Shown: positions 1-64,000 of the stretch, in pieces | Layout of the letters: the number at the start of each line of letters is the position of its first letter | How positions within the stretch are numbered: position 1 is the first letter of the stretch | Origin: Acidobacteriota bacterium | GTDB taxonomy: Bacteria; Acidobacteriota; Terriglobia; Terriglobales; Acidobacteriaceae | Length of the DNA: 64,000 bases | Assembly (NCBI GenBank): GCA_003225005.1 | Contig: QIAN01000178.1 | Location: forward strand, 1-64,000 | Direction of reading: 5' to 3' | The notes under the pieces: model-generated | What the model saw: only the letters and a program-made list of their open reading frames with translations | Database searches by the model: none | What the model was told of the DNA's origin: nothing | Made by a program: the position numbers and the translations under genes

Positions 1-200
1 ACTACCAGGAGTTCGTGAAGGGATTGTTAGCACGATTAAATGCGGGACGAAAAGCACGCTTGGCAGAAGAGATGGCGGTGATGAAGGAGTTGCCGGAGCG
101 ACGCTTGGAGTCGTGCCAGCGTGAGCGGGTGAAGGTGGACTCGGGCAGTCTGATCTATGCGGACCGCAATGTGTACTCGGTGCAATGTCGTCTCGACTAG
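1..200 (+). mobile_element. IS21-family IstA-type transposase, C-terminal fragment
   Basis: An open frame enters from the left window edge (TAC CAG GAG TTC GTG from base 3) and ends at TAG 198-200. The residues resemble the region of IS21 IstA transposases just after the catalytic core: an Arg/Leu-rich helix (LLARLNAGRKARLAEEM) followed by the small beta segment DSGSLIYADRNVYSV. In complete IstA proteins about 80-100 further residues follow; here the frame stops right after YSVQCRLD, and no IstB-type ATPase gene follows. I read this as a truncated, inactive IS remnant. The upstream part lies outside the window, so an intact 5' end cannot be excluded. Confidence 0.7.
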
Positions 201-421
201 TGCCAGCAGCGCCGCATTTGTGAGTGTCATGGTTGGGAGTATGGACGCTGCTGGGGTCGGGGGCAACCCAAACGCCTTTCCACAATAATGAAAACGTCTC
301 CTTGTCCTACAGTAGCAAAGAGAAGGTACCGTCTGGAATTGTGGGGCGGTAGGGTTTGTTGCCTTCGCAGCCACTGCGGAATCGTGCTACCCTGCGGCGT
401 CCACGTGGAGTGCTTCGTCCT

Positions 422-1036
422 ATGTTTTCTTTCTCGCGCTCGGTCGTAGTTGCCGCTCTTCTGATGCCTTTCCTACAACTCACGGTATTTAGCGAGCAAA
501 CCACGGCTCCGGCTATTCGTCCAGAACTTGCGGCTGCCGACCAGCTTTATCGAGCGGGCAAATTCGCGGAGGCCGAGACCAGCTATCAGGCGCTACTCAA
601 AACCGACCCAAAGCTGATTCCGGCGCAAGTCGGACTAGTTCGGGCCATGTTGCGGCAGCAGAAAATCGATGAAGCATTGGACGCTGTGAACACCGCCTTG
701 GCAGCACAATCCAATTCGGCGGCATTGCTGGCGGCGAAGGGAGATGTCCAGTTCCGCCGATCTGAGATGCCAGATGCTGAGATGTCTTTCCTAACGGCAA
801 AGAAGCTCGACCCAAAGGAAGTGCATGCTTATCTAGGACTGGCGCGGTTGTACCGCTCCTACTCCCTATACCGCAAAGCCTATGACGAGTTGCAGATCGC
901 GCACGAAATCGCCCCTGACGATATCGAGGTACAGAGAGCGTGGCTCGCTATGCTTCCGCGAAAAGAAAAACTCGCTGCCCTTGAGGCGTACCTCGCTGCG
1001 TCCCATCCCGATGATGAAGAAGAGACAAAAGGATGA
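422..1036 (+). CDS. Secreted or periplasmic TPR-repeat protein
   Basis: A 204-residue protein. The ATG at 422 is preferred over the upstream in-frame ATG at 356 because it begins a clear signal peptide (MFSFSRSVVVAALLMPFLQL). From about residue 35 the sequence is made of helical hairpins typical of tetratricopeptide repeats (AADQLYRAGKFAEAETSYQALL, then AKGDVQF, LGLARLY and related units), a protein-protein interaction scaffold. The stop TGA overlaps the next gene's ATG by four bases (ATGA), so the two are translationally coupled at least. In my recollection of acidobacterial proteins, this TPR module and the following aspartyl protease often form one polypeptide; the split may therefore be natural coupling or an indel in the AAAA run at 1027-1030. 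Confidence 0.75.
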   Translation: MFSFSRSVVVAALLMPFLQLTVFSEQTTAPAIRPELAAADQLYRAGKFAEAETSYQALLKTDPKLIPAQVGLVRAMLRQQKIDEALDAVNTALAAQSNSAALLAAKGDVQFRRSEMPDAEMSFLTAKKLDPKEVHAYLGLARLYRSYSLYRKAYDELQIAHEIAPDDIEVQRAWLAMLPRKEKLAALEAYLAASHPDDEEETKG

Positions 1037-2109
1037 CGGAGTATTTAGAGTTCCTTGAGGCAACGGCAGATAAGCCCATTCATACATGCAGGTTAGTCAG
1101 CAAGGTGGAACAAACCGAGACGGGGCTGGAGACCATGTATACGGAGGACAGACGGCGCACGCGGGGCATAGGGCTGTCCGTTAAGCTCAATGACCGGAAC
1201 GTCCACCTCCTACTGGACACGGGAGCAGGCGGAATTATGGTGGGCCGTAAGGTTGCGGAGAAGGCGGGATTGACCCGCATTTCTGCGCTGCACTACGGAG
1301 GCATCGGCGACAAAGGAATGCAAAACGGTTACACGGCGGTAGCAGATCACATCCAAATCGGCGAATTAGAGTTTCAAGACTGCGTGGTCGCCGTAAGTGA
1401 CAAATCTTCGGTGACGGACGAAGACGGGTTGATCGGGGCGGATGTATTTGGAAGTTATCTTATCGACATCGACCTGCCGGGAATGCGGCTCAAACTGTCT
1501 CCATTGCCGAAGCGGCCGGAAGATACGGTAGCTCCGAAATCGCTCAACAGCGAAGGAGAGGAGCAAGCGAATGCGGAGCAGAAGGAAGACAGCAAGAACG
1601 ACCAGAACACAAAGGAACAAAAATCCTCCGCGCCCATTCCCAAGACACCTCGGCGCTTGCCCAAAGATCGTTACATTGCGCCTGAGATGGTCAACTGGAC
1701 GAAAGTCTTCCGCTTCAGCCATAGCCTGTTGGTGCCGACCACTGTGAACGACTCTAAAACCATGCTGTTCGGACTCGATACGGGTGCGTTCAGCAATATT
1801 CTCTCGCTGCGTGCGGGGCGACAGCTCGGCAAGGTAAGTTCCGAGAACCGTGTGCGGGTTCGTGGTTTAAACGGCGCAGTAGATAAGGTCTACAGTTCCG
1901 ACAAGGTAACTTTGCGCTTCGGGCGCTTTCAACAGGCGAACAGTATCATCACGCTTGACCTCGCTTCCGTGAGTCGGCATACCGGGACGGAGATTTCCGG
2001 ATTTCTGGGATACGCAATGCTCCAGCAGCTTGAGGTGGAATTGGACTACCGCGACGGCCTTGTGGATTTCAAGTACGACCCCAAGCGTGTGCATCCCTCT
2101 GCAAGATAG
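1033..2109 (+). CDS. Retropepsin-like aspartyl protease with duplicated domain
   Basis: A 358-residue protein with two aspartyl-protease half domains. The first carries LLLDTGAGGIMVG near residue 60, the second LFGLDTGAFSNIL near residue 245; the DTG(A) triads supply the catalytic aspartates. Each half ends with an Ile/Leu-Gly turn (LIGADVFGSYLIDID and SGFLGYAMLQQLEVELDY), as in the bacterial gag-polyprotein-like aspartyl protease family. A Glu/Lys/Gln-rich linker lies near residues 175-205. There is no signal peptide of its own; if made separately it would stay cytoplasmic, whereas read as a fusion with the upstream TPR ORF it would be exported. Substrate unknown. Confidence 0.75.
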   Translation: MTEYLEFLEATADKPIHTCRLVSKVEQTETGLETMYTEDRRRTRGIGLSVKLNDRNVHLLLDTGAGGIMVGRKVAEKAGLTRISALHYGGIGDKGMQNGYTAVADHIQIGELEFQDCVVAVSDKSSVTDEDGLIGADVFGSYLIDIDLPGMRLKLSPLPKRPEDTVAPKSLNSEGEEQANAEQKEDSKNDQNTKEQKSSAPIPKTPRRLPKDRYIAPEMVNWTKVFRFSHSLLVPTTVNDSKTMLFGLDTGAFSNILSLRAGRQLGKVSSENRVRVRGLNGAVDKVYSSDKVTLRFGRFQQANSIITLDLASVSRHTGTEISGFLGYAMLQQLEVELDYRDGLVDFKYDPKRVHPSAR

Positions 2110-2239
2110 CCTGCCTCCTTCATTTTGCCGAGCGAACTTTAGAATAACTGCATGAAACGAATCTGCGTTTTCTGCGATTCCAGTGAGGGTAGCGGTGACG
2201 AGGAGATGGGTATTGTCGCAATTGGAAGTTTCCGTTACC

Positions 2240-2504
2240 AATGGAATGTGGATTCATTGGCACTGCCAGAATGCAGAGAACGATGAAGCCACCCGCAATT
2301 GCGGCAAAGCCCCGTGCGAGCTCCGGTTCCGCCATTGCGAAGCCAATGCAGAACAGGAGGTAACCGGGAACCACGATTACCAAGCGCGACCAGAAACAGG
2401 GCCCAATCCCCCGCCGATCGGCCAAAAACATGTTCGATGACCGCTCGAACTCCCGCCTGCAGACCAGAGTCTCCCGTGTGCTGCATCTCCACCGAGACCG
2501 CCAT
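2240..2504 (-). pseudogene. Possible frameshifted small membrane protein
   Basis: On the minus strand two overlapping frames complement each other: the upstream one reads LQAGVRAVIEHVFGRSAGDW and the other continues FWSRLVIVVPGYLLFCIGFA and FAAIAGGFIVLCILAVPMN. Joined by one frameshift near 2390-2400 they would give a protein of about 85-90 residues with a basic N-terminal helix and two membrane helices. I do not recognise a family. Neither frame alone looks like an intact protein, so this is tentative and could be chance. Confidence 0.25.
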
Positions 2505-2605
2505 AGCGCCAAAGATATCAGCGCGAATCTACGCCCCGCAAACCTCGTGCTACCACGCGAAATTTCAGCTACCGATTCACGCCGGACGGCGTATGATCGG
2601 GCCCT

Positions 2606-2866
2606 ATGGTGATACCGGCGGCTCTCCCAATTCGAATTCGCAAGCGCGGCAACCCCAATTGGGGGCGTCCCATGCCGCCTGCACCTGCGCTCGCCACCGA
2701 GTTCGAACTGCGGGTGAGACGCCTGCAGCTCACGCCAGAGATGTATACCTCCTCGGTCGAGCTGCGCCTTTGGTGCCAGCAGAACAGGAATCGGATCTAC
2801 ATCCCCGAATGGCTGCTTAAGGAGTGGGACATCACCGTAGATCTAGGCTTCAGCAGCGTAGCGTGA
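2606..2866 (+). CDS. Small conserved protein of unknown function (acidobacterial type)
   Basis: An 86-residue soluble protein. The core RKRGNPNWGRP, then TEFELRVRRLQL and WCQQNRNRIYIPEWLL, resembles a family of short proteins I recall from Acidobacteriota genomes, often beside mobile or accessory genes. It has no signal peptide, membrane helix or known catalytic motif; the basic N terminus and conserved Trp/Arg/Asn residues would suit nucleic-acid or protein binding, but no function is assigned. It stands alone, pointing toward the 3' end of the aldolase gene on the other strand. Confidence 0.55.
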   Translation: MVIPAALPIRIRKRGNPNWGRPMPPAPALATEFELRVRRLQLTPEMYTSSVELRLWCQQNRNRIYIPEWLLKEWDITVDLGFSSVA

Positions 2867-3038
2867 CCGCCGCAGGAAATACTGCGCTGTGGCAGCGAAC
2901 CGTAGAACACTTCAGGAAAAATAAATGCCAAAACCTGAAGATCCGTTCGTTTCAGTCTTACCTGATTCATTGCTGTTTCGTCTCCCCCACCGCGAGTCCA
3001 TCACGAGGCTCGCAAAACCTAGCTATTGCCAAGTCAAA

Positions 3039-3839
3039 CTATTTAGCAGGCTGCACTTGCTCGGTGATTTGAGCTACTGCTTCACGTGCCTGTTGCAGCA
3101 CGACTTCAGCACCAATCCTGAGACAGGAGGTGTCGTTGGTACAGAACAACACATCCACTCCGGCCTTAACCCAGAACTTGAAATCCGCCGGCATGGAACC
3201 AACAGCAACGAGTTTTCCATGCTTCCTGGCCGTCCGAAGTACGAGCTCTCCGGATTCCTTCACTCGTGGATGACCGGTCTGCCCTGGCACTCCAAGACTT
3301 GCAGCCAGATCGGAAGGCCCGATGAAAATGTCTACACCGGGCACGCTACAGATTGCTTCGAGGTTGGTGAGTCCCTGAGAGGTTTCAATTTGAGCCATGA
3401 GACAGAGTTCATCGTTAACCTTCTGCTGTTCAGCAGGAACATTTGGAACCGTGCCATACCTCACGGCCCGCGAAACGCTGAAAAACCCGCGTTCCCCTTT
3501 GGGGGCGAAGCGAGCATATTTCGTTAGTTCGTGCAGTTCCTGAGCGGAGTTTGCCATTGGGACATCAATAATGTCGGGAGCACACTCGACCGCTTTCAGG
3601 ACGTTTTCCCGGCTCGAGCTCGGAATTCGAATCATGGTGAGCAGCCCGCACCCTTGCGAAATGCGGCATAGATTTGCCACTTCTGCAAACGTCAGATGCG
3701 AGTGTTCCATCTCGATCCACATTACTGAAAAGCCGAGATAAGAACACATTTCAATAAATATAGGGTCATTAAAGTATGCCGCTGCTCCCAATATCGGCCC
3801 GGGCCTCCGTTCCTCCCGAAAACACTGTAGTCGAGTCAT
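3039..3839 (-). CDS. HpcH/HpaI-family aldolase (2-keto-3-deoxy sugar-acid type)
   Basis: A 266-residue class II, metal-dependent aldolase that should cleave a 2-keto-3-deoxy sugar acid to pyruvate plus an aldehyde. Family signs are WIEMEHSHLTF (catalytic His region) near residue 42, an Arg in MIRIPS near residue 70, the metal-binding Glu in MAQIETSQG near residue 148 and FIGPSDLAASLG near residue 172. Length is usual. The ATG has a strong Shine-Dalgarno (AAGGAG) 5 bases upstream. It is the last gene of a five-gene minus-strand unit starting with alpha-L-fucosidase, 27 bases after the symporter. 2-keto-3-deoxy-L-fuconate or -rhamnonate is a reasonable substrate guess, unproven. Confidence 0.82.
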   Translation of the reverse strand: MTRLQCFREERRPGPILGAAAYFNDPIFIEMCSYLGFSVMWIEMEHSHLTFAEVANLCRISQGCGLLTMIRIPSSSRENVLKAVECAPDIIDVPMANSAQELHELTKYARFAPKGERGFFSVSRAVRYGTVPNVPAEQQKVNDELCLMAQIETSQGLTNLEAICSVPGVDIFIGPSDLAASLGVPGQTGHPRVKESGELVLRTARKHGKLVAVGSMPADFKFWVKAGVDVLFCTNDTSCLRIGAEVVLQQAREAVAQITEQVQPAK

Positions 3840-3866
3840 GGTTTCTCCTTCCCCCGATAGCCGTTC

Positions 3867-5420
3867 TCATTGTCCGTTTAGTGGTAACACCGGCGCCGGA
3901 TCGCGTCGCAGCCAGCCCCAAAGGGTTAGCGCTTCCATGTTCGCGCTCGTGCCCTGAAAAAAAAGACTCATCGGGTACCCCACGACGACCAAAACGATAT
4001 GGCCGATGGCGCCAATCATGTATTCGTGCAGCGGAAAGTTGTATCGCCCCAAATTCAAGAAGCTTCCGCCATTCAAGGTCAATGTTGCCCAAGCAGTGAA
4101 TACCAGATTTGCGATGATGCCCGCATATGCGCCTTGCCGATTTGCACGAGTGCTGAGGAATCCGAGCAGGAACAAGCCCGCCACTCCTCCTGCGACAATC
4201 GCCGAAACCGTGTACCAGAGCGAGAGTGCGGTTCCCTGATTGCGCCCGAGTTGGATCGCGAATATAACAACAGCGGCCCCGCAGATAGCTACAAGGTATT
4301 TTGCGATGTGCAATCTGTGCCCATCGGTAGCATGCAGCCAAACCTTGCGGTAAAAGTCCTCCACAACTACGACCGAAATGCAGTTCAAGTCAGAGGAGAG
4401 CGTTGCCATCGCTGCACCAAACAGTGCCGCAATGAACAAGCCTGCAACCCCGGCAGGGATGTGGGTTCGGATGAAGTAAGGAAAGACCTGGTCTGCTTTC
4501 GTTATGAACGTCGGCACTGATTCTCCCGTGAGTTTGTAGAATGCCCATAGCTGTGTTCCGATAAACATGAACAGGACCCATACCGGGATGCAAAGCGCCG
4601 CACCTAAAATCAGCCCACGCAGCGCCTCTTTATCGCTCTTCGCAGACAAATAGCGCTGCACCATCGTTTGGTCCGCTGTATACTTTTGCAGGTACCAGAA
4701 GAAACCATAGATAGACAACACGACGATCGTGGGCTTGGAAAACGCTAACTCAGTGCTTCCCATGGCGAACTTGTGGTTGGCATGGGCCAGCGCCCACACG
4801 GCCGACGGGCCACCCGGCGGAAGAAAAAGCAGGTATCCAACACAGATGAGAATACCAATCCAGAGAATGAACCCCTGAACGACGTCTGCCCAGATCACAG
4901 CTTCCCACCCACCCAGCAGGGTATAGAAAGTGGTGACCGTACCAACGCCAACCACAATTGTGTCGAGGCGCCAACCCGTCATCCCCGCGATTGTCAATCC
5001 CAGCAGGTAGACGATGAAAGCCATCTTGGAGAACGTACCCACTACGAAGGCCAGCGAAGAGTAGGCCCGCGCTGGGTATCCGAAACGATTTCCAAAGTAT
5101 TCGTACGCGCTCATGCCTACGGTATGGCGATAGAAAGGAATGATCACAGAACCGACAATTGCGAGCACGGCAATGACCATGATTCCGGGCACGAGCATAG
5201 ACCAATTTCCTGCATACCCTGCCCCAGGATAGGCAATGAAGGTAACCGCGCTGATGATGGTGGCGAGTAGTGACATGCCCAGTGCCCAAGCTGGAATCGA
5301 GCGCTTCGCGACAAAGTAGCTCTCAGTTGTGGTCTGGCGCTGAGCGAAGCGGAAACCGATCGCCACCATGGCGCTCATGTAGGCTACGACCACCAATGCA
5401 TCGAGCCAGCGCAAGCCCAT
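3867..5420 (-). CDS. Sodium/solute symporter (SSS family), probable sugar-acid or sugar uptake
   Basis: A 517-residue inner-membrane protein with about 13 hydrophobic segments, of the SSS (SGLT-like) family that imports sugars or organic acids with Na+. Recognisable parts are the N-terminal YFVAKRSIPAWALGMSLLAT loop, WEAVIWADVVQGFILW in the middle and QTMVQRYLSAKSDKEALRG. Start ATG 5420 is chosen because it follows the PdxA stop (5423-5425) by two bases and has AAGGA upstream; the longer frame to 5453 would run into that gene. Its place between PdxA and the aldolase suggests it brings in the compound that the operon degrades. Confidence 0.85.
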   Translation of the reverse strand: MGLRWLDALVVVAYMSAMVAIGFRFAQRQTTTESYFVAKRSIPAWALGMSLLATIISAVTFIAYPGAGYAGNWSMLVPGIMVIAVLAIVGSVIIPFYRHTVGMSAYEYFGNRFGYPARAYSSLAFVVGTFSKMAFIVYLLGLTIAGMTGWRLDTIVVGVGTVTTFYTLLGGWEAVIWADVVQGFILWIGILICVGYLLFLPPGGPSAVWALAHANHKFAMGSTELAFSKPTIVVLSIYGFFWYLQKYTADQTMVQRYLSAKSDKEALRGLILGAALCIPVWVLFMFIGTQLWAFYKLTGESVPTFITKADQVFPYFIRTHIPAGVAGLFIAALFGAAMATLSSDLNCISVVVVEDFYRKVWLHATDGHRLHIAKYLVAICGAAVVIFAIQLGRNQGTALSLWYTVSAIVAGGVAGLFLLGFLSTRANRQGAYAGIIANLVFTAWATLTLNGGSFLNLGRYNFPLHEYMIGAIGHIVLVVVGYPMSLFFQGTSANMEALTLWGWLRRDPAPVLPLNGQ

Positions 5421-5422
5421 GT

Positions 5423-6421
5423 TCAGTCCTTTTGCCCCAATTCTGTCTGGCAACCTGCAAGCTTTCTGCTTGCCAACGCCACTCCCATCCTCAACGCAGC
5501 AATCATGTTCTGCGGACTTGCTTTGTTCTTGCCTGCAATATCAAAGGCGGTTCCGTGGTCGACCGAGGTTCGAATGATGGGAATACCAAGCGTCACGTTG
5601 ACGGTATGTTCAAAATCAATCAGCTTCATCGCGATGTGCCCCTGGTCGTGATACATCGCCACCACCATGTCGTATTCGCCGCGGATCGCACGCATGAAGA
5701 CGGTATCTGGAGCATGCGGCCCGTCTACGAGTACCCCAGTCGCTCGAGCCGCTTCGATTGCGGGAATGATTCTTTCGGCATCCTCAATTCCAAACAAGCC
5801 ATGCTCCCCAGCATGAGGATTAATGCCACACATGGCGATGCGCGGATGTTCACATCCCAGGAGTCTCATCGCTTCGTTTCCAACTTCAATTGTTCGTAGA
5901 ATTCTGCCGGTGGGGGCCTCGATCGCGTTTCGCAAGGAAACATGGGTTGTGACGTGTATGACGTTCAGCATCGCGTTGGAAAGCATCATCCGAGAGTCCG
6001 GTGTTCCGCAAAGCCTCGCAATGTATTCAGTGTGTCCCGAAAACGGAATTCCGGACATGGTCGCCGCTTCCTTATTCACAGGAGCAGTCACCATTCCATG
6101 AGCCTTGCCCATCAGGCACATTTCCGTGGCGACGCGGACATACTCCAGCGCCGCTCTGCCGCAGTCCGCACTCAACACGCCGAATCGGAGTTGGTCGGCG
6201 ACCTTGATATGCGGAACTTCGAGAATTGTAGGGAGGCCACTAACGTCCATCCTGCAAGTCGCGGCTGTTTTCCTTAACACGCCACGATCACCCACAACGA
6301 TCCAGTTCGCGAAGTGCCGTATCTCTGGATCAGACAGCGCCTTCAGCACAATCTCTGGGCCTACTCCCGCCGGATCACCAATCGTTACTGCCATCGTGGG
6401 CTGGGATGAACCGGCGCTCAT
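5423..6421 (-). CDS. pdxA2: PdxA2-type 4-phosphate dehydrogenase (D-threonate/D-erythronate 4-phosphate)
   Basis: A 332-residue NAD-dependent oxidative decarboxylase of the PdxA family. The family signature is complete: GDPAGVGPEIVLKAL at the N terminus, VTAPVNKEA and GHTEYIA in the middle, and the metal/substrate residues in CGINPHAGEHG and YHDQGHIAMK. True PdxA works in pyridoxal phosphate synthesis; the paralogue PdxA2 acts after a four-carbon acid-sugar kinase and yields dihydroxyacetone phosphate. The start ATG 6421 overlaps the kinase stop in ATGA, which strongly supports the catabolic role. An upstream in-frame extension to 6547 lies within the kinase gene and is unlikely. Confidence 0.85.
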   Translation of the reverse strand: MSAGSSQPTMAVTIGDPAGVGPEIVLKALSDPEIRHFANWIVVGDRGVLRKTAATCRMDVSGLPTILEVPHIKVADQLRFGVLSADCGRAALEYVRVATEMCLMGKAHGMVTAPVNKEAATMSGIPFSGHTEYIARLCGTPDSRMMLSNAMLNVIHVTTHVSLRNAIEAPTGRILRTIEVGNEAMRLLGCEHPRIAMCGINPHAGEHGLFGIEDAERIIPAIEAARATGVLVDGPHAPDTVFMRAIRGEYDMVVAMYHDQGHIAMKLIDFEHTVNVTLGIPIIRTSVDHGTAFDIAGKNKASPQNMIAALRMGVALASRKLAGCQTELGQKD

Positions 6422-7596
6422 CTCACTGCCTTCCTCGCTGGGGCGAAGAACTCGGCACAACGAACGAGCACATCTTCGTCCCCGAAGCTGCCAGACTTGC
6501 TTGCGACCGGCAAGCCGTGGAACATGCCGCCGCAGAGGATTCCCCAAGGAAATCCGGTTGCGACTTCATCACGCAGATCGATGGAATGCGCACCTATAAC
6601 GTTACACACCAGCATTCCCGTATCTCCGCCGGTCAGGAAAATAGCTGCGATTCGAATACCTTCCAAGCTGACGAAAAATTGTTGTAAAGAAAGATCACTA
6701 GGATTCACAGGCGCGATTGAGACGACGAGATGCCGCTTATCGCGCAACGCGTGACGAGCGATTCCGATCGTTTCAGGACCCGGTCTCACTTCAACGGCAC
6801 CTGTTATGTCCAACAGCGCCCTCTTCTGTCGCGCCGTTGCGAGATGGGTTGATCCGATAACGAACATCACTGGAGCGTCCGCAATTGGCGAGAGAGGCTT
6901 CTGGGTTTGTGACTTCGCCAAATAATCAGCTACTGCGATTCCCAGGCCCGCCGACCCTACCCATAGAAAGCGGCATGGAGCTTGCATGCCGGCTGTAACC
7001 GCAAGATGGAGGTCGTCCTGGGACTCACAATCGGCGATAAAGAACACTTTGCCATTCACCCGGTGCATATTAAGGTCGGACGCAAAGTTAAGGGGGTTCC
7101 GACTTGCCGACCTCATGAGTGCGAGTTTTTCAAGAGGCACACCCTGTTTCGCGAGTAAGCCGCGAATGTCAACCTGACCGCCACCTGAACAATCGACCCA
7201 GTGAAGAATTCCCCCCCGAACGAATCTTCGCATTCCTGGGAACGGGGGTGCGATGATCGCCGCCTCACATTTGAACGCCCTCAACGCCGTTGCAATTTCC
7301 TCTCCCACTTGGCCACGTAATGTCGAATCGACTTTCTTGAATATGATGTCCGCTTTTAAATGGGAAAAGTGGCGTGCAACCTCTTCGATCTTTCGCTGAC
7401 ACTGAACAGCAGTGTCGTTGCGGCTGTTGGTATTGAACACTAGAACTTCGGTCGTTGCGGTGGTTGTACGCTCTGAGACCCTCAGCTGGACTCGGCACGA
7501 CATTCCACGGCGAGCAAACTGCACTCCTGTATCGCACGCGCCGCTGAGGTCGTCGGCGAACATAATGCATTCGATATTTGCCTGTTCAGCAGTCAC
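6418..7596 (-). CDS. Four-carbon acid-sugar kinase (DUF1537/OtnK-DtnK family)
   Basis: A 392-residue kinase that phosphorylates four-carbon acid sugars such as threonate or erythronate at the 4-hydroxyl. The N-terminal domain begins FADDLSGACDTGVQFARRG, the substrate-binding signature of the family, and the C-terminal nucleotide-binding domain has FLTGGDTGMLVC. Length is slightly below the usual 400-430. The start is GTG at 7596, with no strong Shine-Dalgarno, 30 bases after the fucosidase gene. Its stop overlaps the pdxA2 start, and the pair makes a complete acid-sugar-to-DHAP module. Whether the substrate is D-threonate, D-erythronate or a related acid cannot be read from the sequence. Confidence 0.85.
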   Translation of the reverse strand: MTAEQANIECIMFADDLSGACDTGVQFARRGMSCRVQLRVSERTTTATTEVLVFNTNSRNDTAVQCQRKIEEVARHFSHLKADIIFKKVDSTLRGQVGEEIATALRAFKCEAAIIAPPFPGMRRFVRGGILHWVDCSGGGQVDIRGLLAKQGVPLEKLALMRSASRNPLNFASDLNMHRVNGKVFFIADCESQDDLHLAVTAGMQAPCRFLWVGSAGLGIAVADYLAKSQTQKPLSPIADAPVMFVIGSTHLATARQKRALLDITGAVEVRPGPETIGIARHALRDKRHLVVSIAPVNPSDLSLQQFFVSLEGIRIAAIFLTGGDTGMLVCNVIGAHSIDLRDEVATGFPWGILCGGMFHGLPVASKSGSFGDEDVLVRCAEFFAPARKAVR

Positions 7597-7626
7597 TGAT
7601 ATGCCCGAAGCCTGAGATCTCGCAAA

Positions 7627-9171
7627 TCACACCGGTCTTTTGCGAACGATCTTGAAGGTGAAGGCGTACTCACATGGCTTGCTCTTCGGCGTTTCGATGG
7701 TGAGCCCTTCCTTCGTCATCTCCCATTTGAGCTCCGCGAAGTCGCCGAGCATGGTTATCGAGACGATTTCAGATGGATACAGCCCCGCCCAAGTACGGCC
7801 CCTGGGTGCCAGGCTCTTAATCAGGGCTTTTTCACCCGGCCAATCTAGGAAGATGACATACAGGACGTCTGGTTTCGCGGTAAAACGAATATCTTGCGCC
7901 GTGTATTTCAACTCGTTACTCTCATTAAAGGAGCCGGTTTTATCAAGCTGAGTCGGTCCTTCTGCCGCAATCAACCATGGGGTCGTGCCATAGATGGCTT
8001 CGCCGTTGATCTTCAACCACTCCCCGAGATCGAGTAGCCGCTTCTTCGCTTCGTCCGGGATGGTGCCGTCCGGCTTCGGACCGACATTAAGCAACAAATA
8101 GCCGTTCTTACTGACTCGATCCACAAGATTGTCGACCAGATTATCTACAGACTTGAAGCCGGCCTCCGGGCAAAATCCCCACGACCCCTGGTCATCGACG
8201 GTCGAATCCGTAATCCAGTCGTTGTAAGTCAGTTCGCGCTCCTGCCCTAATTCCAGATCCAAAATACCGACCAGAGGCACAAGGTTGTGTTTCTTGTAGG
8301 TCACAACGACCTCCTTCCTTTTCTGTGCCGCCTTGTTGTAGAAGTACGCAAGCACAGCCTTCTTGTAAGTCTCATGCACTAGCTCCAAACCGAAGTCAAA
8401 CCAGATCAGGTCGGGATCGTAATTGTCGATGACTTCGATAATCTTGCCCTGCCACTTGTCGAGGAACTCCTTGGTCGGGAGAGCATAGGGCTCATGAATT
8501 GGACCGTACAAACCCGAGTAACGAGGGTCAGAGCTGTCGTAGCGCTTGTCGGTCGTGGGGAAGAAGAACCAGTTTTCAGCGTGGTGAAAGGCGGTGACGA
8601 ACCTCATTCCTCGGTGCTTAATCGACCTCGAGAGTTCACCGACGATGTCTCTCTTAGGCCCCATCTTCGCGGCGTTCCATTCGGAAAACTTCGTGTTCCA
8701 CATGGAGAACCCGTCATGATGCTCTGCGACGGGACCGGCAAATCGAGCACCTGCCTTCTGGAATAGTTCTGCCCACTCATCCGGGTCGAACTTTTCTCCG
8801 GTAAATTTGGCAATGAAATCCTTGTAACCAAATTTCTCCAGAGGACCATAGGTCTGTTCGTGGTGTTTTCTCTCGGGAGAATCTGGCTGCCAGTAGACCT
8901 TGTTGATGTACCAGGTAACGTTTTTGCCCACGCCGTGAACCGAGTAAACGCCCCAGTGCGTATAGATTCCGAATTTGCTGTCTCTCAGCCACTGCGGCGA
9001 AGGCAGGCTTCTCAGGGAATTCCATGTTGGCTGAAACCCGCCAGCTGGCGACGACTTCTCTTTCTTTTTTGCCGCGGCAATTTCGACCAGCGGCAACGGA
9101 GCGTTCGCGATCAAAGAACTCGCAGACACGGCCAAGCCAGCCGTCAACAGATTGCGCCGGGTGTAGCCCAT
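7627..9171 (-). CDS. Alpha-L-fucosidase, glycoside hydrolase family 29
   Basis: A 514-residue exported enzyme that should remove terminal alpha-L-fucose from glycans. The N terminus MGYTRRNLLTAG plus a hydrophobic stretch looks like a Tat signal (twin Arg). Family landmarks are FGIYTHWGVYSVHG near residue 65, PDEWAELFQKAGARF, EHHDGFSMWNTKFSEWNA near residue 150, the nucleophile region PDLIWFDFG near residue 260 and the C-terminal beta domain. GLLLNVGPK-type sequence (YLLLNVGPKPDGTIP) near residue 360 is highly typical. It is the first gene of the unit, with promoter and palindrome at 9269-9321, and diverges from the TonB receptor. Confidence 0.9.
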   Translation of the reverse strand: MGYTRRNLLTAGLAVSASSLIANAPLPLVEIAAAKKKEKSSPAGGFQPTWNSLRSLPSPQWLRDSKFGIYTHWGVYSVHGVGKNVTWYINKVYWQPDSPERKHHEQTYGPLEKFGYKDFIAKFTGEKFDPDEWAELFQKAGARFAGPVAEHHDGFSMWNTKFSEWNAAKMGPKRDIVGELSRSIKHRGMRFVTAFHHAENWFFFPTTDKRYDSSDPRYSGLYGPIHEPYALPTKEFLDKWQGKIIEVIDNYDPDLIWFDFGLELVHETYKKAVLAYFYNKAAQKRKEVVVTYKKHNLVPLVGILDLELGQERELTYNDWITDSTVDDQGSWGFCPEAGFKSVDNLVDNLVDRVSKNGYLLLNVGPKPDGTIPDEAKKRLLDLGEWLKINGEAIYGTTPWLIAAEGPTQLDKTGSFNESNELKYTAQDIRFTAKPDVLYVIFLDWPGEKALIKSLAPRGRTWAGLYPSEIVSITMLGDFAELKWEMTKEGLTIETPKSKPCEYAFTFKIVRKRPV

Positions 9172-9268
9172 TTGTAATATCTCCCCTCATAACTCTCACA
9201 TCGCGATCAGCACCGTGCCCTCCAGCAAACTTCAATGCGGGTGTAAGACGAGGCCCGCTCGCAGTTCA

Positions 9269-9281
9269 TTGGTTCAGCCAC
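9269..9281 (-). promoter_or_regulatory. Operator A: TTGG-N5-CCA palindrome, probable GntR site
   Basis: Reads TTGGTTCAGCCAC on the plus strand, 7 of 8 arm positions of TTGG-N5-CCAA. It lies about +5 to +17 from the predicted start of the fucosidase operon transcript and shares TTGGTTCAGCCA with operator C. FadR-subfamily GntR proteins such as PdhR and LldR bind TTGG-N5-CCAA-like sites. Assignment to the GntR protein at 17788 is inference. Confidence 0.6.
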
Positions 9282-9291
9282 TAGCGAAAGC

Positions 9292-9321
9292 ATGTTAGTG
9301 AGCACCGTTGTGAAGTGTCAA
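9292..9321 (-). promoter_or_regulatory. Sigma70-like promoter of the fucosidase operon
   Basis: On the minus strand: -35 TTGACA (9321-9316), an 18-bp spacer and -10 TAACAT (9297-9292). This predicts transcription from about 9285, about 115 bases upstream of the fucosidase ATG. Confidence 0.6.
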
Positions 9322-9402
9322 GAAGTATCTGGGGGAAGAAAGAGGTGCGCTTGCCTTTTCGACAACAGCTGAAGTGAGGTGAACTGGATTGCAGAAATCG
9401 TC

Positions 9403-9431
9403 TTGACATTGACGGAAACAACTGCTATCGT
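9403..9431 (+). promoter_or_regulatory. Sigma70-like promoter of the TonB receptor gene
   Basis: Consensus -35 TTGACA (9403-9408), a 17-bp spacer and an extended -10, TG-C-TATCGT (hexamer 9426-9431). Predicted start about 9438, giving a leader of roughly 113 bases before ATG 9551. Confidence 0.65.
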
Positions 9432-9439
9432 GTCCGCGA

Positions 9440-9452
9440 TTGGACGAACCAA
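9440..9452 (+). promoter_or_regulatory. Operator B: TTGG-N5-CCAA palindrome, probable GntR site
   Basis: TTGGACGAACCAA, with arms extending to ATTGG/CCAAT. It lies at about +3 to +15 of the receptor transcript, where a bound repressor would block initiation. Same spacing as sites at 9269 and 17540. Confidence 0.65.
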
Positions 9453-9550
9453 TGTGTGCCTGCGCTTTGCTTGACGTTAGTCGGCATTTCGTGTGCGCCC
9501 CGGGGGCGCCGCTGTCAAGCAAGCGACTGGCACTGTCCGGAGACCACTAT

Positions 9551-12500
9551 ATGCAGCCTTCGACTCGCACGGGTGTACGCGCTTTCGCCGTTACCTTGTC
9601 CTTGACTTTGCTGGTTTGGGCATTCGCTCCCACGCCCTGCAGGGCGCAACAGAACACGGCTAGTCTGAGGGGCACCGTCAAAGACCCCAGCGGCGCGATC
9701 ATCCCCAAAGCCGCCGTCAAGCTCGCAAGTGTAGACACTGGCATCGGCCAAACACGGGAGACCAACAGCGCAGGTATATACAGTTTTCTGGACATATTTC
9801 CCGGTCGATACACGCTCGAAGCTAACGTCCAAGGGTTTCGGACAGCAGTTCATGCTCCTTTCGCGCTCGAGGTCAACCAAACCGCAACCATCGACTTCAC
9901 TATGCAGGTGGGATCGACTGCCAGTGAGGTAAATGTATCGGCCCAGGCCATTGAACTCGAGACCTCAACGGCGGAGTTAGGTGCGGTTGTCAAAACCAGG
10001 GAAGTCTTGGACCTGCCTTTGAACGGCCGGAACTTTACCGAATTGCTGCTGCTGACGCCCGGGGCAAGCCCAGCCAATCCTCTGCAGAATGCAGGCGGGG
10101 CACCCGGCGCGATCGGTGCTTTCGCCTATCCAGCCATAAATGGTCAGTCGAATCGCAGCAACATGTTCCTGGTGGACGGGATCAACAACTACGGTGGAAT
10201 CACGGACACGAATACGGTTCAACCGACGATTGACGACGTCATGGAATTCAAAGTGCAATCGCACAATGATGAGGCTCAGTTTGGACAAGTCACGGGCGGA
10301 ATCGTAAACCTGGTCACCAAGTCTGGCACCAACTCGTACCACGGCAGCTTGTGGGATTTTTTCCGGAATGACGCACTGGATGCCAACAATGTTTTCAATC
10401 CCAAGACTGCGCTGAAGCAGAATCAGTTTGGTGGTTCGGTCGGCGGCCCGGTCATGCTGCCCCACTACAGCGGCCGAAATAGAACCTTCTTTTACGGTTC
10501 GTACGAAGGGTTCCGCAGCCGTTCCTCCAATTCTAGGCTCTACGTAACCCCCACGCCCGCCCAACTGAACGGTGATTTCAACGCCGTGGGCGCGCAGATT
10601 TACAACCCGTACAGTTCGCAACCCGATCCCTTAAATCCCGGATCATTCATCAATAGTCCCTTCATGTGTGACGGTTCAGGAAACGCCCTCCCCACGAATG
10701 GCAGTGGCATCCAGCCGGCAGGCATACCATGCAACAAGCTTCCCAGCAGCTTGGTCAACGCCAGCATGCTTTACTACGCCAAGACTCTCTATCCCGCGCC
10801 CATCAATACCGGGGTTGCGGGGTTTAACGGCCGGGACACCACTGAGAACATTATCACGGCCGACCAGATGTCGATCCGCGGTGACCAGCAGCTGGGAGAT
10901 AACGACCGTGTCTTTGTTCGCTACACGGGTTCCTGGCAACCCAATACTGGCTCGGGCGGCATCCAGGGGAACATCCTTAAGAGTACGATCAACACCTACA
11001 ACATCGGAGTAAATTGGGCACACACTTTTAAGGGGAACGCCCTGATGCAGTTCACATTCGGCCGAGTACGCGGGCAAACTGACAACAGCAACACCATTTC
11101 GAACGCCCCATCAGACTTCCTGCAGAAGGCTGGTTTCGTCTCCAGCTTCACCGACCATACACTTGGGAAAGTGTCGACTCCGCTGATTCCCACCATCGAC
11201 ATCGGCGGCTATCTCCTGGAGAACAACTTTACCAACACCGAAAATTTCTCGAACATTTACGAGTACAAGAATGACAACTCCAAGCTGATCGGCCGTCATC
11301 TGCTTCGGTTCGGTGCGAGCCTTGCGACCGACAACCGGCTCGGAACTTTCCTGGGCAGTGTCGATGTTTTCGATGCTTTCCAGACGGCAAATGGGAGCGC
11401 CGGCTCCGGCGGGGATGCGCTCGCGTCAATGCTGCTCGGACTGCCGACCTATGCGGAGCAAGACACTGTGTACTCGCTGGTGCACGGGGGCAAGATCTTC
11501 GGTGGATATTTTCAGGACCAGTGGAAGGTGAACGACAGGCTGACGTTGAACCTGGGTATTCGATACGACGTGACCGACTGGCCGCGCGAAGGGACGTCGT
11601 CGAACGGAAGCAACATTACCGGAAACATGGACCTGAACAATGGCACGTACGTGTTGCAAAACCCGGCTCCCGCTTGCTCAGCCACTCAAGGTGCTCCGTG
11701 CATCCCGGGTGGCACATTGCCTCCTCATGTGACGGTCGCTAGGAACGGGAAGATCATGCACAACACGTACGACAACGTGCAACCCCGTGTTGGCGTGGCA
11801 TACCGGATCAATGACAAGACTGCATTCCGAGCCGGGTATGGAAGGTTCTTTGACAATTGGGCTGCTGTTATCGGGTTCGCAGCAAACTTTACTCAGAGCT
11901 GGCCGAACGTTGCCTTTCTTGCAGCCGGCGACTTGAACAATCCCTCCCCCAACGCCATCGCGACCAATCCTCTGGGTTTAGGAAACGGCACGATCACTCC
12001 CGCTCCGGATCCATTTGGCCAGGGCAACGGGTTCCTCGATCCTCTTCTCAAGAACCCATATTCGGACCAGTACAACCTCGGCTTCCAGCGCCAATGGGGC
12101 GCCAACTCTGTTCTCACGGTCAACTACGTCGGCTCGACCAACCATCGCGAGCAGCTCCAACTCACCGGCAATGCGGCTCTCACGCCAGGCCCGGGCGATC
12201 CGCAATTGCGCGCCCCGTTCCCGTACATACAGCCCCAGAACGGATATGTACGGAGTTATGGAAAGAGTAACTACAATTCCCTACAAGTCTCGTCGGAAGG
12301 ACGAACCACCAGTGGCCTGATTCACAAGCTGGCGTACACCTATTCGAAGGCCTTGAACTATGGCTGTGACACCTACGGCAGCTTCTGCGATGTGCAGGAC
12401 CCCTATCACTGGCAGAAGGATAAGGGGGTCGCCGGCTACGATCTAACGCATATTTTCTCGGCTAGCGTGGTGTACGAACTCCCCTTCGGCAGGGGAAAAC

Positions 12501-12979
12501 GTTTTGCCAGTGACAACCGGGCGGTCGATGCCATCGTTGGGGGTTGGCAACTCAACGGAATCGTGGCGCTCACGAGTGGGACGCCCTATGACGTGCAAGT
12601 TCCAGTGCAAATCGCAAACACCAACAACATCAGCGGTGCCCTGCGGCCGAATATTGTTGGTAACCCGTATGCCGGAGCCACAAAGTTGCACCCAATCAAC
12701 ATTAACGCGTTTGCACTTCCGGCGCCTTACACGTTCGGCAACATGGGACGAAATAGCTTGCGCTCCGATTGGCGCAAGAATCTGGACATCTCTTTCTTCC
12801 GCAACTTCGCGTTCACCGAGTCCAAGAGGCTTGAGTTCCGTGCCGAGGCTTTTAATGTGACCAATACTCCCGTATTCGCGATACCCGACAACAACATTAC
12901 CGATTCCAACTTCGGGGTGGTCTCATCGACTGCAAACACTGAGCGGCAGCTTCAGTTGGCGCTGAAGTTCTATTTCTGA
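9551..12979 (+). CDS. TonB-dependent receptor with carboxypeptidase-regulatory N-terminal domain (Oar-like)
   Basis: A 1142-residue outer-membrane transporter. ATG 9551 is chosen over the frame start at 9440 because it has GGAG upstream and begins a signal peptide ending near CRAQQ. Next comes a CarboxypepD_reg-like beta domain (SLRGTVKDPSGAIIPKA, residues about 30-115), a plug (LPLNGRNFTELLLLTPG, about 150-290) and a long beta barrel ending in an aromatic residue (LALKFYF). There is no separate TonB box that I can define. This architecture is abundant in Acidobacteriota. It diverges from alpha-L-fucosidase and shares its operator type, so it probably imports fucosylated oligosaccharides or their breakdown products; the ligand is inference. 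Confidence 0.88.
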   Translation: MQPSTRTGVRAFAVTLSLTLLVWAFAPTPCRAQQNTASLRGTVKDPSGAIIPKAAVKLASVDTGIGQTRETNSAGIYSFLDIFPGRYTLEANVQGFRTAVHAPFALEVNQTATIDFTMQVGSTASEVNVSAQAIELETSTAELGAVVKTREVLDLPLNGRNFTELLLLTPGASPANPLQNAGGAPGAIGAFAYPAINGQSNRSNMFLVDGINNYGGITDTNTVQPTIDDVMEFKVQSHNDEAQFGQVTGGIVNLVTKSGTNSYHGSLWDFFRNDALDANNVFNPKTALKQNQFGGSVGGPVMLPHYSGRNRTFFYGSYEGFRSRSSNSRLYVTPTPAQLNGDFNAVGAQIYNPYSSQPDPLNPGSFINSPFMCDGSGNALPTNGSGIQPAGIPCNKLPSSLVNASMLYYAKTLYPAPINTGVAGFNGRDTTENIITADQMSIRGDQQLGDNDRVFVRYTGSWQPNTGSGGIQGNILKSTINTYNIGVNWAHTFKGNALMQFTFGRVRGQTDNSNTISNAPSDFLQKAGFVSSFTDHTLGKVSTPLIPTIDIGGYLLENNFTNTENFSNIYEYKNDNSKLIGRHLLRFGASLATDNRLGTFLGSVDVFDAFQTANGSAGSGGDALASMLLGLPTYAEQDTVYSLVHGGKIFGGYFQDQWKVNDRLTLNLGIRYDVTDWPREGTSSNGSNITGNMDLNNGTYVLQNPAPACSATQGAPCIPGGTLPPHVTVARNGKIMHNTYDNVQPRVGVAYRINDKTAFRAGYGRFFDNWAAVIGFAANFTQSWPNVAFLAAGDLNNPSPNAIATNPLGLGNGTITPAPDPFGQGNGFLDPLLKNPYSDQYNLGFQRQWGANSVLTVNYVGSTNHREQLQLTGNAALTPGPGDPQLRAPFPYIQPQNGYVRSYGKSNYNSLQVSSEGRTTSGLIHKLAYTYSKALNYGCDTYGSFCDVQDPYHWQKDKGVAGYDLTHIFSASVVYELPFGRGKRFASDNRAVDAIVGGWQLNGIVALTSGTPYDVQVPVQIANTNNISGALRPNIVGNPYAGATKLHPININAFALPAPYTFGNMGRNSLRSDWRKNLDISFFRNFAFTESKRLEFRAEAFNVTNTPVFAIPDNNITDSNFGVVSSTANTERQLQLALKFYF

Positions 12980-13067
12980 ATGGGGGGGAAAGGCTCTGGG
13001 TATGTCAGGATCCCGGGAGTCCAGTTCTCGCTCTACCTGCAACGGGCGCACCGATGGATCGGGGCAG

Positions 13068-13904
13068 TTATAGCTGGTAAGCTTCTTTGGCAGTGCCTCC
13101 GAACAATCGGTTCCGCTCAGAAAGCGAAAGCGATGCTGTAGCTCGTTCGACGACGTCGATCCAGTGCTTGTAAGTGCACGCAACCAGCGCCACCGGCCAA
13201 TCAGAACCAAACATCACGCGTCCCGGGCCAAAGCATTCCAGAACTGTCTCAATGAACGGTTGCAGATCGCTCTCTGCCCAGGCATTCCAGTCTGCTTCGG
13301 TGACCATCCCCGATAGCTTGCAATAAACATTCTCCCGGCGAGCAAGATCGCGCATGCGCTCGCGCCATGGAGACAGCAGACGATCTTTGATTCTTGGTTT
13401 TGCCACGTGGTCGACAATGAAGACCTGATTCGCATGGCGGTCCACGAATTCAATTGTCTGCGGAAGGTGACGTTCGAAGATGAGAATGTCGTAGCCTAAC
13501 TCGAATTCCTTGAGCCGCGCAATTCCTCGATTGAAGTCGTCGCGCAGAATGTAAGAATCATCGGACTCATCGTGGAGGACGTGCCGAACCGCTTTCAGCT
13601 TCGGATTGGCCGCATACTTTTCAAGATGTGATGCAACTGCAGGATCGGCCAGCGGAACCCACCCCACCACTCCACGCATAAATTCATGGCGAGAGACAAG
13701 GTCCAGCAGCCACTCAGTCTCAACCACGCTCTGCCTGGCTTGGACGGTTACGACTACGTCGATTCCCCCTTCTTCCATCGCTTGCTGCAGATCACCTACG
13801 AGAAAGTCTCGCCGGATCGAGTCCATTCCGTCCAATATCCATGGGTAGTCCTTAGGGGAGTACCTCTAAAGGTGGTGGTGTGAGTCGATCCGCTCTTCCC
13901 GCAT
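13068..13904 (-). pseudogene. L-fuconolactonase-like amidohydrolase interrupted by an amber codon
   Basis: From ATG 13904 the frame reads MREERIDSHHHL, then TAG at 13868-13866, then RYSPKDYPWILDGMDSI and on without interruption to 13068. In family members the His-rich metal motif is followed by Phe/Leu-Trp, so the TAG stands where TGG (Trp) is expected: a single G-to-A change. With the stop ignored the product is 278 codons, the usual length of L-fuconolactonase-type amidohydrolases, with VDHVAKP, YCKLSGM and MFGSDWPV intact. The start lies 5 bases after the aldo/keto reductase stop, so this is the last gene of the operon. Any product restarted downstream (TTG 13835) lacks the HxH metal ligands. 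Pseudogene, readthrough or sequencing error are all possible. Confidence 0.85.
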
Positions 13905-13909
13905 AGTGG

Positions 13910-14839
13910 CTAGTTATTTTCGGGACGACCAAGAACCCAGCCGCGGTCTTTGATAGTTGCCAGTATTCTCTGCACGTTCCCCAGTAAAACCTTGTCTATC
14001 GGTTCTTCGATCCACTTCACGTTCTTTACGATATTCGCCGGGTCCGCGGTGCCGACTAGGGTGGTATGTATTTCAGGCTTGCTCAAGGAAAACTGCATAG
14101 CAAGTTTGGCAATATCCGTTCCCTGGCTGCGACAGTATGCTGCGGCGTCTGCGCAAGCTTTTCGTACGTCCTCGGGAGCGGGATGCCAGGCAGGCAACTC
14201 ATGATTTGTGAGCAAACCTTGAGAGACTGGCGACGCATTGATGATTCCGACTCCCTTCTCTCGCAGCCAGGGCAGCAAGCCCGCCAGGGTCGTGTCGTTC
14301 AGGGAGTAGTGATTGTAAGAAAGAATGGTATCAACTTCGGTGGAGGAAAGGATAGTGTCGAAAATCTTCAGAGGATAGCCAGTAATACCTACAAATCGTG
14401 CTTTCCCCTGTTTCTGAATCTGTCGCAGAGCAGGTATGGTCTCATTGACTACCTGATTGAGAACTCCGTACTCATTGTCGTGTGACTGGATGATATCCAC
14501 GTAATCGATTCCCAAGCGTTGCAGGCTCTCATCAATGCTTGCCGCGGATCGCTTGGCGGAAAAATCGAATTCAGCATCGCCGTAACGTCCGACTTTTGTT
14601 GCAAGAAAATACCGATCGCGCGGAACTCCCTTCAGGGCTTTGCCCAACACTTCCTCGGCCTTGGTGTAGCCGTAAAACGGAGAAACATCGATGAAGTTGA
14701 TACCTGATTCGAGTGCAGTGTGGACAGTACGGATAGCCACGGATTCATCCACCGGTTTGAAGACACCGCCCAGGGACGATGCCCCGAAACTCAGAGCTGA
14801 GACCCTCAGGCCGGTTTTGCCGAGAGTTCGATATTCCAA
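13910..14839 (-). CDS. Aldo/keto reductase, probable L-fucose (D-threo-aldose) 1-dehydrogenase
   Basis: A 309-residue NAD(P)-dependent oxidoreductase of the aldo/keto reductase superfamily. The catalytic tetrad is visible: Asp in NFIDVSP, Tyr in SPFYGYTKAEEVLG, Lys in FLATKVGRYG and His in IIQSHDNEYG. The N terminus YRTLGKTGLRVSALSFGASSLG is typical of the galactose/L-fucose dehydrogenase group. The TTG start at 14839 is supported by AAGGAG 6 bases upstream. Its neighbours fit oxidation of L-fucose to L-fuconolactone, which the next gene would open to L-fuconate. Substrate assignment rests on context. Confidence 0.8.
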   Translation of the reverse strand: MEYRTLGKTGLRVSALSFGASSLGGVFKPVDESVAIRTVHTALESGINFIDVSPFYGYTKAEEVLGKALKGVPRDRYFLATKVGRYGDAEFDFSAKRSAASIDESLQRLGIDYVDIIQSHDNEYGVLNQVVNETIPALRQIQKQGKARFVGITGYPLKIFDTILSSTEVDTILSYNHYSLNDTTLAGLLPWLREKGVGIINASPVSQGLLTNHELPAWHPAPEDVRKACADAAAYCRSQGTDIAKLAMQFSLSKPEIHTTLVGTADPANIVKNVKWIEEPIDKVLLGNVQRILATIKDRGWVLGRPENN

Positions 14840-14872
14840 GGCATGCTCCTTGTGTCGTGTTAAGCCGGATCG

Positions 14873-16483
14873 CTAGCGAAAAATGTAATAAAGCACCGCC
14901 ATCGTAGCCAGCAGCGTTGCCGCGGCCAACCTTGGCGTGGATGAAGTTGATGCGGAATCTCCGAAAATCACAGCAATCGGATTCTTCCAAGTGAGGCCTT
15001 CAATCTGTTCCTCTGGCGGAGGCGGGGTCATCAAACTAACAACGATGTAGAGGGCGCTGCACATGCAGAACACCCACCACGCCTGCATCAGGAATGGAAT
15101 CCCAAGTCTATGGCTGATGATTTTTTCCGTGCCGAACGTGGGAAGATCGAGTACGAATGCCAATGCGCCGATAAAAAACCCGAAAATGAGCGTAGCCAGG
15201 GCTGCTTGCTTGGTTCCGCGGCGCCAGAAGACTCCAAAGAGAAATACTGCAGTGATAGGAGGAGCAAGATCGGCTGCAATGACGTTAATCGCTTCAAAAA
15301 TACTGGAATACCTTCCCCCTTGGGTCGACCACAGTATTGCGAGCAACATGACAACAACCGAACTGATACGGCCAACTGAAACTTGCGTGCGATCTGAGGT
15401 TTGCGGCCGGAGCCGTTTAACGATGTCCACGGCGACCAGCGTTCCTGAACTGTTTAACGCAGCAGAAACGGCACTGAGCAGAGCGGCAAGCACAGCCGCC
15501 GAGATCAATCCTTTAAGACCGGTCGGCAGCAATTGATTGATGAGAACTGGAAGAGTTTGATTGCTGGATGTGCCGATCTGGTCCCGAAACAACACATAGG
15601 CGATCACGCCGGGCAAAACAAGGAAGAACACGGGCAAAATCTTAAGAAAGCCCGCGAGCAAGGGGCCGAGTTGCGCGTCGCGTTCAGATCGCGCTCCCAG
15701 CACGCGTTGAACGATCGTCTGGTCCGTACACCAATACCAAACACCGAGAATCGGATACCCGAGAAAAACGGCGTACCAGTTCAGACCGACTGGGCTGTGC
15801 CATTGCAGCATGTGCAACTGATCGGGTTTTGTCGCTGCGACAAATTGCGCCAAGGTGTGAATGCCATGTTGGGGGAGGGCACGTAAGGCAGATACCGTTA
15901 TAATGCAGGCTCCGAGAAGCAGAAAACCAGTATTGAAAGTTTCGGTGACCACAACCGCTTTCAACCCGCCCAGGACGGTGTAGATAGAAACCACAATCGA
16001 GACGATCAGGATTGAAGCAACCACACTGATCCCGAAGAACTGCTGAAAGACTGCCGCTCCCGCGTAGATGCTCATTCCAATGTGAATGAATAACGCGGCC
16101 ACAATTGCCATGAAGGCGAGGAAAGAGCGACACGCGGGACTGTAGCGTCTCTCCAGAAATTCAGGCAGCGTTGAGAGCCGGCTGCGGAAGTAAAACGGCG
16201 CAAAGACCAGGGAGAGGAGGATTAGGGTAAAAGCGGCCATCCACTCGAAATTTCCCCAGACTAAACCGTCATTGTATCCAGACGCCGTAAGCCCAACCAG
16301 ATGGATGGTAGAGATGTTGCTTGCGAAGAGCGCCGCACCCACAATCCCCCATGGAAGGGAACGACCTGCGAGAAAGAAAACTTGTCCGGTTACCCTTTGT
16401 TTTCTGGTGGAGAGTATGCCGATGGATAAAATTGCGATGATATAGCCAACTATGATTGCCAAGTCGAGGATCGGAATTCGCAA
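14873..16483 (-). CDS. Sodium/solute symporter (SSS family), probable fucose uptake
   Basis: A 536-residue inner-membrane transporter with about 13-14 hydrophobic helices. SSS features include VFFLAGRSLPWGIVGAALFA near residue 35, GLKAVVVTETFN near residue 175, WCTDQTIVQRVLGARSERDA near residue 255 and a C-terminal helix. It is nearer to the SGLT-like sugar transporters than the symporter at 3867, which has a different core, so the two probably carry different substrates. The TTG start at 16483 is supported by AAGGAGG 6 bases upstream. It sits 33 bases from each neighbour in the dehydrogenase-reductase-lactonase operon, which suggests uptake of the free sugar, perhaps L-fucose. Confidence 0.85.
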   Translation of the reverse strand: MRIPILDLAIIVGYIIAILSIGILSTRKQRVTGQVFFLAGRSLPWGIVGAALFASNISTIHLVGLTASGYNDGLVWGNFEWMAAFTLILLSLVFAPFYFRSRLSTLPEFLERRYSPACRSFLAFMAIVAALFIHIGMSIYAGAAVFQQFFGISVVASILIVSIVVSIYTVLGGLKAVVVTETFNTGFLLLGACIITVSALRALPQHGIHTLAQFVAATKPDQLHMLQWHSPVGLNWYAVFLGYPILGVWYWCTDQTIVQRVLGARSERDAQLGPLLAGFLKILPVFFLVLPGVIAYVLFRDQIGTSSNQTLPVLINQLLPTGLKGLISAAVLAALLSAVSAALNSSGTLVAVDIVKRLRPQTSDRTQVSVGRISSVVVMLLAILWSTQGGRYSSIFEAINVIAADLAPPITAVFLFGVFWRRGTKQAALATLIFGFFIGALAFVLDLPTFGTEKIISHRLGIPFLMQAWWVFCMCSALYIVVSLMTPPPPEEQIEGLTWKNPIAVIFGDSASTSSTPRLAAATLLATMAVLYYIFR

Positions 16484-16516
16484 TATTTTCCTCCTTGCAG
16501 GTGCCGGAACTGCTTT

Positions 16517-17500
16517 CTACGCGTCCGAATCATCCAACTCGACAACTGCCTTGATCAAGGTCAACTTATTCGGCAGATCCTGGAGTCGCTGCGGGACTTC
16601 GATCAGTGCCATACGATCTGTGATCCACGGAGTCGTGTCAATAAGGCCTTCCTCGAACATCTGGACGATCCGCGGGAACTGACCACAACTGTTGCGACTG
16701 GCATAAATCGTAATCTCGCGCCGATGCAACAAGGCATCATTGATCGCAACCGGATCCTTGGTGAGTCCGACGAATACCAGGCGCCCGGTTGACGCCACGT
16801 GTTGCAAGCTAGTACTCATTGACTCAGCGCTACCCGTAGCGTCAAAAACCACGTCGGCAAGCTGATCATCGGCCTGGAGGAGGGCTTCAGCACCCATCAT
16901 CTCGGCAAACTTGCGGCGCCACGAGTTTAGTTCCACGACTCGTACAGTTGATCCTGCAAGCCGTGCGAACTGGACTACGCCAAGGCCGATGGGACCGGAT
17001 CCGATGACCAGCGCGCTCTCGCCTTTCTTCAAGCCGCTTCTGCTGACAGCATGAGCACCGATCCCGAGTGTCTCAATCAGCGCCAATTGGTCGAGCGAGA
17101 GGGTTTTGGACTTATGAAGAAGGTCGAGGCGTACCGATAAAAAGCCTTGCATACCTCCGTCAACGTGAACTCCGTAAAGGCGAAGTTGCTCACAACAGTT
17201 CGTGCGTCCACGAAGGCACGCTCTGCAGGAGCCGCAATAGATGTAGGGATCGATGGCACACTTGTCGCCGATCTTAATGCCGTTTCTATTGTCCGGAATC
17301 TCGACGACCTCTCCCGCGAGTTCATGTCCTAGCACGCGAGGATAGGTATATATGGGATGGCGTCCGGCAAGCGCGTGAAAGTCGCTGCCACAGACTCCCA
17401 CGCGCCGAATTCGAATTAAGGCCTCTCCGGGCAACGCTGAAGGTCGTTCTACTTGACGTTCCACCAACTGACCCGGGGCTGCCAATAGAATCTGCCTCAT
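16517..17500 (-). CDS. Zinc-dependent medium-chain alcohol dehydrogenase (sugar or sugar-acid oxidising)
   Basis: A 327-residue cytosolic NAD(P)-dependent dehydrogenase. The catalytic zinc ligands are in GVCGSDFHAL and GHELAGEVVE; the structural zinc cysteines are in CGSCRACLRGRTNCCE; the nucleotide fold has GSGPIGLGVVQFA near residue 165. These match the threonine/sorbitol/idonate-dehydrogenase branch. ATG 17500 has AAGGA upstream. It is the first gene of the unit controlled by the promoter at 17568-17597. In fucose degradation such an enzyme could oxidise L-fuconate, 2-keto-3-deoxy-L-fuconate or lactaldehyde; the sequence does not decide. Confidence 0.82.
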   Translation of the reverse strand: MRQILLAAPGQLVERQVERPSALPGEALIRIRRVGVCGSDFHALAGRHPIYTYPRVLGHELAGEVVEIPDNRNGIKIGDKCAIDPYIYCGSCRACLRGRTNCCEQLRLYGVHVDGGMQGFLSVRLDLLHKSKTLSLDQLALIETLGIGAHAVSRSGLKKGESALVIGSGPIGLGVVQFARLAGSTVRVVELNSWRRKFAEMMGAEALLQADDQLADVVFDATGSAESMSTSLQHVASTGRLVFVGLTKDPVAINDALLHRREITIYASRNSCGQFPRIVQMFEEGLIDTTPWITDRMALIEVPQRLQDLPNKLTLIKAVVELDDSDA

Positions 17501-17539
17501 TGCGTCCTTCTACTCCTAGTCTTGAAAGCGCTCTTGATA

Positions 17540-17552
17540 TTGGTTCAGCCAA
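17540..17552 (-). promoter_or_regulatory. Operator C: TTGG-N5-CCAA palindrome, probable GntR site
   Basis: TTGGTTCAGCCAA on the plus strand, a perfect TTGG/CCAA inverted repeat, about +10 to +22 of the predicted dehydrogenase-operon transcript. Twelve of its thirteen bases equal operator A. Confidence 0.65.
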
Positions 17553-17567
17553 ATAAACTGAGACGGC

Positions 17568-17597
17568 ATTATAGGGAGGTGAAATGCTTGCCGTCAA
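17568..17597 (-). promoter_or_regulatory. Sigma70-like promoter of the dehydrogenase-symporter-reductase-lactonase operon
   Basis: On the minus strand: -35 TTGACG (17597-17592), an 18-bp spacer and a perfect -10 TATAAT (17573-17568). Predicted start near 17561, 61 bases upstream of ATG 17500. Confidence 0.7.
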
Positions 17598-17787
17598 GGA
17601 AATCCTGTATCGAGATAGGGATAAGCGCGGTGCAGCCGCAAAAGAATCGGGCAAAAACGATCTCGTCTCTAGGTTGAGATTGCAGTAGTTGCTGTACCAA
17701 TTAAGCTGCTGGCCGTAGAATAGATCCTGAGTGAGTAGCTTTCCCGTATCTATATCGGGGCTTGGGACCTATAATTTCTGCGCGATC

Positions 17788-18495
17788 ATGGTACCTTCGG
17801 TGCAAACTCGTCGCAAGCCGCCAGCCGACACTCGGGTCACTGCGAAACTCATCCGTAGCATCAAACGCCTTATCTCGACCGGGGCGATTGTACCAGGGGC
17901 AAAGTTCCCCCCCGAGCGAGAACTAGCCAAGGAGTTCGGTGTAAACCGGGCTTCTCTTCGTCAGGCTTTGAAAGTGCTCGAGATCATGGGTGTGCTGACT
18001 CAGCGAGTCGGCGATGGGACCTACCTCAGCGCAAGCGCAGAAACGATTCTGAAAGAACCGCTTGACTTCCTAATCCTATTGGACGACCTCTCGCATCACG
18101 AACTGATGGAGACACGGATGACCGTGGAACCGGAACTGGCCGCGCGGGCTGCTGAAAGGGCAACAACGGAAGATCCTGTAAGCCTTCGACGTGCGATTGC
18201 CGCTATGGAGAACTGCCGTACTAATCAGGAGCGATTGGAAGCCGACCTTGCATTTCATCAATGCATTTTTCGGGCCAGTGGAAACCGCATCTGCCACTTG
18301 TTATTTAATGTGATTCACCGCAGCGTGCTAACGAGCATGTCACAACTTTCTACGCGTGTGCCGCTTGACCGGCCACTCACATTCCACAAGCGGATCTTTG
18401 CGGCTATTCAGCAGCGTAACCCGCAGGACGCGCGCCGCCAAATGCTGGAGCATATTGCCGATACCCAGATGCTGCTCGCTTCGGCCTCGAAGTAG
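17788..18495 (+). CDS. GntR-family transcriptional regulator, FadR subfamily (FCD domain)
   Basis: A 235-residue regulator from ATG 17788; an in-frame start at 17731 would add 19 residues without a family match. The N-terminal winged helix-turn-helix has FPPERELAKEFGVNRASLRQ at residues about 40-60 and the wing VGDGTYLS. The C-terminal FCD ligand domain starts near residue 90 (LMETRMTVEPELAARAAERA) and contains the His/Asp metal-site pattern (DLAFHQCIFRASGN). Such proteins usually repress sugar-acid genes and release DNA on binding a pathway intermediate. It diverges from the zinc-dehydrogenase operon, and three palindromes of FadR-family type (9269, 9440, 17540) sit just downstream of the locus promoters. 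It is the obvious candidate regulator. Confidence 0.88.
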   Translation: MVPSVQTRRKPPADTRVTAKLIRSIKRLISTGAIVPGAKFPPERELAKEFGVNRASLRQALKVLEIMGVLTQRVGDGTYLSASAETILKEPLDFLILLDDLSHHELMETRMTVEPELAARAAERATTEDPVSLRRAIAAMENCRTNQERLEADLAFHQCIFRASGNRICHLLFNVIHRSVLTSMSQLSTRVPLDRPLTFHKRIFAAIQQRNPQDARRQMLEHIADTQMLLASASK

Positions 18496-18527
18496 CCGTA
18501 TCGCGGCGCTACCTCGAACTCCTCATG

Positions 18528-19259
18528 CTATTTCGTGGCTGCGAATTCCAGCCTAGTTGGCCTTTCCGAGTCCAATTTCAACCAGACCACAAGATCGCGG
18601 CCTTCAAGAGTAGGCACGAAGCCGTACCGAAAATCCGCCCCGCGAGCGACCAGTTTCCGGTCAATGCGGAACTTTAGGTCGGCGTCGCCCCAATTTCTGA
18701 TCACGAAGGCAGGATTTATTAACGGCGATTCAGAACTTGCCTGCAACAATATCCGCAGTTGTGGAGCGGAAGTAGCGGTTTGACGAGTAACCACAAATGC
18801 CCGCTGGGTCTGGTCGTATCCTTGGCTCTGGAATCCTACTCCACTCACCTCGATACTGGGCGCTGAGAGCCACGACTTTGCCAATGGAACCAGTTGCGCC
18901 GCTGACTTCGTTGTCAAACCGTGCAACAGGATCTTGGTCATAGTGTTATCTGTCTTCGTGTACGGATCCCAAATAATATGTGACAGCGATGAATGCGACG
19001 GCCGGTCCGGCGCCACCGCGGAAATGCCGCTCGATCTCACCTGCGCTACCGGCCAATGGTTCCACCATTCGAACATCGAGTAGGTCACCTCTCCGGTATA
19101 TGCCTTCATTGACGAATTCACTGGCGAAACGATCTGTAACGGCTTCCAATTCGACTTGAGATTTACCACTTGAATGTTAGGTCTCTCCGGCTTGTCATCG
19201 TGGCGATCTTCAATTCGCGGGGATACTGTTGTCGGGGCACAAGCATTGCTCTCCTCCAT
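18528..19259 (-). pseudogene. C-terminal remnant of a larger carbohydrate-related protein
   Basis: An open frame of 243 codons with no signal peptide. Residues from about 30 (NLKSNWKPLQIVSP, FEWWNHWPVAQV, DRPSHSSLSHIIWDPY) look like the tail of long secreted proteins found beside polysaccharide-degradation genes, ending in a beta-rich domain (LEGRDLVVWLKLDSERP). A complete member would be several hundred residues longer. The frame has a stop directly upstream of ATG 19259, and the next material is an integrase remnant, so the 5' part was probably lost at the island boundary. I cannot name a catalytic family. It converges with the GntR gene with only 32 bases between. Confidence 0.5.
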
Positions 19260-19509
19260 TCAATGTAATTGGCCCCTTAATCTCCTGTCTCACTTTTGGG
19301 GTGCACTCCACTGCCCCTTTCCCCTGCACCCCAAATCCCCGCCGACCCGGCCTCCGCTTCGCTCCGGACAATCTCGCTTGACGATTCCGAACACTTACTT
19401 CACAATCACCATGCCAGCGTCGCTTCGCTCCGACTGCTGTTCACCTTCGCTCCGGAATCGATGTTCGCCTTCACCGGAATACCCAACCAGCCTCGGGACT
19501 CGCATCTCG

Positions 19510-19890
19510 ACAAACAATCTGCTCAATCGCCACATGTTGCCGGCGTTAAATCGCTGCCGGCATTGTGGCCTCAATGATGGCAAAAAGCACTTGGAACAAA
19601 ATCACAGATACGAGGGTGATAAACGATTGCCACGGTGGCACGGGTGGCATGCGGCACGGCGTGGCCTGGGAACCAATCTCTATCGGCTTGGAGTTCCCGA
19701 TAAAGTGATTCAGGCCATTCTTCGCCACTCGAACGTCAACGTCACGCTTGGCTATTACATCAAGCCACAAACCCCGGACGTTGTTGCAGCGATGGGCAGG
19801 TTCGAAGCGGAAATAGCTGCTCACGATTTTGGGGACACCAATCGGACACTAAATCGGACATCGAGTGCAGTACCCGAATCCGTAAACTGA
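19510..19890 (+). pseudogene. Tyrosine recombinase (phage-type integrase), C-terminal catalytic fragment
   Basis: The recognisable part starts near TNNLLNRHMLPALNRC and carries the last catalytic boxes: WHAARRGLGTNLYRLG (His-x-x-Arg), ILRHSNVNVTLGYY (second His and the nucleophile Tyr). The N-terminal core-binding domain and the first catalytic Arg are missing; the open frame continues upstream to 19174 but that part (a low-complexity Pro/Ser stretch) has no integrase character. It ends 20 bases from the CCA end of a tRNA-Thr 3' half on the other strand, the usual geometry of an integrase and its attachment site. Non-functional remnant. Confidence 0.8.
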
Positions 19891-19910
19891 TCTTTTCGAA
19901 GAGGTTAGGA

Positions 19911-19955
19911 TGGAGCCGACGAGCGGACTTGAACGGCTGACCTGCCGATTACGAA
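19911..19955 (-). other. tRNA-Thr(CGT) 3' half, probable attachment-site remnant
   Basis: On the minus strand these 45 bases run from anticodon loop TTCGTAA through TCGGC, variable AGGTC, T-arm AGCCG-TTCAAGT-CCGCT, acceptor CGTCGGC and TCCA. The upstream CCATA cannot pair with TCGGC, so the tRNA 5' half is absent. One T-stem mismatch is present. tRNA 3' halves cut in the anticodon loop are classic tyrosine-integrase att cores. Confidence 0.75.
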
Positions 19956-20333
19956 TATGGCGGTTCCCCTGTCTCAACTGACCGCCGCCGACGCAGATGA
20001 ACCCACCATCGAGACCATCGGCGACTGGCACCACTGCGTGGCACAGGGCTAAACGCCGACATCTGCGGCTTGCTCTTCGTGTACAACCGCGATCGCAAGT
20101 TCCATTCACCAGACCCGATCAGCCAGGCAAATTGCTTGAGCTTTGCGGTTCGCCTGGGGAATGACAGGATGACATTCGCCATCGGCTCCGCAGAATTTTC
20201 GTTAGGGACAGTCCTGTCGTTGGGGAAAGCCAACCCACAAGCCAACCCGCAGATTGATGTGTCTCGTACGACTTCCGCGAACTTTGGCAGTCCCCGCGGT
20301 CTTGTAAGTCGTTGAAAAACCTAGTACGCTTAA
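19956..20333. other. Spacer between two tRNA halves, no gene seen
   Basis: About 380 bases between the two tRNA 3' halves. I find no convincing coding frame. A short direct repeat (AAGCCAACCC twice near 20226-20250) is the only structure noticed; it could be an integrase arm site but this is a guess. Confidence 0.4.
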
Positions 20334-20379
20334 CCTCACACGGTGGAAGTCATAGGTTCAAATCCTATAGCGCCCACCA
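20334..20379 (+). other. tRNA-Val(CAC) 3' half, probable attachment-site remnant
   Basis: From the anticodon loop CTCACAC: GGTGG, variable AAGTC, a perfect T-arm ATAGG-TTCAAAT-CCTAT, acceptor AGCGCCC and ACCA ending at 20379. The bases before the loop (TTAAC) do not pair with GGTGG, so the 5' half is missing. An integrase remnant on the opposite strand ends 86 bases downstream, mirroring the tRNA-Thr half and its integrase. Confidence 0.8.
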
Positions 20380-20464
20380 TCTATTCTCCTCACGCGTGCA
20401 ATCACTTGCGCGTGTTTGGCTTTTCTACTCCGCAGAAATTCAGCCCGATGCCAGCCCGATGGAA

Positions 20465-21164
20465 TCATTGGGTTGACTCCAACGCGGGCTTCATCTTGAG
20501 CAACTGGTCCATGTACATGCGCTGAGCGTCCAACGCCTTTCCGAAGTTCCCATGCGTGTAAACCGCCGTCATGTCGGGTTTGGCATGACGCAGCATCGTC
20601 TGACTGACAGTGATGTCCTTTGTGGTTTCGTTCGCCCATGTGCTTAGGCTATGGCGGAAGCAGTGCCAGCCAAAACGCTCACGTTCACTTACCAGTCCCA
20701 AGTCGATTGCGGCTGGTTTGACGAACTGGGCGTTCATGCTCTGCCCCCACAATGGCTGTTTGCCTTTCAGGGTCGCGCGAGGCGAGGACAAAATTGTCAT
20801 CCTTGCCGTACTCGGTCTGTTGATACAACTCAAGAATGTTTGCTTCGAGAGACTCACACATCGGGACTGGTGCTTTGCTGGCTTTGGTCTTGGTACGATT
20901 CAAAATCTCTCCACGCCGGAACACCTGCTCAATCGAGATCTTGTTCTCGCGCCATAAGACATGACCCCAGCGGAGTCCAAGACATTCGGAAATGCGCACA
21001 CCTGTGGCAGCGACCAGCAGCACGGCAATGTTTACCGGACTGGGCAGACGTGCCACCAGTGAGAAAACCTCTTCCGGAGTGAGAAGTCGGATCCTCGGAT
21101 GTCCTTGCGGGCACCGCAGATCGGAAGACGCAAAAACGAACTCTGTGCAGATTGGCCGCTGCAA
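20465..21164 (-). pseudogene. Tyrosine recombinase (integrase) with internal frameshift
   Basis: Two overlapping minus-strand frames make one recombinase. The first (from 21164) has LLTPEEVFSLVARLPSP and the first catalytic Arg in AATGVRISECLGLRWGHV, running to DDNFVLAS. The second picks up near 20790 (PRATLKGKQPLWGQSMN) and has the His-x-x-Arg box FGWHCFRHSLSTWANE, TMLRHAKPDMTAVYTHG with the nucleophile Tyr, and ends at 20465. A single indel near 20780-20795 would restore it. The N-terminal SAM-like domain is not intact. Its 3' end faces the tRNA-Val half. Confidence 0.82.
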
Positions 21165-21257
21165 TCAAATTGCAAATCCTGGACAAATTGTTTTGCTGTG
21201 CGGAAGCGGCTCTCCGCTACCACATAGTTCCGATGCGGAAACGGGTATAATCTCTGT

Positions 21258-21863
21258 ATGCCGAGAGCAGCCTTATTTACGCTGCTGGTCGCTTCCGTTC
21301 TGAACGGGTCTCTGCAAGCACAGCGAGCAACCGCGACATTTCACGGCAATGCTGCCGGACAGCCTGTTCGCTCAGGTTTTGCCGGGCAGCGCGGCTTCCC
21401 AAACAGATTCTTTCCAAGACGCGGATTCGTTCCAAGCGGTTTTCACCGCCACGACGGCTTCGGTTCCATTTTTGTCCCATATTCTGACTGGTACGACGGG
21501 CCGGTTGGGTACGAGCAGCCCGATGCTGAAGCAGTGAGGAACGGGCCTGTGCCCCCAGTAGAAATTCTACGGACACCGGAACCTCCTGTACCCGAGGCGC
21601 AGGTCATCGAAATTCCGAGCGTTGCAGATTCAACCGCCGCCAAAGTGCTACCGCCGACCATATTCATCTTGGCAAACGGAGAGCGACTGGAAACTCGGCG
21701 GTATGTGCTCACAGCAAGCGATTTGTCGGTCCGCATTGACCGTCAGCTGCGCACCGTCCCGCTTGACATGCTCGACATCAACGCGACGATTACCGCCAAT
21801 CACGAACACGGAATTGATTTGCGGATTCCCGCCGACCGGAATGAGATTTCCTTAAGCTTCTGA
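21258..21863 (+). CDS. Secreted protein of unknown function
   Basis: A 201-residue protein with a signal peptide (MPRAALFTLLVASVLNGSLQAQ). The middle is rich in Gly, Arg, Phe and Pro and probably disordered. The C-terminal 75 residues are ordered and look conserved: PTIFILANGERLETRRYVL, then LSVRIDRQLRTVPLDMLDI and DLRIPADRNEISLSF. I recall similar C termini in other acidobacterial secreted proteins, where a short beta-rich domain follows a variable linker. No catalytic motif is visible. It lies in the island zone but, unlike its neighbours, is intact. Confidence 0.65.
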   Translation: MPRAALFTLLVASVLNGSLQAQRATATFHGNAAGQPVRSGFAGQRGFPNRFFPRRGFVPSGFHRHDGFGSIFVPYSDWYDGPVGYEQPDAEAVRNGPVPPVEILRTPEPPVPEAQVIEIPSVADSTAAKVLPPTIFILANGERLETRRYVLTASDLSVRIDRQLRTVPLDMLDINATITANHEHGIDLRIPADRNEISLSF

Positions 21864-22160
21864 AAAGCCAATCAATACGCCGGATTTGCTTCGCCGAGAT
21901 AGAACTCGCAACGCCCTCCGGGCTGCGGTAAACAGCCCGGCACGCCGTCACTCCATTCGCGGCTCGATTAGTGTTTAATCTCTCTCACAAAGGCCCAGCA
22001 AATCCCGCTCCGAAGCGCTCAGAGAAGTGAATCGACAAAATATTGGGGTTTCTGGCTTCGCGACGCCCGCGCTCATTTCTCAGCGGACGCACGCGCCGAT
22101 CCGCAGTTCAATGACAAAGTTAGTGTACTTGTCCATTTCCGCTGGATTGTCGGCTCGCAC

Positions 22161-22307
22161 CTACCCGCCAGCCGGACCAACCATGGCGTAAGCCTCTAGG
22201 AACTCCTTCGCTAGCTCACTGGCGTACTTCACGTTGCCCTTCAGTAGTTCCTCGAAGCCGCGCTTGGCAGCCTTCAGCAGAGCTTCGTCCGGCGTTTCGC
22301 CTAGCAT
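22161..22307 (-). pseudogene. Short ORF tail, unknown, probable gene remnant
   Basis: Forty-eight codons on the minus strand, ending in TAG 22163-22161, with a strongly helical, well-behaved composition (MLGETPDEALLKAAKRGFEE, then LLKGNVKYASELAKEFLEAY). A second frame immediately upstream (TMNFENALAVSRK) appears to continue it, suggesting a frameshift near 22310-22320. It may be the end of a phage or plasmid gene. Family not recognised. Confidence 0.35.
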
Positions 22308-22439
22308 CCTTTTCGTGAAACCGCCAGGGCGTTCTCAAAATTCATCGTGGGGAAGTACTCCGAAGCTCTGGCTTTTGGAATCTGCCACACGTTCCACATC
22401 CCTCCTGAGCGCCTTGCTCGGTATCCTCATACTGCCCCG

Positions 22440-22860
22440 GATAGACAGGGACCGCACTGGTTAGGCCTCTTTTCAAGCGTGACCGCATCAACGGCGGCCA
22501 GCGGTTTCGCCATACGAGGCTTTTGGTACATCAAGCGACAGAAGACCCGGTACGTGAGCCACATCCGCCATGCAGTAGGCAGCAATGGAAGCGAGGTCCC
22601 GTGCCGCCCACAGTTGCGCGACACTGTTGCCGTGTCCGGCCTTGCAACCGCATCCAAGTGCCTGCCCGAGAACCTCCAGCTTTACGAATTTGCGGAAACC
22701 CCAGTTTGTCCAGAGCTGCATAGTGTCGATGACGTCTTCGCTGTGTCCTTCCTACAATCGATGTGGCGCGTAGGCTTAATGCCCAAAATCCACGAGCGCT
22801 GGCGGATGAACGGGATATCGAATTCGAGCAAGTTGTGCCCGTCCGTCGGCTGCAAAAAAG
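22440..22860 (-). pseudogene. RNase H-like 3'-5' exonuclease (PolB-exonuclease-like), frameshifted remnant
   Basis: Three minus-strand frames line up as one exonuclease. Frame one has GHNLLEFDIPFIRQRSWILG (Exo II motif with Asn and Phe-Asp). Frame two, after an indel near 22740, has SEDVIDTMQLW and FRKFVKLEVLGQALGC, then GHGNSVAQLW and AAYCMADVAHV. Frame three continues YRVFCRLMYQKPRM. The YCxxDVxxxYxV pattern is the Exo III region of predicted 3'-5' exonucleases. The N-terminal Exo I motif is missing, cut at about 22860 where a different fragment begins on the plus strand. Inactive. Confidence 0.6.
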
Positions 22861-23055
22861 CTTGCCCCAGAGCAATGGGTTTCGCAGGCAGAGGCGGCCC
22901 AAATGAGGGGGGTGAGTCGCCAAGCAATAGTACGGCTAGTTAAAAAGGGACGTTTTACCACCTTGTGCATTGCGGGAAAAATACTGCTGAAGAAGTCCGA
23001 AGTTGAGCACTTCAAACCAAAACCGCCGGGGCCTGCGCCGAAAACGCGCCGCTGA
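22858..23055 (+). pseudogene. Helix-turn-helix (excisionase-type) protein, truncated 5' end
   Basis: The open frame from 22858 reads KLAPEQWVSQAEAAQMRGVS then RQAIVRLVKKGRFTTLCIAG, KILLKKSEVEHF and a Pro-rich basic tail, ending at TGA 23053-23055. This is a small MerR/excisionase-like DNA-binding domain (helix-turn-helix then a beta wing with KKSEVEHF). No good start exists upstream; the only ATG, at 22903, would cut the first helix. The 5' end abuts the truncated exonuclease on the other strand, so a deletion or rearrangement joined the two. Confidence 0.5.
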
Positions 23056-23538
23056 GCATTTCTCTGCCTATTTCTGACGCATTGGCGCGTTCATGTAGCC
23101 CCTCAGGCTCGTCGCCGAAGTGATCGCAGGCTCACAGCCCTTTCGACCATATTTAATGGCATAAGGCATTCAACTCCGTTCAGGCGACGACCACGACATT
23201 ATTCACGTAGTGCGGCTTAAAACTTAAAACCACCGTAAGCACCTCGTCATCGAAAGAATGCCGACGACGATTAGCGTGTTGTGCGCCAAGTATTTCTTCA
23301 GTGCGAAAAATGAATTTTGTGCCCAGCGAAATCGACCCGAGCATCGTAAGTCCAGATGTCCGTGTTCGCAGGCAGGAAACACAATCGAAAGTGACAGGAT
23401 GGTCTGCGCAAATGTAGTCGGCCTTCGTTGGAGCACAAAGCTCCTGGCGTTGATGGAATGCGCGCCCACTCAGACCGGAAGATTGCTTCCAACTTTACTC
23501 GGGCGTGAGAGCCGACATTGTCATGGAGTCAATTACAC
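23056..23538. other. Non-coding or decayed stretch, nothing recognised
   Basis: About 480 bases between the helix-turn-helix remnant and the GAF gene. Short frames exist on both strands (for example 23224-23469 minus) but none has a recognisable motif, Shine-Dalgarno or plausible composition. Confidence 0.4.
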
Positions 23539-24507
23539 TCATCGACTCGGTTGTTGAAGGGAAGAGTTAAAGGCTCCAGCACACTCGTGACCGGTCAGCG
23601 GCGTTTGCCGACATTCTGCACTGAGCTGCAGGTTTGCAGCAAACTTGTCCGCCAAATCCTGCAGCGCTTGCAGGTCGCGTCTTCCAAATGCGTATGGCCG
23701 CCGGGAAAACACTGCAATCAAGCCGAGCAACTGAACTTGATCAAGGAGAGGCACGACAATGATGGCGCTAACGCCGAGTTTCCGGCACGCATCGGCATCC
23801 CGCCGGGAGTCCAACGCCGCATTACTGCACCACTGCATTGTTCCGCTAGAAGTGCATACACCTGTAAAGCCAGATCCTGTATTGATCATAGTGCCAATTT
23901 CGGAAGCAAAATCACCCTCTGCTGCCTGGCAAATCAGCTCCCCTTGCTGCTCGATTGCAATCGCAGCGCCAGTCGCACAGGTCGCTTGAAGCGCCGCTTG
24001 GACAATTTCCCGGAGAAGATGGTTGGGCACAAAATTGAGCAGCTCAGTGCTGGGGATGGCGTCGATGCGTGCGTCGGTCAGAGCGTCGGTCCTCACGTCG
24101 TCGCTTGCGGATAACTGGAATGGCTGGATGGTCAGCTCAGCGGCCAGGCCTTCTAGTATGAAGTCTTCAGTCGCTTCAGTGATCCATTGGCTTTTCGCTT
24201 CGGCTTTATCGAGCGCTGATGCGTCGAACGCTCGGTCGTGGATGGTTTCAGTCTTCTGCTGCCTGATCGTTTCCTGTGCAGCCTCTTGTGCAACCGCCAA
24301 GACGAGAAAGCTGGGATCCGGCATCAGAGCGCCAAGATGCTCGCAAGATCTATCTGCTTCCGGTTCGGGGCGAAAGTCCAGTTCCGCAGGAGTTTGTCGA
24401 CGAGTGATTTTCCGACGGTCGTTATATTCCTGAATAGTGAAGGCAGCGGATAGCACGCCCTGAAGGCATTGCTCGTCGAATATCAGTTTGGGCAAGTTCG
24501 AGGGCAT
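23539..24507 (-). CDS. GAF-domain protein
   Basis: A 322-residue soluble protein. Residues about 165-300 form a GAF domain: LREIVQAALQATCATGAAIA, ICQAAEGDFASEIG, then VSAIIVVPLLDQVQLLGLIA and FGRRDLQALQDLADKFA. GAF domains bind small molecules or cyclic nucleotides and pass signals to partners. The first 160 residues are charged, partly repetitive (DVRTDALTDARIDA) and probably disordered; no kinase, cyclase or HTH output domain follows, so it would act through another protein. It stands alone in the island zone, which makes its partner unknown. Several Cys residues in the GAF pocket might bind a cofactor. Confidence 0.72.
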   Translation of the reverse strand: MPSNLPKLIFDEQCLQGVLSAAFTIQEYNDRRKITRRQTPAELDFRPEPEADRSCEHLGALMPDPSFLVLAVAQEAAQETIRQQKTETIHDRAFDASALDKAEAKSQWITEATEDFILEGLAAELTIQPFQLSASDDVRTDALTDARIDAIPSTELLNFVPNHLLREIVQAALQATCATGAAIAIEQQGELICQAAEGDFASEIGTMINTGSGFTGVCTSSGTMQWCSNAALDSRRDADACRKLGVSAIIVVPLLDQVQLLGLIAVFSRRPYAFGRRDLQALQDLADKFAANLQLSAECRQTPLTGHECAGAFNSSLQQPSR

Positions 24508-24817
24508 GTCAATCGGCGGGAGAAAGGGTCGTCGAATCCGACGCCATTGTAGCGCAACTCTGGCCAGTTTGAAACGAAGAAAACGGACGACTTTGCGCCT
24601 TGGGGATTACTCCAGCAAACGTGTGGAGCTTTGCTCTGCCAGAGCTGGGTAGAGGTTGTTCCGATTGACAGCTACTCCTCAGAAACATAAGTTAAATAAG
24701 TGGCTTCTTGTGTGCTTTGGTCGTCTTTGCAGTCCTCCTCCCAGTTAAGCGACGCTGATACTCATTTACATCCGAGCAAGGCTTGCTTCTGGCGAGCCAA
24801 ACATCGCTCTTATTGGC
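24508..24817. other. Intergenic, nothing recognised
   Basis: About 310 bases between two minus-strand genes. No coding frame, RNA fold or repeat could be supported by reading. Confidence 0.4.
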
Positions 24818-25465
24818 TCACGCCGCCTTCTTCTTTTTTGGATTGTGCCAGTTAGGACCGATGTCCGCTGTCTTTCCATTAGAAGGCTTCATTTTCGGAG
24901 GCTGTTGCGGAGGCCCTCCTTCTTCGGTTTCCTCGAACCATCCCTCCCCTTGGCACAGCGCTTCTGCTTCATCAAACATCCAGCCATAGATGATCAGCGT
25001 GATTTCAGGACTCTTATGCCACAAGTGCTTTGATATCGCAGGCAGTTCATCCTGGTGGTGATTCAGTCCATAGTGGACAAAAATATCGCGAAACAGGTGG
25101 GGGTTAACGCGCCGCCCCGTATATCTCAATGTTAAGTTCGAAACCAAGGAACCAAGTTGACCTTTTGTGAGCGGCCCACCATCCTCGGCAAAGTACCGAG
25201 CGCCGCTCGGGAGATTACGAGGCTCCAGGCCCTTTGCACGCCAGTCGAGTAACGTTCGTCCTGAGCAACCAAAAACTTTCCCAAGCTCCTCGGGCGTATA
25301 GGTACCCTTTTCGGGCATGCCTGCGTCACGCAAGAGACTTTCGAACAACGGGTATCTGGGAGTGGCTGCGGCATCGACATACCACTTGATCTTGTCCATA
25401 GGCGATAACTTGTCCCAGTGAGGCTGGGGGATGATCTTGGGCGCTTTCGCCAAAAGCTCGTCCAA
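24818..25465 (-). CDS. Recombinase-like protein with HTH-like segment, probably 5'-truncated
   Basis: The predicted 215 residues start at TTG 25465, but the same frame stays open and protein-like up to about 25575 (EAIDTGKVAKNQLPASPLQ), so the true N terminus is uncertain or lost. Near residue 55 TPEELGKVFGCSGRTLLDWR looks like a helix-turn-helix. From about residue 95, GGPLTKGQLGSLVSNLTLRY then GRRVNPHLFRDIFVHYGLN and ISKHLWHKSPEITLIIYGW resemble the last catalytic part of tyrosine recombinases (His-x-x-Arg, second His, Tyr). The first catalytic Arg box is not visible. Either an inactive recombinase remnant or a DNA-binding derivative. The Lys/Pro-rich tail is unusual. Confidence 0.5.
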   Translation of the reverse strand: MDELLAKAPKIIPQPHWDKLSPMDKIKWYVDAAATPRYPLFESLLRDAGMPEKGTYTPEELGKVFGCSGRTLLDWRAKGLEPRNLPSGARYFAEDGGPLTKGQLGSLVSNLTLRYTGRRVNPHLFRDIFVHYGLNHHQDELPAISKHLWHKSPEITLIIYGWMFDEAEALCQGEGWFEETEEGGPPQQPPKMKPSNGKTADIGPNWHNPKKKKAA

Positions 25466-25746
25466 ATCCTGAAGCGGGCTTGCTGGCAGTTGGTTTTTGG
25501 CGACTTTTCCTGTGTCGATCGCCTCACCAAGCCCGTCGGGTTCTTGTTGAGACGCTCGGGTCGAGGGAGAGTATCCATTCGGAAGTTAGGCGGTTTGTGT
25601 GCTTCGGCACCGAGTCGCCAGGATTACCCTATGCCCCCCTGGCATGACCCAAGAAAGCTATAGGCTACGAGTCTCCGATAGGGCACAATTCTGCCGTCAA
25701 CCCACGTTGTGCATCCATCCCAAGTGCCTTGAGTCTTCTGGGCTGG

Positions 25747-28380
25747 CTATTTCAATCCCTCGACCACATAAAGGTCGCTGAGCAAGCGGCGATAGCCATA
25801 GACGTAGGTTCTTGCGTCGGCAGTCATTAGGATGGGACCGATGAACTCAACTCCCGCGGGATCCGATGGCCGCAGCTCTTTCCAATGCGTTCGCCGGCCC
25901 GAGGAGAGTTCGATCAGGTCGACTTTGGCGGGCAACTCCGCAGAGCGGTACACAAAGATAGAATGGCCGTCGCTGCTCCAGGCGACAGGCAACTCGCCTG
26001 CTCCAAGACTTGGAATGAGGCGTGGGTCTCCGCCGCCAACGGGGTAAAGATAGCCCTTCTGATCGGGACCGACCGCCGCGACCTCCTTGCCGTCGGGCGA
26101 AATCAAGTACGCCAGTCCGTAGGTCCCCTCGGGCGAAATAGCCAACGGCTTTCCTCCTGCTAAATCCTGCACATAAAGGCGCACTCCGTGGTCGGGTTCG
26201 TTGCCGGAGAAGAGGAAGTGTTTGCCGTCGGGGAACCAGCGAGCACCGACGTAGTTCATGGGCTTCCCGGATAGCGTTTGGGGCTCGCCCGCTCTGGTCG
26301 GAAGCACTACCAGCTTACCGACTGCATCGCTTGTTGTCGAAAGCACCCATCGTCCATCGGCTGACAAAGCAAAAGCCCTGCCCTCAGCCAGACGTACGGC
26401 GGGTGATCCGTCGGTTTGGCGAAGGTAGCCGGTGTATCGAAGTCCGCCCCCTTCTCCTTCCTCCCGAAAAAGCAGCGTTTTCCCATCCGTCGAGAGGTCG
26501 GAGGGATAAGACCAGTCAAGCCAGGAGAGATCGCGCTCTGAAGTGTCTCCGGCGGCCAGTCCGATCAATCCCCGCCGTGTGTTGTCGCGCGCCAACAGAA
26601 CCCGTCCATCGTGCCCGATGTCCAGCAGCCTCAAATCACCAGGTACTCGTGCTACCAAGCGCTGGTGGCCGGAGAGGTCCACCGCGTAAAGGACACGATC
26701 GATGCCCGTGATGGTCGCGGTGAACCAGAGTTCCTTACCGTCCGGGGACCACACCAGACCCTGGGCGGTATAGAACTCGCTGGACAAAGTTCTCTTGTTG
26801 CCCGCAAGATCGACGAGCGTAACCGAGCCCGCGTCATCACCAGCCAGAGGATGGTCAATGAAGGCGACCCAATTCCCCGCGGGCGAGACTCGTGGGTCAC
26901 TGATCCAGCCACCCGTCTGGTAGAGAACCTTGTCGACCGGGAACTCCAGGCGGCTTTGGCCGCCCACGTCCCGCACTACCGCGAGAGTATTCCCATCGGG
27001 AGACCAATCGGCCCACTGCACGTCGTCCAGAATTTCACGGGGAGCACCTCCGGCCAGGGGCATTCGCGCCAGAGTGCCGATGTGGATGTAGGACCGAACC
27101 TGCTGGCTGTGGAGCAACACGGCCAGCTCTCCGGTGGAAGAAATCGCTAGAATCTCGGCGCCGGGCAGCTCCAACGAACGTGATTGAAGGCTTTCCGGGC
27201 GGGCAACCAGAACTTCCAGTGGGCCGCCTTCCCAAGTCGCGCTGTACACGACACTCCGTCCATCGGAAGCGAAGCGTGCCATGCGGACCGTGCCCCTGCG
27301 AAACGTGATCTGGCGATACGTAGCAGGCGGTGGGATGGGCCGGTGTTCTGCCATGTAACCACCAGCGAATGCGGCTGCCACAATCAGAAGAGTGGCTGCG
27401 CCCCAGGTCGCAACGCGCCCCCGCCGACGAGAGGCGGGGGCGACTTCTGTCTGAACTTCTTCGCGAGTCCGAACTCCAGCGGCAAGCGCGGGCATACGTT
27501 TCGAATCGGTATCCCGTTTCAGGCGCTTGAGGTCGGCGCGAAGTTCCGACGCGCTTTGGCAGCGCAATTCCCGATCTTTTTCGAGCGCCTTGTTCAGAAT
27601 AATTTCCATCTGCGGCGGTAGTTCCGGATTCGACTGCATCGCAGGAGTGGGTACCTTATTCAGAATTGCTTCAAAGACAACGGCCGAGGTCGGTCCCGAG
27701 AATGGCTGCTTGCCTGTTGCCATTTCGTAAAGCACCACGCCGAAGGAGAACAAATCGCTCCGATGGTCCAGCGGCTCTCCGCGAGCCTGCTCAGGCGACA
27801 TATAACCAATAGTTCCCATTGCCGTTCCCGGAGTCGTGAGTTGGTCGGAGCTGATGGCAGTGGGCGCGCCTAAGGTGGGCAATGATCGGTCTACGAGATG
27901 GCTGGTTTGGGGCGTGAGTTTCGCCAAGCCAAAATCGAGGACCTTGGCCTGGCCTCGTTGGGTGACAAAGATATTCGCAGGCTTGATGTCGCGGTGCACG
28001 ATTCCGCCGGAGTGAGCCGCATCAAGAGCATCTGAGATCTGGATGCCCAGTTCTAGCAGCTGCGCAGGCTTCAGCGGACGGCCATCGATCATATGTTTCA
28101 GGGTCTCGCCGTTCAAATACTCCATGGCAATGAAAGCTTGCCCATTCTCCTGGCCGACGTCATAGATGGTGCAAATGTTGGAATGGTTCAGGGCCGAAGC
28201 CGCCTGTGCTTCACGCTGGAAGCGGCTAAGAGATTGAGGGTCTTTGGCCACGTCGTCAGGCAAGAACTTGAGCGCGACAAAGCGGCGCAGCCGGGTGTCC
28301 TCAGCCTTATAGACGACCCCCATGCCACCGCCGCCGAGCCTTTCCACAATGTGGTAGTGCGAGATGGTTTGGCCGATCAT
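25747..28380 (-). CDS. Ser/Thr protein kinase with C-terminal TolB/WD40-like propeller
   Basis: An 877-residue membrane-spanning sensor kinase. The cytosolic kinase domain (residues about 9-275) has the glycine loop [15 protein letters not shown], catalytic Lys in [27 protein letters not shown] and [10 protein letters not shown], all intact. A membrane helix follows near residue 335 ([20 protein letters not shown]). The outer part, about 360-877, consists of repeated beta-propeller blades with [20 protein letters not shown] and [11 protein letters not shown] signatures. This design, a Hanks-type kinase with an extracytoplasmic propeller, is common in Acidobacteriota; the ligand is unknown. 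It is monocistronic and there is no phosphatase nearby. Confidence 0.9.
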
Positions 28381-28532
28381 CTGAGGATGCGTGGGCTCTT
28401 GCGTCGCTTCATCTTACGGACGCGGCATCTGCTAGTCAACGAATGACAGCCCTCGCCGGCCCTCGCAGCGGGCCTGTCGAACCCAAAGCACTACATCACA
28501 ACTGGGTAATAATCCGACAGAAACTATCTCTG

Positions 28533-29567
28533 TCAAGGCGTCTGGGCGCCCTGCGTCTCGACATAGATTGCGTAGAGAGACTGGCTCGCGGTCATGAACA
28601 ACCTGTTTCTCTTGGTGCCGCCGAAACAGAGGTTCGCGCACGTTTCCGGAAGATGAATCTTGCCGATCAGCGTGCCATCGGGTGCGAACACGTGCACCCC
28701 GTTGTAGCCTTCCCCCGCCCATCCGGCAGCGGACCAGATGTTGCCGTCCACGTCGCAACGAATACCGTCGGATGAGCCCGGCGACATATTCACAAACAAC
28801 CGGCCATTCTTCAGTCGCACGCTATCCACGACGTCATAGACCCGAATCGGAAGCGGGTCGCCGGGGTTCTTCGGAGGTCCCGTATCCACGATATAGAGCC
28901 TTTTCTCGTCGGGAGAGAAACACAGGCCGTTGGGCTTATCCATGTCGGTGGCAACGACGGTCGCCTCGCGCGTTTTCGGGTCGAGCCGGTAAACGTTGGC
29001 AGGCAGCTCGAAGGGAGCTTTGTGTCCTTCGTAGTTCGACATGATGCCGTATCCAGGATCGCTGAACCAGATAGCCCCATCAGAATGCACCGCCAGATCA
29101 TTCGGCGCGTTGAGTTTCTTGTCCTGGAAACGATCCATCAGCACCGTGATCGTGCCATCGTATTCGGTTCGCGTTACCCGTCGCGTATCGTGCTCGCAGG
29201 TGAGCAGCCTGCCCTGTCGGTCCCGATAGTTGCCGTTGCTGTAATTCGAAGGGCTACGGAAAACGCTGACTTCTCCAGTCTCCTCCAGCCATCGCAGCAT
29301 TCGATTGTTGGGGATGTCGCTGAAGAGGAGATACCGCCCATCCGCAAACCATACAGGTCCTTCCGCCCACCGCGTGCCCACGTATAAACGCTCGACCGCA
29401 GCGTTGCCGACCTTGTATTTTGCGAAGCGCGGATCAATCACCTCGACGGCCGGATCGGGATAGACCACCGGACTTTTCCATTCTTGCTCCTCGGCAAGCA
29501 CCCAAGGTTTGAGGGCAAGCGCCGTCGCGGCACCGGCCGTAATGTTCATGAATGTGCGTCTCCGCAT
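28533..29567 (-). CDS. SMP-30/gluconolactonase-family protein, exported
   Basis: A 344-residue six-bladed propeller enzyme. ATG 29567 begins MRRRTFMNITAGAATALALK, a twin-arginine type signal. Family motifs: WAEGPVWFADGRYLLFSDIP, LNAPNDLAVHSDGAIWFSDP, MDKPNGLCFSPDEKRLYIVD and DGIRCDVDGNIWSA, which supply the metal-binding Glu, Asn and Asp residues. Such proteins hydrolyse sugar lactones (for example gluconolactone to gluconate) or act as esterases. It is separate from the fucose locus, and no neighbouring sugar dehydrogenase shows which lactone it opens. Confidence 0.85.
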   Translation of the reverse strand: MRRRTFMNITAGAATALALKPWVLAEEQEWKSPVVYPDPAVEVIDPRFAKYKVGNAAVERLYVGTRWAEGPVWFADGRYLLFSDIPNNRMLRWLEETGEVSVFRSPSNYSNGNYRDRQGRLLTCEHDTRRVTRTEYDGTITVLMDRFQDKKLNAPNDLAVHSDGAIWFSDPGYGIMSNYEGHKAPFELPANVYRLDPKTREATVVATDMDKPNGLCFSPDEKRLYIVDTGPPKNPGDPLPIRVYDVVDSVRLKNGRLFVNMSPGSSDGIRCDVDGNIWSAAGWAGEGYNGVHVFAPDGTLIGKIHLPETCANLCFGGTKRNRLFMTASQSLYAIYVETQGAQTP

Positions 29568-29955
29568 TGGTCTCTCCCGCGGGCAGGAAAATCCGCCACG
29601 AGGCACCTTATCACGGCCTTTTCTGCCATCCTATTCCCTCTGTCGCGAACCCGGGCGTTGCACGAATGCCTTATCCCGTCTTTCGCGGTATCGTCAGGAC
29701 ATTCAGCACATGCCGCGCGGAAACTCACGTTTACTCTCTCCGCTGGGCAACTAACGGTGAATGGCACGGTCTTCCGCCATCCTCAAATCTCAGTCGGCTG
29801 ACAAGGTTAGCTAAGTTCGGGGGCAATGCATTTGAGTTGCGTGTCACCGCAGGGTCAATTATTCCGAACCGAGAATCGTGCTGGGAGGAACGTTTTGCGA
29901 ACGCACGCATTCCTCCTATACTCTCACGCGGATGTTTTCAGCCTTAGCGAGGCCC
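29568..29955. other. Intergenic, nothing recognised
   Basis: About 390 bases between divergent genes; it must hold the promoters of the SMP-30 gene and the PilZ gene, but I could not mark convincing -35/-10 pairs. Confidence 0.35.
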
Positions 29956-30272
29956 ATGGACCCCGACCGCCGCCAGCACCCGCGCTTCAAAGTAAGAGTC
30001 CCGGTCGAGTTCTTCAGCGACGGGAGCGACTCTCCCATCCGCGGCGCCACGTCCGACCTCAGCCTCAGCGGATGCTACATTGAAACGGTCTTCCCATTCG
30101 CCATCGGTACGCGTCTCGAGCTCAAGCTGCAAATTGATGGCACTCTCCTCGTGCTCGCCACGGTCGCCACCTCCGACCCGCAAGTCGGCACCGGCATGAA
30201 TTCACCCGCATGCTCCCAGAGGACATCGACGAACTCCGCGCCTTCCTCGACTCCGCCCAGAAGTCGGAATAG
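29956..30272 (+). pseudogene. PilZ-domain (c-di-GMP-binding) protein with one-base frameshift
   Basis: From ATG 29956 the frame reads MDPDRRQHPRFKVRVPVEF and TSDLSLSGCYIETVFPFAIG: the PilZ signature RRxxxR...(D/N)xSxxG for cyclic di-GMP binding. At 30196-30200 the reading GGC ATG AAT TC leaves the family pattern; inserting one G (GGC ATG GAA TTC) restores EFTRMLPEDIDELRAFLDSA and stop TAG 30270-30272, the usual C terminus. As written, translation instead runs to 30411 with a Ser/Pro/Arg-rich unrelated tail. The c-di-GMP motifs precede the lesion, so partial function is possible. Real mutation or sequencing error cannot be distinguished. Confidence 0.78.
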
Positions 30273-30449
30273 CGCCGGCGTCCGCCGCTTTGTGCGCAAG
30301 GACGGCCAACCCTGGCGAGTCAGTCTCGACGCCCGGGTCGAAAGGAAAAGATTTCCGCACAAGACCCATTCCATAACCAGCAACTCGCGGCTGTTCGCCG
30401 TCTCGTTCTAGGTGGACTACCCGTTCTATGCTCTACCCACGCAATGCCG

Positions 30450-30644
30450 CTACTGGCGCAGCCCGATTCGAGGATGATTGCTCACTCCCATGTGGCAGTC
30501 GCCTGCCATCCTTTTACAGCAAGCCATCTCTGCTTGCGTCATGGTCGAAGTGGGTAAACATGCAAGCGCAGGCGTAGCCGTCCAAATCAAAGCCAGAATG
30601 AAAGCCAACGTGCAACGCCCCCTTCGCCATTTCAGATGCTGCAT
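30450..30644 (-). CDS. Small secreted Cys/Met-rich protein, perhaps truncated
   Basis: Sixty-four residues: a basic start, a hydrophobic signal segment (CTLAFILALIWTATPALAC) and a short tail with MACCKRMAGDCHMG. The paired Cys and Met/His suggest metal binding or disulfides. I recall longer acidobacterial secreted proteins of this kind, in which the CCxxMAxDC segment is followed by further His/Cys residues; here the frame ends soon after SNHPRIGLRQ, so the 3' part may be lost. Function unknown. It overlaps no other gene and lies upstream of, and divergent from, the GH172 gene. Confidence 0.45.
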   Translation of the reverse strand: MQHLKWRRGRCTLAFILALIWTATPALACLPTSTMTQAEMACCKRMAGDCHMGVSNHPRIGLRQ

Positions 30645-30688
30645 CCCGGGCTCCGCAGGTAAAGCGGCTTCGTGCGCATGCCATAATC

Positions 30689-31732
30689 ATGGCTTGGAAT
30701 CACTCTGTCAAATCGCCAGAGGAAAACATTGACGGATTTGATCGTCGGACGAGGGTTGAAGTGAAGGCCAATTCCACGGTCACGCTCGCGGAAATACACG
30801 GGGCAGGCTCCATCCGGCATATTTGGTTCACGATCAACTCGCCCAGTCCCTTTCATTTGCGCGAGCTGGTGCTCCGGATGTACTGGGATGGCGAAACAGA
30901 GCCGAGCGTGGAAGTTCCTGTCGGAGATTTCTTCGGAACCGGGTTCGAGTACGAAGATGTTCCGGGCGCACATCGCGGCCAGAAATACCAATCCTGGTGG
31001 TCCTTGCCCATCACCGTGCAGGATCGCGCCCTGAACTGTTACTTCGAGATGCCGTTTGGAAATGGAGGGCGTGTCACCTTGACCAATGACGGAGTGCCGG
31101 ACGTGCCTAATCTCTATTTCCATATCGATTACCAGGAGTTCAGCGATGCGCGGGGGATGTCGAACAAAGGCCGTTTTCATGCCCAATGGAGGCGCCAGGT
31201 GACACGCGCCTTTCCTGAGTCTGAGTCGGGCGGCAAGAATGTGGATGGCAAGAATAACCACGTGTTCATGGAGGCAACGGGTAAGGGCCAATTTGTGGGA
31301 ACAATCCTGAACGTGTTCGGGCTCTCGACTGGATGGTGGGGCGAGGGCGACGACATGTTTTTTGTTGATGGAGAAACCGCCCGCGCAACCATCAACGGAA
31401 CCGGAATGGAGGACTACTTCAACAACGCGTGGATGTTCCAGAAAGAATTCAACTATCCGTTTATCGGCTATTCCCAGCAGGGGAATCGGGACTGGACAGG
31501 GAGCCATACCATGTACCGTTTCCATATCGAGGACTCCATCTATTTTCGGAAGTCTCTCCGCGCGACGATGGAACATGGTCACGCCAACGACCGGGAGGAC
31601 GTTTACACCAGCGTAGCCTTCTGGTACCAGACCGAGCCGCACCAAGAGCTATTCCCATTGTCGCCGGTCAATCAGAGGCTGCCCAACGCTCTCTGGAAAA
31701 TTCAGGAACTCGAACAGAATTTACCGAACTGA
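30689..31732 (+). CDS. DUF2961 protein, glycoside hydrolase family 172 type
   Basis: A 347-residue beta-jelly-roll enzyme. Motifs are TVTLAEIHGAGSIRHIWFTI near residue 35, VEVPVGDFFGTGF near residue 80, the central FVGTILNVFG and WWGEGDDMFFVDGE near residue 225, and GTGMEDYFNNAWMFQKEF near residue 245. GH172 members known biochemically cleave alpha-D-fructofuranosides or alpha-D-arabinofuranosides; assembly into trimers or hexamers is usual. No signal peptide is seen from this start, so it may be cytoplasmic or its true start may be upstream. It is monocistronic, so the substrate is open. Confidence 0.82.
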   Translation: MAWNHSVKSPEENIDGFDRRTRVEVKANSTVTLAEIHGAGSIRHIWFTINSPSPFHLRELVLRMYWDGETEPSVEVPVGDFFGTGFEYEDVPGAHRGQKYQSWWSLPITVQDRALNCYFEMPFGNGGRVTLTNDGVPDVPNLYFHIDYQEFSDARGMSNKGRFHAQWRRQVTRAFPESESGGKNVDGKNNHVFMEATGKGQFVGTILNVFGLSTGWWGEGDDMFFVDGETARATINGTGMEDYFNNAWMFQKEFNYPFIGYSQQGNRDWTGSHTMYRFHIEDSIYFRKSLRATMEHGHANDREDVYTSVAFWYQTEPHQELFPLSPVNQRLPNALWKIQELEQNLPN

Positions 31733-32164
31733 GCAGCCACGGCACAACAGTAAGGCTCTCAGGGCTGAAGTTCGAATCCGAGGTCCGACGACGGGCGACT
31801 GACGACCAACGACCAACGACAAACGACCAACGACTGCCTCCCATATCATGAGATCTGTTGGCAGCCGGACGGATGGCGGGATTTGCAAGACTTGCCGGAG
31901 TGGGTCATCGGTCCGGGGTGAGTTGGCGGTTGCGAGCAGGGTAACTGCTCAGGCGAGTTCGTGGCCCTGAGCGGGTGTCCAATTGCTGTCCAGTAATTGT
32001 TCCGTTGGCTTCCGTTGCGGTTTTTTAGGTTGCCACCCGAGTCCCGCAAGTACCTCGGTTTGCTTAAAGGCGCTAGGTTCAAGTCATAATAATGCCCACC
32101 ATTCGACGTTCCGGACTTCTCGTTCCGCCACATCGTCGTTAATCCGCTGGACCGATTAATCTGC
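31733..32164. other. Convergent intergenic region with a short tandem repeat
   Basis: About 430 bases between the convergent GH172 and treY genes. It contains the GACCAAC repeat at 31804-31831 and, near 32073-32093, a tRNA-like tail (GGTTCAAGTC...GCCCACCA) whose T-stem does not pair. No gene found. Confidence 0.4.
31804..31831. repeat. 7-bp tandem repeat, GACCAAC x4
   Basis: Four head-to-tail copies (GACCAAC, GACCAAC, GACAAAC, GACCAAC), with a partial copy on each side. Intergenic simple-sequence repeat. Confidence 0.85.
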
Positions 32165-35035
32165 TTAATCTGCTGCACTCAGAAGTGCCACAGGAAAGTC
32201 GCGGAACAACTTCTCCGGTGTTAGGCAGGTATTGTTTCCGGTTTTTTCCGTCGTCAACATCCCGCCGGTGATGACATTCCTCCAGTTCACCGGGGAGCCA
32301 TCGGGTAGGACGAGCTTCGTGTCTTCCCAATTCTGAGCGGTTGGAGCACTGGTAGAAATCTTTGAGACCCGCGAAAGCCACCGCGGAATTGCTACCAGTG
32401 ATGACTCTGCATTGTTCTTGCGAATAAATGCGACGACGTTTCCTGAACGATCTCCTGTCGTCTCAAGCGGCAAGAGGTCGCCATCGCGAAACAACTGTTC
32501 GTGTTCTCGCCGGTGCCGGATGGCTTTTCCGAGCAAGAACAGTTTCGTTCCGCCATCCTGCCAGCGGTCGACTACATCGCGCGCCAACCGTTCTGAATCC
32601 TGGACTTCGGAATGCGCACGATGGAGAGTCTCCAGCAAGTTTATGCGCCGCGCGAAGTTTACTGGCCGACGGTTATCCGGATCCACCAGCCGCAAATCCC
32701 AGAGCTCCGACCCCTGGTAGAAATCCGGTACGCCGGGTGACGTAATCTTGAGCAGCACTTGGGAAAGGCTGTTGATCATGCCGAAATAAGCGATCTTCTT
32801 TACGAAAGAGCGGAAATCTTGCAAAAAGTCCGTGCTCTGCTCCGAGGACAGAATTGTCCCGGCAAATCGCCGGAGAGCATCTTCATGCCGTTCGTTGGGC
32901 CGCGTCCAGCGGGTGTGAACCATGGCTTCGCGGTTCGCTTTGATCAGATAGGCTTGAACTCTTTCCAGCAATGCGCTGCAACCCTGCTGGTCGAGAGGCC
33001 ACATTCCCAGCAGCGTCTGATAAAGAAAATATTCTTCGTTGCGGTCAGGCACCGCGCGGCCTTCGATCTCTTCTTTGTGTTTCGAGTTCTGTTTCGCCCA
33101 CAGGTCCAGGTGCGCTTGCCATTCGTCGGGTAGTTCGGAGAGAACATTGATACGAGCACGAACGTCCTCGCTTCGCTTGGTGTCGTGAGTGGTGGTGGCA
33201 TTGAGGCTGTCCCGCCAATTCTGCCGGCGTCTTTGGAGAAAGGAGAAGAACTCCTCGTCCGAGGTGGCTTCCGACGGTTGTGGATCGCCGCCCACCTCGT
33301 TCAGCGACAGCAGAGGATGGTAAACATACAGCGCTGTGTCCTCTACTCCCTTGGCGACAATCGGACCGGTCAACTGTTGCCACCGCATGACGAAGGCCAA
33401 TCTCGCCTCCTGCTGATCCGCTAGCACGTGAGGAAGATTCAGCAAAAGCAGGACTTCGCGCACGAAAGCAAAACCAGCAGAATTCAGGTGGGGAGCCCTA
33501 CGGCGGGCTTCTTCGAGCGCGCGCTCTATGTATTTGGCAGCCAGCTCAGGCACCTCCATGGTGCGAATATAAGTGCGGTACACCGGGAGACAAGCCGTGA
33601 CTTCGATCAAAGCTTCCACCAGTTGGCCGCTAGGCAGTTCCCGCGCATAGCGGTCATGGGAGGCAAGCTCCGCCAGTCGCTGCCCGAGGGTGCGCATCTC
33701 CACGCCCAGCAGAGTGCTCATGACGAGCTTTTTCTTCTGGTAAACCACGTCAGCAAATTTGTGCTCGCGACCGACAAAGGCGGAATAAATCTGTTCTATC
33801 TGCTTTGCTCCTTCCGGGTAGACGAAAACTCCATTGGCCTGATTCAAGTAGTCATATCCGGTGGTCCCGCTGACTGGCCAGTCGCGCGGGAGGCTTTCCT
33901 GGCGGGAGAGGATTTTTTCCACCAGCACATAGCTCGTGGGAGAACTCGCCGGGGCGTCGGGTGAGGCGAGCCGCTCTTGCAGCCTGATCAAGTAAGCAAA
34001 TGGGTCACGAAGTCCGTCGATGTGGTCGACGCGAAGCCCCGTAAACGGGCCTTTCGAAATCAGCCGGCAAAGACTGCCATGGGTGGCTTCGAAAACTACG
34101 GGATCTTCGACGCGGACTCCCACCAGATCTGCAATGGTGAAAAATCTGCGGTAATTGATGCTTTCGTTAAGATTCTGCCAGTACGCGAGTTTGTAGTTTT
34201 GTTCCGCGAGCAAGCGCTGCAAGCTGCTAAGGCTGGCAGGATCGTTGGGAATGCCGTTGAGTTCGCGCAGGTTGTTGACAAAATCAGAAATTTCTTTGCT
34301 GCTCTTGACCAAATCCCATAAACGGTTTCGTGCGGCTTCAAATCGCAGGCGCCGGTCGGCAGCGCTTTCGCCCGAGCGACGGTCGAGATTTGCGATCTGT
34401 GAGAGGGAAGCGAGAATGCCGGAATACTCGTGATAGGTTGGGGAATCTCCACCCAGAGTCTCCTTCAGCCGATCAACGCGGTGATGGAGAATTTCGTGAT
34501 AAGAGCGGGGAGCCAGCGGAAAGTAAGATTCGAAATACTGGAAGAAGAACTTGCCGTCCTGGAATACCAGTTTGACTTCGCCGGAATCCAGCACCTCACC
34601 GAATGGCCGCCCCAGGACAGGAAGAAGTATTTTCCCATCGAGACCCTGGGACCCGGGGTGCCATTCAATGTCGAAGTAGCCGGCAAACGCCGATTGCGGG
34701 CCGTTCTCGAGAACATCCATCCACCAGGGATTCTCCAGGCTTGCCGCCATATGATTGGGCACGATGTCGAGCACCAATCCCATGCCCCGCTTTTGCAATT
34801 CGTCTTGGAATTTTTGCCACTCCTCTTCCGAACCCAACTCGGGATTGATGCGTGTAGGATCGGTCACGTCGTATCCATGCTCGCTTCCTTTGCGGCTGCC
34901 CAGGATCGGAGAAACGTAAATATCCGAGATACCCAGTTCGGTCAGGTAATCAAGAATCGTGCACGCATCTGCAAACCGGAAGTCCTTGTTGAACTGCAGA
35001 CGATAGGTTGCGATAGGAATGCGTGCGGGAGACAT
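32165..35035 (-). CDS. treY: Maltooligosyltrehalose synthase
   Basis: A 956-residue GH13 enzyme that converts the reducing-end alpha-1,4 bond of maltodextrin to alpha,alpha-1,1, making maltooligosyl-trehalose. N terminus IPIATYRLQFNKDFRFADAC and YVSPILGSRKGSEHGYDVTD are diagnostic; the catalytic regions are DIVPNHMA, GLRVDHIDGLRDP (nucleophile Asp) near residue 335 and VEKILSRQE (Glu) near residue 380. Length is slightly above the usual 700-900. It starts one base after the stop of the GH57 gene and is the last gene of treZ-GH57-treY. Its product feeds TreZ. Confidence 0.95.
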   Translation of the reverse strand: MSPARIPIATYRLQFNKDFRFADACTILDYLTELGISDIYVSPILGSRKGSEHGYDVTDPTRINPELGSEEEWQKFQDELQKRGMGLVLDIVPNHMAASLENPWWMDVLENGPQSAFAGYFDIEWHPGSQGLDGKILLPVLGRPFGEVLDSGEVKLVFQDGKFFFQYFESYFPLAPRSYHEILHHRVDRLKETLGGDSPTYHEYSGILASLSQIANLDRRSGESAADRRLRFEAARNRLWDLVKSSKEISDFVNNLRELNGIPNDPASLSSLQRLLAEQNYKLAYWQNLNESINYRRFFTIADLVGVRVEDPVVFEATHGSLCRLISKGPFTGLRVDHIDGLRDPFAYLIRLQERLASPDAPASSPTSYVLVEKILSRQESLPRDWPVSGTTGYDYLNQANGVFVYPEGAKQIEQIYSAFVGREHKFADVVYQKKKLVMSTLLGVEMRTLGQRLAELASHDRYARELPSGQLVEALIEVTACLPVYRTYIRTMEVPELAAKYIERALEEARRRAPHLNSAGFAFVREVLLLLNLPHVLADQQEARLAFVMRWQQLTGPIVAKGVEDTALYVYHPLLSLNEVGGDPQPSEATSDEEFFSFLQRRRQNWRDSLNATTTHDTKRSEDVRARINVLSELPDEWQAHLDLWAKQNSKHKEEIEGRAVPDRNEEYFLYQTLLGMWPLDQQGCSALLERVQAYLIKANREAMVHTRWTRPNERHEDALRRFAGTILSSEQSTDFLQDFRSFVKKIAYFGMINSLSQVLLKITSPGVPDFYQGSELWDLRLVDPDNRRPVNFARRINLLETLHRAHSEVQDSERLARDVVDRWQDGGTKLFLLGKAIRHRREHEQLFRDGDLLPLETTGDRSGNVVAFIRKNNAESSLVAIPRWLSRVSKISTSAPTAQNWEDTKLVLPDGSPVNWRNVITGGMLTTEKTGNNTCLTPEKLFRDFPVALLSAAD

Positions 35036-35036
35036 G

Positions 35037-37460
35037 TCAGGGCTGAAGCGCGCGAATTTGCAGTTGAGCCGCCAGATGAGTCAGTTCGTCGAAGCGCTGC
35101 TGGACAACGGGGTCGGTCTTCGCTGCACCCCGGCCGTTTTGCCCGAACGCCTTCACCAGCGGGGGATAGCAGATGTTCTGGGCTTCCCACAAGGTTACGG
35201 GAAACGGAAGTGAGGGGATGAGGTCCAGCAATTTTCTCAGTCTTTCCGCCGCCACCAGATCGTCAGGATTGGCGGCGAAGCCGGTCGCTTCTTTCTCGAT
35301 GCGCTTGCGGATCACATATTCGAGGGTGGTTCCGTCCAGAGCGATGTTGGTGGCGGTAGTTTCCTTGAGCAATCCTTGAATATTATCCGGATCAAGGTCG
35401 GGCCGCTCGAACGATTGTTGTAGCTGGCTGTTCAGTGCAACTTCCGCGGCTGATTTAAGGGCATGGGGTACCGGGATCGCCAATCCACTGAGGAAGCGGA
35501 TGAGAGGAGCCTGATTTTCGAAAATGGTGCGGTAGACCGCCCCGGTCGAAGCCAGGGAGTCGTTCAAAATAATGTTAATGATTCTTCTTTGTTCGTCGCG
35601 GAAGAGTTGGCGCAGCGAAAACGTTTTCTTTGTAAAGCCTTGATCCAGCATGACGATCACGTCCGCTGTATCCGCCTGGGAGAAGGCCTCGACCAGTTTT
35701 TGGTGGAGGTCTTCGTTGCCGGCAGAGTCAGAGGGCCGGACCCCGACGGTCATGTTGTGATCCCCGAGGTGCAGAACGGCAAAATCCAAGGCCGCGGTTT
35801 CCTGGGTGATCGTAGAGCGGAATCGGGCCGAACCGGTCGCGAGACGCATTTTGCCTTCTGCCTCGACTGAATACTTGTCACGCTCTACTTCATAGCAGTA
35901 AATGCGAGTTTTATCGCCGTAGTTTTCAAACAGCGAACTGATAGCGTAATGCGCTGCCACCCGCTCGTTGTCCACGTACGCGGGTTTTACCCACTTCTCG
36001 AAGATCTGCGCACCATTTCCATACTGCGGAATATTGCTCTTCGCCAGCGCGAGGTTTTGCAAGAATTCGGACTCGAGGACTTGGTCACAACATTCCTCGG
36101 CGAGTTGCAAGGCGCGTCCGGCGTAGTGAATCACCTGCACGGTTTCCAGACCGGAGAGTTCATCAAAAAACCACCCACAGCTCGTGTACATGAGCAAAGC
36201 ATGCCGCTGGATCTCAAGAAGCTTCAGAGCGGTGACCTGCTGTTCGGGACTCAGGGATCGAATGGCATGCTCTGCGAAGAAGGCGGACCTTGAATCCTCG
36301 GAGCGATCGAGGATGACGTTGATATATTCATCCCTCGCTTTCCATGAGTCCTTGAACAGCTTGCCCAGCTGATCCTCGAACGGGGGCGCCAGCCTGTCGC
36401 GCAACCAGTCGAGGGCTGCTCGCAGAGGACCACGCCATTCCTGGTTCCGAGCATGCCCACCAGAATTGCAGCCACAGTTGGCGCGCCAGCGCTCGATCCC
36501 GTGCGCGCAGCTCCACGAACTATTCTCTACGATTTCGACGATGTGCTCGGGCGGGTTATTCTGCAAAAACTCGGCATAATTAGTCAGCTTGGCGAGTTTG
36601 TCGGCCTCAATCTGATGCAGGGCATAGCTCAGCGCCATCTCTCCGTAGTGGTGATGATGCCCATAGCTCTCGCCGTCAGTAGCTACGTGCACAAGCTGAG
36701 GACCTTCCCGGGTGTCGCTGAAGCCACTCACCAGGCGCTCAGCGAAGCGCTTCCCGTCATTCAGTAAACCTTCGAAGGCGATTGCCTGCGAAATCGGGCC
36801 ATCGTAGAAAAAAAGATGGATTGTTCTTCCCGAGGGCAGTTCAGCAAGGTAAGCCCGGCTGGGATCAATCCGGCCACCGCTCACGTCCTCCCAGTCGGAA
36901 CTCTCTTTGGGGCGCACACGGTGGGCTTGGCGAGGCGCCAGGATGGTGAACTTAATTCCATTCTCTGCGAGCACTTCCAACGTTTCGGTGTCCACTGCCG
37001 TTTCGGGCAGCCACATCCCCTCAGGCCGCCTGCCGAATCGGTGCTCAAAGTCGCGGATCCCCCATTTCACTTGAGTGACCTTGTCGCGGCGGGTCGCCAG
37101 GGGAAGAATCATGTGATTGTATCCCTGCGCCAAGGCCGACCCGTGCCCGGAGAACTTCTCCTGGCTCATTTTGTCCGCTTCGCGGATGGCTTCGTAAACT
37201 CTCGGAGCGTTTATCTCCAGCCACGACAGAAGCGTAGGACCGAAATTGAAACTGATCTGGCTGTAATTGTTGACCAGACTCAGAATGCGGCCTTCTGCAT
37301 CCATGATTCGTGAGGTCGCGTTGGGAGCGTAGCATTCGGCCGTGATGCGCTCATTCCAGTCGTGATAGGGATACGCCGAATCCTGCAATTCAAGCGCTTC
37401 GAGATAAGGATTCTCTCGGGGAGGCTGGTAGAAGTGGCCGTGAACGCAAATGTACCTCAT
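35037..37460 (-). CDS. GH57-family glycoside hydrolase with DUF3536
   Basis: An 807-residue protein. The N terminus MRYICVHGHFYQPPRENPYL is the GH57 beta-strand with metal/substrate His residues; RPEGMWLPETAVDTETLEVL near residue 150 carries the likely catalytic Glu, and DGESYGHHHHYGEMAL near residue 265 the Asp. The C-terminal half matches DUF3536. GH57 enzymes act on alpha-glucans (amylase, 4-alpha-glucanotransferase or branching). ATG 37460 overlaps the treZ stop as ATGA and the gene ends one base before treY, so it is translated with the trehalose pathway. It may reshape glycogen or maltodextrin for TreY; activity inferred. Confidence 0.85.
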   Translation of the reverse strand: MRYICVHGHFYQPPRENPYLEALELQDSAYPYHDWNERITAECYAPNATSRIMDAEGRILSLVNNYSQISFNFGPTLLSWLEINAPRVYEAIREADKMSQEKFSGHGSALAQGYNHMILPLATRRDKVTQVKWGIRDFEHRFGRRPEGMWLPETAVDTETLEVLAENGIKFTILAPRQAHRVRPKESSDWEDVSGGRIDPSRAYLAELPSGRTIHLFFYDGPISQAIAFEGLLNDGKRFAERLVSGFSDTREGPQLVHVATDGESYGHHHHYGEMALSYALHQIEADKLAKLTNYAEFLQNNPPEHIVEIVENSSWSCAHGIERWRANCGCNSGGHARNQEWRGPLRAALDWLRDRLAPPFEDQLGKLFKDSWKARDEYINVILDRSEDSRSAFFAEHAIRSLSPEQQVTALKLLEIQRHALLMYTSCGWFFDELSGLETVQVIHYAGRALQLAEECCDQVLESEFLQNLALAKSNIPQYGNGAQIFEKWVKPAYVDNERVAAHYAISSLFENYGDKTRIYCYEVERDKYSVEAEGKMRLATGSARFRSTITQETAALDFAVLHLGDHNMTVGVRPSDSAGNEDLHQKLVEAFSQADTADVIVMLDQGFTKKTFSLRQLFRDEQRRIINIILNDSLASTGAVYRTIFENQAPLIRFLSGLAIPVPHALKSAAEVALNSQLQQSFERPDLDPDNIQGLLKETTATNIALDGTTLEYVIRKRIEKEATGFAANPDDLVAAERLRKLLDLIPSLPFPVTLWEAQNICYPPLVKAFGQNGRGAAKTDPVVQQRFDELTHLAAQLQIRALQP

Positions 37461-39325
37461 GCCGGCTCCCATCCTGATGACAACGATTCAAAAACTACGA
37501 AAGAATGTGGATGCAGTCGCAATGCAAATGGTTTCGAGAATCGCACCTCGCGAGCCAAGGCTTTATCCGGCCCATTCCAATCCGAATCCGCGGAATGGAT
37601 TCTCGTGTTCCATGATCCTTCGAGCCGAGTCAGTTCCAGCACCAGGGGAAAACCTGCAAAATTGAAGACCATGGCGATTAGGCCGGCAGCAGTTGCTCGT
37701 TTCAGAAGGAGCGCGGAATCTCCTAGCTCGCCGACCTCCCAATTCGATGGCTTACCCAAATCTTTTTCAGTCCGGAAGCGAATAAGCTCCCGATAAAAGC
37801 GCAGCAGAGTGCTGTGAGGTTCTTGCGTTCTCAGCGAATGATGCAATCTCGATCGAAGGAACGTGTTCTCGTCCTGCGGGTCCGGAACCTCTTGTTTCCA
37901 TTCAAAAGTCGCAAATTCTTCACGCCTGCCGCGGCGCACAGCCTCGACCAACTTGGCGTCGCCATGACTGGTGAAGTATTGAAAGGGCGCCGTCTCGCCA
38001 TACTCTTCGCCCATGAAAAGCAAGGGTACGAAGGGCGAGAGCAAGCTGATTCCAGCCGCAAGCTTAAGCGCTTCAAAGTTCACGAGGGTGCTCAGCCTTT
38101 CTCCCGCGGCGCGATTTCCCACTTGATCATGATTCTGGTTCGAAACCACGAAGTGGCAAGATGAAATTCCCCGGGCGGAGTTCCCATGTCGCCTTTGCCG
38201 AAATTGCGAGTACTGTCCGCTGTAGCACCAACCGTCCATCAGAGTCGATGCCAAATGAGAAATCCGCCCGAAATCCGAATAATATCCTCGCTTCTCACCG
38301 GTCAGCAGCGCGTGCACAGAATGATGAAAGTCATCACTCCACTGAGAATCCAACCCGTACCCACCCCGTTCCCGAGGCAGCAAAACACGTGAATCATTCA
38401 AATCGCTCTCCGCGATCAGGTGAATATGCCGACCAAGGCGCTGCGATAACCTTCCCGCAGCCGATTGCAGCTCCGCCAGGAACGGATTGGCGCTGAAATC
38501 GAAAATGCCATGAATCGCGTCCAGCCGCAAAGCGTCGAAATGAAATGTCTCCAGCCAATAGAGCGCGTTCTCGATAAAAAATCTGCGTACTTCGTCGCTG
38601 CCCGCGTCGTCAAAATTGATGGCTTGTCCCCAGGGAGTTCGATACCGGTCGGTGAAATAAGGGGCGTACGCACTCAGGTAGTTGCCTTCCGGCCCGAGAT
38701 GGTTGTAGACCACGTCGAGAGCAACCGCTAAACCTTGGGAATGAGCAGCGTTGACCAGCCTTTGCAGGCCTTCGGGGCCGCCATACGTGTTCTGTGGTGC
38801 GAAGGGAAACACGCCGTCGTATCCCCAGTTGCGAGAGCCGGGGAACTGAGCGATGGGCATCAACTCCAGGGTGGTAATTCCCAAACTTGCCAGTTCCTCG
38901 AGACGTGGGATCAGGGCCTCGAACCATCCTTCCGGCGTATACGTCCCCACGTGAAGTTCGTAGAAAACGCTGGACTCTAGAGATATCCCCTTCCACGTCG
39001 GATCTGTCCACTGAAACCGGTTCACGTCTACGAGATGCGACGGGCCGTGCACACCCTGGGGTTGACATCGCGATGCGGGATCAGGCAGTTCGCGCGAATC
39101 CTCCAGCTGGTACAAATACGGGGCTCCGGGCTCCAGACCATCGACGGTGAGGTGGTGATATCCGCGCTCCTCCGGTTCCATCGCAAGAATGCGTTGGTTC
39201 ATGCCCAGAAGGTGAAGGCTCGTCCGACGCGAGCGCGGAGCCCATAATACAAACTCCCACGCCCCCTTCGAAACCGGGGTCGCACCCAGGCGCCTTTTTT
39301 TTAGGTGAGAGTCAGTCGATGACAT
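37457..39325 (-). CDS. treZ: Maltooligosyltrehalose trehalohydrolase
   Basis: A 622-residue GH13 enzyme that releases trehalose from maltooligosyl-trehalose. It begins with an N-terminal CBM48-like beta domain (FVLWAPRSRRTSLHLLG). The catalytic barrel has VFYELHVGTYTPEGW, DVVYNHLGPEGNY, FDALRLDAIHGIFD (nucleophile Asp) near residue 250 and HLIAESDLND (acid/base Glu) near residue 285, then NQNHDQVGNRA. Length matches the family. First gene of the operon; a perfect 8-bp inverted repeat lies about 105 bases upstream. Confidence 0.95.
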   Translation of the reverse strand: MSSTDSHLKKRRLGATPVSKGAWEFVLWAPRSRRTSLHLLGMNQRILAMEPEERGYHHLTVDGLEPGAPYLYQLEDSRELPDPASRCQPQGVHGPSHLVDVNRFQWTDPTWKGISLESSVFYELHVGTYTPEGWFEALIPRLEELASLGITTLELMPIAQFPGSRNWGYDGVFPFAPQNTYGGPEGLQRLVNAAHSQGLAVALDVVYNHLGPEGNYLSAYAPYFTDRYRTPWGQAINFDDAGSDEVRRFFIENALYWLETFHFDALRLDAIHGIFDFSANPFLAELQSAAGRLSQRLGRHIHLIAESDLNDSRVLLPRERGGYGLDSQWSDDFHHSVHALLTGEKRGYYSDFGRISHLASTLMDGWCYSGQYSQFRQRRHGNSARGISSCHFVVSNQNHDQVGNRAAGERLSTLVNFEALKLAAGISLLSPFVPLLFMGEEYGETAPFQYFTSHGDAKLVEAVRRGRREEFATFEWKQEVPDPQDENTFLRSRLHHSLRTQEPHSTLLRFYRELIRFRTEKDLGKPSNWEVGELGDSALLLKRATAAGLIAMVFNFAGFPLVLELTRLEGSWNTRIHSADSDWNGPDKALAREVRFSKPFALRLHPHSFVVFESLSSGWEPA

Positions 39326-39429
39326 GATGGCGAGAAGAAGTTTCGGGTCAACGTTCTAGGCTGGTCTGGACTGGCGGGATCGTCCGCTTTTCTCGCGCAT
39401 GCGCAAGGAGACCGAAGTGTCCCAAACTA

Positions 39430-39452
39430 GCACCGGTATATCTAACCGGTGC
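39430..39452. repeat. Inverted repeat GCACCGGT-N7-ACCGGTGC
   Basis: A perfect 8-bp inverted repeat with a 7-base loop between the end of the gene at 39517 and treZ. It could be a weak terminator (only TAGTTT follows on the minus strand) or an operator for the trehalose operon. No other copy noticed. Confidence 0.6.
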
Positions 39453-39516
39453 CGAGCGCAGCGACAATACAGGGAAGTACTTATTCGCCAAGCGCCGACC
39501 CATTTTAATCGCAAGC

Positions 39517-40518
39517 CTATTGAAACCGGTATCCCGGCTTGAGCGCGCAGCGGTAGACCCTGGTTTGGTCAGGATTGACTCGGGCGTTGCAACTTGCCCA
39601 ACTGAGAAACAGGGATGGCCCCAGGGGGAAAATAACGGTTTGGCCGTCGATTTCGGCTTGAATGTTTACGCCCTCGGCGGCGGAAGGCAAGGTGAAGTTC
39701 AACCCTTCTCCAAAGATGACGGGGTAAGACTCGTGGATGATGTCACTCACCATCGGGTGGAATACTTCCGCCTCCAACAGAAATGTTGCGGTATCGGACC
39801 AGTTGCGGGCCGTCACACTGATCAGTTGCTCGCCTTGAGGGAGATGATTGGACTCGATTTCGGTGAACGGACACGGTCCGGCAATGCACGAAGCTCTGGC
39901 ATCCCGCAACTCATTGCCGGGGCCTGCGTCGAGAGAGGCGGATCCTAGCGCGGCCTTCCACTTGCCATCAGGCGAGCACGGATGCTGTCCTTTACAAGCT
40001 ACGTTGCCTTTATTCTCGACTTCGAAAGTCTGCACTGCGCTGCCGACATTGATTTCCGTCAGGGCCTTGATCGAATATCGGACGCGAACATTCCCCACTC
40101 TGATGAGCGGTTGGTTTGACGGCATCTTCGTCCTGCTGGAAACAGGGACCATGTGTGCGACATAAAGCTTGTCACCCACAAATTCGTGAACGTCCAAAGG
40201 CTTGTATTCGGGATGGCGAAACTCTAGCGTGACCGCCTGCCCTCTTTTCACGCTTCGGAGCAGTTCAATCTTGAAGAAGCCCGACGAATCCGAGCTTACC
40301 GGGTGTATGGCGAGACCGCCGTCAGCAGAAACCTCCACATCGGCGATGGGCCGCTCCTTTCGAGTGTCCGCGTCCTGCACCGTGACTGCGCCTTGTAGAA
40401 CAACCGGCTTTCGAGTGCGCCAACCGAAAAGAAGAAGCGCGGCGCCTGCCAGCACCAGGGCCACGAACGATGCGACCCCTATCTGGACCTGATGTGTTCT
40501 GGTCATGTTTTCTGACAT
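39517..40518 (-). CDS. Membrane-anchored protein with carboxypeptidase-regulatory-like domain, unknown function
   Basis: A 333-residue protein with one N-terminal membrane helix (VASFVALVLAGAALLLFG). Residues about 35-110 form a CarboxypepD_reg-like beta sandwich (GAVTVQDADTRKERPIADVE, then FKIELLRSVKRGQAVTLEFR). The rest is beta-rich, with four cysteines in ACKGQHPCSPDGKW and ASCIAGPCPFTEIES that probably form disulfides outside the cytoplasm. No catalytic motif is visible. It diverges from the GH144-like gene and is separated from treZ by 190 bases, so its pathway is unclear. Confidence 0.6.
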   Translation of the reverse strand: MSENMTRTHQVQIGVASFVALVLAGAALLLFGWRTRKPVVLQGAVTVQDADTRKERPIADVEVSADGGLAIHPVSSDSSGFFKIELLRSVKRGQAVTLEFRHPEYKPLDVHEFVGDKLYVAHMVPVSSRTKMPSNQPLIRVGNVRVRYSIKALTEINVGSAVQTFEVENKGNVACKGQHPCSPDGKWKAALGSASLDAGPGNELRDARASCIAGPCPFTEIESNHLPQGEQLISVTARNWSDTATFLLEAEVFHPMVSDIIHESYPVIFGEGLNFTLPSAAEGVNIQAEIDGQTVIFPLGPSLFLSWASCNARVNPDQTRVYRCALKPGYRFQ

Positions 40519-40661
40519 CTCAATGATGACACAGGGCAGGTTAAGTTTTCACCGGTCATCGATCGCGGCCTGAAAATTCATTCCCCTTGGTTTTCTTGAT
40601 TCTGGCTAGTCGCTTTTCTGCACCGGAGATTCATTTACTATTTAAGGTATAGCGAAAACGG

Positions 40662-42029
40662 ATGACAGAATCTAGAACCAGGCAGCTTTCGAGGCGACAA
40701 CTCATCCGGCAACTCATGGGCGCCAGCCTCTGCGTGCCTCTCGCTTCATTGCTATCGGGCCGCACCGTTCAGGGACAAAATAAAACGGAGAAGCCTCAGG
40801 GGCCACCCGGCTCGGCTCCTAGCCTGGCCTCACTTTCACCCGAAGACGACCAGTTTCTGAATGATCTGGAGAGTGCTAACTTCCTCTACTTCTGGGAGCA
40901 GGCCAGCCCGAAAACCGGCATGGTGAAAGATCGTTGCAACCTGCACGTGAATGACCAGGGAATCGTGGCCAGCATCGCGGCAACCGGGTTCGGCCTCACC
41001 GCACTCTGCATCGGTCACCAGCGTGGCTTCATCTCCAGTGAAGCTGCGCTGGAACGCGTTTTCGCCGCCTTTCGATTCCTGTGGAAAAAGCTGCCTCAGC
41101 ACCGTGGATTCTTCTACCACTTCGCCAATATCAACACCGGCGAACGGGTTTGGGATTCGGAAATTTCTTCCGTGGATACAGCCATTTTGTTGTGCGGAGT
41201 GCTTAGTTGTCGCCAGCACTTCCGCCATCCCGACGTTTCGCAACTCGCCGATTTGATTTTCAACCGCGTCGACTGGACCTGGTTGTCGGAAGATACTTCG
41301 CTGCTGCCACATGGATGGACCCCGGAAATCGGTTTTCTGCCCTCACGGTGGGATTATTACAGCGAGTTGATGATGATGTATCTGCTTGGCCTGGGATCGT
41401 CCGCTCATCCCCTCAAGCAGGAAACCTGGAGCGCCTGGAAACGCCTTACGTTCGAATACGACGGCATGCGCTTCATTGGCTCGTTCGCCCCTTTGTTCGT
41501 TCATCAATATTCCCAGGCGTGGTTCGATTTCCGCGGTAGACGCGACAAATATGCCGACTACTTCCAGAATTCCGTGATTGCCACTGATGTTCACCGCCGC
41601 TTCTGCGTGGAGTTGGGTAAGCAGTTCCCGGACTATAGCGATGACCTGTGGGGAATTACGGCCTCCGACTCAGATAAGGGCTACGTCATCTGGGGTGGTC
41701 CGCCAGCCGTCGGACCCATCGATGGCACGGTTGTGCCTAGCGCTGCCGGCGGGTCGCTGACCTTTGCGCCCCCAGCTGCCCTGCGTGTCCTCAAAACTAT
41801 CCGTAACCGTTACAGCTCGGCCTGGAGCAAGTACGGATTCGTAAACGCCTTTAACCCCCTCAAAAACTGGTACGACCACGACGTAATCGGCATAGATACG
41901 GGAATTACCATGCTCATGGCAGAGAATCTTCGTACCGGCTTCGTATGGGACACCTTCATGAAGACCTCTGAAGCCCAGCGCGGAATGCAGCGCGCTGGTC
42001 TGCTCACCTATTACCCAGCGAAATTCTGA
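40662..42029 (+). CDS. Glucoamylase-like protein (PF10091), GH144-type beta-1,2-glucan hydrolase
   Basis: A 455-residue exported enzyme; the start MTESRTRQLSRRQLIRQLMG has a twin-arginine signal. The alpha/alpha-barrel has DDQFLNDLESANFLYFWEQA, ASIAATGFGLTALCIG, RRDKYADYFQNSVIATDVHR, LWGITASDSDKGYVIWGGPP and DHDVIGIDTGITMLMAENLR. This is the glycoamylase-like domain whose characterised members (GH144) hydrolyse beta-1,2-glucans; it is also the middle domain of cyclic beta-1,2-glucan synthases. It precedes an ABC exporter and a GT84 synthase, which supports a beta-1,2-glucan role over starch. Confidence 0.8.
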   Translation: MTESRTRQLSRRQLIRQLMGASLCVPLASLLSGRTVQGQNKTEKPQGPPGSAPSLASLSPEDDQFLNDLESANFLYFWEQASPKTGMVKDRCNLHVNDQGIVASIAATGFGLTALCIGHQRGFISSEAALERVFAAFRFLWKKLPQHRGFFYHFANINTGERVWDSEISSVDTAILLCGVLSCRQHFRHPDVSQLADLIFNRVDWTWLSEDTSLLPHGWTPEIGFLPSRWDYYSELMMMYLLGLGSSAHPLKQETWSAWKRLTFEYDGMRFIGSFAPLFVHQYSQAWFDFRGRRDKYADYFQNSVIATDVHRRFCVELGKQFPDYSDDLWGITASDSDKGYVIWGGPPAVGPIDGTVVPSAAGGSLTFAPPAALRVLKTIRNRYSSAWSKYGFVNAFNPLKNWYDHDVIGIDTGITMLMAENLRTGFVWDTFMKTSEAQRGMQRAGLLTYYPAKF

Positions 42030-42335
42030 GCAATGTCGCGCTGCGCTGGAGCGCTGCCTCCGCAACCTAGATGGTATTTCTTACATCCAACGCTTGCTCG
42101 CTCCCAGAAGAGTCTCGCAGAACAGGGTAGGGCGGTCTGTTTTGTCGGTTGCGCGGCAGCTTCCGGGAGCCGGCAAGTTCTGTTCAAGCGAACCGGACCT
42201 GAGAAGTTTAACGTGAGATTTTGGACCTTTTGCTTTAAACTTAGAGGATGTCCGACGCCACTGGTCCGGCGCAGGGGCGCACCGCTCGAGGATTTCCTTA
42301 GCTCAGAGCAAAATGCACCTCTTTAGGACTAAACC
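42030..42335. other. Intergenic, nothing recognised
   Basis: About 306 bases between the GH144-like gene and the ABC exporter, same strand. No coding frame or clear terminator was found; it may carry a promoter for the exporter-synthase pair. Confidence 0.35.
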
Positions 42336-44156
42336 ATGATTGGCAAACAGGACTTCTGGAGCGGATGGCAGGAGCGGCTCTCCGCCCTCCGGAACGTGCC
42401 TCCGGTCCTGAAAATCGTCTGGCGATCGGGCCCAGGGGTGGTCACCTTCGGGGTTGTCGCCCGCGTGATTGCCGCGCTGTTGCCGGTTGCACTGACCTGG
42501 ATCCCCAAACTAATCATCGACATTTTGGTCCGCCTCATGTCCACGCACGGGCCCATCCCGTCGCGCCTTTGGTGGCTGGTGCTTGCCGAGTTTGGTCTCG
42601 CGGTAGTGAGCAGCATCGTAACCCGCATGATCGACTACTCGGACTCCCTGCTGGCGAATAAATACACCCGGCATGTGAGCATTCAGGTGATGAAGCATGC
42701 CTCCGAACTGGATCTGACGGCTTACGAAGATCCAGCTTTTTACGATCGGCTGGAACGCGCGCGGGTGCAGGCCACAGACCGGCTGGTCATGATTCAGGCG
42801 ATTGGGCGGCTGGAACTGCAATTGATTACCGCCGTGGCCTGGTCCTTGGCGGTGATGCTCTATTCGCCCTGGCTCATGCTATTGCTGACTTTGGCTGTGT
42901 TGCCGGCATTTCTCGGCGAAACCCACTTTGCGTTTCTGGGATACGCCAAGAATTTCCAACAGACACCTATCAGGCGCCAGCTCGATTATCTTCGCCAGGC
43001 CGGAGGCACGAAGGAAGCCGCCAAGGAACTCAAACTTTTCAATCTTGGCGACTTTTTCACCCAACGGTTTGCGAAACTCTCTGACATCATTTACGAGCAA
43101 GATGTTGCGCTCGCCCGACGCAGACTCGGGGTTGGCTCGGCTTTGTCGTTCGTCAGCACCGCCGGATACTACTCGGCGTATGCCTATGTGATCTGGCGGA
43201 CCATGGTGGGAAAGCTGAGCATCGGTGCGTTTTATTTTCTAACGAACGCCATTCTTCAGGCCAGTAGCAATATTCAGCAGGTTTTCTCGACACTGTCCGG
43301 GATCGCGGATCAGGCTTTGTTCCTCACTGACCTGCTCGCGTTTTTTGAAATGCAGCCCACGATCCGCTCCAAGCCCAACGCTTTGCCCGCGCCGCGGCCG
43401 ATGGTTCGCGGATTCGAATTTCGCAAGGTCTCGTTTTCCTATCCGGGAAGTTCTCGCCTCATCCTCGATGGATTGAATTTCCGCTTTCATCCCGGTGAGC
43501 GTGTTGCGCTGATCGGCGAGAACGGTCAGGGCAAAACCACGATAGTAAAACTCATCACCAGGCTGTACGACCCCACGGCCGGAGAGATCCTACTCGATGG
43601 CATCGATTTGCGGGAATATAGCCTCGAGGATCTCTACCGCGAAATTGGCGTCATCTTCCAAGACTTCATGCGTTATGAGATGACGGCCCAGGAGAACATT
43701 GCCGTGGGCCGCATTGAAGAGATCGACAATCTGTCATTGCTCCGTAGCGCCGCCGAGAAAAGCATGGCAGACGAAGTAATTGCCAAACTGCCGCGCCATT
43801 ACGAGCAAATGCTGGGTCGGAGATTTGATGGTGGTGTGGACCTCTCCGGTGGAGAGTGGCAAAAAGTGGCGCTGGCTCGGGCCTATCTCCGCGATGCGCA
43901 GCTTCTAATTCTCGACGAGCCTACCGCTGCCCTGGATGCGCGCAGCGAATTTGAAGTCTTTCAGCGCTTTGCCGAACTGACAAACGGGAAAATGGCCCTG
44001 TTTATTTCCCATCGGTTTTCCACCGTTCGCATGGCAGATCGCATCGTAGTGCTCGAAAATGGGCAGATCGCCGAAGACGGAAATCATGATCAACTCACTC
44101 ATCTCGGCGGCCGCTACGCCGAAATGTTTGAAATGCAAGCCGCCAGCTATCGTTAA
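42336..44156 (+). CDS. ABC exporter, fused membrane and ATPase domains
   Basis: A 606-residue half-transporter that would work as a homodimer in the inner membrane. Residues about 35-330 contain six membrane helices; from about 365 the nucleotide-binding domain has Walker A GENGQGKTTI, Q-loop GVIFQDFM, signature DLSGGEWQKVALARAYL, Walker B LLILDEPTAALD and the switch His in ISHRFSTV. All are intact. The gene lies 15 bases before the GT84 synthase and after the GH144-like hydrolase. In rhizobia a comparable exporter (NdvA/ChvA) moves cyclic beta-1,2-glucan to the periplasm, so that is the suggested cargo; closeness to NdvA cannot be judged by eye. Confidence 0.85.
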   Translation: MIGKQDFWSGWQERLSALRNVPPVLKIVWRSGPGVVTFGVVARVIAALLPVALTWIPKLIIDILVRLMSTHGPIPSRLWWLVLAEFGLAVVSSIVTRMIDYSDSLLANKYTRHVSIQVMKHASELDLTAYEDPAFYDRLERARVQATDRLVMIQAIGRLELQLITAVAWSLAVMLYSPWLMLLLTLAVLPAFLGETHFAFLGYAKNFQQTPIRRQLDYLRQAGGTKEAAKELKLFNLGDFFTQRFAKLSDIIYEQDVALARRRLGVGSALSFVSTAGYYSAYAYVIWRTMVGKLSIGAFYFLTNAILQASSNIQQVFSTLSGIADQALFLTDLLAFFEMQPTIRSKPNALPAPRPMVRGFEFRKVSFSYPGSSRLILDGLNFRFHPGERVALIGENGQGKTTIVKLITRLYDPTAGEILLDGIDLREYSLEDLYREIGVIFQDFMRYEMTAQENIAVGRIEEIDNLSLLRSAAEKSMADEVIAKLPRHYEQMLGRRFDGGVDLSGGEWQKVALARAYLRDAQLLILDEPTAALDARSEFEVFQRFAELTNGKMALFISHRFSTVRMADRIVVLENGQIAEDGNHDQLTHLGGRYAEMFEMQAASYR

Positions 44157-44171
44157 GGATCCCGAGATACT

Positions 44172-47100
44172 ATGCCGGACAACACTCACGTCGACATCAT
44201 GATTGCAGAGGAAGAGCGCCACCATGAGCCGGCCGGGGAGGTTTTGGATTCTCAAGTGTTGCGTGACGGGGGCGCGCAGTTCGCCGCCCAGCTGGGCTGG
44301 TTGCCGGGTACGCCTGCCTCGAGCACCTTCCGGGAGCGCTGCCGCCGGCTGGCAAGCGCGCTCAAACCCTTGTTTGCCGCGGTGGAGGCAACTCCTTCGC
44401 ATGCACCGCTGTCTGCCGATTTTCGCTGGCTTCGTGACAACATCCCGCTGGCGTATTCCGAGATGCTGAATGTCACCACCGAACTCAAGCCTTTGCGAAG
44501 GCTTCCCCATGCTCGTGCTCGCAAGGGAGAGATTGTCCCTCGAGTGTTGGCCTTCGCACAGGCATTTCTCGACCTGGCTGATAATAGCTTCAACGAGCAG
44601 GGATTCACTTCGTTTTGCCAGGCCTTTCAGGAGACAACGGTTTTGGATCTCCGCGAATTGTGGGCACTGGTCCCGGCACTGAAGCTCATTTTGTTGGAAC
44701 GAATCGCTGCCCGTGGTCGTTGCCTGGTGAAGGATCCTACCAGCGACGCTTTCGCGGTTGGGGTGTGTATACGCAGCCTGCGCGACGTAACCCACGCTTC
44801 ATGGAAGGCCGTGCTGGAGCCGCTGGTTCGGTTTGACGAGATTCTCCGGCAAGACCCTGCAGGCGCCTATCCTCATATGGATTTTGAAAGCCGCGATCTG
44901 TACCGAGATCGGCTTTCAAAAATTGCTCGGCATTCCGACTTAACGGAAATGGAAGTGGCGCGGGAAGCACTCGCCCTGGCGCAGCTGGCTCACCACAAGG
45001 CCTATCGTGATGCGCGGATCGCCCAACGAGAGTCCCATATCGGGTTCTATCTCCTCGGGAAAGGAGTGGCTGCCCTTTATCAGCGAGTGGGCTTCATGCC
45101 CAGCTTTGTCGAAAAGCTGCGTGACTCGCTAGCTCGGCATCCCGATGAGTTCTTTCTTCCGGGAATTGCGATCCTTACCTTCGCGATCATCACCGGAATA
45201 CTCTTGTTCCTCACCCCACGCGAGAGCACGCCCGCACTGATGCTGCTCTCTATGTTGTTCCTGCTCCTACCCAGTTCGCAGAGTGCAGTGCAAGTCATGA
45301 ACTATCTGGTCACGACGTTGCTGCCGGCGCAAATTCTTCCCAAGCTCGATTTTTCCGACGGAATTCCCGCCGACTGCGTCACTCTCGTAGCGGTACCCAC
45401 TCTTCTGCTCAATGAAAAGCAAGTACGAACCTTGGTGGAAGACCTGGAAGTGCGCTTTCTGGGCAACCACGACCCCAACGTGCATTTCGCTTTGCTCTCC
45501 GATCTGCCGGACTCCGACCAGCCCGCACCGGAAGACAGTCCGCTCATTGATTTGTGCGCCAGCCTGATCGCCGAATTGAACGAGAAATATGCCGGTCACG
45601 GTGTGGGCTCGTTTTTTCTGCTGCATCGCCACCGCGTCTATAATCCGCGCGAAAAAGGCTGGATGGGATGGGAACGCAAGCGCGGTAAATTGCTCGATCT
45701 GAACCGACTGCTGCGCGGCCAATACGATAGTTTCCCGATAAAGGTGGGCGACCTCTCCGTGCTTGCCAAAGTGCGCTTCGTGATCACTCTCGATTCTGAC
45801 ACGGAACTGCCACGCGGATCGGCCGAGCGCATGGTCGGAACCCTGGCGCATCCACTGAATCAGGCGATCATCGATCCCGACAAGAACATCACCATCGCCG
45901 GTTACGGCATTCTGCAGCCGCGGGTCGGAGTGAGCGTGCAAAGTACGGCTCGGTCGCGTCTGGCCGCCGTTTATGCCGGCGAGACCGGCTTCGACATTTA
46001 CACCCGCGCGGTCTCTGACGCCTATCAAGACTTGTACGGGGAGGGCAGCTACACGGGCAAGGGGATCTACGAAGTCGATACCGTCCAGCGTGTGCTGGAT
46101 CGGCGCTTTCCGCGCAATGCTCTGCTCAGCCACGACTTGATCGAGGGAGCCTACGCACGCGCTGGCCTGGTCAGCGACATCGAAGTCATCGAGGACTATC
46201 CTTCTCACTACAGCGCCCACAATCGCCGCAAACACCGCTGGCTGCGCGGCGACTGGCAGATTGCGGGTTGGCTGTTCTCGCATGTTCCGGAGGAATCCGG
46301 CGCGCACGTCGCCAATCCAATCTCGCTCGTTTCTCGTTGGAAGATTCTGGACAACTTGCGCCGCAGTCTGGTGGAACCCGCTACTTTCCTGTTGCTGCTA
46401 TTCGGCTGGCTCGCGCACAGCCGCAGTCCGGTTCTGTGGACTCTAGCCACGATATTTATCTTATTGATCCCCACCTGGTTTGAGCTGGCTTTCAACTTGG
46501 TCCGCGCCATCGTTGAACGCAAGAGCCTGATCGCCCACGAGGCCGTGAGCGCTTTCTATGCCGCCAACTTCACGGTACTGTTGACCCTGGTATTTCTGGC
46601 GCATCAAGCTCTGCTTTCGCTCGATGCCGTGGTGCGGGCGCTGGTTCGCCGCATGGTGACCCGCGAACGGCTGCTGCAGTGGGAGACGGCAGCGGAAGCG
46701 GAAGCAGGCACCCGCCGCACACCCGTAGATCGGTATTTGGATTGGATGCCTTTCCTGGCCATCGCCATCGGTCTTCTGATTTGGGGCGTGCGGCCCCATT
46801 CGTTGCCCGCGGCCCTACCTGTGCTCTGTCTGTGGGCATCCAGCAAGTTGGTCGCTTTGTGGCTCAATGAATCGCCATTGGACTCGGCCCATGACCTTCC
46901 GCGTCAGGATGCATTATTTCTTCGCAACTCTGCTCTTCACACCTGGCGCTATTTTGCCGAGTTCTGTACCGAGGAGCATAACTGGCTCATCCCGGATAAC
47001 GTGCAGCAGGAACCGCCCGCGATCGCGGGCCGCGTTTCACCAACCAATCTTGGGTTCCTGCTGAACGCGCGCCAAGTTGCCTGCGAATTCGGATATCTCA

Positions 47101-48659
47101 CTGTTCCGGAGCTCGCCGATCTGACGCAGCGCACCCTGGGCACGGTATCGCGACTGCGGAAGCACAACGGCCACTTGCTGAATTGGTATGACACGCGGAC
47201 TCTCGAACCCCTCCCGCCGTGGTTCGTTTCTTCGGTTGACAGTGGTAACTTGCTGGCTTCGCTCTGGACCTTGCAGCAAGGCTGTCTCGACCGCTTGCGC
47301 CGGCCGCTGCTCGATCGAAGCTGGGCAGAAGGTCTGCTCGATTATCTTCGGGTCCTTGTCGATTTGCGAGTTCTTTCTCGGAGGCAGATTTCGAGCTACG
47401 AGTCGAACCTAGAGAGCGAGAATTGGCTGCCTGCCGCGTTGGATCTTCCGCTGGCTCTCCCTGAAGAAACGCGCTCTCCGGCAAAATCCAGGAATGCCTC
47501 CGACGCTCAATGGTTTCGAGAGCAAACCCGCCTAAGGCTCGAAAGCTTACACAAACTGGTACGGTCCCACAGTCCCTGGTGGTTGCCGGAATTCAGCTTG
47601 CTGCGGAACGATAGCGTTGTGAATGCGAAATTGATGGATCTGGTGCCTTTGCAGCAGCAGCCGCGTGCCATCAGCGATCTCGAAGACCGTCTCGCCAGGG
47701 CCATGGCCTCGGTTCCAGACGAAGATAGGTTTCTTTACGAGGGCCTCCAGCAGTTGCTTCCAGAGGCAAGATCCAATGCCCTGCGTCTGATTGATGAGCT
47801 GAGACGCATCGCCGTTGAAGCTGAGAGGCTGGGCGATAATATGGACTTCGCGTTTCTTCTCAACCCCCACCGCAAACTCATGTCGGTGGGCTACGACGTG
47901 CAGTCGCAGCAATTGCAGCCCGCCTGCTACGATTTGCTGGCCACAGAGTCCCGTACTGCGATATTCGCGGCCATCGCCAAAGAAGACATTCCCCAGGATA
48001 CCTGGTTCCTGCTCGGTCGCGGACACACCCTAGATCATGGCCGTCCCGTTTTGCTTTCCTGGACGGGAACAATGTTCGAGTACCTGATGCCGGCACTGTG
48101 GATGCGGTCTTTCTCCAACACTTTGCTCGAACGTTCCCGCGTCGCTGCCGTGCGTTCCCAACAGGCTTTTGCCGCCAGCCGGGGAATTCCGTGGGGAATT
48201 TCGGAATCGGCTTACTTCAAACTTGATGAAGCCGGAAATTACCAGTACCAGGCCTTTGGTCTGCCTCAGCTTTCCCTGATGAAACGGGAATCAAAAGCGC
48301 TGGTTATTTCGCCCTATTCCACGTTCCTGGCATTGAATGTCGATCCTTCCGCGGCGCTGCAGAATCTGCGCCGCATGGAAAACTTGGGCTGGAATGGGGC
48401 ATACGGTTTTTACGAGGCTGCAGACTATACCATCTTCCGCAGCCGCTTCCGCTGGTCGCGCTGTCAGGTGGTCCGCTGCTGGATGGCTCACCATCAGGGA
48501 ATGAGCTTGCTCTCCATCGCCAATTTTCTGTGCAGCAACGTGGTGCAGCGCTGGTTCCACACCGACCGAAGAGTGCAAGCCACCGAACTTTTGCTGCACG
48601 AGAAGCCGGTTTCACACGTGCGTCCTGCGGAATTGCCCTACGGATCTGCGGCAGCGTAG
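44172..48659 (+). CDS. GT84-type beta-1,2-glucan synthase lacking the GH94 domain
   Basis: A 1495-residue membrane protein. After a helical N terminus, membrane segments appear near residues 325-380. The glycosyltransferase core (about 400-720) has ITLDSDTELPRGSAERMVGT, SYTGKGIYEVDTVQRVLDRR, HDLIEGAYARAGLVSDIEV and HRWLRGDWQI, the UDP-glucose/acceptor signatures of cyclic beta-1,2-glucan synthases (Cgs/NdvB). More helices follow near 740-900, then the glycoamylase-like part (about 955-1460) with NWYDTRTLEPLPPWFVSSVD, GIPWGISESAYFK and CWMAHHQGMSLLSIANFL. Family proteins continue with about 1300 residues of GH94 phosphorylase; here the stop comes at GSAAA and nothing like GH94 follows. The product may thus differ in length or ring closure. 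Confidence 0.85.
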   Translation: MPDNTHVDIMIAEEERHHEPAGEVLDSQVLRDGGAQFAAQLGWLPGTPASSTFRERCRRLASALKPLFAAVEATPSHAPLSADFRWLRDNIPLAYSEMLNVTTELKPLRRLPHARARKGEIVPRVLAFAQAFLDLADNSFNEQGFTSFCQAFQETTVLDLRELWALVPALKLILLERIAARGRCLVKDPTSDAFAVGVCIRSLRDVTHASWKAVLEPLVRFDEILRQDPAGAYPHMDFESRDLYRDRLSKIARHSDLTEMEVAREALALAQLAHHKAYRDARIAQRESHIGFYLLGKGVAALYQRVGFMPSFVEKLRDSLARHPDEFFLPGIAILTFAIITGILLFLTPRESTPALMLLSMLFLLLPSSQSAVQVMNYLVTTLLPAQILPKLDFSDGIPADCVTLVAVPTLLLNEKQVRTLVEDLEVRFLGNHDPNVHFALLSDLPDSDQPAPEDSPLIDLCASLIAELNEKYAGHGVGSFFLLHRHRVYNPREKGWMGWERKRGKLLDLNRLLRGQYDSFPIKVGDLSVLAKVRFVITLDSDTELPRGSAERMVGTLAHPLNQAIIDPDKNITIAGYGILQPRVGVSVQSTARSRLAAVYAGETGFDIYTRAVSDAYQDLYGEGSYTGKGIYEVDTVQRVLDRRFPRNALLSHDLIEGAYARAGLVSDIEVIEDYPSHYSAHNRRKHRWLRGDWQIAGWLFSHVPEESGAHVANPISLVSRWKILDNLRRSLVEPATFLLLLFGWLAHSRSPVLWTLATIFILLIPTWFELAFNLVRAIVERKSLIAHEAVSAFYAANFTVLLTLVFLAHQALLSLDAVVRALVRRMVTRERLLQWETAAEAEAGTRRTPVDRYLDWMPFLAIAIGLLIWGVRPHSLPAALPVLCLWASSKLVALWLNESPLDSAHDLPRQDALFLRNSALHTWRYFAEFCTEEHNWLIPDNVQQEPPAIAGRVSPTNLGFLLNARQVACEFGYLTVPELADLTQRTLGTVSRLRKHNGHLLNWYDTRTLEPLPPWFVSSVDSGNLLASLWTLQQGCLDRLRRPLLDRSWAEGLLDYLRVLVDLRVLSRRQISSYESNLESENWLPAALDLPLALPEETRSPAKSRNASDAQWFREQTRLRLESLHKLVRSHSPWWLPEFSLLRNDSVVNAKLMDLVPLQQQPRAISDLEDRLARAMASVPDEDRFLYEGLQQLLPEARSNALRLIDELRRIAVEAERLGDNMDFAFLLNPHRKLMSVGYDVQSQQLQPACYDLLATESRTAIFAAIAKEDIPQDTWFLLGRGHTLDHGRPVLLSWTGTMFEYLMPALWMRSFSNTLLERSRVAAVRSQQAFAASRGIPWGISESAYFKLDEAGNYQYQAFGLPQLSLMKRESKALVISPYSTFLALNVDPSAALQNLRRMENLGWNGAYGFYEAADYTIFRSRFRWSRCQVVRCWMAHHQGMSLLSIANFLCSNVVQRWFHTDRRVQATELLLHEKPVSHVRPAELPYGSAAA

Positions 48660-48907
48660 TCTTTTCACCGCCAAAGGCCCGTTTCTCTTCCCCATAAATC
48701 GCCGGGTTATGTTTCGGCTTCTGCCGGCGATGGGGTGCTATGAGCCCCGTCTGGTGGTGATCGATGGAGGCTTTTGCCCTTCCGATTAGCGCCTCTAAAG
48801 CAACCTTTTCCTTCAAAAACCTGATCAGAGTGGGAATAAGTTCTGCTCAAACTATAAAATAGCCAAAACCATAAAATATCCAAACCCCTGCCACGCCTGG
48901 AGAGTGT

Positions 48908-51421
48908 ATGCGATTTGTGAAGGGTTTCTTACTCCTGTTGACGTCGACTCTGTGCTTGGCCCAATCCCCCGTCGACCGTATCACTGCACCGATCGAGTTC
49001 GGCCTGACGGTCCCCTTGAAGGGCAATCTGCACGGCGGGGCGAGGCCAGAGTTCGATCAGGGTCGGGTTGACGGCAGCATGGAAATGCAGGCTGTTTCGC
49101 TGGTATTCAAACCATCTCCAGCCCAACAAAGTGCTCTTGACCAATTGCTCGCCCAGCAGCAGGACCGGATGTCGCCGAACTACCACAAGTGGCTGACTCC
49201 AGTGCAATTCGGCGATCGCTTCGGAATGAGTAAGAGCGACCTCGGCAAGGTAATTTCCTGGCTGCAGTCGCAAGGCTTGACCGTGACCCGAATCGCCCCC
49301 AACCGCAACGAGGTCTTCTTCAGTGGGAAGGCCGCTCAGGTCGAGTCGGCCTTTCACACTGAGCTCCATAACTACCTGGTGAATGGCGAAATGCATTTCG
49401 CCAATGCTACCGAGCCCTCGCTGCCGGCTGCGCTGTCCGGTGTCGCTCTCGCGATTAGGAATCTTCACAACTTCGAACCAAAGCCCAGAGCGCGCGTTCG
49501 CGAGGTGCCCGCCAGTGAGGCCTCGCCTCACTTCACTTCCAGTATCTCGGGGAGCCACTTCCTCGCTCCCGATGACTTTGCCACGATTTACGATGTGCAG
49601 GGGCTCTATGGCGCCGGAATTGACGGGACTGGCCAAAAGATCGCTGTTATCGGCCAGAGCGCGATCAGCTTGACCGATGTCCATAATTTCCGCAGTGCCG
49701 CCGGTCTTCCGGCCAAAGATCCCGCTCTCTTGCTGGTTCCGGGTTCAGGGAGTTCCACAATCTGCCCCGGGGACGAGGGCGAATCGGATCTTGATGTGGA
49801 ATGGTCCGGCGGAGTAGCGAAAAATGCCAGCATCATCCTCGTCTACGTAGGCGTGCCAAGTGGGCAGACGTGTTCAAACAGAACCAACGGGGCTTTCGAT
49901 GCATTGGACTACGCTATTAACCCAATGCCCGCAGTGCCACAGATCGCAACGATTATCAGTATCAGCTATGGGCTGTGCGAAAACACGAACTCCGCGACAG
50001 GAATTACCCAGGCACAGGCCCTGAGCCTCCAGGCGTTGGCGCAGCAAGCCAATATGCAGGGCCAGACCATTACTTCCGCTTCGGGCGACAACGGCGCGGC
50101 CGACTGCGAGGACCCTCAGACAACCTCTGCACTTCGAGGTCTGGCGGTCGATATCCCGGCCGCTATTCCAGAGGTAACAGGAGTTGGCGGCAACGAATTC
50201 ACTGGGGATTCCGCCACGTGCCCCTCGACTGGTTGCCCTAGTAACACCGCTCCCGCCGATCCGCCCTACTGGAGCGGTTCGGGCGTCGGCACGGACACGA
50301 TTTCGTCCGCGCTGGAATACATTCCCGAGATGGCTTGGAATGACACCCTCGATACCACCGATAACCCGCAGGGATTTCTCTCGGCAAGCGGCGGGGGAGC
50401 CAGTATCTATTTTATGAAGCCTGCGTGGCAGGCAGGCACGGGTATGCGAGCCGTGCCCGACATCGCTCTGAATGCTTCACCGTTTCACGATGCATATCTA
50501 TTTTGTTCCGAGGATGGTCCAAATGGCACAAAGGTACCAAGCTGCACCAGTGGCTTCCGCGACCCTAGCCAGAATTTGAGCGTCGTCGGCGGCACGTCTG
50601 CGGGAGCTCCTACGTTTGCTGCAATCCTCGCACTTGTCGACCAGTCCCTGATAGCTAGCGGCTTTGAATCCGCTCCGGGCTTGGGACCCATCAATTCAAT
50701 CCTGTACAAGCTTGCTGTCTCTAATCCTGCTTCGTTTAACGATGTCACCAGCGGCGACAACATTGTTGCCTGCACCAAGGCAAGCCCGAATTGTCCGGCG
50801 AGCGGCGGGCAGTTCGGTTTTAAGGCTGGTCCTGGCTACGACCAGGTCACCGGACTCGGCTCGGTTAACGCCAACACCTTGGCAGCCGCGTGGGCGGGCA
50901 CTCCTAACTTCACGCTCCAGACCAATGCCGCAACTTTTTCTGTGGTCGCTGGTAATCCCGTCCCGGTTACGGTGACCGTTCACCCCTTGAATGGCTTCAA
51001 CTCGGCCCTCACTTTCACCTGTTCGGACCCCGCGTCAGAATCAACCTGCGTGCCACCTTCGGGGGCTACGACACAGTCGTCCGTGACCTTCAACATTACG
51101 ACTACTGCGCCCACGGCTCGTCGGGGTTCACCTTTCAGCCGCCGTGGTGGCGTGTTCTATGCGTTGCTCGTTCCCGGTCTGCTCGGTATTCTCATTACCG
51201 CCGCGCAGCGCAAACCTAGCGCACGCGGCATGCGGCTGCTGGGGTTGATAATGGTTCTAGGTTTTTCCACGCTGTGGTTGGGAGCGTGCGGCGGCGGCAG
51301 CAGCAGCAGTAACAAAAACCCCGGAACAACAAAAGGGACTTACACCGTGAAGCTAAGCGCTACCAGCGGCGGCACGAACCCGATCAGCAACTCCACGCAG
51401 GTGACGCTGATCGTGCAATAG
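48908..51421 (+). CDS. Pro-kumamolisin-type S53 (sedolisin) serine-carboxyl peptidase
   Basis: An 837-residue secreted protease: signal peptide (MRFVKGFLLLLTSTLCLAQ), activation pro-domain to about residue 200 (MSPNYHKWLTPVQFGDRFGM), then the S53 catalytic domain. The triad is visible: Glu and Asp in DEGESDLDVEW, oxyanion Asp in TSASGDNGAAD, nucleophile Ser in VVGGTSAGAPTFAA; the calcium site follows in GPGYDQVTGLGSVNANT. Then comes an Ig-like domain, and after it two membrane helices and LWLGACGGGSSSS, with a final beta segment. Such enzymes work at acid pH. It begins a new unit after the synthase; the tail suggests surface anchoring. Confidence 0.88.
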   Translation: MRFVKGFLLLLTSTLCLAQSPVDRITAPIEFGLTVPLKGNLHGGARPEFDQGRVDGSMEMQAVSLVFKPSPAQQSALDQLLAQQQDRMSPNYHKWLTPVQFGDRFGMSKSDLGKVISWLQSQGLTVTRIAPNRNEVFFSGKAAQVESAFHTELHNYLVNGEMHFANATEPSLPAALSGVALAIRNLHNFEPKPRARVREVPASEASPHFTSSISGSHFLAPDDFATIYDVQGLYGAGIDGTGQKIAVIGQSAISLTDVHNFRSAAGLPAKDPALLLVPGSGSSTICPGDEGESDLDVEWSGGVAKNASIILVYVGVPSGQTCSNRTNGAFDALDYAINPMPAVPQIATIISISYGLCENTNSATGITQAQALSLQALAQQANMQGQTITSASGDNGAADCEDPQTTSALRGLAVDIPAAIPEVTGVGGNEFTGDSATCPSTGCPSNTAPADPPYWSGSGVGTDTISSALEYIPEMAWNDTLDTTDNPQGFLSASGGGASIYFMKPAWQAGTGMRAVPDIALNASPFHDAYLFCSEDGPNGTKVPSCTSGFRDPSQNLSVVGGTSAGAPTFAAILALVDQSLIASGFESAPGLGPINSILYKLAVSNPASFNDVTSGDNIVACTKASPNCPASGGQFGFKAGPGYDQVTGLGSVNANTLAAAWAGTPNFTLQTNAATFSVVAGNPVPVTVTVHPLNGFNSALTFTCSDPASESTCVPPSGATTQSSVTFNITTTAPTARRGSPFSRRGGVFYALLVPGLLGILITAAQRKPSARGMRLLGLIMVLGFSTLWLGACGGGSSSSNKNPGTTKGTYTVKLSATSGGTNPISNSTQVTLIVQ

Positions 51422-51492
51422 ATATCCAACCCCGCGGGCAGCTTCGACCGCGGTTAGACTGCAAATCAATCAGAACCGCCACGCATGGCGCA

Positions 51493-52263
51493 TTATGTGC
51501 AATCGGAACCACGAACTCCTAAGCGAGACTGCAACTGCTTGCAATATCGCCGGCTCAGCCGGAGTCTGGTTCCATTGTCGAGCAGGACCTCGTATTCTCC
51601 ATCCAGACGGAGCCTCAAGCCTCGGACCCGGTCCAGATTCACGATGGTCGAACGGTGAATGCGGCAAAACACCCCCTGGTCCAATTCTTGGTCGAGTTCC
51701 GCCATGCTGCGGCGCAGCAGATGTGTTCTGGTTCCCACGTGCAGGCAGGCGTAGTAATCCGCCGCCCCGATCCAATCAATCTCCGAGACTTTCACGAACG
51801 AGACCTGTCCAGCGTTCTTGAGGGCTAGGCGCTCCATTCTTCTGGGAGCATCTCTGCCATGCGCGATCCGTTCCTTGGCGCGCCCGAGAGCTCGGTCAAA
51901 GCGATCGTTATCAAACGGTTTCAGCAGGTAGTCGAGCGCCCCGGCCTCGAAAGCCCGCAGCGCATATTGATCGTAAGCCGTGACAAAGACTACGGCGGGA
52001 GGCAAATCTCTGCCGAGTAGTTCAAGCACGTCGAAGCCGTCGCACTCCGGCATTTGAACATCGAGGAAGACCAGGTCGGGTTTCGCGTTGCGAATCTCCG
52101 ACAGTGCCTCCATACCCGAACCGCATTCGCGAACAATTTCAATCTGCGGATCATGCTTCAGCATCACGGAGATGTTCGTGCGGGCGAGCGGTTCATCGTC
52201 CACCACGACCGAGCGTATCTTCTTAGGAGGTTCCATCGAGGCGGGGTGTTCTGCCGAGCGCAC
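51493..52263 (-). CDS. LytTR-family response regulator (LytR/AlgR type)
   Basis: A 256-residue two-component regulator. The receiver domain (about 15-130) has VVVDDEPLART, the phospho-acceptor Asp in DLVFLDVQMPECDGFDV and Lys in YLLKPFDNDRF. The LytTR DNA-binding domain (about 150-250) has VSEIDWIGAADYYACLHVG and CRIHRSTIVNLDRVRGL. Start GTG 52263 is preferred to ATG 52236 because AAGGAGG lies 8-14 bases upstream, inside the end of the kinase gene. It is transcribed with the histidine kinase, with only three bases between. Confidence 0.88.
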   Translation of the reverse strand: MRSAEHPASMEPPKKIRSVVVDDEPLARTNISVMLKHDPQIEIVRECGSGMEALSEIRNAKPDLVFLDVQMPECDGFDVLELLGRDLPPAVVFVTAYDQYALRAFEAGALDYLLKPFDNDRFDRALGRAKERIAHGRDAPRRMERLALKNAGQVSFVKVSEIDWIGAADYYACLHVGTRTHLLRRSMAELDQELDQGVFCRIHRSTIVNLDRVRGLRLRLDGEYEVLLDNGTRLRLSRRYCKQLQSRLGVRGSDCT

Positions 52264-52266
52264 GAA

Positions 52267-53442
52267 TCACCCCTCCTTGATTTGATCAGAAACGATTTGA
52301 TCGGAAACGACCTGATCGGAAAGGACTGGAACACAAACGAACGGCACGCGGACCATTACCTCGACTCCACCCGGACCTTGATTCTTCATGCTTAATTCAA
52401 ACCCGTCGCCGTACAGGCGTTCGAGGCGGGTTCGCACATTAGAAATCCCTGTCCCGGAGTGAGTCTTTTCCCAGCTCGCAGGCAGGGCGGGACCTTCGTT
52501 ATAGATGCGGACAGTGAGCATACCATTAGAGCGAGAGGCCGTAATCCGGATCGCGCCTCCTTGCACTCGTTTCGCGATCCCGTGTTTGACCGCGTTCTCG
52601 ACCATCGGCTGCAGAATCAGGCTGGGAACCTGAGCCGCAAACAGGTCGCTGGGCACATCCGCACTCAACTGAAGGCGGTCCGCGAATCGCACCTTCTGGA
52701 TGTCAAGATACTTTTGGACAAACTCCATTTCCTCACCCAGCGGCACCTCCTGTCGGTTGGAATCCTCCACCACGCGGCGCAAAAAGTCGCTCAACTTCGC
52801 AATCATGTTGACGGCAGCATCGTTTCTTCTCTCGCGCACCAGTCCCGCAATGGCATTGAGTGTATTGAAAAGAAAGTGTGGCTCGATTTGTCGCCGTAGA
52901 GCGTTGAGTTGCGCCTTCGAGAGCTGCTCGTTGAGCCGTGCACTCTCGGTTTGTTGAAAGGCCAACCGCTCTCTGGAATCCAGGATGTGGCTGACCAGGA
53001 GGATGGCGCCGTAAAGGAACAAGTATTCGAGAAGCCCGTTGCAGAACTTGTGTAACCAAAGATGCGCAAACGGATCTGGAGCTGGGTCCTTGGCCCACGG
53101 GTTTAGAAGCTCTTCCAGCGAAGCGATCCAGGCGGCGGCGACCAGACCGATGGTGGCACAGGCAGCGAGGTGCCTGACCCAGGTAGAGAAGGGCCTCAAT
53201 TGCACCGGAGGATATCGGCGTCCCAGGCGCATCACGAAAGGCGTCGCCAATATCCACGGCAGCCAGGAAACGAGCAGTGTTACGAACAACTGGGGCCAGG
53301 CGTGGTGCATCCCTTCCGAGCGCATGACGACAACGTTCTGCGTCGCATCAAAGAGCCCGACACCGAACCAGATCGATGCAATCCACAACCATGGCGGCGA
53401 CTTCGAGCGCATGGGGTTAACGTCCATTTGGCTAACTTCCAT
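52267..53442 (-). CDS. LytS-type sensor histidine kinase
   Basis: A 391-residue membrane sensor. Four membrane helices occupy residues about 18-175 (for example LFVTLLVSWLPWILATPFVM). The His-kinase module has the phospho-acceptor in RRQIEPHFLFNTLNAIAGLV near residue 200 and the ATP site in LQPMVENAVKHGIAKRV and SGTGISNVRTRLERLYG. It lacks PAS or other sensor domains. The last residues come from a 15-bp tandem repeat (SDQVVSDQIVSDQIKEG). Its partner is the LytTR regulator downstream; the divergent cytochrome P460 gene is a possible target, inferred only from position. Confidence 0.88.
   Translation of the reverse strand: MEVSQMDVNPMRSKSPPWLWIASIWFGVGLFDATQNVVVMRSEGMHHAWPQLFVTLLVSWLPWILATPFVMRLGRRYPPVQLRPFSTWVRHLAACATIGLVAAAWIASLEELLNPWAKDPAPDPFAHLWLHKFCNGLLEYLFLYGAILLVSHILDSRERLAFQQTESARLNEQLSKAQLNALRRQIEPHFLFNTLNAIAGLVRERRNDAAVNMIAKLSDFLRRVVEDSNRQEVPLGEEMEFVQKYLDIQKVRFADRLQLSADVPSDLFAAQVPSLILQPMVENAVKHGIAKRVQGGAIRITASRSNGMLTVRIYNEGPALPASWEKTHSGTGISNVRTRLERLYGDGFELSMKNQGPGGVEVMVRVPFVCVPVLSDQVVSDQIVSDQIKEG
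52279..52323. repeat. 15-bp tandem repeat x3 within the 3' end of the kinase gene
   Basis: Plus-strand units GATTTGATCAGAAAC, GATTTGATCGGAAAC and GACCTGATCGGAAAG. The length is a multiple of three, so copy-number change adds or removes five residues without a frameshift. It lies just before the Shine-Dalgarno of the response regulator. Confidence 0.85.
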
Positions 53443-53579
53443 TTTGAGAATGATATTCTACGGCTCGGTGGGAGAGGTTAACAATGCAGGGAATCGCCTG
53501 CTCCGTGCAGCGGACGGTCTGGCCCTGCCAGGGGCCGGGCGCGATACTAAGCCATCTTGATTGTCGGCTGGAGGCTATC

Positions 53580-54167
53580 GTGAAATTCGCTCTCACTGCT
53601 TCTCTGATCTTCGCTCTCTGCTTCACATGGCTGGCGGCCGCGCCGGAAGAAAAATCGCCCAAGCCGCAATACGATTCCAAGGGCAACCTCCTCCGCCCCG
53701 CCGACTACCGCGACTGGATGTTTCTTTCCGCCGGGTACGGCATGAACTATAGCCCCAGTCCAGGCAGCCACGAGATGTTCACTAACGTCTTCGTACAGCG
53801 CTGGGCCTACCAGGAGTTTCTCAACAGTGGCAAGTGGCCAGATGAGACCGCCTTTGTGATCGATGAACGGGATGCGCAAAGCAAAGGTTCGATCAACAAG
53901 ACGGGTCATTTTCAAACGGACCTGACGGGTCTGGCGGTCGAAGTCAAGGATTCCCGCCGCAACCCTGATAAGTGGGCCTACTATGGCTTTGACGCGGATG
54001 GCCAGACCGCCGAGGCCATGCCCAAGGGCAACGGCTGTTATGCCTGCCATGACGCCCATGCCGCTGTCGAACATACGTTCGTGCAGTTCTATCCCACGCT
54101 GAAGCCGGTGGCGAAGAAGTTCGGCGTTTACAACGAAGCTCGAGAACAGGTGAGCGACGCGAAGTAA
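53580..54167 (+). CDS. Cytochrome P460-family protein
   Basis: A 195-residue exported c-type haem protein. GTG 53580 is chosen because GGAGG lies 6 bases upstream and the signal peptide (VKFALTASLIFALCFTWLAA) starts there. The mature part has YRDWMFLSAGYGMNYSPSP, VFVQRWAYQEFLNSGKWPDE and, near residue 160, the haem motif CYACHDAHA (CxxCH). Cytochromes P460 oxidise hydroxylamine or bind NO in some bacteria; distant family members in heterotrophs are uncharacterised. No other nitrogen-cycle gene is nearby. It diverges from the LytS/LytR system across 137 bases. Confidence 0.82.
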   Translation: MKFALTASLIFALCFTWLAAAPEEKSPKPQYDSKGNLLRPADYRDWMFLSAGYGMNYSPSPGSHEMFTNVFVQRWAYQEFLNSGKWPDETAFVIDERDAQSKGSINKTGHFQTDLTGLAVEVKDSRRNPDKWAYYGFDADGQTAEAMPKGNGCYACHDAHAAVEHTFVQFYPTLKPVAKKFGVYNEAREQVSDAK

Positions 54168-54883
54168 CAGCGAGCAGCCGGGCCACGTGACATCTGGCAG
54201 TCTCCTTCACCGCTTCGCCCTAAGGAAGTTTTTAGCCAGCAGCCGGGGAATGGCCCTTTCACCTGGCGGTGAGTGGCCAATGCACCGAAGTTCTCCTTCC
54301 CTCCTGCCGATCATGAGGTTGCCAGCCTTCATTGGCAGGCTCAACCCTGGACCCGCGAAGTCAACACTGGTGTATGATCGTTTATTTTCGATTGCCGAGA
54401 GGCATTTCTCGCTTTCCAGGGGTTCGGTTTCGAACCGGGGGGGAATGTCCTCCTGTGCAAAACCCTCCATGCTTTGCCTCTTGCGCTGTCTGGCACGAAC
54501 GAGTACCATGAAATGGTTCTCATTGGCCACGTTCCCGCGCTGGCCTTCCGCGCCCAGTGGTTCCAGACGGCGCGACGGACCTGTTTAAGGAAAACCGATT
54601 CGGAAAATTAGGAAGTCATCCAACGAATTAAAGTTCATTTCGAGCTAGCTTCATGCGTGTGCGTGACTCCTGATCCAGTGCCGCGTAGGTGCGACTTCTG
54701 TTTGGGGCTGGAAGCTCGGAATGCAGCTGTGAGTACGCTGGCCTTCCGTTGTCAAGGAATGGCGAACCCCCCCGGCAGATAGCGAATGAGTGCCAAGCAG
54801 GTACGGTATTAGAAACAAACCCCGCAAGGGTACTTTTCTGATGTGTGGCAAGTGGGCACGCCGCAAGGCAGCTTGAGAGGATT
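54168..54883. other. Long non-coding stretch, nothing firmly recognised
   Basis: About 715 bases upstream of the receiver-like gene. Frames such as 54207-54530 minus exist but lack motifs, Shine-Dalgarno and plausible composition. The length leaves room for a structured leader or small RNA; I could not identify one by eye. Confidence 0.4.
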
Positions 54884-55546
54884 ATGAACGCAGGACCAGG
54901 AAGACCCTCCGGTGGCGGAGGAAGAGGAAGAAGGCGGCGCGGTCGCCGTCCACCCAACCATCGTGGCCAGGGCACCGGCCCCGGCCGCGAGCGACAGAAT
55001 CAAGACGGGATTTATACCGCGCCCATGGACCACAGCTATCGTGCTGTGATGTCCGGCAACAACGGCCATCGGCCGGGCCGAAGCCGCCCCGGCTTTGCCG
55101 CACAGTATCCACAGCCCGAGCCTGAGCCCCTACCGACACGCGAGGACGCCAACTCCCGCATCTTTGCTTTCGTCGACGACCTGTTCTTCGCCGCCAAGAT
55201 TCAAGAAACGGCGCGTAAGCTGAACGTAAAGGTTGAGTTCGTCAAAAGCGACAAGGAACTCGCCGACCGCATGCAGCAGAATGGCGAAGAGAAACCGTCG
55301 CTCATCATCTTTGACCTCAACCATGCCAATGCCAAACCCCTAACGCTCATCCCCAAGCTGAAGAGCAAGCTGAAAAAGGGAACATCCATCATTGGCTTCC
55401 TCTCGCACGTGCAGGGCGACCTGAAGCAGAAAGCGCACGAGGTGGGATGCGACATGGTGTTGCCGCGCTCGGCTTTCTCGCAAAATCTGCCGCAACTGTT
55501 GCGCCGCCACGGCGCTCCCGAGGATCAACCCCCGACCGTTCAGTAG
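54884..55546 (+). CDS. Receiver-like (CheY-fold) protein with basic disordered N terminus
   Basis: A 220-residue protein from ATG 54884 (AGAGGA just upstream). The first 90 residues are disordered and rich in Gly, Arg and Pro (GGGGRGRRRRGRRPPNHRGQ), like RNA-binding tails. The rest folds like a response-regulator receiver: FAFVDDLFFAAKIQETARKL, PSLIIFDLNHANAKPLTLIP and IIGFLSHVQGDLKQKAHEVG. The phosphorylation-site Asp is present in FDLN, but the acidic pair and Lys are altered, so it may be phosphorylation-independent. No kinase lies nearby. RNA-associated signalling is a guess. Confidence 0.6.
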   Translation: MNAGPGRPSGGGGRGRRRRGRRPPNHRGQGTGPGRERQNQDGIYTAPMDHSYRAVMSGNNGHRPGRSRPGFAAQYPQPEPEPLPTREDANSRIFAFVDDLFFAAKIQETARKLNVKVEFVKSDKELADRMQQNGEEKPSLIIFDLNHANAKPLTLIPKLKSKLKKGTSIIGFLSHVQGDLKQKAHEVGCDMVLPRSAFSQNLPQLLRRHGAPEDQPPTVQ

Positions 55547-55568
55547 GGGGCTGGCCCAGCCTGTGCTC

Positions 55569-55922
55569 CTACCCGGGAGGCCATCCCAGGGCCCGTCCAC
55601 CCAAAAGATGGACGTGGAGATGAAACACCGACTGTCCCGCGCCCGGACCTACGTTGAGCACGGTGCGATACCCGTTCTCGATGTTGCGCTGACGGGCGAT
55701 GTGCGCCGCCGCCAGATGACATCGGCCAATCCATTCCGCGTCTTCGGCGCGGGCTTCTTTCAATCCGGCAAAATGCTTCTTGGGGACCACTAAGACATGG
55801 GTCGGCGCCTTTGGATCGATGTCTTCAAAGGCGAACACCTGTTCGTCCTCATAAACTTTCTTGGCGGGAATCTCTCCTCGAATGATTCGGCAGAAAAGGC
55901 AATCCTGGTTCGTATCGGGCAT
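55569..55922 (-). CDS. hinT: HIT-family nucleotide hydrolase
   Basis: A 117-residue cytosolic enzyme of the histidine triad family, which hydrolyses purine nucleotide phosphoramidates such as AMP-lysine. It starts DCLFCRIIRGEIPAKKVYED, has VLVVPKKHFAGL, and ends with the triad VFHLHVHLLGGRALGWPPG (HxHxH). Length is typical of HinT. Convergent with the receiver-like gene, 22 bases apart. Confidence 0.92.
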   Translation of the reverse strand: MPDTNQDCLFCRIIRGEIPAKKVYEDEQVFAFEDIDPKAPTHVLVVPKKHFAGLKEARAEDAEWIGRCHLAAAHIARQRNIENGYRTVLNVGPGAGQSVFHLHVHLLGGRALGWPPG

Positions 55923-56041
55923 CGCTTACACACTCTCGGGCACAAACAATAGCACCTGCTTCGTGGGTTGTCAGCACCGGTCTGAACAGTCATCCCGCCA
56001 TCGAGAGGATCCGCTATGTGGGAAACAGCCACAACCTCGCT

Positions 56042-56866
56042 TCAATCTAGTCTTACCAAGAAGACCGAACCTTGAGATGTGTGGGTTTCACTAACCAGCT
56101 GTTGTGCGCGCCGGCGGTCGTCGTTGAGGACGCGCACTCGTACCCACCAGTCGCCGACGGGGCTGTTGAAATGTAGGACTTTGGCGGTGCGATATCTGCG
56201 GGCCAAGTAGTCGGCCAAAGTCGTAGCTGTGTGTTCGTCCGCGAATGAACCGATCTGCACTGCCCAACGACCTCCCGTTTCAGCCGAGGGGGGACTTTCG
56301 ACGAGCTCGACTTTCACCTCGGCCACACCGGGTTGAACCACGTCGATCTTTCGTGCGGCGGCGAGTGAGAGATCCACGATACGCCCAGGGATGAAAGGTC
56401 CGCGGTCAGTGATCCGAACCAGCACCGAGTGCCTTGTCTTGACATTGGTAACCCGAACAATGGAGCCCAGCGGCAGAGTTCGGTGCGCCGCAGTCATGGC
56501 GTTCATGTTATAGACTTCGCCATTGGATCCGCGGCGATTGTGGTAGGGCGGTCCATACCAGCTCGCCAGCCCCGTCTCGGTCATCAGAGGCTTGGCGCCG
56601 CGAGGAACAGAAGACTCGTGGAGATCAGGGGCCGCAACGCCTTTGTTTCCGCCAGAGGAGCGACGGTTCTTGGTATTGCCGCTGGAAGTCGTGCCTTCTT
56701 GGTTCACTTTATCGGAGGGTTGCGCGCTCGCGGGCTGCTCGGCGTCCGCGATTGGCGGAGGAGGCGGCACGCTGACCTTCGCCTGCTTGGGATGGCCGCA
56801 TCCGTTGAGGAACAGAAGCGCAAGTAGAAGAACGAGCATCATGGAGGAGTACGTAAGGCGTGCCAA
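56042..56866 (-). CDS. rlpA: RlpA-type lipoprotein with DPBB and SPOR domains
   Basis: A 274-residue septal-ring lytic transglycosylase-like lipoprotein. The lipobox is in LLLALLFLNGCGHPK. A disordered linker follows, then the double-psi beta barrel (about 95-185) with GLASWYGPPYHNRRGSNGEV, MTAAHRTLPLGSIVRVTN and ITDRGPFIPGRIVDLSLAAA, including the conserved Asp. The C-terminal SPOR domain (RWAVQIGSFADEHTATTLAD) binds denuded peptidoglycan. RlpA cleaves denuded glycan strands at the septum in Pseudomonas. It is 7 bases downstream of the small coiled-coil gene, forming a two-gene unit. Confidence 0.9.
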   Translation of the reverse strand: MARLTYSSMMLVLLLALLFLNGCGHPKQAKVSVPPPPPIADAEQPASAQPSDKVNQEGTTSSGNTKNRRSSGGNKGVAAPDLHESSVPRGAKPLMTETGLASWYGPPYHNRRGSNGEVYNMNAMTAAHRTLPLGSIVRVTNVKTRHSVLVRITDRGPFIPGRIVDLSLAAARKIDVVQPGVAEVKVELVESPPSAETGGRWAVQIGSFADEHTATTLADYLARRYRTAKVLHFNSPVGDWWVRVRVLNDDRRRAQQLVSETHTSQGSVFLVRLD

Positions 56867-56873
56867 CGCACTT

Positions 56874-57104
56874 TTATTTTCGTGCAGACCGCTGTTGCTG
56901 CTCCATATAGTCAGCTAGTTGAGTAAGCTTTTCCGAGGCGACACGCAACGCCTTGGTGGAATGCTGGCGCACGGCGGGCACAACCTCGTCGTTCAGATAC
57001 TTGATGAATTCGGCGCTCTCCTGTTCGAGCCGTTCTGTCGTCTCGGCCACGGTTTGGCCTACGCGTGCTGAAGCTTGCTCCACCTTGCGGTTGAAGTTGG
57101 TCAT
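56874..57104 (-). CDS. Small helical protein, unknown function, upstream of rlpA
   Basis: A 76-residue protein from ATG 57104, which has AGGAG upstream; longer frames to 57275 lack such support. The whole protein is amphipathic helix, probably coiled coil (KVEQASARVGQTVAETTERL, EFIKYLNDEVVPAVRQHSTK, LTQLADYMEQQQ). It has no signal peptide or membrane segment. Coupling to rlpA suggests a role near the envelope or simply co-expression. Family not recognised. Confidence 0.6.
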   Translation of the reverse strand: MTNFNRKVEQASARVGQTVAETTERLEQESAEFIKYLNDEVVPAVRQHSTKALRVASEKLTQLADYMEQQQRSARK

Positions 57105-57341
57105 GAAACTCCTCGCGATGATGCCTGAGAACACTTGCGTCACTGGCGCAGATGCCCAGGCCCGCCTATTATTTCGCTCTCGGAGCGCCCGGTCAATGGC
57201 GGGGCATAAGAAAGCGCAACGGCGTCGCGCCGACATCTTCGCGCCAGCGAAAAGCAGTTCGCACGAGACGCGCATGCTTAGACTGCTTTACACTACGTCC
57301 GTCTTAATTCAACACACCCCAAACTGACCGGAGATGGAAGC

Positions 57342-58346
57342 GTGAGCAGGCCTACGACCGCCCCTTCAGACACCCTCGGGATTGGCACTCCCGCCGGAAA
57401 TCGGCGATTCCGGCGTCGCCTGTTGAGCTGGTATGACCGGGTCCAGCGCGATTTGCCGTGGCGGGAGAGCCGAGATCCCTACTGGGTGTGGGTCTCTGAA
57501 ATCATGCTGCAGCAGACGCGTGTGGCGGCTGTGGTAGAACACTACAAGCGCTTTCTGCGGCGCTTCCCGACGGTGGCGAAACTGGCGGCAGCGCGTGAGT
57601 CGTCAGTGTTGACTGCCTGGAGCGGGCTCGGCTACTACCGCCGAGCGCGAATGCTGCACGCGGCTGCTAAGAAATTGGTGCGGGATCGCGAGGGAAAGTT
57701 TCCGACCACCGCGGAAGAGTTGCGGGAACTGCCCGGCGTGGGGCGCTATACGGCGGCAGCCATCGCCAGCATTGCCTTTGACCATCCCGTAGCGGTCGTG
57801 GACGGAAATGTTGAGCGCCTGCTGCAACGAGTTTTGGGGAAGATGCTCGCCACCGAAGAACTGTGGACCACGGCGAACCACTTGCTGGCCGCGAAGCGTC
57901 CCGGTGACTTCAATCAAGCAGTGATGGAACTGGGCGCAACCGTCTGCACGCCGCGTCAGCCGAAGTGTCTTGTCTGTCCTGTCATGGAAATGTGCGCGAC
58001 GCGAGGCCAGTTGAAGAGTGCGGCAAAACCTCCGCGGCAAAGAAAACGCGAGATCCACTACGTGTTCGATGGGAGAAAAGACCAGGTACTGCTGGTGCAA
58101 AGAGCGCGGGATGCGGCGCTGATGCCGGGGATGTGGGAACTGCCGCAGGTCACGAATGTAAACGGCTCAGGCCAACCTTGGCTCACGCTGCGGCATTCAA
58201 TTACGGTGACCGATTATGTGGTGCGGGTGACTCGGAGTTCGGCACCACAGGGAACTGAGGGGGTCTGGCTCGCTAAAACACGTCTTACGAAATTACCCCT
58301 GACGGGTCTAACGCGAAAAATCCTGAGAGCGGCTCACTTCATCTAA
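57342..58346 (+). CDS. mutY: A/G-specific adenine DNA glycosylase
   Basis: A 334-residue base-excision repair enzyme that removes adenine opposite 8-oxoguanine. GTG 57342 has GGAG upstream. The catalytic Glu is in VWVSEIMLQQTRVAAVVEHY near residue 45, the helix-hairpin-helix in LPGVGRYTAAAIASIA, and the catalytic Asp in AVVDGNVERLLQRVLG. The [4Fe-4S] cysteines are in VCTPRQPKCLVCPVMEMC. The C-terminal NUDIX-like 8-oxoG reader (from about residue 230) is present but short, and the total is slightly below E. coli MutY. Confidence 0.95.
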   Translation: MSRPTTAPSDTLGIGTPAGNRRFRRRLLSWYDRVQRDLPWRESRDPYWVWVSEIMLQQTRVAAVVEHYKRFLRRFPTVAKLAAARESSVLTAWSGLGYYRRARMLHAAAKKLVRDREGKFPTTAEELRELPGVGRYTAAAIASIAFDHPVAVVDGNVERLLQRVLGKMLATEELWTTANHLLAAKRPGDFNQAVMELGATVCTPRQPKCLVCPVMEMCATRGQLKSAAKPPRQRKREIHYVFDGRKDQVLLVQRARDAALMPGMWELPQVTNVNGSGQPWLTLRHSITVTDYVVRVTRSSAPQGTEGVWLAKTRLTKLPLTGLTRKILRAAHFI

Positions 58347-58416
58347 AATTAATAGGCCGGGCCAGGTCAGAAGGGATCCCATGCGCTGGCTACGACACAT
58401 TTTCGGAGGGCGAACC

Positions 58417-58914
58417 ATGGCGGCACTGACGGCGGGTACCAAGGCGCCGGATTTTGAGCTGATAGCAATGGATGGTAAGCGGTTTTCCCTGCAAGAGGAG
58501 TTGACACATCGGCCGGTCGTGTTGGCGTTCTTTAAGGGGTCATGTCCGGTGTGCCAATACGCATTTCCGTTTCTGGACCGGCTGTCCAAGGCCTACGGCC
58601 ACCAGAATGTGACACTGGTGGGGGTCTCGCAGGACGATCCCCAAGCCACCTCGGCGTTCGTGAAGGAATTCGGCGTGACGTTTCCGGTGCTGCTCGACAT
58701 CCCCGGCCACTATCCCGTCTCAAACGCATACGGACTGACTAACGTTCCTACGGTGTTCTGGATCGGCCAGGATGGCGAGATCGAAGTTTCGAGTGTCGGC
58801 TGGGTAAAGGCAGACGTCGAACAGATCGGCCGCAAGATGGCGAAGGCGGCCAGCGCGACCCCGGCTACGCTGTTCCAACCCAGCGAGGAGGTGCGTGATT
58901 TCCGCGCCGGTTGA
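58417..58914 (+). CDS. Redoxin / peroxiredoxin-like thioredoxin-fold protein
   Basis: A 165-residue protein from ATG 58417, which has GGAGGG upstream; the frame start 58381 has no such site. It belongs to the AhpC/TSA-redoxin group: GTKAPDFELIAMDGKRFSL, VVLAFFKGSCPVCQYAFPFL with CPVC as the active site, then VGVSQDDPQATSAFVKEFGV and the cis-Pro region NVPTVFWIGQDG. The CxxC instead of a TxxC peroxidatic motif suggests thiol-disulfide exchange more than peroxide reduction. No signal peptide, so cytosolic. It follows mutY by 70 bases. Confidence 0.85.
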   Translation: MAALTAGTKAPDFELIAMDGKRFSLQEELTHRPVVLAFFKGSCPVCQYAFPFLDRLSKAYGHQNVTLVGVSQDDPQATSAFVKEFGVTFPVLLDIPGHYPVSNAYGLTNVPTVFWIGQDGEIEVSSVGWVKADVEQIGRKMAKAASATPATLFQPSEEVRDFRAG

Positions 58915-59271
58915 AGCTCGAAAAACTGATCCCGCGGTCTGCGGGACCATCAAGCCCCTAGAGCCGCATGAGCATTTACCGCGATCTGGGATGTGACCAG
59001 CCGTAGAGCTCGCGGGCGGAACCAGATGACTGTGACCCGCGCAAGAAATCTGGAGACTGAATTCCGTAGCCCGACAGCCCTCTCCGCAACCTGAAGGACC
59101 TTGGCCTCCTGCCGACCGAGAGTCGCAAGAGTTCGTGTCCTCCCGTACCCGCGCTCCCGATACTCCCTTTACAAACTCATCCTAGCTGTCCTTTACAATT
59201 CCTACAGGCTCTAACCATAAGGCTTTCTTGCTGCTACCCGCGCGCCGCTCGTTCCGGGGAGAAGTTTATCT
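58915..59271. other. Intergenic region with a short hairpin
   Basis: About 357 bases between the redoxin and the M28 peptidase, both plus strand. A hairpin (stem CCCGC/GCGGG at 58931-58945) just after the redoxin stop could end transcription, though no T-run follows on this strand. Nothing else recognised. Confidence 0.4.
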
Positions 59272-60984
59272 ATGCAACAGATACTGCACAGAAGTGTTTG
59301 TGTCGGCCTTCTAGCGCTGCTTGGGCTGTGCTTGCAGGCGCGGGGAGACCCGGGCGGTCCGGTGCCAGCGCCGACGGCTATCCGGCGTGCGGACTTTTCG
59401 GTTCGGCTACCAGGAGCGGCGTTTGCCGCCATGGAAACAATTAGCCCCGACCACATCCGATGGCATGTGCGCTTTTTGGCACATGATCTGCTGGAAGGCC
59501 GGGGGACAGGCCAGCGCGGCGGCGATCTCGCGGCCGAGTACATGGCAACTCAATTTGCCGAATATGGTCTGAAGCCGGCGGGAGACAGCGGCAGCTACTT
59601 GCAGAAAGTACCGCTGGTCGGTGTAACCACCTTGCTCGACACCACATTCTCGCTTGTACCGCACCACGGAGCGGCGATGGAGTTGAAGCCGCTCACCGAC
59701 TACGTTGCTACGGATCAGACACAGCAACCGCAGTCGGAGGTCAATGCGGACATCGTATTTGTGGGCTACGGTATCGAAGCGCCCGAATATAACTGGGACG
59801 ACTACAAGGGCGCCGACGTGCACGGCAGAGTTCTGTTGATGCTGGTGAGTGAGCCGCCCTCGGATGACCCAAAGTTCTTCAAGGGCAAAGCGCTGACCTA
59901 TTACGGCCGATGGACTTACAAGTACGAAGAAGCTGCACGCAAGGGTGCGGTGGGAGTGATTTTGGTTCATCAAACCGAAATGGCGAGTTACCCCTGGGAC
60001 GTGGTGCGAAATTCTAACTCGGGTGAAAAGTCGTACTTGAAGTTGGAAGGCCCGGCGTTGAAAGTTGCGTCATGGATACATCTCGATGTGGCTGAGAAAT
60101 TGGCGGCTTCCTCTGGAATGAATCTCGACAAGATGATGGCGGATGCGCGCTCGCGGGATTTCCATCCCGTGAATCTGGGCGCGAAGCTTAAGGCGCACAT
60201 GGTCAGCAAGGTCCGCGACCTTCAATCCAATAACGTCGTCGCCCTGCTGCCTGGTTCCGACCGCAACTTGAAACAGGAAGCCGTGATGTATACCGCGCAT
60301 TACGATCATTTCGGAATTCGTCCTGACATGCCCGGCGACAACATCTTCAACGGCGCGCAGGATAACGCCACCGGTTGCGGCATTCTGCTGGAGCTAGCGC
60401 GGGCTTACAGCGTGGCCAGCCAGCGGCCTCGCCGGTCAATTATCTTCGCGGCGGTAACAGCCGAAGAACAGGGCCTGCTGGGTTCGGAATATCTCGGCAA
60501 GCATCCGCCGATTTCCGCAAGCCAGATTTCATTGGATCTGAACTACGACGACGTGAAGCCGCTCGGGGCGCCGGAAGAAGTCGAGGTTTCAGGAGCTGAG
60601 CGCACGACGTTCTATGCCGCAGTGCAGGCGACCGCAAACGAATTTCGCCTGGCGATTCGTCCAGATGCCCGCCCCGAGGCCGGACACTTCTACCGATCCG
60701 ACCACTTCAGCCTCGCCAGGGTGGGAATCCCATCCTTCTCCATCAATGAAGGCATGAAGTTCAAAGGCCACGACGAAGCCTGGGGACTGGAGCAGAACCG
60801 CGACTACACGCAGAGCCATTATCACCAGCCGAGTGACGAGTACCATCCCGACATGGATTTCACCGGAGACTCAGCCGTGGCGCGGTTCGGATTCGCTCTG
60901 GGATGGGAAGCGGCCAGCGCCCCCAAGCGTGTCGAGTGGAAAAAGGGCGACGAGTTCGAGGCCGCACGATTGAAGAACCAGTAG
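59272..60984 (+). CDS. M28-family metallopeptidase with PA insert
   Basis: A 570-residue exported zinc aminopeptidase. ATG 59272 has GGAG upstream and starts a signal peptide (RSVCVGLLALLGLCLQARG). A PA-like domain lies at about 130-300, with the VGYGIEAPEYNWDDYKG strand. The co-catalytic zinc ligands are in YTAHYDHFG, NGAQDNATGCGILLELARAY, VTAEEQGLLGSEYLG and SDHFSLARVGIP, with the final His in QSHYHQPSDEY. The family removes N-terminal residues from peptides outside the cytoplasm. It is monocistronic. Confidence 0.9.
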   Translation: MQQILHRSVCVGLLALLGLCLQARGDPGGPVPAPTAIRRADFSVRLPGAAFAAMETISPDHIRWHVRFLAHDLLEGRGTGQRGGDLAAEYMATQFAEYGLKPAGDSGSYLQKVPLVGVTTLLDTTFSLVPHHGAAMELKPLTDYVATDQTQQPQSEVNADIVFVGYGIEAPEYNWDDYKGADVHGRVLLMLVSEPPSDDPKFFKGKALTYYGRWTYKYEEAARKGAVGVILVHQTEMASYPWDVVRNSNSGEKSYLKLEGPALKVASWIHLDVAEKLAASSGMNLDKMMADARSRDFHPVNLGAKLKAHMVSKVRDLQSNNVVALLPGSDRNLKQEAVMYTAHYDHFGIRPDMPGDNIFNGAQDNATGCGILLELARAYSVASQRPRRSIIFAAVTAEEQGLLGSEYLGKHPPISASQISLDLNYDDVKPLGAPEEVEVSGAERTTFYAAVQATANEFRLAIRPDARPEAGHFYRSDHFSLARVGIPSFSINEGMKFKGHDEAWGLEQNRDYTQSHYHQPSDEYHPDMDFTGDSAVARFGFALGWEAASAPKRVEWKKGDEFEAARLKNQ

Positions 60985-61264
60985 CGAGCAGCGAACTCTG
61001 CCGTCGATTCGCGGTTGAAGATCCCCCCGCCGCGTCTCTCTCACCAAACGATTTAAAATTTGGCCTGCCTGTTATCCTGCGTATTTTTCAGCCCAATTAA
61101 GAGCAACTCACTGCCCGTAACTTGGGTAACTTTAGCCGCCGTTGGGCGCATGCTAACCTCGGCCGTATAGGTTTTGCAATCAGCGACTTCCGAGGAGAAC
61201 GGACGGGGCCGTTCGAAGCACCTCGTTCCTCAGCCTTGGGTGGAGTCAAAACCTCTTACGACGC

Positions 61265-63514
61265 ATGCCCCGAATTCCCTTTTTTCGCTTAGGCCAGGCC
61301 CCGGAGACACCGGGTTTGCCGGCACTGGCTGAATCTGCGCTCTCCATTTCGCTTGAAGGTCTGAGCGTGGGTGTCGACAATCTGCGGCACGACGTGGCCC
61401 TGAGTCCGCGTTTCCTTGATGCGGCTCGTGCGCAAATGGCGCGGCTGGTAGTCCGCCATGGCGAAGTGGAGGGGTTGCTGGCGGCGGAGGCTGCGGCGAC
61501 CACGTCGGTACCCTCGTGGATGAGGCCGCAGGTACTCGCGGGAGCAAAGTCTGAGCCCACTGACTGGAAGTCGCTGCTGGCGCAGTTGCACCTGACCGCT
61601 TTAAAGCGGTCCAAGAGGGAAGAAAAAATCTCGCTTGATCTGCTGGCGCGTTTAGCCGTGGTGAAGTTCTTGCGTGCGGAAATGAATCTGCAGTTTGCAC
61701 AGGTGCTGGAGCGCTGTCGCATCCTGTTGAAGAGCTACGACGACGGGCGCCCGCGAAAGGCGCTGGAGTATCGCGAACACGTAGCGAGCTTTCAGGTGAG
61801 AAAGAAGATCATCCTGCGCAAAGTAGGCCAGGATTTGTTCCTCACTTTGCGCGAGATCGAGAAGGAGTCTCTGGCGCGCACTCGCCGATCTCTGTTTGGA
61901 GAAGACGCGGCCAACGCCGGATCTGACAGCTACGCGCTGTTTGTGAACCGGCTCGTATTCTCCGAGGACGGACGCGACGACTACCTCTGTGCTGAACACT
62001 ACGTCATGCTGGGCAACTGGGACCGCGATCCCGATCGCTATGGACGCATACGGGAGGTCGTATCGGCTTTTCTCCGCTCTCTCTATGGCGATGCAACCAG
62101 TGGCGAGACCATCGACGCGTGGATGAGTGTTCCAGAAAATGCTCACCTTCTGGTGGGTAGCGGAACGTCAGACGATTCCACAGCCGAGGCACGAGCCCGC
62201 GAAGAGCGCCTCACGTCGTGGGTGCGGCTGCTGGAAGACGAGCAGGTGATGGAGCATGTGATCGCTTCCTATTTCGTGGTGCCACTGCTCAGCGAGTACT
62301 CGCCGCGCATCAATGCGCAGCAGCTTAAGAATGCCCTCTTGTCCCGACCCGAGTGCGACCGCGTGGAGCGGCTGATCCAGGAACATGGCAAGCTGTCGCC
62401 CAACAGCTTATACGCCGCGGTGGGCAAGGTGGCGAGCTGTAGAGGAACGGAACGAAATAAAGTGGCAGCGCGTTTCTTGCAGGACTTTCTTCGCTATCAC
62501 CGGGACTTGCGCCGGTTGGAGACACTCCATGGGGCGCTTGACACAGTAAATCTAGTGGCCAATGAGCGCATGCGGGAGCTTTCGCGAGTCAACGGGACTC
62601 TCTATGAATTTATGCTGCCCGACGACCAGCAGAAGCCCGACTCGGAGCGTGTGCTCCGTCATGTCGTGCTCAAGGCCGACGTCCGGGACTCCACCCGCCT
62701 GACGCAGACCATGATGGAGAAAGGGCTTAATCCGGCTTCCTACTTCAGCTTGAATTTTTATGATCCGGTGAACAAGCTGCTCGCTAAGTATGGCGCCGTC
62801 AAAGTATTCCTGGAAGGCGACGCCATCATTCTCGCGATCCTGGAACGCGAAGGCGGACCGGGGCTCGCGGTCAGCCGCGCTTGCGTGCTGGCACGGGAAA
62901 TCATTGAGATCGTGCGCGGCTATAACCAATTACTGCAGCAGCGCTCGGGCATGCCCGGGCTGGAACTTGGAGTGGGAATTACGCTGCAGGAGTCAGCCCC
63001 GCTCTACCTGATGGATGGCGAGCGCCAAATCATGATTTCCGAGGCCCTGAACAAAAGCGACCGACTCTCTTCCTGCAACAAGCGGGCGCGCAAAGTGATG
63101 GACGCTCTTGCCGGACCATTCCATGTGTACGCATTCCAGGCTTCGGATGGAGCTCACGCTGCCGACAGCACCGAAGACTCCATCATCAGCTACAACCTGG
63201 GCGGAATCCGAATGAACGAAGCCGCTTTCCGCAAGTTGCAGCAGGAGATCACGCTGCAACCGTTGCAAGTAAAGTTCTCGGCGTCGTCTCCCTTGTCCGA
63301 CAAAGGCGAGTATCGTCTTCTTAGCGGACAGGTCCCCGTGGATCGCGACATCTTCCGCAAGGTTGTAGTCCGCGAAAGCCGCGTGCCGCGCATCGATCCG
63401 AAAGATTTCTCGGTGCAAGGATGGACTGAGAGCTCCTATTATGAAGTCTGCACCGATCCCGCCATCTATGCCGCTCTCGAGAAGAAGAAGGCAGCGAAAA
63501 CGGCTGGCTCGTGA
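61265..63514 (+). CDS. Large soluble protein with divergent class III nucleotide-cyclase-like domain
   Basis: A 749-residue protein. The first 440 residues are almost entirely helical (RHDVALSPRFLDAARAQMAR, KREEKISLDLLARLAVVKFL), with no match I recognise. From about 470 a cyclase-type fold appears: VVLKADVRDSTRLTQTMMEK holds the first metal Asp and FLEGDAIILAILER the second, followed by LELGVGITLQESAPLYLMDG. The glycine-rich turn after GVGI is altered and the usual transition-state Arg is not obvious, so catalysis is uncertain. No membrane helix. The start ATG lacks a good Shine-Dalgarno. It is convergent with the TonB-domain gene. Confidence 0.65.
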   Translation: MPRIPFFRLGQAPETPGLPALAESALSISLEGLSVGVDNLRHDVALSPRFLDAARAQMARLVVRHGEVEGLLAAEAAATTSVPSWMRPQVLAGAKSEPTDWKSLLAQLHLTALKRSKREEKISLDLLARLAVVKFLRAEMNLQFAQVLERCRILLKSYDDGRPRKALEYREHVASFQVRKKIILRKVGQDLFLTLREIEKESLARTRRSLFGEDAANAGSDSYALFVNRLVFSEDGRDDYLCAEHYVMLGNWDRDPDRYGRIREVVSAFLRSLYGDATSGETIDAWMSVPENAHLLVGSGTSDDSTAEARAREERLTSWVRLLEDEQVMEHVIASYFVVPLLSEYSPRINAQQLKNALLSRPECDRVERLIQEHGKLSPNSLYAAVGKVASCRGTERNKVAARFLQDFLRYHRDLRRLETLHGALDTVNLVANERMRELSRVNGTLYEFMLPDDQQKPDSERVLRHVVLKADVRDSTRLTQTMMEKGLNPASYFSLNFYDPVNKLLAKYGAVKVFLEGDAIILAILEREGGPGLAVSRACVLAREIIEIVRGYNQLLQQRSGMPGLELGVGITLQESAPLYLMDGERQIMISEALNKSDRLSSCNKRARKVMDALAGPFHVYAFQASDGAHAADSTEDSIISYNLGGIRMNEAAFRKLQQEITLQPLQVKFSASSPLSDKGEYRLLSGQVPVDRDIFRKVVVRESRVPRIDPKDFSVQGWTESSYYEVCTDPAIYAALEKKKAAKTAGS

Positions 63515-63527
63515 TCGCCAATAACCA

Positions 63528-64000
63528 CTAGAAACCTGATCTTACGCGCGCCGGCCGAAATGGAATCCGAAAAACTGCTTCTACATCCACGGGATCGCCG
63601 TTTCTCGTGGCGGGTTGAAACTGCCATTGGGCAAGAGCTTCACTGGCATACTGGTCGAGGCGGTCATCAACGCCACGCAGCACACGCACACTGCTGATCT
63701 TGCCGTCGGCATGGATTACGGCGTAGAGCGTGACGGTTCCAGCGACATTCTGTCGCATCAGTTCAATCGGATAGGCAGGATCTACTTTGCGGGTGGCCGC
63801 GGGAGCGGATAGTTCTCCCGCATTCGCATTCTGCCTCAATGCAGCGAACCGGATGACCCAACTGCCTCCGGCAGAGTTGAGGTTAGGCATGTTCAGCGTG
63901 AGCGAGTAAAACTTCCGCTCGCCAAATATCTCTCGCTCCGCCGGGGAGAGTTTCGATTCGCCATCAGGATGCAATGGATGCACCGCGCCGGTCGAGAGAT
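63528..64000 (-). CDS. TonB C-terminal-domain protein (energy transducer type), cut by window edge
   Basis: The frame runs open from TAG 63530-63528 to the right window edge; at least 157 codons are inside. The last 80 residues form a TonB C-terminal domain: YPIELMRQNVAGTVTLYAVI, ADGKISSVRVLRGVDDRLDQ and EALAQWQFQPATRNG. This domain contacts outer-membrane receptors such as the one at 9551. The upstream part (AEREIFGERKFYSLTLNMPN) belongs to a longer periplasmic region, so the visible GTG at 63983 is probably not the true start. Confidence 0.8.
   Translation of the reverse strand, partial: LSTGAVHPLHPDGESKLSPAEREIFGERKFYSLTLNMPNLNSAGGSWVIRFAALRQNANAGELSAPAATRKVDPAYPIELMRQNVAGTVTLYAVIHADGKISSVRVLRGVDDRLDQYASEALAQWQFQPATRNGDPVDVEAVFRIPFRPARVRSGF

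Follow-up and report, generated by a model that had tools for sequence, protein, structure and literature searches.

Two opposed tRNA 3' halves beside broken integrases, probably dead island attachment sites, in an acidobacterial genome rich in such scars

We asked how the 3' halves of two different tRNA genes came to lie on opposite strands, each beside the remnant of a tyrosine integrase, in the draft genome of an Acidobacteriota bacterium (7.9 Mb, 550 contigs, 99.7% complete). The locus lies on contig QIAN01000178.1 (C141 of genome G000), of which a stretch of 64,000 nucleotides was analysed (hereafter, the window). Its features are collected in Table 1.

Table 1. Features of the locus in window coordinates; T1, V0 and V1 denote putative islands, and assignments to them are our reading.
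Feature	Position	Strand	Remarks
Direct repeat TGTCCGATT x2, read as integrase-side arm (P') of T1	19840-19860	minus	0.08 expected by chance
int1 remnant, tyrosine integrase reduced to its C-terminal part	19474-19890	plus	3' end faces CCA end of Thr half
tRNA-Thr(CGT) 3' half, read as attachment core of T1	19911-19956	minus	parent gene is intact C251:1956-2031
Spacer between the halves	19957-20333		377 bases; right ~105 bases read as far-end arm (P) of V0
Direct repeat CAACCCACAA/CAACCCGCAG, read as P arm of V0	20231-20252	plus	matches repeat 41 bases behind intact tRNA-Val, C481
Inverted repeat beside V0 arm	20268-20312	plus	similar copies in G003, G017, G002
tRNA-Val(CAC) 3' half, read as common core of V0 (attR) and V1 (attL)	20334-20379	plus	parent gene is intact C481:7409-7483
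Direct repeat CAGCCCGATG x2, read as P' arm of V1	20441-20461	plus	related repeats in G010 and, partly, G034
int2 remnant, frameshifted tyrosine integrase	20465-21164	minus	3' end faces CCA end of Val half

Both halves extend over 46 bases to the CCA end. The intact copies that the first-pass annotation of this DNA had proposed to locate were found, one whole gene for each tRNA, with 1 mismatch in 46 to the Thr half and 2 mismatches in 46 to the Val half. Identity to the parent begins at the anticodon loop (in the Thr half one stem base earlier), as had been claimed together with the lack of a 5' half. Indeed, no complementary 5' arm was seen in the sequence ahead of either half, the 5'-half model found no tRNA 5' half in the window, and ARAGORN and Rfam (gathering threshold) found no whole tRNA there that the annotation might have overlooked. 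The gap, put at ~380 bases, has the length given in Table 1. A pattern search with up to three mismatches found only three Thr(CGT) sites genome-wide, in the window, on C251 and as an extra bare Thr half on C495 (6464-6509), and two Val sites, in the window and on C481, were found among the matches listed by DNA search. Because these searches gave so few sites, a chance origin of the halves is excluded.

The two neighbouring genes are both recognizable as tyrosine integrases and both broken. For int1, Pfam PF00589 matched 19174-19887 on the plus strand (E 1.1e-6), and residues 293-406 (of 431) of P0002 aligned by tblastn to 19474-19818 with 53% identity; only the C-terminal part, about the last quarter, is retained. 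For int2, PF00589 matched in two frames of the minus strand (20685-21164 and 20468-20857), with a frameshift near 20775-20794, and residues 220-432 (of 432) of P0001 were matched by tblastn, split over these two frames; the N-terminal half is missing. Separately, an ORF at 24818-25465 resembles a chimeric tyrosine-recombinase C-terminus by eye, with no Pfam match at E 0.01.

We searched the interval 19450-21250 against 61 genomes. In G006, G034 and G010, an intact tRNA-Val is followed by an int2 homologue (71-79% DNA identity), with similarity running from window position 20336; in G007, G027, G009 and G008, an intact tRNA-Thr is followed by int1-side homology, and similarity ends at 19956. 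Similarity to the window halts at the 5' end of each half. Since relatives carry the intact tRNA together with the same integrase and similarity stops at that point, we regard both halves as attachment-site products of tyrosine integrases. With the PF00589 matches, this confirms the claim that each CCA end faces the 3' end of its own recombinase remnant. G007 furthermore offers a precedent: 3.2 kb beyond its intact tRNA-Thr and int-side region lie a bare Thr half and a second copy of that region, a junction of half and integrase side like the one in the window. Among the remaining matches, most were the tRNA genes themselves, and the nearest named relatives were the acidobacterial MAGs bog_206 and Candidatus Acidiferrum typicum UBA7541.

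A comparison with relatives lacking the islands, also suggested by the annotation, yielded no empty site: a search with 16 kb around the locus against 45 genomes of the genus, its own included, returned no island-free version among the matches listed, because among those matches the left flank is kept in no genome of the 45. The matches listed comprised int2 in G006 and otherwise kinase cargo and paralogues. A serine/threonine kinase gene at 25747-28380 is 87% identical to a gene in G031:C8, which has a tRNA-Met half on one side and an eroded tRNA-Thr half on the other; because this arrangement differs from that in the window, the kinase is considered mobile cargo, not synteny. Two minor observations were also made. 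A repeat at 19200-19310 has an 87% identical copy near a tRNA-Met locus on C225, and a tRNA-Thr gene near a contig end in another genome (G001:C176, L069:5903-6007) carries an internal duplication from the anticodon loop to the T loop.

Short repeats next to the core are the binding sites of such tyrosine integrases; arm repeats were used to trace which island each side of a half belongs to. We tested the 66 halves with 150 or more bases of 5' flank for a 9-base direct repeat (spacing 9-13 bases) lying 60-140 bases 5' of the half. It was present in 29 of them; in control windows placed further upstream the rate was 13 of 190, and in random windows 193 of 4000. On the CCA side, repeats lay 35-110 bases away in 21 of 68 halves and in 15 of 38 intact-gene entries, which include a few tRNAs entered twice, compared with 23 of 301 controls. 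Such repeats pair whole tRNAs with halves on other contigs: Lys on C410 with C394, Thr on C251 with C495, Ala on C184 with C519, and Val on C481 with the window. The far end of the C251 Thr island is thus C495 and not the window. Seven halves with a neighbouring integrase had sufficient 5' flank, and arm repeats were seen at C78, C173, C248, the window Val half and the C495 Ala half, where the repeat falls just outside the tested span; no 5'-side repeats were seen at the window Thr half and the C366 Met half.

The two window sites differ in this respect. Around the core of the Val half, the left and right arms are read as belonging to different elements; the V1 repeat differs in sequence from the V0 repeat, and the Val site therefore looks chimeric. 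Only one repeat unit of the left arm (CAACCCACAA) matches C481 exactly, and the second unit, CCAACCCGCAG, is ambiguous: it also resembles V1-type repeats found in relatives (in G010, CCAACCCGATG), so that the left arm might instead belong to a V1-family element. The Thr half has repeats on the int1 side only, with none 60-140 bases on its 5' side, and its core is not flanked by arms of two elements.

The order of events that we infer is as follows. The integrase would recombine the tRNA gene at the anticodon loop. Since each island brings along its own 3' half of the tRNA, the integrated island would be bounded by an intact tRNA on one side and by a bare 3' half on the opposite side. A further island entering, or lying downstream, would place the bare half between the far end of the older island and the next integrase. 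The left side of the Val half would then be the far end of V0, whose other end would be the intact tRNA-Val on C481, and the right side would be int2 of V1. V0 would in that case span C481 and C141, separate contigs of a fragmented draft; a Pfam PF00589 search found no integrase behind the tRNA-Val on C481. The Thr site, with an arm only on the int1 side and with the C251 island ending at C495, appears stranded in the V0 end; it may have formed when an island integrated at a non-tRNA site, or when a rearrangement cut away the 5' side of its tRNA. As the Thr half lacks a 5'-side arm repeat, neither a tandem junction nor an alternative origin is favoured for it.

Taken together, these results make it probable that the locus comprises two dead attachment sites, the Val half being an accretion junction of V0 and V1, and the Thr half with int1 a stranded site inside the far end of V0. 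The first-pass annotation had seen here the meeting point of two former islands. This was right in kind, in that both halves are island attachment scars, each with its own integrase as judged from relatives, but incomplete: they are not the simple ends of two collided islands, the Val half being a tandem junction and the Thr half, whose 5' side shows no arm of an island end, sitting inside V0. The observation itself was sound. It concerns an ordinary type of site, for which one accretion junction plus one stranded attachment site is the better reading.

The mirror symmetry of the locus invites another reading, in which one composite element carried a double attachment site (int1, Thr core, arms, Val core, int2) and could enter either tRNA. 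The Val side does show a complete attP-like layout (P arm, core, P' arm, int2), but the spacer has no arm on the Thr side, both integrases are broken, and the left arm at Val agrees more closely with the C481 island than with V1. No second example was found either: among neighbouring halves that share a contig, the window pair is the only close opposed one, and we consider such an element unlikely. Less probable still, and in our view quite improbable, is that whole tRNA-Thr and tRNA-Val genes were once placed divergently at this locus, both followed by an island, and that deletion or later recombination stripped them of their 5' halves. Such a pair would directly yield the mirror layout, and Thr and Val sites do share a contig in G002, G004 and G007 (68, 90 and 104 kb apart, respectively). 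However, the break falls at the recombination point in both halves, an outcome hardly expected from two deletions, intact copies are present elsewhere in the genome, and the 5' flank of the Val half is an island arm. Trans-joined split tRNA genes, or a tRNA-like sequence arisen by chance, can be dismissed almost with certainty even though both halves break at the anticodon loop, since both tRNAs have intact genes, the window holds no 5' half that could form a pair with complementary leaders, and 44-45 matching bases of 46 are not chance.

An inverted repeat beside the V0 arm (Table 1) was considered as a multi-copy element and rejected, as it has one copy in this genome; its hairpin is not significantly stable (z -1.64). 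With up to two mismatches it gave 25 matches in 45 genomes against 11 for the reversed pattern, so that only the three exact matches are meaningful. In G002:C103, the repeats and the inverted repeat precede a tRNA-half-like stretch that contains a short N gap.

We also counted tRNA halves in the whole genome. A 3'-half covariance model built from 29 of its whole tRNAs gave 130 matches at E<=1. The count was made in fetched sequence, which held 78 matches from 68 fetched sources at E<=0.001 and covered only part of the weaker matches. ARAGORN called 11 of the 78 intact; three were returned to the halves, two as spurious calls (C50:6262 and C296:14063) and one (C239:17464) as a doubtful 71-base tRNA-Ala call over the Rfam cut-off. 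This left 70 tRNA 3' halves against 51 whole tRNAs, the latter being the rows down to C143 taken as full genes, excluding another five rows above the Rfam cut-off as well as the weak C536:46031 row. A library whole tRNA was matched at 42 or more of 45 bases by 31 of the 70 halves and at fewer than 38 by 35, for which single-base shifts in the ungapped comparison are partly responsible, and partly a parent gene outside the library or assembly, or a foreign contig. At equal settings, 101 3'-half matches were found here against 20-62 in the other 44 of 45 genus genomes, a comparison that somewhat favours this genome because the model was made from its own tRNAs; whole-tRNA matches numbered 51 here against 22-76. 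Binning of islands from several strains possibly inflates the half count.

PF00589 matched 88 times in the genome, with pieces of broken genes counted apart; our own integrase HMM detected fewer integrases, and the counts use Pfam. A convergent integrase within 600 bases accompanies 14 of the 51 whole tRNAs and 8 of the 70 halves (seven by Pfam and C366 by our own HMM). The combination of half and convergent integrase is hence nothing special here, and the unusual aspect of the window is limited to two such sites lying opposed, 377 bases apart.

The arrangement resembles the tRNA- and tmRNA-gene islands of Islander, which have a tyrosine integrase, a whole tRNA at one end, a displaced fragment at the other and an anticodon-centred crossover (the last in 2083 of 3919 islands; Hudson 2015, PMC4383910). 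Here too, a whole tRNA of the same identity exists in the genome, the displaced 3' fragment reaches the CCA end, and a tyrosine integrase belongs to both sites, though both genes are broken. An island of the Islander type has its tRNA and fragment on one replicon, in the same orientation and 2-200 kb apart. Here the integrases are dead, and the tRNA and fragment sit on different contigs of the draft. The portion of that paper considered here gives a maximum of 19 islands per genome and four arrays of at least three (PMC4383910); the 70 3' halves and these 19 islands are different measures, because most halves here have no adjacent integrase. Arrays of halves occur in this genome as well, with three Phe halves on C241 and three Asn-like halves on C258. 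A TIGER/Islander note states no per-genome maximum (PMC12424338). In tandem accretion of ICEs, IMEs and CIMEs, as outlined in the part of the source drawn on, an incoming element inserts into the att site of a resident that has decayed, so that a chimeric att site separates the two (PMC5704250). The Val half is alike in having such a site between elements; unlike the accretion described there, it is read from arm repeats only and lies beside an opposed stranded site for another tRNA. An acidobacterial comparative paper reports prophages and integrases and, in the sections considered, does not mention tRNA halves (PMC5900883). We recognised no published description of a comparable tRNA-half load in the literature searched.

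The mechanism is thus known and ordinary, the number of such scars is unusually large in this genome, and the load of halves is an extreme case of that mechanism. The site itself is ordinary island archaeology, and its value is that of an entry point: arm repeats beside tRNA halves allow both ends of an island to be matched across draft contigs, they expose a genome in which tRNA halves outnumber tRNAs, and the entry order of dozens of islands could be worked out. It is this load of halves that deserves further attention. A broader reading, which we hold only tentatively and think doubtful as a whole, is of extreme tRNA-anchored growth, still poorly described (89 scars, 70 3' and 19 5', against 51 whole tRNAs), with two mirror-image island classes that have paired arm repeats, the window being a composite site of two integrases and two cores after one island captured the site of another.

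Zhao and Williams reportedly described 5'-side tRNA integration in 2002 (as cited in PMC6563490). That reverse orientation is shown by 19 tRNA 5' halves in this genome, and it is not the mode of the window sites, both of which are 3' halves. The 5'-half model gave 50 matches, of which these 19 were without a whole tRNA, among them a Val 5' half on C20 (C20:11715). Repeats lay 50-140 bases behind 12 of the 19, compared with 1 of 56 control windows. On C410, a 5' half (9248-9285), a broken integrase and a whole tRNA-Lys (5276-5348) stand in one line, and the repeat behind a Pro 5' half (C145:3144) matches the repeat before a whole tRNA-Pro (C317:2207); islands 5' of tRNA genes thus occur as well. 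Some integrases, moreover, turn their 3' end toward the 5' end of a whole tRNA. The genome offers an opportunity to study this mode, in which the promoter side of the tRNA gene is replaced. The mode is considerably rarer in the part of the literature drawn on (PMC6563490), and 159 of 3919 Islander islands are on that side (PMC4383910). Group II intron matches were also noted on two contigs that bear tRNA 5' halves (L075:4607-4683 and L076:12439-12568, on C376 and C504).
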